A stretch of 42,096 nt of DNA from an uncultured Lachnospiraceae bacterium (GTDB taxonomy: Bacteria > Bacillota > Clostridia > Lachnospirales > Lachnospiraceae), in NCBI GenBank assembly GCA_902788645.1, contig CADAKW010000040.1:1-42096 (forward strand). Direction: 5' to 3'. Of this stretch, positions 1 to 42,096 are shown piece after piece. The notes under the pieces were generated by a model. The model saw nothing but the letters and a program-made list of their open reading frames with translations, was not told the DNA's origin and searched no databases. Numbering within the stretch: the first letter of the stretch is position 1; each line of letters opens with the position of its first letter. The translations under genes and the position numbers were made by a program.

Positions 1-603
1 AATCGTATTATCTGTCATTTTAGTGGTTCATTATCATCTCATGTATTTTCTGGTCGGGAAGAGGCAGGAGCCTTGGGTATCTCGATGCATCCGATGTACG
101 CGTTCAGCGACAAATTCCATTCATACGAACAATTTCATACAGCGTATCTGACACTGGAGGGTGACCCGGAGGCTGTTGAAGTGATGAAGCCCATGTGGGA
201 AGAGCTTGGTCATCATGTGTTGACCTTAAAAGCACAGGACAAGATCAAATATCATGCGGCAGCAGCCATGGCGAGCAATGAAATGCTTGGTCTGATGCAG
301 GCAAGTCTTGATGTCCTGTCAGAATGTGGATTCTCCGAAGAGGATTCCATGGCGCTTCTCACGCCATTGGTACAGGGCAACATTGCTTCTATGCTGGAAA
401 AGGGATGCGTGAATGCGCTGACGGGACCGGTGGAACGCGGTGACGTGCAGACGGTTCAGAAGCATTTGCAGGCGCTGGAGGGCAGCGAGGCGGGAAAAAT
501 ATATCAGAGCCTTGGCTGTACTATGGTAGAGCTTGCCAAGCGGCGCAATCCGGATAGAGACTATGCACCGATCCGGACACTGTTTGAAAAGAACATGGAG
601 TAA
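1..603 (+). CDS. panG: DUF2520 / PanG-type ketopantoate reductase candidate, C-terminal part
   Basis: This is the 3' part of a gene whose start lies before the window; the frame is open from base 1 and ends with TAA at 601-603, giving 200 residues. The segment HFSGSLSS, followed by GISMHPMYAFSD, resembles the end of the Rossmann domain and the start of the helical DUF2520 domain of the COG5495 family. Members of this family have been shown to act as ketopantoate reductase (PanG) in Francisella and a few Firmicutes. Ketopantoate reductase makes pantoate from the PanB product, and panB follows directly. No classical panE is visible in the window, which fits this role. The NADP-binding N-terminus is outside the window, so the assignment depends on the family and the neighbours. 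Confidence 0.7.
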   Translation, partial: NRIICHFSGSLSSHVFSGREEAGALGISMHPMYAFSDKFHSYEQFHTAYLTLEGDPEAVEVMKPMWEELGHHVLTLKAQDKIKYHAAAAMASNEMLGLMQASLDVLSECGFSEEDSMALLTPLVQGNIASMLEKGCVNALTGPVERGDVQTVQKHLQALEGSEAGKIYQSLGCTMVELAKRRNPDRDYAPIRTLFEKNME

Positions 604-626
604 GAGCTTTTAGAGACCACATCCAT

Positions 627-646
627 CTGTCCGTAAAATGGAACAG
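627..646. promoter_or_regulatory. 20-bp palindromic element upstream of panB (copy A)
   Basis: CTGTCCGTAAAATGGAACAG is an imperfect palindrome of the form TGTCC-N8-GGACA. Related copies lie upstream of panC and coaBC. It could be an operator for a regulator of the cluster, or an RNA hairpin. I do not recognise a known family for it. Confidence 0.5.
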
Positions 647-715
647 AACAGAAATCGTTACCGGTTATATACAGGTGTACCGGTGACAGGAAATGCGACT
701 ATCGAAAGGATAGCG

Positions 716-842
716 GATATTCAGAAAGGCTGGTAATCAAATGAAAAACACAGTACAAACATGGAGACAGGCAAAACAGATATTCAGAAAGGCTGGTAAT
801 CAAATGAAAAACACAGTACAAACATGGAGACAGGCAAAACAG
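716..842 (+). repeat. 63-bp in-frame tandem duplication over the panB start
   Basis: A segment of 64 bases starting at 716 recurs perfectly at 779 (period 63). Each copy carries the same ribosome binding region, the ATG start and the first 13 codons of panB. Because 63 is a multiple of three, the frame stays open through both copies and adds 21 residues. Confidence 0.95.
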
Positions 843-1625
843 GACGGCGTAAAGATCGCAATGCTCACCGCATACGATTACTCTACGGCAAAGCTGGAGG
901 ACGAGGCAGGGGTTAACGGGATCCTGGTAGGAGATTCCCTTGGAAATGTGATCCTTGGATATGAGGATACGCTTTCTGTGACCATGGAGGATATGATCCA
1001 TCACGGCGCTGCTGTTTCCCGCGGAGCCAAAAACGCACTTGTGATGATCGATATGCCATTTATGTCATATCAGACATCTGTTTATGATGCGGTGGTCAAT
1101 GCAGGACGCCTGATGAAGGAAGGGCGTGGCAATGCGGTAAAGCTGGAGGGTGGCAAGGAAGTCTGCCCGCAGATCAAAGCTATCGTGGACGCAGGAATCC
1201 CGGTATGTGCCCATCTGGGACTGACACCACAGCATGTCAATGCATTTGGCGGCAATAAGGTACAGGGAAAGAGCACAGAGGCTGCCCAGAGTATCATTGA
1301 TGCTGCACTTGCCGTACAGGAAGCAGGAGCCTTTGCGGTTGTTCTGGAATGTATTCCGGCGAAGCTCGCACAGATCATCACGGACAAGCTGGAAATTCCG
1401 ACGATCGGTATCGGTGCCGGTGTGGGCTGCGATGGACAGATCCTGGTATATCAGGATATGCTTGGAATGTTCTCGGATTATTCTCCAAAGTTTGTAAAAA
1501 GGTTTGCTGAGGTCGGAGAGGTCATGAAGGAAGGCTTTGCCAAGTACATAAAGGAAGTACAGGAAAGCACTTATCCGGCTGAGGAACATACTTTTAAGAT
1601 AGATGATGACGTATTGGACTTTTAA
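741..1625 (+). CDS. panB: 3-methyl-2-oxobutanoate hydroxymethyltransferase
   Basis: PanB transfers a hydroxymethyl group from 5,10-methylenetetrahydrofolate to 2-ketoisovalerate, the first committed step of pantothenate synthesis, in the cytoplasm. The family landmarks are present: [18 protein letters not shown] (metal-binding Asp region), [15 protein letters not shown] and IGIGAG. The N-terminal 21 residues repeat the next 13 plus a short joint because of a 63-bp duplication. Homologues begin at the second ATG (804), which would give 273 residues, and both ATGs have the same upstream sequence, so either could be used. At the 3' end a 28-bp duplication brings in a stop at 1623; the second copy reads on to DKLY, which was probably the original end, so about three residues are replaced. 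The catalytic core is intact. The gene lies between the DUF2520 gene and panC. Confidence 0.93.
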
Positions 1626-1646
1626 GATAGATGATGACGTATTGGA
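1591..1646 (+). repeat. 28-bp tandem duplication at the panB 3' end
   Basis: Bases 1591-1618 are repeated exactly at 1619-1646. Since 28 is not a multiple of three, the second copy is read out of frame and places a TAA at 1623-1625. The in-frame ending of the unduplicated gene would be VLDKLY followed by TGA. Confidence 0.95.
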
Positions 1647-1666
1647 TAAGCTGTATTGATTAAATG

Positions 1667-1703
1667 ATGTCCGATATATAGGATAGTCCGAAATATCGGA
1701 CAG
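1667..1703. promoter_or_regulatory. Two overlapping 20-bp palindromic elements upstream of panC (copies D and B)
   Basis: Copy D (1667-1686) is ATGTCCGATATATAGGATAG and copy B (1684-1703) is TAGTCCGAAATATCGGACAG. They are offset by 17 bp and overlap by three bases. Both follow the TGTCC-N8-GGACA pattern seen upstream of panB and coaBC. A tandem operator is the simplest reading; an RNA hairpin is the alternative. Confidence 0.5.
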
Positions 1704-1765
1704 AAGATCAGACGTTTCGGAAATTTTAGTCGATGATATGACAGCGTGAAAGGAAGTAAGATAAA

Positions 1766-2575
1766 ATGAAAATTGTAAATACAGTAGCAGAGGTAAGAGA
1801 GCAGGTAAAAGAATGGAGAAAGCAGGGGCTGACCGTAGGCTTGGTGCCAACCATGGGATATCTCCATGAAGGACACAAAAGTCTGATTGACCGTGCCGTA
1901 GCAGACAATGACCGCGTGGTTGTCAGTAGCGAGGATCTGGAAAGCTATCCAAGAGATATGGACAGGGATGCCGCTCTCTGTGAGGATGCAGGAGCAAGCC
2001 TGATCTTCCATCCGGAGCCAGCGGAAATGTATCATGATGATTTCTCAAGTTTTGTGGATATGAGCACATTGACAGGCGGTCTTTGTGGAAAGACAAGACC
2101 GATTCATTTCCGTGGAGTTTGTACCGTGGTTTCCAAGCTTTTTAATATTGTGACACCGGACAGGGCATATTTCGGACAGAAGGATGCCCAGCAGCTGGCA
2201 GTGATCCGTCATATGGTATCGGATCTCAACTTTGGCATTGAGATCGTGGGCTGCCCGATCATCCGCGAGGAGGACGGTCTGGCCAAAAGCTCCAGAAATA
2301 CTTACCTCAGCCCGGAGGAGAGAAAAGCGGCTCTCGTATTATCGCGCTCTTTGAAGCTTGGTAAGAAGCTGATCGAAGATGGCGAGAAGGATGCCAAGAA
2401 GGTGATCGCAGCCATTCGTGCAGAGATCGAGAAGGAGCCTCTGGCAAAGATTGATTATGTGGAGATCGTAGACTGGAATACTCTGGAACCGGTAGAGAGC
2501 ACGGAGGGAGAAATCCTGACAGCAATGGCGGTTTACATCGGCAAAACAAGACTGATCGATAACTTTATTAAGTAA
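1766..2575 (+). CDS. panC: Pantothenate synthetase with an internal deletion
   Basis: PanC joins pantoate and beta-alanine with ATP through a pantoyl-adenylate. The ATP site motif [11 protein letters not shown] is present near residue 27, as are [16 protein letters not shown] and the KSSRNTYLS motif with its conserved Ser and Arg. The stretch after NDRVVVS (residue 54) jumps directly to [10 protein letters not shown]. In the family about ten more residues lie here, of the form IFVNPTQFGP; its Gln binds pantoate. The reading frame is kept, so the product of 269 residues is slightly short and probably poor or inactive as an enzyme. The start ATG follows GGAAGTAAG. panD follows after a gap of 19 bases, with its ribosome binding site in the gap. 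Either the gene is decaying or the sequence has an error here. Confidence 0.9.
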
Positions 2576-2594
2576 TAAAAGGAGATTGAACAAC

Positions 2595-2978
2595 ATGCAG
2601 ATTACAATGTTAAAGGGCAAGATCCATCGTGCCGTGGTACAGCAGGCGGAGCTTAATTATGTGGGAAGTATTACTGTGGATCCGGAGCTGATGGAGCAGG
2701 CAGGGATTCTGGAATATGAGCTGGTACAGATCGTTGATGTGGAAAACGGCAACCGCTTCGAGACATATACCATTGCCGGAGAGCCGGGCAGCGGTATGAT
2801 CTGCCTGAACGGGGCAGCGGCAAGACAGGCGCAGGTAGGAGATCATGTGATCATCATGTGCTATTGCCAGATGACACCGGAGGAGGCAAAGGATCACAAG
2901 CCGAAGGTAGTTTTTGTGGATGAAGAAAATCACATCAGCCGTGTGACAAATTATGAAAAGCACGGACAGTTGTCGTAA
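2595..2978 (+). CDS. panD: Aspartate 1-decarboxylase (pyruvoyl enzyme)
   Basis: PanD decarboxylates L-aspartate to beta-alanine, the second substrate of PanC. The proenzyme cuts itself between Gly24 and Ser25 to form a pyruvoyl group; with the ATG at 2595 the sequence YVGSITVD puts Gly and Ser exactly at 24 and 25. That start also has GGAG ten bases upstream, whereas a TTG at 2586 would be too close. Other family marks are KIHRAVV, the NGAAA motif and VVFVDEEN. The length of 127 residues is normal. No damage is seen, in contrast with panB and panC. Confidence 0.96.
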
Positions 2979-3023
2979 GGCTGAAATGATCTGATAGAGG
3001 TGTCGTATTTATATCACAACAAA

Positions 3024-3043
3024 CTGTCCTAAAAATAGGACAG
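3024..3043. promoter_or_regulatory. 20-bp perfect palindrome upstream of coaBC (copy C)
   Basis: CTGTCCTAAAAATAGGACAG has perfect 8-base arms around AAAA. It is the most symmetrical of the four related copies in this cluster and ends 24 bases before the coaBC start. No T-run follows, so it is not a typical terminator. Confidence 0.55.
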
Positions 3044-3067
3044 ATCATACAGCAAGGAGAAATGGAC

Positions 3068-4264
3068 ATGTTAAAGGGAAAAACAATCGTACTGGGTGTG
3101 ACAGGCAGCATTGCCGCTTATAAAATTGCAAATCTCGCAAGTATGCTGGTAAAGCTTCATGCAGATGTGCAGGTGCTTATGACGCAGAATGCCACCAATT
3201 TTATTCATCCAACGACATTTGAGACGCTGACAAGCCACAAGTGTCTGATCGATACATTTGACCGCAATTTTCAGTATAGTGTAGAGCATGTGGCTCTGGC
3301 AAAACAGGCGGATGTGGTGTTGATCGCACCGGCCTCTGCCAATGTGATCGGCAAGCTTGCCAATGGCATTGCGGATGATATGCTGACTACAACAGTTATG
3401 GCATGCCGCTGCAAAAAGATCATTTCTCCGGCGATGAATACAGCCATGTATGAGAATCCGATCGTTCAGGACAATCTTAAAAAATTAAAACATTACGGGA
3501 TGGAGATCATCGAACCGGCAGTCGGTTTGCTGGCATGTCATGACGTCGGAGCCGGAAAGCTGCCGTCCGAGGATATCCTGTTACAGTATATTTTGAAAGA
3601 AGCAGCCTGTGAGAAAACCATGGCAGGTAAGCGGGTTCTTGTAACAGCAGGTCCTACGGTGGAAGCGATCGATCCGGTTCGTTATATCACCAATCATTCC
3701 ACCGGAAAGATGGGATATGCTATCGCGCGGGAGGCAATGCTCCGGGGTGCACAGGTAACACTGGTGACTGGCCCTGTTGCGATCGATCCACCGATGTTTG
3801 TGGATGTGGTACCGGTGACAAGTGCGGCAGATATGTTCGACGCCGTGACCAGCCGGGCACAGGAGCAGGATATCATTATCAAGGCGGCTGCGGTTGCGGA
3901 TTATACGCCTGTCACCACAGCAACCGAAAAGATCAAAAAGAAGGATGGGGATAACGCCATTGCACTGACTCGTACGAAGGATATTCTCGGATGGCTGGGA
4001 GAGCACCGCAGAGAGGGACAGTTCCTTTGTGGCTTCTCTATGGAAACACAGAATATGCTGGAAAACTCCCGTCAGAAGCTGACGAAAAAGAACGTAGACA
4101 TGATCGTTGCCAATAATCTCAAGGTGCAGGGGGCCGGATTTGGCGGTGACACCAATGTGGTGACGTTGATCACAGCAGACGGTGCCACAGAGCTGCCACT
4201 GCAGTCCAAAGAGGAAGTGGCAGGAAAGCTGTTGGAAGAGATTATGGGGAAAATGCAGGGGTGA
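3068..4264 (+). CDS. coaBC: Bifunctional phosphopantothenoylcysteine decarboxylase / phosphopantothenate-cysteine ligase
   Basis: CoaBC carries out the second and third steps from pantothenate to CoA: ligation of cysteine to 4'-phosphopantothenate, then FMN-dependent decarboxylation. The N-terminal CoaC half shows GVTGSIAAYK, the active-site His in VEHVALAK, PAMNTAMYENP and the GLLACHDVGAGKLP loop with its catalytic Cys. The C-terminal CoaB half starts near residue 185 with VLVTAGPT and has NHSTGKMG and the KIKKK lysines. The ATG at 3068 has AAGGAGA at a good distance; an in-frame ATG at 3062 is too close. The length of 398 residues is normal. A salvage route would still need this enzyme even if panB and panC are broken. 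Confidence 0.96.
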   Translation: MLKGKTIVLGVTGSIAAYKIANLASMLVKLHADVQVLMTQNATNFIHPTTFETLTSHKCLIDTFDRNFQYSVEHVALAKQADVVLIAPASANVIGKLANGIADDMLTTTVMACRCKKIISPAMNTAMYENPIVQDNLKKLKHYGMEIIEPAVGLLACHDVGAGKLPSEDILLQYILKEAACEKTMAGKRVLVTAGPTVEAIDPVRYITNHSTGKMGYAIAREAMLRGAQVTLVTGPVAIDPPMFVDVVPVTSAADMFDAVTSRAQEQDIIIKAAAVADYTPVTTATEKIKKKDGDNAIALTRTKDILGWLGEHRREGQFLCGFSMETQNMLENSRQKLTKKNVDMIVANNLKVQGAGFGGDTNVVTLITADGATELPLQSKEEVAGKLLEEIMGKMQG

Positions 4265-4368
4265 CAAAAACAAAAGTAAATATTAAAATAGAATTAGGCT
4301 GGGTAATTACGAAACAGCCTTTTGAAGGGGAAAGTGTATTTAAGGTTTATTTGTATGAGGGGGAGCGT

Positions 4369-5100
4369 ATGAAAAAGTGGAAAAAATATGCATGTATTGG
4401 ATGTCTTTTTGTTTTTGCAATATGTGTCATTGTCATAGTTGATCATAAGAAAACCAAATCGCCGGTTCAGGACAAAACAACTACGGATGTGAGGAAAGAT
4501 TATGACATTTTGAGAGCCGGTGAACTGGATATGAACCGGGTGACGGATCAATATCTTTTATCGGTGGAGGACTTACTGGAAAATGGATCGGAGGGTGAAC
4601 AGGTAAAAGAAATGATACGATCTGTCGGCGGCCTGTTAGAGCATAAGAAAACAGGCAGATTATATGTATCAAAGCAACCGGTTTATTTCTGGGATGCAGG
4701 ACAGAGCCAGGTATATGAAAAGCAGGTTCTGTTGATGGTCTTTGATGAGTCCCTGTCCAGGATAGGATGCTGCAAGCTTCAGATGGATTATGACAGCTCA
4801 GGAAAAAAACGTACTGTTTCAGATAATGAGGGGTCGGTGTATCAGGACGCAAAATATTTATTGAAAGATAAATCGCAGGAATTTGCATATGTGAGTGTGG
4901 AATCAGACAAGACGCCTTTTTGGAGAGAGGATCTTCTGATGGATGACAAGAGCAGCATCGTGACAGGAACCGGTGGATGGGGCAGTTTTTCAGTGACTGC
5001 GAAGGGAGATTATTTTGGAGCGCTCAGGAAGGTCGAGGGTATGACGTTTTCTTATAACAGTCTGACAAAGAAGCAGAATCTGATCGAAATAGAATGGTAG
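4369..5100 (+). CDS. Membrane-anchored protein of unknown function
   Basis: I do not recognise this protein of 243 residues. It starts with a short Lys/Trp-rich tail and one membrane segment (about residues 5-26, rich in Ile, Val, Phe and Cys), so the rest probably lies outside the cell. The remainder is hydrophilic and mixed, with a Gly-rich stretch GTGGWGSFSV close to the end that looks like a beta-rich domain. There is no lipobox of the usual kind. The ATG at 4369 has GAGGGGGAG upstream; a GTG at 4261 overlapping the coaBC stop is open but has no good binding site and would place a long hydrophilic stretch before the membrane segment. The leading 100 bases are AT-rich, unlike the coaBC coding sequence. 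Confidence 0.75.
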   Translation: MKKWKKYACIGCLFVFAICVIVIVDHKKTKSPVQDKTTTDVRKDYDILRAGELDMNRVTDQYLLSVEDLLENGSEGEQVKEMIRSVGGLLEHKKTGRLYVSKQPVYFWDAGQSQVYEKQVLLMVFDESLSRIGCCKLQMDYDSSGKKRTVSDNEGSVYQDAKYLLKDKSQEFAYVSVESDKTPFWREDLLMDDKSSIVTGTGGWGSFSVTAKGDYFGALRKVEGMTFSYNSLTKKQNLIEIEW

Positions 5101-5143
5101 CTCCGGAAAATACCGGAAAGGATATTGGTTGAGGAGAAGCAGT

Positions 5144-5173
5144 ATGGACCGGTTCAGGGAGGAGATGTATTAA
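5144..5173 (+). other. Micro-ORF of nine codons with a good ribosome binding site
   Basis: GAGGAGAAGCAGT precedes an ATG that reads MDRFREEMY and then stops. It lies between the unknown membrane protein and the end of truA. It may be a leftover of a lost gene; no function can be given. Confidence 0.2.
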
Positions 5174-5176
5174 TGC

Positions 5177-5935
5177 CTAATACTTTACCTCCACCAGAAA
5201 CAGTCCCTGAGCCGGTGCGGTAAATCCTGCCTCCCGGCGGTCAAGTGACTGCAGGATGCGGGGAATATCCCCTGCGGAGCGTTTGCCGCTTCCCACTTCA
5301 AGCAGTGTTCCGGTCAGGATACGCACCATATGATATAAAAATCCATTGCCGTAGAAATCCAGAGTGATCCGGTCGTTATCGTTTGCGATCCGGATATCCC
5401 GGATGGTACGGACAGTGGATTTTTTCATGTGGCGGTTATCACAGAAGCTTTTAAAATCATGTTCCCCTGTCAGATATGCGGCTGCTTTTTTCATCTCTGC
5501 AATATCATAAGAAATGCGTGGCTCATATTCCGCCGGGATCCTGGCTGCATAGCGGCGTTCAAATACATTTGGCACTACTGCATTGTCGATCACATAGCGG
5601 TAGTGCTTTTCCTTTGCATTGAGTCTGGCATGGAAACGGACCGGGGCTTCCTCTGCCGAAATGACGCGGATATCCATGGGAAGGGCATGATTAAAATAAT
5701 CCCGGACATAATCGGTATCGGCAAATATTTTCTCACTGCGGAAATTTGCCACCTGTCCCAAAGCATGGACACCGGCATCTGTCCGGCCGGAGCCGTTGAC
5801 ATCGGTTGGTGTACCGGTGAGCTTCCGGGCAATAGTTTCCAGCTTTGCCTGTATGGTATTGTCTGTATTTCCCTGCTTCTGCCAGCCGCTGTAACGGGTG
5901 CCATCGTACTGCAGGATGAGTTTATAATTATTCAT
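5177..5935 (-). CDS. truA: tRNA pseudouridine(38-40) synthase
   Basis: TruA converts uridines 38 to 40 in the anticodon arm of many tRNAs to pseudouridine. The catalytic Asp is Asp53 in GSGRTDAGVHA, and the start LQYDGTRYSGWQKQ is typical. Other marks are VRFHAR, the FLYHMVRI motif and VGSGKR. The ATG at 5935 is chosen because an AGG lies just upstream of it; an ATG four codons earlier contains that AGG and would lack its own site. The product has 252 residues, normal for the family. It is transcribed away from the alcohol dehydrogenase gene from its own predicted promoter. No clear terminator is seen in the 76 bases after its stop. Confidence 0.96.
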   Translation of the reverse strand: MNNYKLILQYDGTRYSGWQKQGNTDNTIQAKLETIARKLTGTPTDVNGSGRTDAGVHALGQVANFRSEKIFADTDYVRDYFNHALPMDIRVISAEEAPVRFHARLNAKEKHYRYVIDNAVVPNVFERRYAARIPAEYEPRISYDIAEMKKAAAYLTGEHDFKSFCDNRHMKKSTVRTIRDIRIANDNDRITLDFYGNGFLYHMVRILTGTLLEVGSGKRSAGDIPRILQSLDRREAGFTAPAQGLFLVEVKY

Positions 5936-5981
5936 AGTAATCCTCATTTCCGGATGGATCTAAAATTGTTTCATGCCACAT

Positions 5982-6010
5982 ATTCTATCAGAATATATTT
6001 CACGATTCAA
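5982..6010 (-). promoter_or_regulatory. Predicted sigma-A promoter of truA
   Basis: On the minus strand TTGAAT (6005-6010) is followed after 17 bases by TAGAAT (5982-5987). Spacing and position, 47 bases before the truA ATG, are suitable. Confidence 0.6.
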
Positions 6011-6076
6011 GGAAGTTTACTCCATAAAGCTGGTCATATCTTTATAAATCTTTCATATATTTCCATAGATTCTCTG

Positions 6077-6105
6077 TTGATGAAATATCTCATCAGGTGT
6101 AAAAT
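6077..6105 (+). promoter_or_regulatory. Predicted sigma-A promoter of the alcohol dehydrogenase
   Basis: TTGATG (6077-6082), 17 bases, TAAAAT (6100-6105). Transcription would start near 6112 and leave a leader of about 65 bases that contains a perfect palindrome. Confidence 0.6.
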
Positions 6106-6132
6106 AGAGTCATCAAATTGTACGACAAATCG

Positions 6133-6148
6133 ATTACATCGATGTAAT
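6133..6148. promoter_or_regulatory. Perfect 16-bp palindrome, operator candidate
   Basis: ATTACATCGATGTAAT reads the same on both strands. It lies between the predicted promoter and the ribosome binding site of the alcohol dehydrogenase gene, a usual place for a repressor site. The regulator is unknown; it does not match the Rex consensus. Confidence 0.45.
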
Positions 6149-6176
6149 TGTCAGATTTTAAAGGAGGTAAATGATT

Positions 6177-7394
6177 ATGGCAAGGTTTACGTTACCAAGA
6201 GATTTGTATCATGGCAAGGGGGCGCTGGAGGCTCTGAAGGATTTTGAAGGAAAGAAAGCGATCATCTGCGTGGGCGGTGGCTCTATGAAGAGAAACGGTT
6301 TTCTGGACAAGGCGATTGGTTACCTGAAGGAAGCAGGTATGGAGGTTGATCTGATCGAGGGCATTGAACCCGATCCGTCCGTAGATACGGTTATGAAGGG
6401 TGCAGCGAAGATGCAGGAGTTTCAGCCGGACTGGATTGTTGCTATGGGTGGAGGTTCACCGATCGATGCTGCCAAGGCAATGTGGATCAAGTATGAGTAC
6501 CCGGATGTAACCTTTGAGGATATGTGCAAGGTGTTCGGTCTGCCGAAGCTTCGTACCAAGGCAAAGTTCTGCGCAATCTCATCTACATCAGGAACGGCAA
6601 CCGAGGTGACGGCATTTTCTATCATTACGGACTATGAGAAGGGAATCAAATACCCAATCGCTGATTTTGAGATCACACCGGATGTTGCGATCGTGGATCC
6701 GGAGCTTGCGGAGACGATGCCGAAGAAGTTGGTGGCACATACCGGTATGGATGCCATGACTCATGCAATCGAGGCATATGTTTCCACGGCAAACTGTGAT
6801 TATACGGATCCTCTTGCTCTTCATGCGATCAAGATGATCCAGAGAGATCTCGTTGGTTCCTATGAGGGAGACATGGAGAAGAGAGACAGCATGCACAATG
6901 CACAGTGTCTTGCCGGTATGGCATTTTCCAATGCACTTCTTGGTATCGTACATTCCATGGCGCACAAGACAGGAGCTGCCTTTGCTGATTATGGCGCACA
7001 TATTATCCACGGCGCAGCCAATGCCATGTATCTGCCAAAGGTTATTGCGTTTAACGCAAAGGATCCGACAGCGAAGGAGCGTTATGGAGAAATCGCAGAT
7101 TTCATGAAGCTTGGAGGCAGTAATGATGATGAAAAGGTAGAGCTTCTGATCAAATATCTTCGCGGTATGAATGATGCTTTAAATATCCCACATTGTATCA
7201 AAAACTATGGTTCGGACAGTTATCCGACAGAGGAAGGGTTTGTTCCGGAGAATGTATTCTTAGAGAGACTGCCGGAGATTGCAGCCAATGCGATCCTGGA
7301 TGCATGTACCGGTTCCAATCCACGTCAGCCATCCCAGGAAGAGATGGAAAAGCTGCTGAAATGCTGTTACTATGATACTGAAGTGGACTTCTGA
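6177..7394 (+). CDS. Iron-containing alcohol dehydrogenase
   Basis: A cytoplasmic group III NAD(P)-dependent alcohol dehydrogenase of 405 residues, of the kind that reduces acetaldehyde or butyraldehyde during fermentation. The coenzyme site shows GGGS twice, including MGGGSPIDAAKAM. The metal ligands are visible as Asp and His in TGMDAMTHAIEAY and two His in VHSMAHKTGAAF and HIIHGAANA. SSTSGTATEVT is also typical. AAGGAGG lies ten bases before the ATG at 6177; an ATG two codons earlier is too close to it. The exact substrate cannot be read from the sequence. A ferredoxin and a DUF1858 protein follow, which suggests a redox neighbourhood. Confidence 0.93.
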   Translation: MARFTLPRDLYHGKGALEALKDFEGKKAIICVGGGSMKRNGFLDKAIGYLKEAGMEVDLIEGIEPDPSVDTVMKGAAKMQEFQPDWIVAMGGGSPIDAAKAMWIKYEYPDVTFEDMCKVFGLPKLRTKAKFCAISSTSGTATEVTAFSIITDYEKGIKYPIADFEITPDVAIVDPELAETMPKKLVAHTGMDAMTHAIEAYVSTANCDYTDPLALHAIKMIQRDLVGSYEGDMEKRDSMHNAQCLAGMAFSNALLGIVHSMAHKTGAAFADYGAHIIHGAANAMYLPKVIAFNAKDPTAKERYGEIADFMKLGGSNDDEKVELLIKYLRGMNDALNIPHCIKNYGSDSYPTEEGFVPENVFLERLPEIAANAILDACTGSNPRQPSQEEMEKLLKCCYYDTEVDF

Positions 7395-7451
7395 TGTTCG
7401 ATCACTTTTCCATCTGAAAGTACCTTTTTATACTTTTCGGAGTCAATGCTT

Positions 7452-7548
7452 TTGACAGGATACAGACTTTAATGATAAATTTTCTCGATTAAGACAAATG
7501 AGAAAATTGAGTTAGTAAGGTTTTCCTCTTGTAAAAAAGAGAAAATTG
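7452..7548 (+). promoter_or_regulatory. Upstream region of the ferredoxin gene with inverted and repeated GAGAAAATT boxes
   Basis: TTGACA (7452-7457) with an AT-rich -10 region near 7474-7481 could be a promoter. AATTTTCTC (7478-7486) and GAGAAAATT (7500-7508) form a perfect inverted repeat overlapping the -10 end, and GAGAAAATTG recurs at 7539-7548, where it can pair with TTTTCCTCTT at 7521-7530. This may be an operator cluster or folded leader. Confidence 0.35.
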
Positions 7549-7589
7549 TATTAGAATGTGGTTATACTAAGAAAAGGAGGATTTTTAAA

Positions 7590-7760
7590 ATGGCATATGT
7601 TATTGGAGATGATTGTGTAAGTTGTGGCGCTTGTGCAGGCGGATGTCCTGTAGGAGCTATTGCAGAAGGTGCTGAGCACTATGAGATCGACGCTGATTCT
7701 TGCATCAGCTGTGGCGCTTGTGCTGGTACATGTCCTTCTGGAGCTATTTCAGAGGAGTAA
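7590..7760 (+). CDS. 2[4Fe-4S] ferredoxin
   Basis: A small soluble electron carrier of 56 residues, as in clostridial ferredoxins. Two cluster-binding motifs are complete: CVSCGACAGGCP in the first half and CISCGACAGTCP in the second, each with CxxCxxC and a further CP that supplies the fourth ligand of the other cluster. The two halves are clearly related, as usual. AAAAGGAGG lies nine bases before the ATG. A strong terminator follows, so the gene is probably transcribed alone. It may serve hydrogenase, pyruvate:ferredoxin oxidoreductase or similar partners that are not in the window. Confidence 0.95.
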   Translation: MAYVIGDDCVSCGACAGGCPVGAIAEGAEHYEIDADSCISCGACAGTCPSGAISEE

Positions 7761-7780
7761 TTATTACACATGAATTACCG

Positions 7781-7820
7781 GACTGTCCTCGATGGCTTCA
7801 CCGTGGACAGTCTTTTCCTT
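7781..7820 (+). terminator. Rho-independent terminator after the ferredoxin gene
   Basis: GACTGTCC (7781-7788) pairs with GGACAGTC (7805-7812), with a short inner stem in the loop, followed by TTTTCCTTTT. Confidence 0.85.
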
Positions 7821-7900
7821 TTCAAAGCAAACAATGAGATTTTTAGAAAGATACGCAGTTTGGACAGAAAGTCTGATCCTGTGTAAGATGGAGGATTAAA

Positions 7901-8107
7901 ATGGACGCTAGAGTAAGTAAAGATATGATCATTAGTGATATGCTTCAGATTGATCCGGGTATTGCCGCTGTATTGATGGCATCCGGTATGCATTGTGTAG
8001 GCTGCCCTGCATCACAGGGAGAGAGCCTGGAGGAGGCTGCTATGGTTCATGGCCTCAATGCAGATGAGCTGATTGAAAATGTAAACGGTTATCTGGCCAA
8101 GAAATAA
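7901..8107 (+). CDS. DUF1858 domain protein with a redox-disulfide motif
   Basis: A 68-residue protein that is a single DUF1858 domain. The core is MIISDMLQIDPGIAAVLMASGMHCVGCPASQGESLEEAAMVHG in pattern, with a CVGC pair near residues 32-35 that could form a disulfide or bind a metal. In other bacteria this domain occurs alone or with hybrid-cluster and nitrogen/sulfur redox proteins; the biochemical role is not known. GGAGG lies six bases before the ATG. It follows the ferredoxin, with a terminator between them, and is convergent with the MecA-like gene. Confidence 0.88.
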   Translation: MDARVSKDMIISDMLQIDPGIAAVLMASGMHCVGCPASQGESLEEAAMVHGLNADELIENVNGYLAKK

Positions 8108-8183
8108 TTTATTATACAGCCCCCGGGATTGCAGCCGTGTGAAAGCACGACACATCCCTTGCGGCATCGTATATATTTACAGA

Positions 8184-8229
8184 AAAATCCCTGATACAAA
8201 CTGCTGCACCGGTTTGTATCAGGGATTTT
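8184..8229. terminator. Bidirectional terminator between the DUF1858 and MecA-like genes
   Basis: An 18-bp perfect stem, left arm 8184-8201 and right arm 8212-8229, with a 10-base loop. T-runs occur on both strands (TTTT on the plus strand, the complement of AAAA on the minus strand), fitting convergent genes. Confidence 0.9.
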
Positions 8230-8250
8230 ATGTTTTATTTGCGCGAAAGC

Positions 8251-9087
8251 TTAAATACTGGCCAGAACCTGCAGTGCATGCTCCTGGATCAGTGGTTCGT
8301 AATGCTCCTCATAGTAAGAGTGGCTGGCATACATATTGTGTACCGGTCTGCCATACTCGCTCATGATATTGCAGATCTTATTGAACTCCTCAGGGCTGTG
8401 CTCTGATTTGTGTGCGATCAGATAATAAATACCGGTTTTTTCATCCTTATACACGGTATTGGAACCATAATAAGTATATACCAGATATTCCGCAAGACTT
8501 GTGAGATCCTGAAGACTCTGGAATGAGAAAATCTTGATCACATCCCGGCTGGCAGTATAATCCTTTGTCTTAGGACGCCGCTCCATACCCAATGCCTCAG
8601 AAAGTGAAATGAAGTCACCATCGGATGTATTGTTCTGATCTGTGTCATCGGATAAAGCAGATGACGCTGTGTCGGAGGCCGGTGGTGTGGAATCCATAAG
8701 TATATCACTGTCAAACAGATCTAAATCCGACATATTGTCGTCCTCGATCGTAAAGACATTATCCATGTCATCATCATCTACGTTGTCAAAATCAGAGTCA
8801 TCATCTGTAAAATGAGAAAAACGGGTATCGAGCTCGTCCGGATCATCCACTTTGGTGATCACAAGAACGAGACTGTCCGGATACATAGGGATTGCTTCCA
8901 CCATCAGGGGAATATCATCCGCTTCAAATCCAAATTCATAAGATGCCTGCTGCATCATATCGCGAAACAGAGCCTTTGCTTTGTCACTGCCATAGGCAAG
9001 CTCGCTGATCCGAAGCTCACGATCGCTTAAATCCTTTTGGTTTAAAGTACAGCGAATCTGATGATCATTAATTTTTTCGATACGCAT
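8251..9087 (-). CDS. mecA: MecA-family adaptor protein
   Basis: MecA-type adaptors deliver proteins to the ClpC ATPase for unfolding and degradation by ClpCP, and in Bacillus act on competence and sporulation regulators. The N-terminal domain begins MRIEKINDHQIRCTL as in the family and continues to about residue 85. The C-terminal domain, about 175-278, has VIKIFSFQSLQDLTSLA and ends in an adaptor-like helix region. Between them is a long linker very rich in Asp and Ser with 'DDDSDFDNVDDDDMDN'; it makes the protein (278 residues) longer than Bacillus MecA (about 218). GAAGGGAAG lies upstream of the ATG. The closest family is clear, the cell substrates are not. Confidence 0.88.
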   Translation of the reverse strand: MRIEKINDHQIRCTLNQKDLSDRELRISELAYGSDKAKALFRDMMQQASYEFGFEADDIPLMVEAIPMYPDSLVLVITKVDDPDELDTRFSHFTDDDSDFDNVDDDDMDNVFTIEDDNMSDLDLFDSDILMDSTPPASDTASSALSDDTDQNNTSDGDFISLSEALGMERRPKTKDYTASRDVIKIFSFQSLQDLTSLAEYLVYTYYGSNTVYKDEKTGIYYLIAHKSEHSPEEFNKICNIMSEYGRPVHNMYASHSYYEEHYEPLIQEHALQVLASI

Positions 9088-9164
9088 AGGCTCACTTCCC
9101 TTCTATATTTTCTGTCCTGAATGAAATCGATTCATCCGGACAGGTAAACTTCTTATTTAAGTTG

Positions 9165-9193
9165 ATTATAAAATATTCTTACGCATAAGTCAA
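9165..9193 (-). promoter_or_regulatory. mecA: Predicted sigma-A promoter of the MecA-like gene
   Basis: On the minus strand TTGACT (9188-9193), 17 bases, TATAAT (9165-9170). A near-perfect match. Confidence 0.75.
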
Positions 9194-9378
9194 TTTTGCG
9201 TTCCTCCTTATTTTTTGTTGATTTTAACCAGGAAATACTGGCATTTTCTTGGTGGATTTCTATTATCTGTATTTTTGAGATAAAAAATGACCTAAAACTG
9301 ATTTTTTGTCTTAGACAGTTGTATAAATGTAACAATAAACAAGGGGGTATTTCGGCGTCAAAAGCCCTGTTTCAGGGT

Positions 9379-9408
9379 TGTCACGGGGTGTTTTGCTGTC
9401 GTATAATT
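9379..9408 (+). promoter_or_regulatory. Predicted strong sigma-A promoter of the 77-residue protein gene
   Basis: TTGTCA (9379-9384), 18 bases, TATAAT (9403-9408). A small hairpin CCCTG-TTT-CAGGG overlaps the upstream edge of the -35 box. Confidence 0.7.
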
Positions 9409-9603
9409 GGAGCTGGAGAGACAATCCTGAGAAATGGAGAAAGGAGGTTGTTTAAAAATGTCAGACGTATAAAGGCACATATCCTGTATATTCAGGGAGG
9501 AGTTTCTCCGGTCAGCAGTAAATGTTATTTTAGGTGGGATGAGCAGGAAAGCGTATCACAAATTTGTACTTCCGTGTCATCCGTATTATGGGAGGGTGTG
9601 TCT

Positions 9604-9837
9604 ATGAAGGAAAACACAAGTGATTTGAAAGAACAGATGTATTCGTGGATATTGGCGGAAATGGAGCAGGCGGAGGCTGCCGGCTTAAGCGTTTCTGTAG
9701 ATGGAAGACCCTATACCCTGGCAGAGACAGAGCGGCTTCATCAGGTGATGGAGGAGGCTTATTACATGAAGGATTATGTCGGGGATCGTCAGGGGCGGAT
9801 CACGCAGATTGATTTTGAACGCTTGGATCATGTCTGA
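9604..9837 (+). CDS. Small conserved-looking protein of unknown function
   Basis: A 77-residue acidic soluble protein. It is mostly helical in appearance, with the central pattern VSVDGRPYTLAE and then YYMKDYVGDRQGRITQIDF. No catalytic motif, membrane segment or signal is visible. The ATG has GGGAGGG eight bases upstream; the frame is open further upstream but offers no start with a binding site. Transcription probably starts near 9415, so a long leader precedes it. It ends with a good terminator and appears to be a single-gene unit. I cannot give a function. Confidence 0.75.
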   Translation: MKENTSDLKEQMYSWILAEMEQAEAAGLSVSVDGRPYTLAETERLHQVMEEAYYMKDYVGDRQGRITQIDFERLDHV

Positions 9838-9918
9838 CAAAGTCTGTACTGTGTATGGCAGATATATGCCTGCAATAAATGCGAAGCTGTAATAGAACCT
9901 TTTAAAACCCAATTAAAA

Positions 9919-9984
9919 CAGATGTGCCGTTTGGAAACCGTTGGCCCGGGGAACATACAGGCACATCTGATTTTCATTTTGTTT
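9919..9984 (+). terminator. Terminator after the 77-residue protein gene
   Basis: CAGATGTGCC (9919-9928) pairs with GGCACATCTG (9960-9969) around a 31-base loop, followed by the T-rich ATTTTCATTTTGTTT. Confidence 0.8.
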
Positions 9985-10026
9985 CATTGATTTTACAGGA
10001 CAGGGTGTCCGCATAAAATGCGAGGA

Positions 10027-10055
10027 TTGATTGTACATTGGAAAAGTGATATACT
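10027..10055 (+). promoter_or_regulatory. Predicted sigma-A promoter of the GH18 gene
   Basis: TTGATT (10027-10032), 17 bases, TATACT (10050-10055), about 65 bases before the RBS. Confidence 0.6.
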
Positions 10056-10127
10056 TTTTTTAAGTATACGTATTTGATAAAGATTGATCCGTTTACGTTA
10101 TTTTATATAGAAAAGAGGGACTGAGCC

Positions 10128-11849
10128 ATGAACAAACAAAAGAAATTGATGATTCCGTTTATAGCACTTTTGGTTCTTGCGGTCATTATCACAGCAATCG
10201 CGCTGTTGGTAAGACGTTATATGCCAAGTAACAAAGAAATGCCGCTGAACGATTATTTCAAGGTTTCAGAGGGGGAGATGCAGGTGATCCTGCAGGATCA
10301 GATTTATGACACAAAGGCTCTTTATGAGGGAGACCGGATTTATGTAGATTTTGGGATGGTTCACGATTATCTGAATCCGCGATTCTATTGGGATTCCGGG
10401 GAGAATCAATTGTTGTACACCACCTCTACCGCAGTGATATCCGCATCCGTAGACAGCAATGACTATTATACCAACAAGAGCAAGGCATCTATGGATTACC
10501 CGATTGTAAAGGTGAAGGGTGATACGGCGTACGTGGCGTTGGACTATGTTAAGGAACATACGGCGCTGGATTATAAGAAGTACGATAAACCGGACAGGGT
10601 CGTGATCACATATCGTTACAATGAGAAGGCAGATTATGCCAAGGCTAAAAAGAAAGCAAAGATACGTTACCGTGCCAGCATAAAGAGTGATATATTGGTA
10701 AAGCTGGAGGAAAACGCCCAGGTGCGTGTTTTAGAGCAGGGAGACAGCACAAAGTCGGGAGACGGCAATGCTTCTTCGTTTGATAAGGTAATGTCAGCAG
10801 ACGGTGTAGTCGGTTATATCCGCAAGAAAGATCTGGGAAAGATATTCCAGTCAGAGTATACTACAGATTTCAAGGAGGAGCAGTATTCTCATATCCTGAA
10901 AGATGGCAAGGTTAATCTGGTATGGCATCAAGTGACGAACAGCTCTGCCAATGATGGAGTCCTCAATCTGCTTAATGCGACAAAGGGAGTCAATGTTGTG
11001 GCACCGACATGGTTTACCGTTTCCGGCAATCATGGAGAGATCACATCTCTTGCCAGTGATACATATGTATCCAGAGCAAGGAGTCTTGGTGTGGATGTAT
11101 GGGGTGTCTGCAATGATTTCAGTAATGACAGCAAGATCGGTAAGGTGCTAGCAAGCACAACAACAAGACAGAAGCTGGTAAAAAATCTCATCGCGGAGGC
11201 GATCAAATACAGCCTGGATGGTATCAATATTGATTTTGAACATGTCAGAAAGGCCAATGGTGATGATTTTATCCAGTTTATCCGTGAGCTTGGTATTATG
11301 TGCCGTAATAATGGTGTGGTTTTGTCGATCGATAATTATCCGCCTACATCATATTCCATGTACTATAACCGTAAGGAACAGGCTGCCGTGGCGGACTATG
11401 TGATCACCATGGCATATGATGAGTATTTTGCGGGCTCTGAGGAGGCCGGACCGGTGTCATCCCTGAATTACGTCAAGGATTCTACAGCCAATACCTTAAA
11501 GGAGGTGCCTGCGGAGCAGACGATCATTGCATTGCCGTTTTACAGCCGTCTCTGGAAAGAAACCACCAAGGATGGAAAGGTAAAGCTGAGCTCAGAGGCA
11601 TATGGCATGCGTTCTGCCAAGGAGGTTATGGTAGATGCAGGAGCCTCATTTGACTGGAATGATGACAGTGGAATGAATTATGCGGAATACACCAAAGATG
11701 GTGTTGTATATAAAATGTGGCTTGAGGATCAGACCTCTCTGGAGGAGAAAATGAAAGTTGTTTCAGAGAGCAAAACAGCCGGTTATGCATTTTGGAAGCT
11801 GGGGCTTGAGGATTCCGCCGTGTGGGATATGATCATCAAGTATATGTAG
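10128..11849 (+). CDS. Membrane-anchored GH18-family glycosidase (SleL/YaaH-like)
   Basis: A 573-residue protein. Residues 9-28 form a membrane anchor with a short Lys-rich inside tail. Residues about 50-165 resemble the copper amine oxidase N-domain-like fold often found in clostridial surface proteins. Residues about 170-240 look like an SH3-type domain (KIRYRASIKSDILVKL to GVVGYIRKKDL). The rest is a GH18 barrel with the catalytic motif DGINIDFEH; the acid is Glu371 and the Asp pair is Asp364 and Asp369. Related enzymes cut N-acetylglucosamine bonds in cortex or cell-wall peptidoglycan (SleL, YaaH). The outside of the membrane is the likely site. cwlD follows after 73 bases, so a wall or spore-cortex role is reasonable, but sporulation control is not visible and the promoter looks vegetative. 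Confidence 0.88.
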   Translation: MNKQKKLMIPFIALLVLAVIITAIALLVRRYMPSNKEMPLNDYFKVSEGEMQVILQDQIYDTKALYEGDRIYVDFGMVHDYLNPRFYWDSGENQLLYTTSTAVISASVDSNDYYTNKSKASMDYPIVKVKGDTAYVALDYVKEHTALDYKKYDKPDRVVITYRYNEKADYAKAKKKAKIRYRASIKSDILVKLEENAQVRVLEQGDSTKSGDGNASSFDKVMSADGVVGYIRKKDLGKIFQSEYTTDFKEEQYSHILKDGKVNLVWHQVTNSSANDGVLNLLNATKGVNVVAPTWFTVSGNHGEITSLASDTYVSRARSLGVDVWGVCNDFSNDSKIGKVLASTTTRQKLVKNLIAEAIKYSLDGINIDFEHVRKANGDDFIQFIRELGIMCRNNGVVLSIDNYPPTSYSMYYNRKEQAAVADYVITMAYDEYFAGSEEAGPVSSLNYVKDSTANTLKEVPAEQTIIALPFYSRLWKETTKDGKVKLSSEAYGMRSAKEVMVDAGASFDWNDDSGMNYAEYTKDGVVYKMWLEDQTSLEEKMKVVSESKTAGYAFWKLGLEDSAVWDMIIKYM

Positions 11850-11873
11850 TCTGATCGTTGTATTCTATCTGAT

Positions 11874-11912
11874 CCGGTATATTCATAATATAAAATAAAA
11901 GCAGTATACCGG
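11874..11912 (+). promoter_or_regulatory. Inverted repeat covering the cwlD ribosome binding site
   Basis: CCGGTATA (11874-11881) and TATACCGG (11905-11912) are perfect complements 23 bases apart. The right arm runs into GGAG, the cwlD ribosome binding site, so in RNA the stem could hide it. Confidence 0.4.
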
Positions 11913-11922
11913 AGTAGGTAAA

Positions 11923-12627
11923 ATGAAAAATAAGCTAGACAGAGTGATGGGATTTTTGATCCTGGGGCTGGCATTGGTGGCAATGATATTTGAAACAGGC
12001 AATGCTGTTTATACATGGTCCAGACAAAATAACAGCAGCCGGCGCTATACGATAGTGATCGATCCGGGACATGGAGGCAATGATCCCGGCAAGATCGGGA
12101 TCAACAATGTGCTGGAAAAGGATGTCAATCTGGCGATTTCCCTGAAGCTGAAGGAGATTCTGGAGCAGAATGACTGTCGGGTGATCATGACCAGAGAGGC
12201 GGATCAGGGGCTTTATCAGGAGGGTGACACCAACAAAAAGGTGGCTGATCTGCATGCAAGATGTCAGATCATCAACGATAGCGGTGCAGATGCTGTGATC
12301 AGTATTCACCAGAACAGCTTTACTTCCGAAAGTTCCAGGGGAGCACAGGTTTTTTATCAGACAACATCCGGAGAGGGAAAGCTGCTGGCTGAAATTTTAC
12401 AGGAGCAGATGGTGTCCGGGCTTGATCCGGACAATAACAGGGTGGCAAAAGCAAATAGTGATTATTATATGTTAAAAAATACTCAGGCGCCCATGGTGAT
12501 TGTGGAATGTGGATTTTTATCAAATTCCCGGGAGGCGGAGCTGTTGACGCAAGAGGCATATCAGCGCAGAGTGGCATGGACTGTGGCTCTTGGAGTGCTG
12601 CAGTATGTGAGCGGAGGTCATAAATGA
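11923..12627 (+). CDS. cwlD: N-acetylmuramoyl-L-alanine amidase, CwlD-like
   Basis: A zinc amidase (Amidase_3) of 234 residues. The zinc ligands are His50 in VIDPGHGG, Glu65 in NVLEKDVNL and His129 in SIHQNSF; the catalytic Glu is Glu195 in VIVECGFLSN. An N-terminal membrane segment at about 9-28 anchors it, outside. Length and layout match Bacillus CwlD (about 237), which strips peptide stems from cortex peptidoglycan so that muramic-lactam can form during sporulation. The neighbouring GH18 gene supports a wall role. The start of tsaC follows one base after the stop. A cell-wall amidase of vegetative growth is a less likely alternative. Confidence 0.88.
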   Translation: MKNKLDRVMGFLILGLALVAMIFETGNAVYTWSRQNNSSRRYTIVIDPGHGGNDPGKIGINNVLEKDVNLAISLKLKEILEQNDCRVIMTREADQGLYQEGDTNKKVADLHARCQIINDSGADAVISIHQNSFTSESSRGAQVFYQTTSGEGKLLAEILQEQMVSGLDPDNNRVAKANSDYYMLKNTQAPMVIVECGFLSNSREAELLTQEAYQRRVAWTVALGVLQYVSGGHK

Positions 12628-12628
12628 G

Positions 12629-13684
12629 ATGAAAACGATAATGCAAACGATAAATCCGGAAAGCTTTCAGGATGAGGAGCTGCAGGAAGCATGCAAAATA
12701 CTGCAGCAGGGAGGACTGGTGGCATTTCCCACAGAGACGGTATATGGATTGGGAGGAGATGCCCTGCGGCCGGAGGCATCGGCTAAGATTTATGAGGCCA
12801 AGGGACGTCCGTCAGACAATCCTCTGATCGTACACATTGCAGATATGGAAGCATTGGAGGATGTGGCGCAGAATATTCCGGAGGCAGCGTATAAACTGGC
12901 CCGGCATTTCTGGCCGGGACCGTTGACGATGATCTTTTCCAAAAAGGAAAAGGTGCCAAAGTCAACCACGGGGGGACTTGACACCGTGGCAGTCAGAATG
13001 CCGAGTCATCCCATCGCCAGAGCACTGATCCGTGAGTCGGGAGTTTATATAGCAGCTCCCAGTGCCAATACTTCAGGCAGACCAAGTCCCACCAAAGCAG
13101 AGCATGTGCAGGAGGATCTTGATGGCAGGATTGATATGATCATTGATGGCGGAGCTGTCGGGATCGGACTGGAGTCCACAATCGTGGATATGAGTACAGG
13201 TGTTCCGACGATCCTGCGTCCGGGATATATCACTAAGGAAATGCTGGAGGAGGTTTTAGGACAGGTGCAGGTAGATCCGGCGATACTTGCAAGAAAGATC
13301 GATCCAAATATTGTAGCAAAGGCTCCGGGCATGAAATATCGTCATTATGCACCGAAGGGGCAGATGACCATCGTTGAGGGAGATACAGAAAAGGTGGTTG
13401 AGGCGATCAACAGCTTCTGTCGGGACAAAATGAAGGAAGGAAGCTCTGTGGCAGTGATCGCGACAGAGGAGACCAGGGGACGTTATCAATGTGACAATAT
13501 CCGGAGTATTGGTTCCCGCAGGACAGAGGGGTCGATTGCAGCCGGATTATATGATATACTGAGAGAAATGGATCATATTGGAGCAGAATATATATATGCG
13601 GAGAGCTTTGAACAGGATTCGCTGGGAAAGGCGATCATGAACCGGATGTTGAAGGCAGCAGCATATCATGTGATCAATGTTTAG
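12629..13684 (+). CDS. tsaC: L-threonylcarbamoyladenylate synthase, Sua5 type
   Basis: This enzyme uses threonine, bicarbonate and ATP to make threonylcarbamoyl-AMP for the t6A modification at position 37 of ANN-reading tRNAs. The YrdC-like domain covers about residues 10-205, with PTETVYGLGGDA, KGRPSDNPL, SANTSGRPSPT and GLESTIVD. The linker KAPGMKYRHYAPKG, specific to Sua5-type proteins, joins it to a C-terminal Sua5 domain that runs to residue 351. The ATG begins one base after the cwlD stop and its binding site GGAGG lies within the end of cwlD, so the two genes are probably translated in succession. The order tsaC, phosphatase, rpiB matches the ywlC-ywlE-ywlF order of Bacillus. Confidence 0.96.
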   Translation: MKTIMQTINPESFQDEELQEACKILQQGGLVAFPTETVYGLGGDALRPEASAKIYEAKGRPSDNPLIVHIADMEALEDVAQNIPEAAYKLARHFWPGPLTMIFSKKEKVPKSTTGGLDTVAVRMPSHPIARALIRESGVYIAAPSANTSGRPSPTKAEHVQEDLDGRIDMIIDGGAVGIGLESTIVDMSTGVPTILRPGYITKEMLEEVLGQVQVDPAILARKIDPNIVAKAPGMKYRHYAPKGQMTIVEGDTEKVVEAINSFCRDKMKEGSSVAVIATEETRGRYQCDNIRSIGSRRTEGSIAAGLYDILREMDHIGAEYIYAESFEQDSLGKAIMNRMLKAAAYHVINV

Positions 13685-13700
13685 AGAGGGGTACTGATTA

Positions 13701-14213
13701 TTGGATTATTCGAAGATTATATTTGTCTGTACGGCAAATACGTATTTGAGCCCTGTGGCAGAGGCGATGTACAGGCAGTTTACAGAGCAGGAGAGGGAGA
13801 GTGCCCGGCAGCAGGGACAAAAGGTACCGTCATTTCCGACGTGCTGTTCCAGAGGTCTGGTGGTTTTGTTTTCAGAACCGATCAGTCCGAAGGTAAATGT
13901 ATCGTTGAGCCAGCATGATCTGAAGCCATGCTCACACGAGAACTCAGTACCTTTGGAGCAGTTTGATATTGCAGAGGATACCCTCGTACTCACTATGACA
14001 TTTAGTGAGAAGGTTGCATACCTTGAGAAATATCAGGGAGGCGAGGTATATACTTTAGGAGAATACGTTGGGGAAGATACAGATATTGTGGACCCTTATG
14101 GCGGAGAAGAGGAGCAGTATGATATGTGTTATCATGAGATTGCCCGGCGGATCCGTAAAGTCATACAGATTTTAATGAAAGAGGAAGAAAATGAAGGAGG
14201 ACAAGCAGAATGA
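13701..14213 (+). CDS. Low-molecular-weight protein phosphatase family member lacking the active-site Arg
   Basis: A 170-residue protein of the LMW-PTP/YwlE family, of which Bacillus YwlE removes phosphate from arginine. The P-loop should read CX5RS; here it is FVCTANTYLSPVAEA, so Cys10 is kept but the Arg is replaced by Leu16. The later DPYGG motif with the general-acid Asp is present. The protein is also longer than the usual 150 or so, with an added stretch around residues 30-60 rich in Gln, Ser and Cys. Without the Arg, phosphatase activity is doubtful; a binding or regulatory role is possible. The TTG start has AGAGAGGGG nine bases upstream. It overlaps rpiB by four bases (ATGA), so they are translationally coupled. 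Confidence 0.85.
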   Translation: MDYSKIIFVCTANTYLSPVAEAMYRQFTEQERESARQQGQKVPSFPTCCSRGLVVLFSEPISPKVNVSLSQHDLKPCSHENSVPLEQFDIAEDTLVLTMTFSEKVAYLEKYQGGEVYTLGEYVGEDTDIVDPYGGEEEQYDMCYHEIARRIRKVIQILMKEEENEGGQAE

Positions 14214-14650
14214 TAGCATTGGGAAGTGATCATGGCGGTTATGGTTTGAAGCAGGAGATCATCAAATATCTGGAGGAAAAGGGAATTGAGTATAAGGATT
14301 ACGGATGTTATGATGAAAGTCCCTGTGACTATCCTGTATTTGGCAAGAAGGCAGCACAGGCAGTAGCCTCCGGAGAATGTGAAAAGGGCATTCTGATCTG
14401 TGGAACCGGGATCGGAATATCCATTGCGGCCAATAAGATCAAGGGAATCCGTGCGGCGCTCTGCCACGATGTGTTTAGTGCAAAGGCCACAAGGGAGCAT
14501 AATGACGCCAATATGCTGGCAATGGGAGCCCGTGTGGTTGGTCCCGGACTGGCATTGATGATTGTCGATACATTTTTGAACACAGAGTTCTCAAATGCGG
14601 AGCGTCATCAGAAAAGAATTGATATGTTGGAGGGTATGTTGGAGGAATAA
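14210..14650 (+). CDS. rpiB: Ribose-5-phosphate isomerase B
   Basis: RpiB interconverts ribose 5-phosphate and ribulose 5-phosphate in the pentose phosphate pathway. The start MIALGSDHGGYGLK, the catalytic Cys64 in ILICGTGIGISIAANK and the substrate-binding EHNDANMLAMGARV motif are all present. At 146 residues it is of normal length. It overlaps the phosphatase-like gene by four bases and closes the cwlD-tsaC-phosphatase-rpiB run. A few proteins of this family act on allose or galactose 6-phosphate, but the gene order fits RpiB. Confidence 0.95.
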   Translation: MIALGSDHGGYGLKQEIIKYLEEKGIEYKDYGCYDESPCDYPVFGKKAAQAVASGECEKGILICGTGIGISIAANKIKGIRAALCHDVFSAKATREHNDANMLAMGARVVGPGLALMIVDTFLNTEFSNAERHQKRIDMLEGMLEE

Positions 14651-14655
14651 TACTC

Positions 14656-14684
14656 TTGACACTCTTCATATCAAGTATTAAAAT
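14656..14684 (+). promoter_or_regulatory. ilvE: Predicted sigma-A promoter of ilvE
   Basis: TTGACA (14656-14661), 17 bases, TAAAAT (14679-14684). It starts six bases after the rpiB stop codon and there is no visible terminator for rpiB before it. Confidence 0.75.
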
Positions 14685-14703
14685 TGGATTCAGTGAATCA
14701 ATC

Positions 14704-14726
14704 GTATACATGCATGGAATGTATAC
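14704..14726. promoter_or_regulatory. Perfect inverted repeat in the ilvE leader
   Basis: GTATACAT (14704-14711) and ATGTATAC (14719-14726) are separated by 7 bases, just after the predicted transcription start of ilvE. It may be an operator or a leader hairpin; it does not form a T-box, as the leader is too short. Confidence 0.4.
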
Positions 14727-14743
14727 AGAATGGAGGAATAGTT

Positions 14744-15769
14744 ATGGCAAAGAAAGATATCGATTGGCATAACCTGGGATTTGGTTATGTAAAAACGGAC
14801 AAGAGATATGTGTCCAATTTCAAAGATGGCGCATGGGATGATGGTGCATTGATCAGTGATGATACGATTACGATCAGTGAGTGTGCCGGAGTGCTTCAGT
14901 ATGCACAGACCGTATTTGAGGGTCTGAAGGCGTATACCACAGAGGATGGTCATGTGGTGTGCTTCCGTCCGGATTTAAATGCAGAGCGTCTTGAGCAGTC
15001 AGCAAAGAGATTGGAAATGCCTGCTTTCCCACAGGATCGTTTTGTAGATGCGATCGTACAGACAGTAAAAGCAAACATTGATTATGTACCACCTTATGGT
15101 TCCGGTGCAACTCTTTACATACGTCCATATATGTTTGGTACCAATGCTGTTATCGGTGTAAAGCCTGCAGATGAGTATCAGTTCCGTGTATTTACTACAC
15201 CGGTTGGACCATACTTCAAGGGCGGCGCAAAGCCGATTACAATCCGTGTTTCTGATTTTGACCGTGCAGCTCCTCATGGAACAGGTCATATCAAGGCTGG
15301 TCTGAACTATGCAATGAGCTTACATGCTATCGTAGATGCACACAATCAGGGATTTGCTGAGAACGTATATCTGGATGCAGCTACCCGTACCAAGATTGAG
15401 GAGACAGGTGGAGCAAATATCCTGTTTATTACAAAGGACAATAAGGTGGTTACACCGAAGTCCAACAGTATCCTTCCGTCTATTACACGTCGTTCTCTGC
15501 TGATCGTAGCCAAGGAGTATCTTGGTCTTGAGGTTGAGGAGAGAGAGGTTTACCTTGACGAGGTTAAGGACTTTGCAGAGTGTGGTCTTTGCGGTACTGC
15601 TGCGGTTATCTCTCCGGTTGGCAAGATCAATGATCATGGTAAGGAGATCTGCTTCCCAAGTGGTATGGAGGAGATGGGACCAATCACCAAGAAGCTGTAT
15701 GAGACACTGACAGGTATCCAGATGGGACGCATCGAGGCTCCTAAGGGCTGGATCAAGGTGATTGAGTAA
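14744..15769 (+). CDS. ilvE: Branched-chain amino acid aminotransferase
   Basis: A PLP enzyme of fold type IV, which moves the amino group between glutamate and the keto acids of leucine, isoleucine and valine. The PLP lysine is Lys184 in GHIKAGLNYA. Other marks are VFEGLKAY, LYIRPYMFGT, VGPYFKGG and the EETGGANILFI segment. The product of 341 residues is of the longer form found in Firmicutes. GGAGGAA lies nine bases before the ATG. It has its own strong promoter. The keto acid of valine is also the PanB substrate, but the two genes are 13 kb apart and no link is seen. Confidence 0.95.
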   Translation: MAKKDIDWHNLGFGYVKTDKRYVSNFKDGAWDDGALISDDTITISECAGVLQYAQTVFEGLKAYTTEDGHVVCFRPDLNAERLEQSAKRLEMPAFPQDRFVDAIVQTVKANIDYVPPYGSGATLYIRPYMFGTNAVIGVKPADEYQFRVFTTPVGPYFKGGAKPITIRVSDFDRAAPHGTGHIKAGLNYAMSLHAIVDAHNQGFAENVYLDAATRTKIEETGGANILFITKDNKVVTPKSNSILPSITRRSLLIVAKEYLGLEVEEREVYLDEVKDFAECGLCGTAAVISPVGKINDHGKEICFPSGMEEMGPITKKLYETLTGIQMGRIEAPKGWIKVIE

Positions 15770-15822
15770 ATATAATTATAAAAATAAAGCAGGTCAGCCG
15801 GACAGGCAGACAGGGGCTATAA

Positions 15823-15907
15823 AAAGACATCGAATGTGTGACTGTGCTTTTCCGAAACAATTTCGGGAGAGACACAGAGACGTATTCGATGTCTTTGTTG
15901 TTTTATC
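15823..15907. terminator. Nested-hairpin terminator between ilvE and the sipL-like gene
   Basis: The outer stem pairs 15823-15835 with 15884-15896. Inside are CTGTG/CACAG and CCGAAA-CAA-TTTCGG stems. It is followed by TTTGTTGTTTT on the plus strand; the minus strand also has TTTT next to the stem, so it may serve both convergent genes. Confidence 0.75.
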
Positions 15908-15936
15908 GGACTTAGGCGATGGATCTCATACAGAAA

Positions 15937-17538
15937 TCATAGTCCGTCAACCTGTTTGGCGAGCAGCAGCCGGTCTCCCGGATGTATCTCCTCGGAGGTG
16001 AGCCCGTTAAGCTCCATAATGCTTTCCGGGGAGGTCTGATATTCCTTTGCAATATCCCAGAGACTACTGTTGTCACTAACGATAAAGCCTACAATGCCCG
16101 GCATTTTCTGAAGACGTTCCAGATCCTGGGGAGCCTCCTCGATCCGGGTAATGACATTACAGCCGGTAGAAGTGAAGACGATCGCACTAACGCTGAGAAC
16201 CACCTTTGCCTCGATTTCCGTAGCGTCCAGCATGATCACGCTGATCTGGCTGATATCCGTCTGGAGCAGATAGTGATCGTCAGGAGAAATTCCCTTGATC
16301 TCCATAAAATGCTGGAAGGGAATTACGGCGTTTAAGCTTCCAAGAGGCCGATCGTCATTTTCTGTAATATATAGGATATCAAGTGCGACAATACCCTCAA
16401 GAGCAATACCGTCCTCTTGGATCTCCTGCTCATCGATCTGGACTCTTCCGGAGGCAGTACAGATCTGAAGGATCCGTTCCTGTTTATCGTCCAGCTTGAT
16501 CTGGTCGGCGACACGGATCACATTCTGCGTCTTTAACAGCAGCTGTTCAAAAGTGACAGGTTCTCTGGAAAGTGATAATTCACAGGCAGTGGAATAAGCA
16601 TCTTTCAGGATCGGAAGTTTGATATCTTCATAAAATTTCATGGTCATATTTAATGGAAGCTCAATTTCCAGAATCCGCTGTTCTCCGTCTTCGTCCGGCT
16701 TTGCCTCGATAGAACCGCACCCCGGCTGGAAGATAATATCCGGGATCATCTGCTCACTGCATTGATCACACTGTACGATACCATCAATAGAGGTTTCGGT
16801 TTCCAGATATTCCATCCGGCGTTCTTCGTCTACCGGCACATATAAGACAAACACATGTAGGTCCCCTGTGATACGGATACTGTCCTCCAGAAGACGTGTC
16901 TGGAGATTGGCAGGAGTCATTTCATAATAAAGGATCGTATCGATATCCGGTTTTCCCTTTGGAAGTGTAATCTCATCTTTGATACGGAATACATCCTTCT
17001 GGCGGGGACCGGATCTGGTATAGGAGATCTCATCGAAGCGTTTATGCAGTCCTTCCGGAACGAGAGTGTCCATTCCGGCACGGGCGGCATCGTCAGAAAT
17101 GATGTCCACCCCAGCAGGATAACTTGTTTCATCCTCTGCCTGACAGTGGAAGCCAGCGATCGCACGGACGCTGATCTTGCGGGAATGGATCAGTTTGATC
17201 TGACAGTCCTCCAGGTCGTAGCTGCAAAAAACAGTATCGGTGTTGGAAAGGCTATCCATGTTTATGCTTTCTTCGAAGGGAATCTGACCCTTCATGTTAT
17301 GTATTGGACGGATATCATCGTTGCTGGCATACAACAGCTCAAACTGAAGCTGTCCGTGTAAAATACATTTATTCTGCTCGCAGGTGATCTCCGTAAGCTC
17401 AAGGCAGCCGTGCTGCTTTATGATAAAATCAATGTCCGGCTTTGTATCAGGCACATTCACATCATCCTCCAGAGTGGTCTGGATGCTGCCGTGGCATTTT
17501 ATCTGGTTTGTAATCATGGTTTCTAAGGATAATTTCAT
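15937..17538 (-). CDS. sipL: SipL-like spore coat morphogenesis protein (DUF3794 + LysM)
   Basis: A 533-residue cytoplasmic protein. It has repeated DUF3794-type beta regions, with the marks VNVPDTKPDIDFI near residue 28 and TLPKGKPDIDTI near 192. At the C-terminus is a LysM domain (about 482-530: IVSDNSSLWDIAKEYQTS to IHPGDRLLL). This layout and length match SipL of Clostridioides difficile, which binds SpoIVA through its LysM domain to attach the coat around the forespore. GGAGG lies upstream of the ATG. Two predicted sigma-E-type promoters lie within 95 bases of the start, fitting mother-cell expression. It is convergent with ilvE and divergent from the chemotaxis receptor. Other DUF3794 LysM proteins exist, so the name is by architecture. 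Confidence 0.85.
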   Translation of the reverse strand: MKLSLETMITNQIKCHGSIQTTLEDDVNVPDTKPDIDFIIKQHGCLELTEITCEQNKCILHGQLQFELLYASNDDIRPIHNMKGQIPFEESINMDSLSNTDTVFCSYDLEDCQIKLIHSRKISVRAIAGFHCQAEDETSYPAGVDIISDDAARAGMDTLVPEGLHKRFDEISYTRSGPRQKDVFRIKDEITLPKGKPDIDTILYYEMTPANLQTRLLEDSIRITGDLHVFVLYVPVDEERRMEYLETETSIDGIVQCDQCSEQMIPDIIFQPGCGSIEAKPDEDGEQRILEIELPLNMTMKFYEDIKLPILKDAYSTACELSLSREPVTFEQLLLKTQNVIRVADQIKLDDKQERILQICTASGRVQIDEQEIQEDGIALEGIVALDILYITENDDRPLGSLNAVIPFQHFMEIKGISPDDHYLLQTDISQISVIMLDATEIEAKVVLSVSAIVFTSTGCNVITRIEEAPQDLERLQKMPGIVGFIVSDNSSLWDIAKEYQTSPESIMELNGLTSEEIHPGDRLLLAKQVDGL

Positions 17539-17580
17539 GGGAATTCCTCCATATATGTGATTTGTTGTCCCGTATGTTTC

Positions 17581-17632
17581 AATATATGAAAATTGTTACA
17601 GAGATATTATGAAAATTGTTACAGAGATATTC
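17581..17632 (-). promoter_or_regulatory. sipL: Two tandem predicted sigma-E-type promoters of the sipL-like gene
   Basis: On the minus strand, GAATATC (17626-17632), 14 bases, CATAATAT (17604-17611); and TAATATC (17603-17609), 14 bases, CATATATT (17581-17588). Both fit the sigma-E consensus of KMATATT, 13-15 bases, CATANHHT, except the last base of the -35 box. The second arises from a 23-bp tandem duplication. Confidence 0.55.
17585..17631. repeat. 23-bp perfect tandem duplication in the sipL/chemotaxis divergent region
   Basis: Bases 17585-17607 recur exactly at 17608-17630, plus one further base. The unit carries the promoter elements described for the sipL-like gene. Confidence 0.95.
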
Positions 17633-17651
17633 TAAAAAACAGGGAAAAAGA

Positions 17652-17681
17652 TTGGACAGAAACGGTTATCTGATTTATAAT
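17652..17681 (+). promoter_or_regulatory. Predicted sigma-A promoter of the chemotaxis receptor
   Basis: TTGGAC (17652-17657), 18 bases, TATAAT (17676-17681). The -10 box is perfect. Confidence 0.6.
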
Positions 17682-17727
17682 ATTGTTATATTTTGAACGA
17701 ATTATATGAAGTATGAGGAGGGTAATT

Positions 17728-19494
17728 ATGGTTAAAAAGAAAAAGCATAGCAAGAAGAATAGCAGCAGACTGCGGATCAAGATTATGCTGGTAGCGTTAT
17801 TTCCAATGATACTGATGGCAGTGATCGTGGGGATTACCGCTGCACGTAATATGAGAGAAGGAATGCAGCGGGAGATGATGTATGCGCTGGAGACAGAGGC
17901 ACATTCTCTGGAGCAGTTGTATAATGCAGTTAATGATGATGCATATTCGGTCAGTGGAGATAAGCTGATGAAGGGAAGCTTTAATGTTACCGATGAGACA
18001 GATTTTCTGGATTCCCTTGTGGAAGGAACCGATACGCAGGTGACTTTGTTTTATGGCGATACCCGTATGGCAACAACCCTGAAGGATAAGTCAGGGAAGC
18101 GTCTTACCGGTACCAAGGCAGATGAATCCGTTGCCAGGGCTGTGACACAGGATGGCAGGACAGTAGAGGATTATAATATTACTATTGATGGGAAAAAGTA
18201 TTATGCGTGCTATGCACCACTGAAGGGTTCCGGTGATAAGGTGATCGGCATGACATTTGCCGGTAAGCCGGTAAAGCAGGTAGAGGCTCTGATCAGTCAG
18301 CGTACCAGCGAAATTATTATTGTGGAGACAGTGATGGTACTGATCGCATTGGTTGTGATCTTTATCTTGACAAGAAGCATTCAGACAGGACTGCAGGCTG
18401 CAGAAAAGGCTGTCCACAGTTTGTCTAACGGTGATCTGACAGCGGTAGTCGAGTCAAAAGCAATGCGCCGTAATGATGAGCTGGGCGATATGGCGAAGGG
18501 GGTTGCAGTGCTTATGAATCAGCTTCTGGAGGTGGTAAATCATATCCGTACCTCTTCTGAGCAGCTGCTGAAGTCCGGCACAGATCTCAGCAATATGGCA
18601 GCACAGACCAGCTCTACCGCAGATGATATCAGTAAGGCAATCGAGGAGATATCCCAGGGCGCTGTAGCACAGGCGGATGAGATCGAGAAGGCATCTCATG
18701 AGGTCGATACCATGGGTCAGCTGATCGGGCATATTGCAGATAATGTAGCAGAGCTGGATCAGGGCACACAGGAGATCAAAGGCTCCAGTGACCGTTCCAT
18801 CGATATTATCAGAGATCTTACCGAATCCAATGACAAGAGTATGGAGGCTGTTAAGCATATTTCCCGTCAGGTTAATGCAACCAACGAGTCTGCATTGAAG
18901 ATCCGTGCGGCTGTTGATCTGATCACTTCTATCGCAGAAGAGACCAACCTCCTGTCGTTAAATGCTTCTATTGAGGCTGCCCGTGCCGGAGAGCAGGGAC
19001 GAGGCTTTGCTGTGGTAGCAGGCCAGATCCAGAAGCTTGCGGAGCAGAGTAATGAGTCCGCAGGAAGCATTGCCGACATTATTGGGGATCTCTTAAAGGA
19101 TTCCGAGGATTCCGTGCAGATCATGGAAGAGGTTCAGGAGATCATGAATGAGCAGCAGGAGAAGCTGCAGGCAACCAGAAAACAGATCGTGGAGGTTGGA
19201 GACGGTATCAGCGGTGCAGCTCAGGCAGCCGGCATGATCCGTCAGCAGACAGAACATTGCAACAGTGCCCGCGCCAATGTAGCAGATGTGATCTCAAATC
19301 TTTCTGCAATTTCCGAGCAGAATGCAGCATCCACAGAGGAAACAACCGCATCTATGGAGGAGATGAACGCAGCTATCAATCTTCTGGCAGAGTCTGCACA
19401 GCAGCTTCAGGAGCTGTCCAAGTCTCTGGAGGAGAATATTTCCTTCTTCCGCGTTGACAATATCAGAGAAAATATTCACGGCGTAACGGAATGA
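17728..19494 (+). CDS. Methyl-accepting chemotaxis protein
   Basis: A 588-residue transmembrane receptor. A Lys-rich start is followed by membrane segment 1 (about 22-42), an outside sensor region of about 150 residues resembling a single Cache domain ([24 protein letters not shown]), membrane segment 2 (about 197-218), a HAMP domain (to about 270) and the cytoplasmic signalling coiled coil. The hairpin tip with [20 protein letters not shown], the CheA/CheW contact, is at about 405-425. AGGAGGG lies five bases before the ATG at 17728; an ATG at 17713 overlaps the site and is rejected. The ligand is unknown. No other chemotaxis or flagellar gene is nearby. The window holds a GNAT gene 37 bases downstream, perhaps co-transcribed. 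Confidence 0.95.
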
Positions 19495-19531
19495 TAAACT
19501 ATAAATATAGTAGAAAGAAAGGGAAGACAAA

Positions 19532-19975
19532 ATGCTTACATATACAGATGAGATTACGGTGGAGGAGTATAATGACCTGCGACGTTCCGTGAACTGGATC
19601 ACCGTAAAAGACAAAAGAGCGCAGAAAGCATTGACCAATTCTTTCTATAAACTCATTGCCCGGAAGGACGGCAAGCCGGTTGGGATGGCAAGAATCGTCA
19701 GCGACGGTGGCTATACCTATTTTATTACAGATGTGATTGTGCGGCCGGAGTGTCAGGGAGAGCATATTGGTACGGCTCTGATCGACAGACTTCTGGAGTA
19801 TATCAAGCGGGATGTCATGGATGACGAGACTGTGATGGTGAGTCTGATGGCAGCCTATAAGAGAGAAAGCTTTTATGAGCGCTTTGGCTTTCATACCCGC
19901 CCCTTTGGAAATCATGGTCCGGGGATGTCTATGTGGGTCTCCCGGATTGCAGACGGCAGTATTATCACTTCATAA
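19532..19975 (+). CDS. GNAT-family N-acetyltransferase
   Basis: A 147-residue GNAT protein, which transfers an acetyl group from acetyl-CoA to an unidentified amine. The acetyl-CoA loop is VRPECQGEHIGTALIDRL (Q-x-x-x-G-x pattern). Next come a helix rich in Asp and Glu and the C-terminal FYERFGFHTRP motif, common in the family. GAAAGGGAAG lies before the ATG. It follows the chemotaxis receptor by 37 bases without a terminator between them and ends at a strong bidirectional terminator. Confidence 0.9.
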   Translation: MLTYTDEITVEEYNDLRRSVNWITVKDKRAQKALTNSFYKLIARKDGKPVGMARIVSDGGYTYFITDVIVRPECQGEHIGTALIDRLLEYIKRDVMDDETVMVSLMAAYKRESFYERFGFHTRPFGNHGPGMSMWVSRIADGSIITS

Positions 19976-20009
19976 ATCTAATGATCAAAGAGAAAAATGA
20001 TGCAATAAT

Positions 20010-20059
20010 AACAGCCTCGGATATCACCGAAATGTGAAAAGGTGATATCCGAGGCTGTT
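20010..20059. terminator. Bidirectional terminator between the GNAT and DUF4250 genes
   Basis: A 19-bp perfect stem, 20010-20028 with 20041-20059, with a 12-base loop and a short T-run on the plus strand; the minus strand gives TTATTATTGC after the stem. Confidence 0.85.
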
Positions 20060-20083
20060 TTACAATATCTGTTATAATCATTA

Positions 20084-20260
20084 TTATACAAATCGGTTGG
20101 TAGCAGCATTATAGCTGTAATCTATCGATTTTAATTTATCGCAGATCTGCTGCTGGTCCAGATCCATGGATTTGCACAGCTCCTCAAGACTCGGATAAAA
20201 GTCACGAAGCTGTGTGTTAATGTAACTGACCAGCATCATAGGATCATTTGGAATATTCAT
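20084..20260 (-). CDS. DUF4250 domain protein
   Basis: A 58-residue protein that is a single DUF4250 domain (pattern PNDPMMLVSYINTQLRD, then FYPSLEELCKSMDLD). The family is small, found mainly in Clostridia and gut Bacteroidota, without known function; the helix-turn-helix-like appearance suggests nucleic-acid binding but this is not shown. GGAGG lies eight bases before the ATG at 20260; the earlier TTG at 20272 is less suitable. A long palindromic element lies just upstream. Confidence 0.85.
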   Translation of the reverse strand: MNIPNDPMMLVSYINTQLRDFYPSLEELCKSMDLDQQQICDKLKSIDYSYNAATNRFV

Positions 20261-20275
20261 GGGAACCTCCAATTT

Positions 20276-20795
20276 TATGATTTCTTACTCAAACTTCGTA
20301 CACCGATTATTAGATGACGCCCATAATATTTTTTATGTTTCAAGAAAATAAATATAGATTTTTGCCTCGGAATGTTTGCGGATACCGTGAGGCTGTGACA
20401 CCAAAATTGACGCAGATCAGTAGGATTTTTGAAAAGTCTTTGCTTTGCAATGTTTCGATGAATACGTGTCTGGACGACTGAGCCTCCTGGGTGGGTTCAG
20501 CTATTTCGACAGGCACGCTCCCGCTACAATGCGCTACGCAGCACTACATAGCATCCTACAAAACAGGATGCAAGTAGTGGCGAGCGCAAGTGCCTTACGA
20601 AACACGTTCATCGAGTATCGAAACAGCAAAGCATTTAGACTTTTCAAAATCCGTAAGTGACAAGACAATTTTGGTGTTACCAGCTCACGGCTGCTAAAAA
20701 AATCTAAGGCAAAAATCATATTTACAATCTGAACATAAGAAATATTATGGGCGCAGCAGTATATGACCTGTGCGAAGTTTGAGTTTCTTATATCA
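20276..20795. repeat. Long imperfect inverted-repeat element (about 520 bp)
   Basis: The whole gap between DUF4250 and murG folds back on itself. Paired blocks include ACTCAAACTTCG near 20287 with its complement near 20773; GCCCATAATATT (20319-20330) with 20741-20752; ACACCAAAATTG (20398-20409) with 20666-20677; and a central GCATCCT/AGGATGC hairpin (20551-20571). The arms are unequal, with extra sequence on the left arm. There is no convincing gene inside. It resembles a miniature, non-autonomous palindromic repeat. The gap from 20261 to 20795 holds nothing else I can identify. Confidence 0.7.
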
Positions 20796-21872
20796 TTACT
20801 TCTTTTTGTTTTTTGCAGAAACATTGATCAGTTCCACGATCTTTTCGATGGAATTGTTGAGCTGGCTTCGCTGCATTGCCTTGATGAAACGCTCTTTTTC
20901 ATTAAATGCGGTATTGACGGCGTTCAGGAGCTTTTCGTTGGTGAGCTCCTCCTCCTGGATCACAATGCTATAGCCCTGCTTCTCGAAGGAGGCGGCATTC
21001 AGGATCTGGTCTCCGCGGCTTGCCTGGGCGGAAAGCGGAATCAGGATGTTTGGTTTACGAAGAGCAAGGATTTCACAGATGGCATTGGCTCCGGCACGGG
21101 AGATCATAATATCTGCGGCCGCCATAAGATCCCGCAATTCCTCCTTTATGTACTCAAACTGTACATAGCCCTTTGTATCCTTAAGAGAATCATCCATCTT
21201 ACCTTTGCCACACAGATGAATGATCTGGAAACGCTCCAGAAGCTGTGGAAGGATTGCTCGTACAGCTTCATTTACCCGGACTGCGCCAAGACTTCCGCCG
21301 ATGATCAGGATCACAGGCTTATCATCTGTGAAACCACAGAAAGCAAGCCCTTTTTCCTTGCTGCCCTTGAAAAGCTCCTGACGGATCGGAGAACCCGTAA
21401 GCACTCCCTTGTGCTCCGGCAGATGCTTTAAGGTCTCAGGAAAGTTCGTACAGACTCTGTCTGCGCAAGGGATACAGATCTTATTGGCAAGTCCCGGTGT
21501 CATATCGGATTCATGGATCACACATGGAATATGACGGGATTTGGCTGCGACAACTACAGGAACGGAAACAAACCCTCCCTTGGAAAATACCACGTCAGGG
21601 CGGATGAGCTTTAACAGCTTGCGTGCCTGACTGTATCCACGGATTACCTTAAAGGGATCGCTTAAGTTTTTGGGATCAATATAGCGGCGCAGCTTGCCGC
21701 TGGAAATACCGTAATATGGAATGTCAAGCTCCGGGATCAGCCGGCTTTCAATGCCCTCATAGGAGCCGATATAGTGAACCTCGTAGCCCTGCTTTTGCAG
21801 CTCCGGGATCAGGGCGATGTTTGGTGTTACATGACCGGCGGTACCTCCACCGGTAAGAACTATTTTTTTCAT
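20796..21872 (-). CDS. murG: UDP-N-acetylglucosamine-lipid I transferase
   Basis: MurG adds N-acetylglucosamine to lipid I to form lipid II at the inner face of the membrane, the last step before export of the wall precursor. The glycosyltransferase (GT28) marks are TGGGTAGHVTPN at the start, the KGGFVSVPVV segment, the GGSLGA loop and ISRAGANAICEILA for the donor sugar. It has 358 residues. The ATG at 21872 begins MKKIVLTGGG, as in the family; a TTG four codons earlier is less likely. It stands alone, away from a division-and-wall cluster. The end lies right at the border of a long palindromic element, with no normal terminator visible. Confidence 0.96.
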   Translation of the reverse strand: MKKIVLTGGGTAGHVTPNIALIPELQKQGYEVHYIGSYEGIESRLIPELDIPYYGISSGKLRRYIDPKNLSDPFKVIRGYSQARKLLKLIRPDVVFSKGGFVSVPVVVAAKSRHIPCVIHESDMTPGLANKICIPCADRVCTNFPETLKHLPEHKGVLTGSPIRQELFKGSKEKGLAFCGFTDDKPVILIIGGSLGAVRVNEAVRAILPQLLERFQIIHLCGKGKMDDSLKDTKGYVQFEYIKEELRDLMAAADIMISRAGANAICEILALRKPNILIPLSAQASRGDQILNAASFEKQGYSIVIQEEELTNEKLLNAVNTAFNEKERFIKAMQRSQLNNSIEKIVELINVSAKNKKK

Positions 21873-22110
21873 TTTATATACCAATCCTTTCTTGAAGAAT
21901 AAACAGGTTGTAAAAGCGACAGTCTCCTGGTTTCTATAATATATCAGAAATCATTCGCTTACTGTCTAATCTATTATATTAGTATTGGAGTATTTTATCA
22001 ACAGAAACTTGGTTTCACAATTTGAACACGAATTCTACACGATTTCAACAAGAAATCTGCGTATACTAGGCGTAGTATTTCACTTATTTGTAAGAAAGGT
22101 AAGGTGTCAT

Positions 22111-23823
22111 ATGAAAAAGAAACGTGGGAAAAAGTTTAAGGTGATTGTCTGTGGAGGTGTTGTTCTGGTCCTGGTAGGAGGGATTCTGGCAGGAAGACAT
22201 TTTCTTCAGGCAAAGAAAGCCTCCTCAGAGGGAGTGACCAGACAGAGTACAACAACTTTGACCAAAATGGATCTCACCGATTCCATCAGTGCATCCGGAA
22301 CCATTGAGAGCAGGAAGACACAGACGGTATCGGCTTCGGTTAATGATGTGACTGTCCAAAAGGTCTGTGTCAAGGTCGGGGATGAAGTGAAAAAGGGAGA
22401 TACCCTTGTTATTTTTGATTCGGACAGTCTGGAGAGCAGTCTGACGGACGCAAAGGATGCTTTATCAGAGGCACAGAGTTCTGCCGCATCTGAGGTGGAA
22501 TCTGCGCAGGAGCAGTATGACACCGCGCTCAGTGACCAGAGCTACAATAATGCAAAGGCTGCCAAAAATGTAAAGAAGGCGCAAAAAGCAAAGGAAACGG
22601 CAGCGAAAGCATTACAGACAGCCCAAAATAAGGTGAAGAAGCTTAAAAGCAGTGCAAAGGGAAAGAACAGTCAGGAGCTTACTGCGGCGCAGGAGGCACT
22701 GACAAAGGCGCAGGAGGCATATGAGCAGGCAAAATCCGCGCTGGAGACAGCAAAGGACAATCAGACAGATACGGCAAGGCAAAATAAATCCTCTGTGACC
22801 CAGGCGAAAAGCTCCGTAAGCAATGCGCAGAGCAATCAGACCAAGAGTGTGAAAGAGGCACAGAAGAAGGTTGAGGAAGCCCAGGAGTCGCTGGATAAAT
22901 GTACAGTGACAGCATCTATGGACGGTGTGGTGACTTCATTAAATGTATCTGCGGGAGACACATATACCGGCGGAACCATTGCAGAGCTGGATGATACCAG
23001 CGGATATACAATTACTACAAGTGTAGATGAATACGATATCAGTGATGTGAAAAAGGGACAGCGTGTGGTGATCCTGACGGAGGCTACCGATGAGGATGAG
23101 CTGGAGGGTGTTGTAACCTTCGTGGCACCGTCTACCGGCAGCAGTTCTTCTACAGAAACCGCCGGTGATGCCGCAAATACAGGAAGCAGCGGCAGTGATG
23201 GATATGAGGTTCGTATTCGTTTGAAAACCAAGGACAGTCGTCTCAAAATGGGAATGACAGCAAAATGCAGTATTATCAAGAATGAGGCGGACGACGTATT
23301 TGCAGTGCCGTATGATGCAGTTAGCGAGGCGCAGGATGGCAGCTATTATATTACAGTGGTAGATAATGATAATACCGGTGTTCAGAAATCGGAAAATAGC
23401 ACAGAGAGCCGGCAGGCAGGGAATAATACAGAGCAGCAAAATAGTGACAACAGCAGTGCACAGCAGGGCGGTGATGCCGGACAGATGGGAAATCCACCGG
23501 ATGACCAGAAGGGCCAGAAACCACAGGACAGTGATGGTAAAGACGACAGCACAAAGAGCAGCAGCCAGGCTCAGACACGTCAGATCACGGTAACCAAGGG
23601 AATGGAGACGGATTATTATGTTGAGATATCCGGAGATGACCTGCAGGAAGGTCTTGAGGTTGTTGTGCCAACCGATAAGGTCTCCTCTGGAAGTGATTCT
23701 TCCTCTGATAAAAGCAGTAATTCCCTTGGTGGTATGGGAGGCATGAACGGAGGCGGCATGCCGGACGGTGGTAACATGGGTGGCAAAGGCGGCTTCGGCG
23801 GCGGGCCGGGAGGTGGAAAATAA
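22111..23823 (+). CDS. HlyD/MacA-type membrane fusion protein of an ABC exporter
   Basis: A 570-residue periplasm-type adaptor on the outside of the membrane, serving as the periplasmic/extracellular arm of a MacAB-like exporter. One membrane segment (about 9-27) follows a Lys-rich start. A lipoyl-like half (VCVKVGDEVKKGDTLVIFD) is followed by a long Ala/Lys/Glu coiled coil (about 110-265), the second lipoyl half (VTASMDGVVTSLNVSAGD) and a beta-barrel region. A Ser/Gln/Asp-rich insert (about 420-490) and a Gly/Met-rich tail (GGMGGMNGGGMPDGG) are typical of the clostridial form. AAGGTAAGG precedes the ATG. The ATPase gene follows directly. Confidence 0.92.
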   Translation: MKKKRGKKFKVIVCGGVVLVLVGGILAGRHFLQAKKASSEGVTRQSTTTLTKMDLTDSISASGTIESRKTQTVSASVNDVTVQKVCVKVGDEVKKGDTLVIFDSDSLESSLTDAKDALSEAQSSAASEVESAQEQYDTALSDQSYNNAKAAKNVKKAQKAKETAAKALQTAQNKVKKLKSSAKGKNSQELTAAQEALTKAQEAYEQAKSALETAKDNQTDTARQNKSSVTQAKSSVSNAQSNQTKSVKEAQKKVEEAQESLDKCTVTASMDGVVTSLNVSAGDTYTGGTIAELDDTSGYTITTSVDEYDISDVKKGQRVVILTEATDEDELEGVVTFVAPSTGSSSSTETAGDAANTGSSGSDGYEVRIRLKTKDSRLKMGMTAKCSIIKNEADDVFAVPYDAVSEAQDGSYYITVVDNDNTGVQKSENSTESRQAGNNTEQQNSDNSSAQQGGDAGQMGNPPDDQKGQKPQDSDGKDDSTKSSSQAQTRQITVTKGMETDYYVEISGDDLQEGLEVVVPTDKVSSGSDSSSDKSSNSLGGMGGMNGGGMPDGGNMGGKGGFGGGPGGGK

Positions 23824-24513
23824 ATGGAAAAAGAGCAAAAATCTCCATATGTTATATCTTTGCAGGACATTGTTAAAAGATTTTATATTGGTAAGCCAAA
23901 TGAGCTTGAGATACTTCACGGCATCAATCTGCAGGTGGAAAAGGGCGAGTTTGTTTCAATCGTAGGCGAGTCCGGTTCCGGAAAATCGACCTTGATGAAT
24001 ATTATAGGCGCACTGGATCGTCCCACGGAGGGAGAATACTTTCTTCAGGGGCAGAATGTTGGAGAAACCGGTGACAAGGAGCTGTCCATGATACGCAATC
24101 AACAGATCGGATTTGTTTTCCAGACATACAATCTGATCCCAAGGACAACGGCGTTGGAGAATGTGGAGCTGCCCATGCTGTATGGCGGCGTGAAAAGGGC
24201 AGAGCGGAGACTTCGGGCAAAGGAGCTTTTGAAGCTGGTAGGAATGGAAGAGAGAATGTTTCACAAACCGGAGGAGCTGTCCGGAGGTCAGAAACAGAGG
24301 ACGGCAATCGCCCGGGCCATGGCCAATGATCCTTCCATCATATTGGCGGATGAGCCCACAGGGGCACTTGACTCAGAAACCAGCCGGAAGATCATGGATA
24401 TTTTTCATGAGCTTCATAAGGAACAGGGCAAAACGATCGTGCTGATCACACATTCCAGAGAACTGGCAGAGGAGACAGACCGCATTGTCCGGATCTGTGA
24501 TGGCAGAATATAA
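23824..24513 (+). CDS. ABC transporter ATP-binding protein, MacB/LolD type
   Basis: The ATPase of the exporter, 229 residues, cytoplasmic. Walker A is GESGSGKST (about 48-56), the Q-loop follows in FVFQTYNLIP, the signature is LSGGQKQR, Walker B is IILADEPTGALD and the H-loop is LITHS. The start ATG overlaps nothing but begins one base after the stop of the fusion protein gene, with its binding site inside that gene's Gly-rich end. With the fusion protein and the FtsX-type permease it forms a MacAB-like unit; the exported substrate is unknown, and antimicrobial peptides or lipid-like compounds are common ones. Confidence 0.95.
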   Translation: MEKEQKSPYVISLQDIVKRFYIGKPNELEILHGINLQVEKGEFVSIVGESGSGKSTLMNIIGALDRPTEGEYFLQGQNVGETGDKELSMIRNQQIGFVFQTYNLIPRTTALENVELPMLYGGVKRAERRLRAKELLKLVGMEERMFHKPEELSGGQKQRTAIARAMANDPSIILADEPTGALDSETSRKIMDIFHELHKEQGKTIVLITHSRELAEETDRIVRICDGRI

Positions 24514-24559
24514 ACAGGGATATACAGATTTCTGAGGATTAGTATGAAAGGAGGCAGAA

Positions 24560-25846
24560 ATGCTGATTTGGGAAAATATCAGGATTGCCTGTAAAGCATT
24601 GTTTTCCAATAAGCTTCGGGCGTTGCTGACAATGCTTGGGATCATTATCGGAATTGGTTCCGTGATAGCGATCATGACTGTGAGCGAATCTCTGACAACA
24701 TCGATCTCCAACAGCTTTCAGGAGATGGGAGCCAATAATATTACGGTAGGACTATCCGCCAAAAGTGAGGAGGAAGAGGTTCGTGCCGATGGAATGAGGT
24801 TTGGTGCCGGTAACCGGAATGCATCCATTACGGAGGACGACAGGATCACCGATGCCATGCTTCAAAAACTGAAAAAAACATTTCAGAGTCAGATTTCTGC
24901 GGTGGCGATCAGTGAATCGGCAGGATCTGCTACTGTGGAAAAGGACGGCAATTCCGCCAGTCTGAATGTATCAGGCGTAAATAAAGATTATTTTCAGAGT
25001 GACAAGGTTACCCTGCTGGCGGGACGTTCTACAAAAAAGGCTGATCTGGACGGGAACAAGCATGTGATCATGGTATCGGATCAGATGGTGGAAACTCTGT
25101 TTGACGGAGACAATGAAAATGCATTATGGCAGAAGATCAGTCTGAACATTAATGGGAATTATCAGGATTTCTATATTGTGGGGGTGTATCAGTATGAAAG
25201 CGAAGGGACGGTCAGTGACAGTTCAGAGGATGTTACGACAAATGCGTACATCCCGCTGACAACCGCCAAGGAGATCATGCATTCCGACGATGGATATACA
25301 CAGTTCACCATTGTTACGGATACTTCCGTATCCAGTGTATCTGATTTTGCGGATCAGATTGAGGCGTTTTTTACACCATATTATATGAGCAATGACAATT
25401 ACGAGATCGCCACCTCTACCATGGAGTCTATGACACAGTCCATGAGTGAGATGATCCAGACGGTATCTCTGGCAATTTCGTTGATCGCAGGAATTTCTCT
25501 TCTGGTGGGCGGCATTGGTGTTATGAACATTATGCTGGTTTCCATCACGGAAAGAACCAGAGAGATTGGAACGAGAAAAGCGCTGGGTGCAACCAATGGT
25601 TCCATACGGATCCAGTTTATCATTGAATCCATGGTGTTATGCCTGATCGGTGGCTGCCTGGGAATTGTTGTGGGACTGATCCTGGGATCGGTGGCAGCCT
25701 CTGCGCTGGGATATTCCGCAACGGCACCTGTGGCAGCGATCATTGCTGCGGTACTGTTCTCCATGGTCGTTGGCGTATTCTTTGGATATTATCCGGCCAA
25801 CAAAGCAGCCAGACTTGATCCGATCGAGGCGCTGCGATACGAATAG
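24560..25846 (+). CDS. ABC transporter permease, MacB/FtsX family
   Basis: The membrane partner of the exporter, 428 residues. Four membrane segments: one near 20-45 ([19 protein letters not shown]), then a large outside MacB-type domain (about 50-290), and three near the C-terminus (about 310-425), including [17 protein letters not shown] and [20 protein letters not shown]. The [15 protein letters not shown] loop that contacts the ATPase is present. AAAGGAGG precedes the ATG. The outer tip shows several substitutions but nothing unusual. Its 3' end is followed by three hairpins. Confidence 0.94.
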
Positions 25847-25933
25847 TGTGAAAAATACTTCTAAAGCAGCTCAAAACGCTGCTAAGAAGTATTACAGTTT
25901 CACACCGGAAAAACGCCAAAACAGCGTTTTTCC
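25846..25933 (+). other. Two stacked hairpins after the ABC permease gene
   Basis: A long stem (GTGTGAAA with TTTCACAC, then AATACTTCT with AGAAGTATT, then AGCAGC with GCTGCT around TCAAAAC) covers 25846-25905. A second hairpin, GGAAAAACGC with GCGTTTTTCC, covers 25907-25933. No T-run follows either, so termination by them is uncertain. Confidence 0.5.
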
Positions 25934-25978
25934 AGCTGTAGATGCGGCCCAAAGTTTGCGGCGTTGTAAAAATAAAAC

Positions 25979-26021
25979 AACACCTTCGAAAACGGCTTAA
26001 AACGCTATTTTCGAAGGTGTT
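25979..26021. terminator. Bidirectional terminator between the ABC permease and trkH
   Basis: AACACCTTCGAAAA (25979-25992) pairs with TTTTCGAAGGTGTT (26008-26021); ATTTTAT follows on the plus strand, and GTTTTATTTTTA on the minus strand. Confidence 0.85.
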
Positions 26022-26024
26022 ATT

Positions 26025-27497
26025 TTATACTTTCTGTTTCTTTTTGCGGTGGCTTTCGAAGGATTCCTTCCAGATAGCCGGATGGAACAGGATTAAAAGA
26101 GGGAACAGCTCCAGACGGCCTGCAAGCATATCAAACATCAGTACCAGCTTGGAAAATATATTGAAATGTCCAAAATTCTGTGTCGGCCCTACCTTTGCAA
26201 GACCCGGTCCCATGTTATTGATGGTGGTCAGCACGGCCGTGAAGTTTGTAACCAGATCCTTGTCCTCGAAGGAGATGGCAAAGACGGAGAGGGCGAAAAT
26301 GATCATAAATGTAATGAAAAATACATTGATGGAACGGACGACTTCGTGGTCCACCGGCTTGCCCTCCACATTGATCTTGCGGACGCTCTTTGGATGGATA
26401 TAGCTGTTTAATTCCTTTAAAACGGTCTTAAACATAATGACGATACGTGATACCTTGATACCACCGCCGGTACTGCCGGCGCAGGCTCCCACAAACATGA
26501 CAATGATCAGTATCGTCTGGCTGGTCTGCGGCCACAGGGCGAAATCCGTCGTGGAAAAGCCTGTGGATGTGGCAAGGGACGCAACTTGAAAGACAGAATG
26601 TGTCATTGCCTCAAATCCGGTTGGATACATGGTGCGGATGTTAAGGAATATGATCGTCACAGCGATCAGGATCATGGCGAGATAGTAATGAATCTCCTCC
26701 ATGGACACTGCCTTGCGGAAATGACGGTATAAAATATAAAAATAAAAGTTAAAGTTAATACCGAATAATATCATAAAGATGGCAACCACCCATTGGATAT
26801 ATGGAGAATAGCCCATCATACTATCATTTTTGATACCGAAGCCTCCGGTACCGGCAGTACCAAACGCTGTGGTCAGCGCATCAAAAACAGGCATTTTGCC
26901 GGCCAGCAGAAAGAGGAATTCGATCACAGTCATGCCGAAGTAGATGGCATACAGGATCATGGCAGTATAACGTACCTTAGGTACCAGCTTACCTACTGAT
27001 GGTCCCGGGCTTTCTGCACGCATCAGGTTGATGCTGGACCCGCCGCTTAAAGGAAGGATCGCCAACAGAAAGACGAGGACACCCATGCCTCCGATCCAGT
27101 GGGTGAAGCTTCGCCAGATCAGTGCGGTGTGTGATAAGCCCTCCACATTGCTGAGTATGGTGGCGCCGGTGGTAGTAAATCCGGAGATCGTTTCAAAAAG
27201 AGCATCTTCCCACTGTGGGATCTCACCGCTGATCCAGAATGGAATAGCCCCGAAAAGACTGAGAATGATCCAGCTTAAAGAGGTGGCAAGACAGCCCTCT
27301 TTCAAATAAAAGACGGTGCTCTTTGGCTTGCGGTATGTCATAAGTATGCCTAAAAGCATGCAGATACAGGCGATCAGAAAGAAATAACCGCCTTCCTTCT
27401 CATGATAAATAAGAGACGTAACACAAGGAAGCAGCATGAAAGCTGCTTCAATTTTTAATACATAGCCAAGAATATATTTTAATATAGAATAATTCAT
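26025..27497 (-). CDS. trkH: Potassium uptake protein, TrkH/KtrB family
   Basis: The membrane channel subunit for potassium uptake, 490 residues with ten or so membrane segments arranged as four membrane-pore-membrane repeats. The four selectivity-filter Gly regions are visible: GFTTTGAT, FGTAGTGGFG, LATSTGFSTT and INNMGPGL. Other marks are HWIGGMGVLVF and the CAGSTGGGIKVSR segment. Size and N-terminal region are closer to TrkH than to the shorter KtrB. It starts 13 bases after the stop of trkA on the minus strand, so the two form an operon. A terminator follows. Confidence 0.93.
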   Translation of the reverse strand: MNYSILKYILGYVLKIEAAFMLLPCVTSLIYHEKEGGYFFLIACICMLLGILMTYRKPKSTVFYLKEGCLATSLSWIILSLFGAIPFWISGEIPQWEDALFETISGFTTTGATILSNVEGLSHTALIWRSFTHWIGGMGVLVFLLAILPLSGGSSINLMRAESPGPSVGKLVPKVRYTAMILYAIYFGMTVIEFLFLLAGKMPVFDALTTAFGTAGTGGFGIKNDSMMGYSPYIQWVVAIFMILFGINFNFYFYILYRHFRKAVSMEEIHYYLAMILIAVTIIFLNIRTMYPTGFEAMTHSVFQVASLATSTGFSTTDFALWPQTSQTILIIVMFVGACAGSTGGGIKVSRIVIMFKTVLKELNSYIHPKSVRKINVEGKPVDHEVVRSINVFFITFMIIFALSVFAISFEDKDLVTNFTAVLTTINNMGPGLAKVGPTQNFGHFNIFSKLVLMFDMLAGRLELFPLLILFHPAIWKESFESHRKKKQKV

Positions 27498-27510
27498 AAC
27501 CCTTCATCCT

Positions 27511-28899
27511 TTATTTCAGAATATCCTGAAGATCATTAAAACCGGTATGAGTAGTTACTACCATAACCGTATCTCCAACCTGAATTGAATCAGAGCCGGA
27601 CGGGATCAGAATGGATCCGTTGCGGCTGATAAAACAGATTAACAGATTGTCCTTGAGGGACAAATCCATTAATGGTATATCTGTAACAGCAGATGGTTCA
27701 TTAACACGGAATTCAATGGCCTCTGCGCGGGAATCAAACATGTGGTACAGTGTTTCAATATTACTGCCCATGGAATCCTTTTTGGCACGGACATATGCAA
27801 CGATGGTCTCGGAGGTGATATAGCGGGGATAAACAACACTTCCAAGATCAAGACGGCTGATCACATCCTTGAAATTCATCCGGTTGATCTTGGTGATCAC
27901 CTTTGCCTTGGAGATCTGCTTTGCGTGAAGCGTCAGAAGAATATTCTCCTCGTCAATACCGGTCAATGGTACGAAAGACTCAACGGAATCAATGCCTTCT
28001 TCCTCCAGCAGATCTTCGTCGGTACCGTCACCGTTGATGATCGTTGCCTTTGGAAGAAGCTCGCTTAAGGTTTCACATCGTTTCAGATCCTGCTCCACGA
28101 TCTTAACGGAAACGCCCATTGGCAGAAGCTGCTTTGCGAGATAGTACGCCGCCTTGCTGCCGCCGATGATCATGGTGCTTTTCACCTGATTTGTTTTGAT
28201 GCCGATATCCTCCAGAAAGAATCGGCCGTGTCCCTTTGGTGCCACAAAGGAAATCTTGTCTCCGCCCAGAAGCAGAGAGTCACCGGATGGAATATACATG
28301 GCACCGCTACGCTCGATGCCGCAGATCAACACGCTGGTGTTGATCTTTTTGCTGAGCATTGCCACGCTCATTCCATCTAATATATTATTTTCGGGAATTC
28401 GAATTTTAATCAGTTCTGCCTGTCCATGGGCAAAGGAATTGACCTCCAATGCGGTCGGCAGATACAGAATCCTTGCAATCTCTCTGGCAGCCTCCAGCTC
28501 CGGATTGATGATCATGGCAAGACCAAGCTTGTCCCGGAGATAACTTGCCTCCCCACTGTAATCCGGTGTGCGGACCCGGGCGATCGTGGAGCAGTTTGCA
28601 ACCTGATTTGCCACAGTACAGCACAGAAGATTTAATTCGTCTGATTCTGTTACGGCGATCAGCAGATCAGCAGAAGCAATGCCGGCGTCCATCTGAACGC
28701 GGTGGCTGGCACCGTTTCCGGCAACGCCCATAACATCGTAAATGCTTCCGATCTCCTGAACCTTTTTTGCATTCTGGTCTATGATCGTGATATCATGTCC
28801 CTCTTTGACGAGTTGTTCGATCAGTGTAAGTCCTACTTTTCCGCAGCCAACGATAATAATATTGAGTCCCTGTTTCGCCGGCTTTTTTGCGATCAACAT
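27511..28899 (-). CDS. trkA: Potassium transport regulatory subunit TrkA
   Basis: The cytoplasmic gating ring subunit for TrkH. It has two RCK_N-RCK_C units: the first nucleotide-binding loop is VGCGKVGLTL (about residues 14-23), the second is IIGGSKAAYYLA (around 230), less standard. Each is followed by a TrkA_C domain, with IYIPSGDSLLLGGDKI-like and SILIPSGSDSIQVGDTVMVV patterns. The total of 462 residues is the full double length. The ATG at 28899 has GGGAGG eight bases upstream; an earlier in-frame TTG/ATG region has no site. trkH follows directly. Confidence 0.94.
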   Translation of the reverse strand: MLIAKKPAKQGLNIIIVGCGKVGLTLIEQLVKEGHDITIIDQNAKKVQEIGSIYDVMGVAGNGASHRVQMDAGIASADLLIAVTESDELNLLCCTVANQVANCSTIARVRTPDYSGEASYLRDKLGLAMIINPELEAAREIARILYLPTALEVNSFAHGQAELIKIRIPENNILDGMSVAMLSKKINTSVLICGIERSGAMYIPSGDSLLLGGDKISFVAPKGHGRFFLEDIGIKTNQVKSTMIIGGSKAAYYLAKQLLPMGVSVKIVEQDLKRCETLSELLPKATIINGDGTDEDLLEEEGIDSVESFVPLTGIDEENILLTLHAKQISKAKVITKINRMNFKDVISRLDLGSVVYPRYITSETIVAYVRAKKDSMGSNIETLYHMFDSRAEAIEFRVNEPSAVTDIPLMDLSLKDNLLICFISRNGSILIPSGSDSIQVGDTVMVVTTHTGFNDLQDILK

Positions 28900-29024
28900 A
28901 ATCTTAACCTCCCAAAACAAATACCCCGACAACACATTGAAAATGTAAAAGTCAGGATCGCATATCTAAACACTCTATACTATATTCTTTTTTCGTGCAA
29001 GTTTCAAGAAAAATTAATATGGAT

Positions 29025-29052
29025 TCATAAGACGGGATTTTGTGCATAGGAT
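29025..29052 (+). promoter_or_regulatory. spoIIID: Weak sigma-E-like promoter candidate of spoIIID
   Basis: TCATAAG (29025-29031), 13 bases, CATAGGAT (29045-29052). The match is partial. spoIIID in Bacillus is read by sigma-E, which supports the idea. Confidence 0.3.
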
Positions 29053-29084
29053 GAAGTAAGGTATGAAACGAGGAGAAACACTCA

Positions 29085-29405
29085 GTGGAAAAGAAGAAAT
29101 ATGGAAAATATCGGTTAGGATCCCTGTCGGAATGCTTGGAGGAGCGTGCCGTACTTCTGGCACAATATATGATCGAGCATAAAGCAACCGTACGTCAGAC
29201 GGCGTCTGTATTTGGCGTCAGCAAAAGCACAGTACATAAAGATCTGACAGAAAAGCTTCCTATGATTAATCATGCTTTGGCAGCACAAGTGCGTGAAGTA
29301 CTTGATGTCAATAAGTCAGAGCGGCATATCAGAGGAGGACTTGCTACGAAGGAAAAGTATCTTTTGAAAGAAAAAGAACAGGAGAAATTCCGGAACGCTT
29401 ATTGA
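29085..29405 (+). CDS. spoIIID: Sporulation regulator SpoIIID
   Basis: SpoIIID is a small DNA-binding protein that switches many genes on or off in the mother cell during sporulation. The helix-turn-helix lies at about residues 35-58 (TVRQTASVFGVSKSTVHKDLTEKLP), with the strongly conserved FGVSKSTVHKDLTE. Next come a short linker and RHIRGGLATKEKY, the C-terminal conserved part. The product has 106 residues, about a dozen longer than the Bacillus protein, mainly at the N-terminus. The GTG start has GAGGAG about ten bases upstream. The last 27 bases of coding sequence form half of the terminator stem of the beta-glucosidase gene. Confidence 0.95.
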   Translation: MEKKKYGKYRLGSLSECLEERAVLLAQYMIEHKATVRQTASVFGVSKSTVHKDLTEKLPMINHALAAQVREVLDVNKSERHIRGGLATKEKYLLKEKEQEKFRNAY

Positions 29406-29425
29406 TAAACGGGGAATTTCTCCTG
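29379..29425. terminator. Terminator overlapping the spoIIID 3' end, serving the GH3 gene
   Basis: CAGGAGAAATTCC (29379-29391) pairs with GGAATTTCTCCTG (29413-29425). On the minus strand the stem is followed by TTCTTTTTCTTTC. The plus-strand side has no T-run, so it mainly stops the GH3 gene. The left arm is within spoIIID coding sequence. Confidence 0.7.
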
Positions 29426-29454
29426 AAATATAACATTATGATATGTGTATTTTG

Positions 29455-31794
29455 CTATTTTGTCTGTTTCTCATTGATGGCACGGATCGTTTCCTGGATA
29501 TCTTCCCAGGTCAGCTGGTCTGTGCTGAATGAGAGAATGGAATGAAGCGGAGTATCATTGTACATTGCCCGCATCATCATAGCTGTTCCGCCACCCATGC
29601 TGTCGTTCTCATTGTCCGCGGCATCGATAAAACCGCTTTTGACCATCAGGGCGTCGAGAGGAGACGGATCATTTGCGTGATCGTATACATCACCACAGGA
29701 GGTGATGTCCGTTACCGTAAACGGCAGCTTCTGTTCATTTTCCAGATGAAGCGTCAGGCGCTGGCGTACATCTCTGGAGGATGCGGAGAGTAACAGCTCA
29801 TAGTCTCCGGATGGTGCATACCAGTCGTGAAGCTGTGTGTTGTAATATGCAAAGGAGCGTTCCTCAAGCTCCAGAGTGACAGTCTTGGTTTCACCGGGCT
29901 CCAGGCCGATCTTGGTGAAGTTTCGAAGCTCCTGCTCCGGACGGATCGCATCACACGCCGCATTTTTTACATAGAGCTGGACAACTTCCTGACCATAAAC
30001 ATCACCGGTATTTGTAATGTCCACGGATACCAGAATCTGATCCTGCGGTTTGGCGGTGATGGAAGGAATCACATTTGGCTCAGAGCCTTCAGTTACATTT
30101 GAGGCGGAGCTGCTCACGGACTGGCCGTTGACGATCAGCTTTGCATTGGAGTACTCAAAGCTTGTGTAGCTGAGACCATACCCAAATGGGAAAAGCACGT
30201 CCATTTCCCGCTTGTCATAATAACGGTATCCTATAAAAATGCCCTCGCTGTACTGAGACTCGTTCTGTGCTCCGGGGAAATTCAGATAGGTTGGATTGTC
30301 CTGAACCCGGAGAGGGAATGTCTCGGCAAGCTTTCCGGATGGATTTGCTTTGCCGTAGAGCAGGTCTGCTGCAGCGGCGCCACTGGCCTGTCCGGCAAGA
30401 TACATTTCAAGGACTCCCTTTACCTCGGACAGCCACGGCATACGGATCGGAGATCCGTTGTGCAGCACGATTACGGTGTTGGGCTGTGCTTTGGTGATCT
30501 CGTGGATCAGATGATTCTGGCTCTCCGGCATATCCAGATGTGTCCGGTCAAAGCCCTCGCTTTCAAAGGAATCCGGCAGTCCGGCAAAGATAACAGCCAC
30601 GTCAGCATCTTTTGCGGCAGAAACCGCCTCCTTCAGGAGCGTTTCATCTGTCTCGTCCTGTTCGGCGCAAAAGCCCTTGCTGTATGTGACATTTGGGTTG
30701 TCCTTCAGGGCATCCAGCACACTTTCCACGCGGAAGCAGTTAATGTGGCTGGAACCGCCGCCCTGAATACGGGGTGTTTCTGCAAACTCGCCGATAATGG
30801 CAACCTTTTGGGAGTCCTTTAAAGGAAGGATTCCGTCATTTTTCAGGAGAACCGCACAGTTGTCTGCCACCTTGCGGGCAAGCTGATGATGAGCCTCCAT
30901 ATCATAAGAAGCATTTTCTTTCTTATTAGAATAATATTTATCTACTGCGGTCAGGATCCGTTCTACTGTTTTGTCCAGAGTGTCCATGGATACGGTACCG
31001 TTTTTTACCGCCTCAACGATCTGTTTGTCTGTTTCTCCGTGACAATCCGGCATCTCAAGGTCCAGTCCCGCATTTAATGATTTTACACGGTCATTCATGG
31101 CACCCCAGTCTGTCATGACAAGACCTTTAAATCCCCATTCATCCCGGAGGACCTTATTAAGCAGCCAGTCATTTTCACAGGAATAAGTTCCGTTGATCCG
31201 GTTGTAGCTGCACATGATAGTCCATGGCTGTGCTTTTTTGACAACGTGTTCAAAAGCGGTCAGATATGTCTCGCGAAGAGTACGCTCGTCCATCTGCGCG
31301 CTGACGTTCATACGGCGGGTTTCCTGATTGTTTGCGGCGAAATGCTTCAGGCTGGTGCCGATGTTTTTTTCCTGAACGCCATTTACAAAGGCTGCGCCGA
31401 TCTCTCCGGCTACGTAAGGATCCTCTGAGTAATATTCAAAATTTCTGCCTCCCAGAGGAGAACGTTTCATATTGATGCCCGGTCCCAGAAGAACCGCGAC
31501 ATCCTCTGCCTGACACTCGTCACCGAGGGCGTTTCCCACTTCCCTGATCAGATCCCGGTCGTAGGAAGAAGCCATGGCGGAGGCTGTTGGGAAACCAACG
31601 GCGAGAATACTCTCGGCCCATCCCATATTATTGCCGACCTCCTCCTGCTTGCGGAGTCCGTAAGGGCCGTCAGAAACCATAATGCTTTTTAAGCCTGCCC
31701 GGTCAATGGCCTCTGTGTGCCAGAAATCAGCACCGGAACAAAGGCTTGCTTTTTCTTCCAGTGTCATGTCCTGTATCATTTTTTTTATGTTCAT
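29455..31794 (-). CDS. Glycoside hydrolase family 3 beta-glucosidase
   Basis: A 779-residue enzyme that removes terminal beta-glucose (or xylose) from oligosaccharides. The GH3 barrel (about 1-310) has the nucleophile Asp229 in LVMTDWGAM. A C-terminal GH3 alpha/beta sandwich covers about 340-560 (with FAGLPDSFESEGFDR), followed by a fibronectin-type domain (about 610-690). A further 85 residues with an Asp/Ser-rich middle end it. No signal peptide: the start is MNIKKMIQDMTLEEK, so it acts inside the cell on imported cellodextrins or the like. The ATG at 31794 has AAAGGAG, six bases upstream; the earlier open frame lacks a site. It is divergent from rpoB. It could supply the inner part of the pathway started by the secreted GH5. 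Confidence 0.95.
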   Translation of the reverse strand: MNIKKMIQDMTLEEKASLCSGADFWHTEAIDRAGLKSIMVSDGPYGLRKQEEVGNNMGWAESILAVGFPTASAMASSYDRDLIREVGNALGDECQAEDVAVLLGPGINMKRSPLGGRNFEYYSEDPYVAGEIGAAFVNGVQEKNIGTSLKHFAANNQETRRMNVSAQMDERTLRETYLTAFEHVVKKAQPWTIMCSYNRINGTYSCENDWLLNKVLRDEWGFKGLVMTDWGAMNDRVKSLNAGLDLEMPDCHGETDKQIVEAVKNGTVSMDTLDKTVERILTAVDKYYSNKKENASYDMEAHHQLARKVADNCAVLLKNDGILPLKDSQKVAIIGEFAETPRIQGGGSSHINCFRVESVLDALKDNPNVTYSKGFCAEQDETDETLLKEAVSAAKDADVAVIFAGLPDSFESEGFDRTHLDMPESQNHLIHEITKAQPNTVIVLHNGSPIRMPWLSEVKGVLEMYLAGQASGAAAADLLYGKANPSGKLAETFPLRVQDNPTYLNFPGAQNESQYSEGIFIGYRYYDKREMDVLFPFGYGLSYTSFEYSNAKLIVNGQSVSSSASNVTEGSEPNVIPSITAKPQDQILVSVDITNTGDVYGQEVVQLYVKNAACDAIRPEQELRNFTKIGLEPGETKTVTLELEERSFAYYNTQLHDWYAPSGDYELLLSASSRDVRQRLTLHLENEQKLPFTVTDITSCGDVYDHANDPSPLDALMVKSGFIDAADNENDSMGGGTAMMMRAMYNDTPLHSILSFSTDQLTWEDIQETIRAINEKQTK

Positions 31795-31859
31795 ATAAGT
31801 CTCCTTTCTTATTATATATTCAAATTTATAGAAAGAATTATTCAATAAAACGGAAAAGC

Positions 31860-31888
31860 TTGACAACCATCAGATTAGATGGTAAGAT
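31860..31888 (+). promoter_or_regulatory. Predicted sigma-A promoter of rpoBC
   Basis: TTGACA (31860-31865), 17 bases, TAAGAT (31883-31888), about 120 bases before rpoB. The spacer contains ACCATC/GATGGT as an inverted repeat. Downstream, 31922-31955, an imperfect hairpin with an AGTTTTT end may act in the leader. Confidence 0.6.
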
Positions 31889-32007
31889 GGAAAATGCACT
31901 TATTGTGGCAGATTATAAACTAAAACTAGTATAAAATATATTATACCATAGTTTTTAAAGAATGAAAAGCCACAAAATACTCTACAAAATTAAGGAGTGA
32001 AACGGCG

Positions 32008-35000
32008 ATGGAGAAAAACAGAATACGTCCGGTAAAAGTAGGCAATGGTGTGAGAATGAGTTATGCCCATCAGGGAGAAGTTCTGGAGATGCCAAACCTC
32101 ATTGAGGTGCAGACCAATTCTTACCAGTGGTTTTTGGATGATGGTCTGAAGGAAGTATTTCGGGATATTTCCCCAATCTCTGACTTTGGCGGTCATCTCA
32201 GCCTGGAATTTGTTGATTTCAAGCTTTGCAGAGACGAGAGCAAGTACGATATTGACCAGTGTAAGGAGAGGGATGCAACTTATTCTGCCCCTTTAAAGGT
32301 TAAGGTTCGTCTGTACAACAAAGAGACTGAGGAAATTAAGGAACATGAGATCTTTATGGGTGAGTTGCCTCTGATGACAGCGACAGGTACCTTTATCATC
32401 AATGGTGCTGAGCGTGTTATCGTAAGTCAGTTGGTACGTTCCCCGGGCATTTACTATGCGATCGGTCATGATAAGATCGGTAAAGAGTTATTTTCATCTA
32501 CAGTGATCCCAAATCGTGGTGCGTGGCTGGAGTATGAGACGGATTCCAATGATGTCTTCTTCGTCCGTGTAGATAGAAATAGAAAAGTTCCGATCACTGT
32601 ATTCCTGCGTGCTCTTGGACTGGGCACCAATGCAGAGATTAAAGAGCTTTTCGGCGAGGAGCCAAAGATCCTTGCAAGTATCGAGAAGGATACAACAGAC
32701 AATTATCAGGATGGTTTGCTCGAGCTTTACAAAAAGCTTCGTCCGGGTGAGCCTCTTTCCGTAGACAGTGCCGAGAATCTTCTCAATGGTATGTTCTTCG
32801 ATCCAAAGAGATATGATCTGGCAAAGGTTGGAAGATATAAGTTCAATAAGAAACTGCACTTCAAAAACCGCATCGTAGGATGCAGACTGGCAGAGGATGC
32901 AGTGGATACTGTGACCGGCGAGAAGCTGGAGGCAGGTACTCTGATCACAGAGGAGATTGCAGTACAGTTACAGAATGCAGCGGTTCCTTATGTGATGGTT
33001 GAGCATGAGGAGCATGTGACAAAGGTTCTTTCCAACCTGATGGTTGACCTTCGTTATTATCTCCCGGATGTGGATCCAAAGAGCATCGGTGTGACAGAGG
33101 ATGTATATTATCCACTGTTAAAGCAGATCCTGGACGAGAATGAGTCCCAGGAGGATATCATCGAGGAGATCCAGTACAATATCTCTGAGCTGATCCCTAA
33201 GCATATCACCAAGGAAGATATCTTTGCTTCCATTAACTACAATATCCATCTGGAGTATGGTATTGGTAATGATGACGATATCGATCACCTGGGTAACCGT
33301 CGTATCCGTGCGGTAGGCGAGCTGCTTCAGAATCAGTATCGTATCGGTCTGTCACGTATGGAGCGTGTTGTTCGTGAGAGAATGTCCACACAGGATCTTT
33401 CTTCTATCACAGCACAGTCTCTGATCAATATTAAGCCGGTAACGGCAGCGGTGAAAGAGTTCTTCGGAAGCTCCCAGCTGTCACAGTTCATGGATCAGAA
33501 TAACCCGCTCAGTGAGCTGACTCATAAGCGTCGTCTCTCTGCATTGGGACCTGGTGGTCTGTCCCGTGACCGTGCCGGATTCGAGGTACGAGATGTCCAT
33601 TACTCTCATTACGGACGTATGTGTCCTGTAGAGACTCCTGAGGGACCAAACATCGGTTTGATCAACTCTCTGGCATCTTATGCGCGTATCAATGAATATG
33701 GCTTTGTCGAGGCTCCTTACCGTAAGGTGGACAAGACAGATCCTGCAAACCCTCGTGTTACGGATGAGGTTGTATACCTCTCTGCTGATGAGGAGGATAA
33801 ATATACCGTTGCACAGGCGAATGAGGCTCTGGATGCAGAAGGCCACTTTGTACGTAACAGCGTATCCGGCCGCCGCCGTGAAGAGACATCCGAGTTCCCA
33901 AAGAAGGATATCGATCTCATGGACGTATCTCCTAAGATGGTGTTCTCTGTGGCAACAGCCATGATCCCGTTCCTGGAGAACGATGATGCGAACCGTGCCC
34001 TGATGGGATCCAACATGCAGCGTCAGGCAGTGCCGCTTCTGGTGACAGAGGCTCCTGCAGTTGGTACAGGTATGGAGATGAAAGCTGCGATCGACTCCGG
34101 TAACTGTGTGATCGCAGAGGCAGACGGTGTGGTTGAGCGTTCCGCTTCCAATGAGATCATTGTAAAGGAAACAAACGGCAACGTTCATAATTATAAATTA
34201 GCGAAGTTCCAGCGAAGCAACCAGGGAACCAGCATGAACCAGAGACCTTTGGTCAACAAGGGTGACGAGGTAAAGGCCGGTCAGGTTCTGGCAGATGGTC
34301 CTTCTACATGCGGCGGTGAGATCGCTCTTGGTAAGAATCCACTGATCGGTTTCATGACATGGGAAGGTTACAACTACGAGGATGCGGTTCTCTTAAGTGA
34401 GAGACTGGTTCAGGAAGATGTTTACACTTCTGTACACATCAGCGAGTACAATGCCGAGGCAAGAGATACCAAGCTGGGTGCAGAGGAGATTACCCGTGAT
34501 GTACCGGGCGTTGGTGACGATGCACTGAAGGATCTGGATGAGAGAGGTATCATCCGTATCGGTGCTGAGGTTCGTGCCAATGATATTCTGGTCGGCAAGG
34601 TTACTCCGAAGGGAGAGACAGAGCTGACAGCGGAGGAGAGACTTCTCCGTGCGATCTTCGGTGAGAAGGCGAGAGAGGTACGTGATACTTCCCTGAAGGT
34701 TCCTCATGGTGAGTTTGGTATCGTTGTGGATGCCAAGGTATTTACCAGAGAGAACGGAGATGAGCTTCCGCCGGGAGTAAATGAAAATGTTCGTATTTAC
34801 ATTGCCCAGAAGCGTAAGATTCAGGTGGGCGATAAGATGGCCGGCCGTCATGGTAACAAGGGTGTGGTTTCCAGAGTACTTCCTGTGGAGGATATGCCAT
34901 TCCTTCCAAACGGACGTCCTTTGGATATCGTATTGAACCCTCTGGGTGTGCCTTCCCGTATGAACATCGGTCAGGTCCTGGAGATCCATCTGAGTCTGGC

Positions 35001-35904
35001 TGCCAAGGTGCTTGGCTTTAACGTAGCAACTCCTGTCTTTGATGGTGCAAACGAGCACGATATCATGGATACTCTGGAGATGGCAAACGATTATGCCAAT
35101 ACACCACTGGATCAGACAGAGCTTGAGGCAGAAAAGGCAAAGGCTGCTGAGGATGGAGTAGATTATCCGGCAGACGTTGTTCCTTTTGTTGATAAATATA
35201 AAGACATTCTCGATCCGGAGGTTATGGATTATCTGGTAGAGAATAAAGATTACCGTCAGCAGTGGAAGGGAGTTCCGATCCGCCGTGATGGTAAGGTACG
35301 TCTCCGTGACGGTCGTACAGGTGAGTACTTCGATGGTGAAGTTACCGTTGGTTTCATGCACTATCTGAAATTGCATCATCTGGTTGATGATAAGATCCAT
35401 GCACGTTCTACCGGTCCTTACTCACTGGTAACACAGCAGCCACTGGGTGGTAAAGCACAGTTCGGTGGACAGCGTTTCGGTGAGATGGAGGTATGGGCAC
35501 TGGAGGCTTATGGTGCTGCATACACACTTCAGGAGATCCTGACTGTGAAGTCCGATGATGTAGTCGGTCGTGTGAAGACATATGAGGCGATCATCAAGGG
35601 AGAGAACATTTCTGATCCTGGTATTCCTGAGTCATTTAAGGTACTCCTCAAAGAGCTGCAGGCACTTGCTCTTGATGTGACTGTTCTGGACGAGAACGGA
35701 AATGAAGTACCGATGACCGAGAGTGTAGAAGAGGATAATGATGAGGATATCAAGCCATTGATCGATGGTGATGCCAATTTTGCATTTGGCAGTGGAGAGT
35801 CCTTTGAATCTGCCGGTTTCAAGGAAGGAACAGCAGAAGAGTTAGAGAATGACGACATTTTTGGCGATTTTGAAGCATCAGAGGAGCCGGATGATCTGTT
35901 ATAA
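32008..35904 (+). CDS. rpoB: DNA-directed RNA polymerase subunit beta
   Basis: The beta subunit of RNA polymerase, 1298 residues. The conserved regions are intact: [15 protein letters not shown] near the start, the rifampicin region (about 483-515: [20 protein letters not shown] and [11 protein letters not shown]) with the usual Asp, His and Ser, so no resistance mutation is seen there; then [16 protein letters not shown], and the C-terminal [18 protein letters not shown]. The tail of about 50 residues is acidic with Phe. AAGGAG precedes the ATG. In most Firmicutes the rplJ and rplL genes lie just upstream, but here the upstream gene is the divergent GH3 enzyme. rpoC follows after 50 bases. 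Confidence 0.98.
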
Positions 35905-35954
35905 GACGAAACTTCGGATTTACACAACCTGGATATGGAAGAATGGAGGTTACT

Positions 35955-38900
35955 ATGATCGATAGTACTGTAAAGGAAGAAAAGCATATCACATATGATG
36001 CGATCAAGATTGGTCTTGCATCTCCGGAAAAGATCAGAGAGTGGTCCCGTGGTGAGGTAAAGAAGCCGGAGACCATCAACTACAGAACATTAAAGCCGGA
36101 AAAGGACGGACTGTTCTGTGAAAAGATCTTTGGACCAAGCAAGGACTGGGAGTGTCATTGTGGTAAATATAAAAAGATTCGTTATAAAGGCGTTGTCTGT
36201 GACCGTTGTGGTGTTGAGGTAACAAAGGCAAGCGTACGTCGTGAGCGTATGGGTCATATTGAGCTGGCAGCACCGGTATCACATATCTGGTATTTCAAGG
36301 GTATCCCAAGCCGTATGGGTCTGATCCTTGATGTGTCTCCAAAGAACCTGGAAAAGGTCCTTTACTTTGCATCTTATATCGTACTGGAGGCTCAGGACGG
36401 TATTGGTCTGCAGCAGAAGCAGATCCTGTCTGAGGCAGAGTATCAGGAGGCTAGAGCAAACTATGGCAATGCATTCCGTGCCGGTATGGGTGCAGAGTCT
36501 ATCATGGAGCTTTTGATGAGCATCGACCTTGAGGAAGAGTCCAACACCCTCAAGGAGGAGCTGAAAAATGCATCCGGCCAGAAGCGTGCCCGTATCATCA
36601 AGAGACTGGAAGTGATCGAAGCATTCCGTGGCTCAGGAAACAAGCCGGAGTGGATGATCCTTACTGTTATTCCGGTAATTCCGCCGGATCTTCGTCCTAT
36701 GGTACAGCTGGACGGAGGACGTTTTGCAACATCTGATATGAACGATCTTTATCGTCGTATCATCAATAGAAATAACCGTCTGAAGAGACTGCTGGAGCTG
36801 GGTGCACCGGATATTATCGTCCGCAATGAGAAGAGAATGCTCCAGGAGGCAGTGGATGCCCTGATTGACAACGGCCGTCGTGGTCGTCCTGTCACAGGTC
36901 CCGGAAACAGACCGCTCAAGTCTCTGTCTGATATGTTAAAGGGTAAGCAGGGACGTTTCCGTCAGAACCTGTTAGGTAAGCGTGTTGACTATTCCGGTCG
37001 TTCCGTTATCGTCGTAGGTCCTGAGCTCAAGATCTACCAGTGTGGTCTTCCGAAGGAGATGGCCATTGAGCTGTTCAAGCCTTTCGTTATGAAGGAGCTG
37101 GTAGCAGACGGAACAGCACACAATATCAAGCAGGCCAAGAAGATGGTTGAGAAGCTTCAGCCGGAGGTATGGGATGTGCTTGAGGAGGTTATCCGTGAGC
37201 ATCCGGTTATGCTGAACCGTGCCCCTACACTTCACCGTCTTGGTATTCAGGCATTTGAGCCGACACTGGTAGAGGGTAAAGCGATCAAGCTTCATCCACT
37301 GGTATGTACCGCGTTCAACGCCGATTTCGATGGTGACCAGATGGCTGTGCATCTGCCACTGTCCGTAGAGGCACAGGCAGAGTGCCGTTTCCTTCTTCTT
37401 TCACCAAACAACCTGCTGAAACCGTCCGATGGTGGTGTGGTTGCCGTTCCTTCACAGGATATGGTACTTGGTATCTACTATCTGACACAGGAAAGACCTG
37501 GTGTAAAGGGCGAGGGCAAGTTCTTCAAGTCTGTCAACGAGGCGATCACAGCTTATGAAAACGGCGTGGTTACACTTCACTCCCGCATTACAGTCCGCAG
37601 AAGCGGTGTCAATGCAGAGGGACAGGTTGAGATCAAAAATATCGAGTCTACTCTGGGACGTTTCATCTTCAACGAGATCCTTCCACAGGATCTGGGCTTT
37701 GTAGACAGAAGCAATCCGGACAATTTCCTGACACTGGAGGTAGACTTCCATGTAGGTAAGAAGCAGTTAAAGCAGATTCTGGAGAAGTGTATCGATGTAC
37801 ACGGTGCTACAGGTACTGCTGAGACAATGGATCATATTAAAGCATTAGGTTATAAGTATTCTACCCGTGCAGCCATGACCGTATCCATTTCCGATATGAC
37901 CGTGCCTGCAGCCAAGAAGGATATTCTGGCAGATGCGGAAAAGACAGTTGAGACGATCACACGTAAGTTCCACCGTGGTCTCCTGACCGAGGAGGAGCGT
38001 TACAAGGCAGTTGTCAATACATGGTTCGCAGCCGATGATAAGCTGACAAAGGCTCTGATGGCCGGTCTGGATCGTTACAACAACATCTTCATGATGGCTG
38101 ATTCCGGTGCCCGTGGTTCTCAGGCACAGATCAAGCAGCTTGCCGGTATGCGTGGACTGATGGCGGATACATCAGGACGTACCATCGAGCTCCCGATCAA
38201 GTCAAACTTCCGTGAAGGTCTTGACGTATTGGAGTACTTCATTTCAGCCCATGGTGCTCGTAAGGGTCTGTCCGATACAGCCCTTCGTACAGCCGATTCC
38301 GGATACCTGACCCGTCGTCTGGTGGATGTATCTCAGGAGCTTTCCATCCGTGAAGTAGACTGCAGCGTGGGACGTGATGAGATCCCGGGTATGGAGATTG
38401 GTGAGTTTGCCGATGGCAAGGAGCTGATCGAGTCTCTGGAAGAGCGTATTACAGGTAGATTTGCCTGCGAGAATATGTATGATGACAATGGTGAGCTGAT
38501 CGTAAAAGCAAACCATATGATCACACCAAAGAGAGCCGCACGTATTGTAAATACAAAGGCGATCATGGATGCCGGTTCTAAGGCAAGAGTCAAGATCCGT
38601 ACGATCCTGACCTGTAAGTCACACATCGGTGTCTGTGCAAAATGTTACGGTGCCAACATGGCAACCGGTGAGCCGGTTCAGGTTGGTGAGGCTGTCGGTA
38701 TTATCGCTGCACAGTCCATCGGTGAGCCTGGTACACAGCTGACCATGCGTACATTCCATGCCGGTGGTGTAGCCGGTGACGATATCACACAGGGTCTTCC
38801 TCGTGTCGAGGAGCTTTTCGAGGCTCGTAAGCCGAAGGGACTTGCCATCATCGCTGAGTTCGGTGGTACTGTAACTATCCGTGATACCAAGAAGAAGCGT

Positions 38901-39680
38901 GAGGTTGTTGTTACCAACAAGGAGACAGGCGACAGCAAGGCATATCTGATCCCATACGGTTCCCGTATCAAGGTACTTGAGGGACAGGAGCTTGAAGCCG
39001 GTGATGAGCTTACAGAGGGTAGTGTAAATCCACATGATATCCTCGCGATCAAGGGTGTCCGTGCCGTACAGGATTACATGATCCGTGAGGTGCAGCGTGT
39101 TTACCGTCTGCAGGGTGTAGATATCAACGATAAGCATATCGAGGTTATCGTTCGTCAGATGCTCAAGAAGATCCGTATCGAGAATAATGGTGATTCTGAT
39201 TATCTACCGGGTGTTATGGTCGATGCCCTTGATTATGAGGACACGGTAGAGGCACTTACCAAGGAGGGCAAGGAGCCGCCGGAAGGAAGTCAGGTTATGC
39301 TTGGTATTACCAAGGCTGCACTGGCAACCAATTCCTTCATGTCAGCTGCATCCTTCCAGGAGACCACAAAGGTTCTGACTGATGCTGCTATTAAGGGAAA
39401 GATCGATCCACTGGTCGGTCTGAAGGAGAATGTTATCATTGGTAAGCTGATTCCTGTTGGAACCGGTATGAAGAGATATCGTTCCGTAAAACTTGACTGC
39501 GATGAAGAGGCAGAGCGCGAGATTGCTGCAATTCGTGCAGCCAAGGCAGCAAAGTCTGAGGAAGAGGATAAAAAGGACGACAAGAAAGACCGTTCTAAGG
39601 AAAAAGAAGTGATCGTGGAAGAAGAGTCTGCAAAGGACTTCGCTTCTTCTGACGGAGAGCTTGTATATTCTACTTCATAA
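35955..39680 (+). CDS. rpoC: DNA-directed RNA polymerase subunit beta'
   Basis: The beta' subunit, 1241 residues. The N-terminal zinc site [20 protein letters not shown] is at about 60-80. The catalytic motif NADFDGD binding Mg is at about 454-460. A second zinc site with [13 protein letters not shown] is near 886. The tail (about 1190-1241) is a run of Lys, Asp and Glu, probably disordered. GGAGG lies six bases before the ATG at 35955; an ATG four codons upstream would overlap that site. It is co-transcribed with rpoB. A strong terminator follows, so the usual rpsL-rpsG-fusA genes are not next to it. Confidence 0.98.
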
Positions 39681-39694
39681 ATAAAGCTTATATC

Positions 39695-39731
39695 AGAGGC
39701 ATTTTATCATGGGATAAAATGCCTCTTTTTT
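39695..39731 (+). terminator. Rho-independent terminator after rpoC
   Basis: AGAGGCATTTTATC (39695-39708) pairs with GATAAAATGCCTCT (39713-39726) around a 4-base loop, followed by a T-run. It is a strong terminator. Confidence 0.95.
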
Positions 39732-39739
39732 AGGGAATA

Positions 39740-39836
39740 GGAAAATGCTCGTAACTTAATGCAAAGCCAACGAGAATTGCGAAGCAATTCTTGGAGGGCA
39801 AAACGTTGGTTTTGACCGTTTTCCTTTTGTGGAAAA
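39740..39836. repeat. Structured intergenic element with alternative pairings
   Basis: The gap between rpoC and the GH5 gene holds overlapping inverted repeats: GAATTGC/GCAATTC (39774-39790), flanked by CCAA and TTGG; CCAACG (39767-39772) with CGTTGG (39804-39809); GGAAAA (39740-39745) with TTTTCC (39819-39824), which can also pair with GGAAAA at 39831-39836. Several of these pairings exclude each other. It lies after the rpoC terminator and before the GH5 promoter, and may be a repeat element rather than a leader. Confidence 0.5.
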
Positions 39837-39871
39837 TTGCTGTTTATAGGAGTGTATAAGGAGCGTTGTTG

Positions 39872-39900
39872 TTGCAAATTGTATAAAAGCATGATAAAAT
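39872..39900 (+). promoter_or_regulatory. Predicted sigma-A promoter of the GH5 gene
   Basis: TTGCAA (39872-39877), 17 bases, TAAAAT (39895-39900), about 70 bases before the ATG. Confidence 0.6.
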
Positions 39901-39969
39901 ATTTCCGTAGGCATAGTGATTTTGTCTACATGCAGATTTATATCATAAAATTAAAGGAAGGATGTTATA

Positions 39970-42096
39970 ATGAGGAGATTTACAAAGCAAATACTGGCTT
40001 CAGTTCTTTCATTGGCAATGGTTGTAAGCTCGGCAAGCGGGATCGGCATTGCCTCTGTAAAGAAGACTGTTCAGGCAGAGGAAACGACAGAAGAAGTGCC
40101 AAGCAATATTGGCGAAGAGCGTACATTGCCAAGTGGATTTAAGACAAAAGACAATGGCGTGATGAGAGACAATATGGATTCTGCTGCTTATATGAGCAGA
40201 ATGGGTCTTGGATGGAACTATGGAAACTCTCTGGATCAGGCAATTGATACCAGTAAGATGTCAGATGAGGAGAAGAACAAGGTCGATGTAGAATATTGTG
40301 AGACATCAGCCAACAATCTTGCTCTGACTCAGAAAAACGTTGATAGACTGAAGAAATATGGTTTTCGAAATATTCGTATTCCGGTAGCATGGTCTAACCT
40401 GATGGACATTTCTGAGGATAAGATGACATACACGATCAATGAAGGCTATCTTCAGCGTGTTGAGGAGGTCATCAACTATTGCTTAAATGACGGACTGTAT
40501 GCCATCGTAAATATTCACTATGATGGTGACTGGTGGGGACAGTTCGGTGATGCAGATGAGTCTGTACGCCAGCAGGCATGGGCTCGTTTCCGTCAGATCT
40601 GGACCCAGGTCAGCAACCGGTACAGAGATTACTCTGACCGTCTGATCTTTGAGTCTGCCAACGAAGAGCTGGGCGACCGTCTCAACGACAACTGGGTAAA
40701 GAGAGACACGAACAACAAGACAGGTGTCTTAACGGTTGATGAGCAGTATGAGACCATGAATCAGATCAATCAGGAGTTTGTAAATATTGTCCGCCAGTCA
40801 GGAGGCAACAATGAAAAGCGTTATCTTCTGATCGCAGGTTACAGCACCAACATCGAGAGAACCTGTGATGACAGATTTGTAATGCCGACAGATCCGATCA
40901 AGGAAAACGGTGTCAGCAAGCTCAGCGTATCCGTTCATTATTATACTCCTTGGAACTATTGTGGCGGAAGCGAGTATCATCAGGGCGAGGGCGATGCACC
41001 ACGTCTGTATGACTGGGGTACCGATGAAGATATCAAGGAGATGCATGACAACCTTGATATGATGAGCAAGTTTACCCAGCAGGGTTATGGCGTGATTATT
41101 GGTGAATATGGTGTTCAGACAACTGCCGCAGACGGTATCGCCAATTATATCTATGAGATGGGACAGTATGCACTGGAAAAAGGCATGGTTCCGGTACTGT
41201 GGGATAACGGCGGATGGTTTAACCGACAGAAAAACATTATCTCTTATGACGATGTTGCCCAGGCAATCCTTGACATGACAGGGGCAGAGGGTACCGGCAA
41301 AAAAGCAAAAGTAAATACCGGTAAACCACTATACACAGAGCTGCTTGATGAGAGTGTAGTTACTCCGGTCTATACATGGGAAGGAAAATGGAAAAAGAAC
41401 GGTGGTAACAACGAGACATATTGTGAGCCAAAGCTTACAGTAGTATCCAATGATGGGACAAATGACTGGTATTATCATTGTAACAGTTATGGATATTGGG
41501 CCGTTATTTATTCCGAGGCATTAAAGAATGTCAAGCATTTATATGTACGGGTTACCTGTGAAGATGATGATATTGACAGCTCCGCATTGCAGCTTGCATC
41601 AGCGGAGTTTAAGGAAGCTTATCCGCCGGAGAACGGACTGTATGATGAAAATGAGGCACTTCAGGTAGCCAATAAGGGCGCACTGGAAAATTGCACCAAC
41701 GGCAAAGAAACGAATATCAGCGCAGAAGAAAACTGGAGTGGCAAGATCTTCTCCATTGACGAGGATCTGTTACAGGGAAAGAGTATTTTTTGGATCTCTG
41801 CATCCAATAAGCCGGTATTTACAAAGATCGAGCTGTTTGCATCTGACGAGCCATTCCCTGAGGTGACTCCGCTGCCGGTACCACCGAGAAGAACTCCGGT
41901 TCCGATCCCGGCACAGGATCCAAGCGCAGCGCCAAGCCAGAGTCCGGCAGCTCCAACAGCAAGCCCGCAGAATACGACACCGGTCGCATCAGCACCGGCA
42001 CAGATCCCGACAAAGACAGCAGTTGCAGCAAAGGGTGATGTCGTAAAGGATAAAAATGCATCTTATACGATCTCAAATACCAAAACAAAGACAGTA
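39970..42096 (+). CDS. Secreted GH5-family endoglucanase/mannanase, 3' end cut by the window
   Basis: The frame is open from the ATG to the last base: 709 residues with no stop. A signal peptide covers about 1-37 (MRRFTKQILASVLSLAMVVS, cleavage probably after VQA). The GH5 barrel runs about 60-440: MGLGWNYGNSLD, the catalytic acid Glu232 in ESANEEL, HYYTPWNY, and the nucleophile Glu379 in IIGEYGV. A module of about 160 residues with CBM-like character and Trp/Tyr follows (TWEGKWKKNGG to FTKIELFASD). Then comes a Pro/Ser/Thr/Ala-rich linker (about 635-685), after which a new domain begins with ASYTISNTKTKTV, which resembles the beta-rich surface modules of Lachnospiraceae. GGAAGG precedes the ATG. 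Substrate is probably cellulose or mannan; the family covers both. Confidence 0.9.
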   Translation, partial: MRRFTKQILASVLSLAMVVSSASGIGIASVKKTVQAEETTEEVPSNIGEERTLPSGFKTKDNGVMRDNMDSAAYMSRMGLGWNYGNSLDQAIDTSKMSDEEKNKVDVEYCETSANNLALTQKNVDRLKKYGFRNIRIPVAWSNLMDISEDKMTYTINEGYLQRVEEVINYCLNDGLYAIVNIHYDGDWWGQFGDADESVRQQAWARFRQIWTQVSNRYRDYSDRLIFESANEELGDRLNDNWVKRDTNNKTGVLTVDEQYETMNQINQEFVNIVRQSGGNNEKRYLLIAGYSTNIERTCDDRFVMPTDPIKENGVSKLSVSVHYYTPWNYCGGSEYHQGEGDAPRLYDWGTDEDIKEMHDNLDMMSKFTQQGYGVIIGEYGVQTTAADGIANYIYEMGQYALEKGMVPVLWDNGGWFNRQKNIISYDDVAQAILDMTGAEGTGKKAKVNTGKPLYTELLDESVVTPVYTWEGKWKKNGGNNETYCEPKLTVVSNDGTNDWYYHCNSYGYWAVIYSEALKNVKHLYVRVTCEDDDIDSSALQLASAEFKEAYPPENGLYDENEALQVANKGALENCTNGKETNISAEENWSGKIFSIDEDLLQGKSIFWISASNKPVFTKIELFASDEPFPEVTPLPVPPRRTPVPIPAQDPSAAPSQSPAAPTASPQNTTPVASAPAQIPTKTAVAAKGDVVKDKNASYTISNTKTKTV

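Follow-up and report, generated by a model that had tools for sequence, protein, structure and literature searches.

The window analysed here, a stretch of 42,096 nucleotides from an uncultured Lachnospiraceae bacterium, carries a long imperfect palindrome between murG and a DUF4250 gene. The palindrome is very probably a non-autonomous type II MITE that has only its end repeats in common with ISPepr1-like insertion sequences (ISs) of the IS4 family. It is short, has no transposase gene, shares terminal repeats with ISs, is flanked by a target-site duplication and belongs to a dispersed multicopy family, the features by which MITEs are recognized. A preliminary description had suggested either a miniature mobile element or a long structured RNA. 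The former is supported by multiple copies, target duplications, an empty site in both congeners and ISs with the same ends, whereas the latter is not supported: no Rfam match or excess of G-U pairs was observed, and related elements shrink to end hairpins of 43 bp. The unusual 520-bp hairpin next to the cell-wall gene murG is accounted for by the MITE reading.

Structure and boundaries of the palindrome

The palindrome at 20276-20795 was confirmed, its inverted blocks pairing end to end and including stretches of 22 nt at 95%, 25 nt at 84%, 16 nt at 94% and 13 nt at 100%, among others. The MFE of positions 20270-20800 was -223 kcal/mol on the plus strand (shuffled mean -121.1, sd 5.65, n=100; z -18.0) and -211.5 on the minus strand (shuffled mean -124.9, sd 6.09; z -14.2), and on neither strand was any shuffled sequence as stable as the native fold. 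From end repeat to end repeat the element proper occupies 20288-20783 (496 bp), slightly less than the interval first described. It is flanked by two exactly identical 7-bp copies of TTTCTTA, at 20281-20287 and 20784-20790; no strand is assigned to the element, the duplications or the apical stem-loop. The left terminal inverted repeat, CTCAAACTTCGTACA (20288-20302, plus strand), agrees at 14 of 15 bases with an IS end on contig C92 of the same genome, and the right one, CTCAAACTTCGCACA (20769-20783, minus strand), agrees at all 15 bases with the left IS end on that contig. Further inwards, a motif search placed the subterminal arm motif CCATAATATNTCTTATG at 20321-20337 (plus strand, one mismatch) and at 20734-20750 (minus strand, no mismatch). 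The apical stem-loop GCATCC..GGATGC (20551-20571) differs among copies with its pairing kept; in apical helix 18, both sides have changed in 5 of 7 pairs and 98% of cells are paired across seven copies. In agreement with the preliminary description, the palindrome contains no clear gene and no transposase, its two small ORFs being without a Pfam match.

Insertion site between murG and the DUF4250 gene

Both neighbours lie on the minus strand, murG upstream at 20796-21884 (PF03033 and PF04101) and the DUF4250 gene downstream at 20084-20260 (PF14056, E 1.2e-27). In the minus-strand reading the murG stop codon directly precedes the element, and a GGAGG is located between the element and the ATG of the DUF4250 gene. 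Three genomes of the genus are referred to below, namely the window's own (G000; 2.41 Mb in 160 contigs, 80% complete) and two congeners (G001 and G002). In both congeners searched, murG adjoins the DUF4250 gene with no hairpin between them, an empty site that is defined by gene adjacency because the G000 spacer cannot be aligned base by base with the congener spacers.

Two other inverted repeats were noticed in this neighbourhood. The GNAT and DUF4250 genes converge on a perfect 19-bp inverted repeat at 20010-20059 (AACAGCCTCGGATATCACC / GGTGATATCCGAGGCTGTT), which is probably an ordinary bidirectional terminator. In G001, a 120-bp hairpin with similar ends and the arm motif (L158:1461-1580) is situated just 3' of the DUF4250 gene. 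It occupies another position within this small gene cluster and lacks an exact duplication.

Distribution of related elements

About 30 separate related stretches were found on 25 of the 160 contigs of G000 (E <= 1e-3), a count made by hand in which an element split between two contig ends may have been entered twice; they show 70-97% identity over the matched parts. The window element is therefore not the single copy, with no sign of insertion in relatives, that the preliminary description had named as the finding that would speak against it. With up to two mismatches allowed, the arm motif occurs 36 times in G000 (5 for the reversed control), 68 times in G001 (3) and 5 times in G002 (4). The end repeat, at the same tolerance, was matched 30 times in G000 against 2 for its reversed control, and 115 matches were found in G001. 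When the whole element was searched against 61 genomes, matches at E <= 1e-5 were restricted to G000 and G001, the two genomes with the long form, and in both of them contig ends often fall within copies. A scan for the arm pattern in a contig collection, possibly one without records of the window's own genome, returned 16 stretches, all in the MAG Lachnospiraceae bacterium SUG799. Carriage by phages or plasmids was considered and rejected, as the arm pattern was unmatched in viral contigs and blastn searches of plasmids and phages were empty; these collections, too, may lack records of the window's own genome.

Terminal repeats and target-site duplications

Elements of the family are 43 to 568 bp long, and their ends are variants of CT(C/A)A(A/G)ACTTC(C/G)CA. 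Like the TTTCTTA duplication around the window element, the duplications over all end pairs peak at 7 bp. Exact 7-bp duplications flank 17 of 46 end pairs taken from retrieved loci; when the right flanks were reshuffled 2000 times, 0.96 pairs on average and at most 5 had one. Exact 8-bp duplications flank 2 of the 46, and exact duplications of 4, 5, 6, 9, 10 or 11 bp flank none. Among the 27 end pairs with neither an exact 7-bp nor an exact 8-bp duplication, 6 look false, an end having been paired with an internal motif; these (L123, L137, L227, L228, L232 and the second L218 pair) were retained in the 46. More diverged ends, such as those of L113 with TTATTAA on both sides, fall outside this count. 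At 17 of the 19 insertions with duplications no ORF of at least 100 aa runs across the rejoined site, and at the other 2 there is one of 123-124 aa.

Several members depart from the common form. The minimal elements, of 43-51 bp, hardly extend beyond the two end repeats (L234:2281-2331, L187:15-57 and L135:2138-2180), and those at L234 and L135 are flanked by exact 7-bp duplications. A second subfamily in G001 (L218, L221, L227 and L231) has ends of the form CTCAAACTTCGCACA(C/A)C and a differing outer interior. One of its members, L218, contains an outward-facing end-like site within its arm that matches at 13 of 15 letters. A further related copy in G000 (L015; C48:15995-16320 plus flanks) has outer arms that are complementary to each other and bear no resemblance to the end repeat seen in other copies.

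Two other accounts of how the elements arose were rejected. An origin of the palindrome from two inverted 150-bp units found no support: the internal end-like site of the window element matches at 11 of 15 letters, and 111 of 200 shuffles scored as high. In the 18 elements tested, such a site rose above the shuffles only in L218 (0 of 200 as high), which belongs to another subfamily. Insertion into pre-existing terminators was first raised in view of outer arms that vary from copy to copy. Judged by eye, most of these arms are variants of one end repeat and are followed by the 7-bp duplications, with L015 as an exception.

The probable partner insertion sequence

Of the 397 scanned genomes of this bacterial family, 87 contained the end pattern CTMARACTTCSCACAMC with one mismatch allowed; at least 5 matches were present in 19 genomes by hand count, and the reversed control never gave more than 3. 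In 6 other genomes of the family, picked from the match list, two such ends stand 1583-1586 bp apart, and in a seventh they are separated by 2951 bp with an extra ORF inside. ORFs were listed for 4 of these 7 IS loci, and the three proteins scanned (459-474 aa) all matched NF049925 (transpos_IS4_4; E 1.8e-174 to 1e-177) as well as Pfam DDE_5 and DDE_Tnp_1. The 2951-bp copy (L244:1114-4064, genome G344) encloses a further ORF, transposase-like and 296 aa long, and its insert is presumably an IS3-type element.

In the window's own genome the IS that shares the MITE ends is incomplete, and the end consensus is shared with the 6 ISs of 1583-1586 bp. The end CTCAAACTTCGCACA at C92:6800 is followed by an open transposase frame that runs off the contig. 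Its N-terminus matches NF049925 (E 2.3e-66) and is 42-43% identical to the transposase of L240. This gene, cut off by the contig end, is the only transposase gene of the partner type found in G000. The same genome also contains an internally deleted ISPepr1-like IS of 312 bp (C11:12390-12701, or L245:1391-1702), which retains a transposase C-terminus at 83% identity together with a stop codon. No convincing NF049925 match was found in G001, the genome richest in copies; the sole hit there, of 23 bits on contig C74, lies in an ORF of 434 aa whose product resembles a transposase of a different kind.

According to Table 1 of De Palmenaer et al. (2008; PMC2266710), the ISPepr1 subgroup is characterized by a length of 1500-1600 bp, ends of the form YT-AA-YTT---A, presence of the YREK motif and direct repeats of 7-8 bp. 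The partner end CTMARACTTCSCA fits this end form, the fifth base departing where its R is G, and the 6 IS copies of 1583-1586 bp fall within the tabulated length range. Direct repeats of 7 bp flank L241 and L244 and one of 8 bp flanks L243, consistent with the tabulated sizes; the other 4 of the 7 IS copies have no exact duplication. The spacing Y-(2)-R-(3)-E-(6)-K is present in all three full transposases aligned, as IYGKRWQIEVFFKTCK in two and IYGKRWDIEVFFKSCK in one, this region being unassembled in G000. Judged by their sequences, the partner ISs thus fit the ISPepr1 type in ends, length, YREK motif and direct repeats, while NCBIfam assigns them to IS4_4 only.

These relationships suggest mobilization in trans. 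A transposase supplied by a partner IS would bind both ends of about 15 bp and excise the element, which would then be inserted at an AT-rich intergenic site through a staggered cut of 7 bp, sometimes 8 bp, giving rise to the flanking duplication. The copy in the window would have landed just past the murG stop codon.

Concerted change of the two arms

Covariation was counted in 7 of 18 oriented elements, the rest being omitted for central deletions or divergence, and the pairing scheme was the fold of the window element, that is, one derived from a single aligned sequence. In these seven long copies both sides have changed in 43 of 189 pairs, and 89.5% of 1306 cells are paired, compared with 35-44% when partners were slid. 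None of 500 shuffles reached the covariation score; for further pair types, one of the five covariation measures, the value of 78 was close to the average of 77.1 in the shuffles, 227 of which equalled or exceeded it. Many of the changed cells are accounted for by two inherited haplotypes, so the events are fewer than the cells. At the end repeats, which make up the 15 outermost pairs, 7 pairs have changes on both sides.

The arm motif was compared separately in 23 arm pairs at 16 fixed bases; pairs with a span of 18, in which the motif meets its own complement, were dropped, L183 was re-paired by hand and the pair of the window element was added. Ten elements of G000 showed 4 shared and 3 one-sided changes (with right arms shuffled 1000 times, mean 0.42 and maximum 3 shared), and 13 elements of G001 showed 4 shared and 10 one-sided changes (shuffled mean 1.14, maximum 4). 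Sharing between the arms exceeds chance, yet it is far from complete.

Mismatched positions in the 18 oriented elements comprise 72 G-U, 102 A-C and 360 transversion pairs beside 3074 matches, counts that serve as a pointer and not as a significance test because the elements are related. If pairing were selected in RNA, G-U would be expected to outnumber A-C on the RNA strand, and the reverse was observed. Because the arms often change together and the mismatches show no G-U excess, the long palindrome may be maintained by copying of DNA from arm to arm (template switching), a proposal that we make with less confidence. A transposon family whose ends stay matched because replication copies one arm from the other is a tentative idea, which we regard as possible though rather doubtful. 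If it is true, a change in one recognition end would pass to the other, so that the end sequence could shift with mobility kept, and the fully palindromic interior would be a by-product of arm copying.

Alternative explanations

The very stable fold and the paired changes in the stem are what a family of structured non-coding RNA genes, with the long stem selected as RNA, would also display. We consider this improbable. No Rfam family matched above its gathering score in the window, both strands fold about equally well in the 18 oriented elements, and the oriented strand carries no G-U bias. Moreover, related elements of 43-120 bp retain little besides their ends, promoter-like sites number 3 against a shuffled mean of 2.7, and target duplications are a mark of insertion. 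Even further from likely is that an intrinsic terminator, immobile, expanded in place: this is suggested by the stop codon that the palindrome adjoins, but it is practically discounted by the multiple copies, the target duplications, the IS-type ends and the failure to find a terminator-like site at the element.

A role in the transcript is compatible with the MITE reading. The element might have been co-opted as a 3'-end or processing signal of the murG-DUF4250 transcript, as an RNase III target or an insulator, given its place between two genes of the same strand, right after the murG stop codon and ahead of the DUF4250 ribosome site, and given that MITE transcripts form stable stem-loops according to the consulted parts of a review (PMC10969869). 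Since the element showed no terminator-like site and both congeners do without it, such co-option seems unlikely, though less so than the accounts above. That the element is a type I MITE, a decayed IS whose interior is left over from a transposase gene, is very improbable: G000 does hold one such remnant, on C11, but transposase searches of this genome matched C92 and C11 and not the window, and by eye the element resembles the ISs in its ends of about 15 bp only.

Comparison with known systems

On the type II MITE reading, the window element belongs to an expanded group of MITEs in this bacterial family that is linked to IS4 elements of the ISPepr1 type. In the literature listings searched, neither a MITE belonging to the ISPepr1 subgroup nor an earlier report of the window element came up. 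Compared with the ISPepr1 ISs as tabulated in PMC2266710, the window element lacks a transposase and is palindromic throughout. Type II MITEs, including QMITE, Chunjie and others, are treated in PMC10969869. In the parts of that review consulted, they resemble the window element in having a size of about 500 bp or less with a wide range of lengths, terminal repeats, a target duplication, an intergenic location, the ability to form a stem-loop and a similarity to ISs that is restricted to the ends. Unlike the MITEs described there, the window element pairs with itself throughout, and its arms, including the end repeats, often change together. The element is ordinary in kind, save for this tendency of both arms to change together.

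Template switching during DNA replication is presented in the consulted portion of PMC8794818 as an origin of paired changes in RNA hairpins. Should the arms with their end repeats truly change in step, the present family would provide naturally occurring material on which template switching between arms could be tested as a route by which a transposon keeps its ends matched. The likeness to those hairpins is that both arms of an inverted repeat change in pairs; the difference is that the hairpins there are RNA hairpins, whereas here the change involves a mobile element, including the ends that its transposase presumably recognizes.
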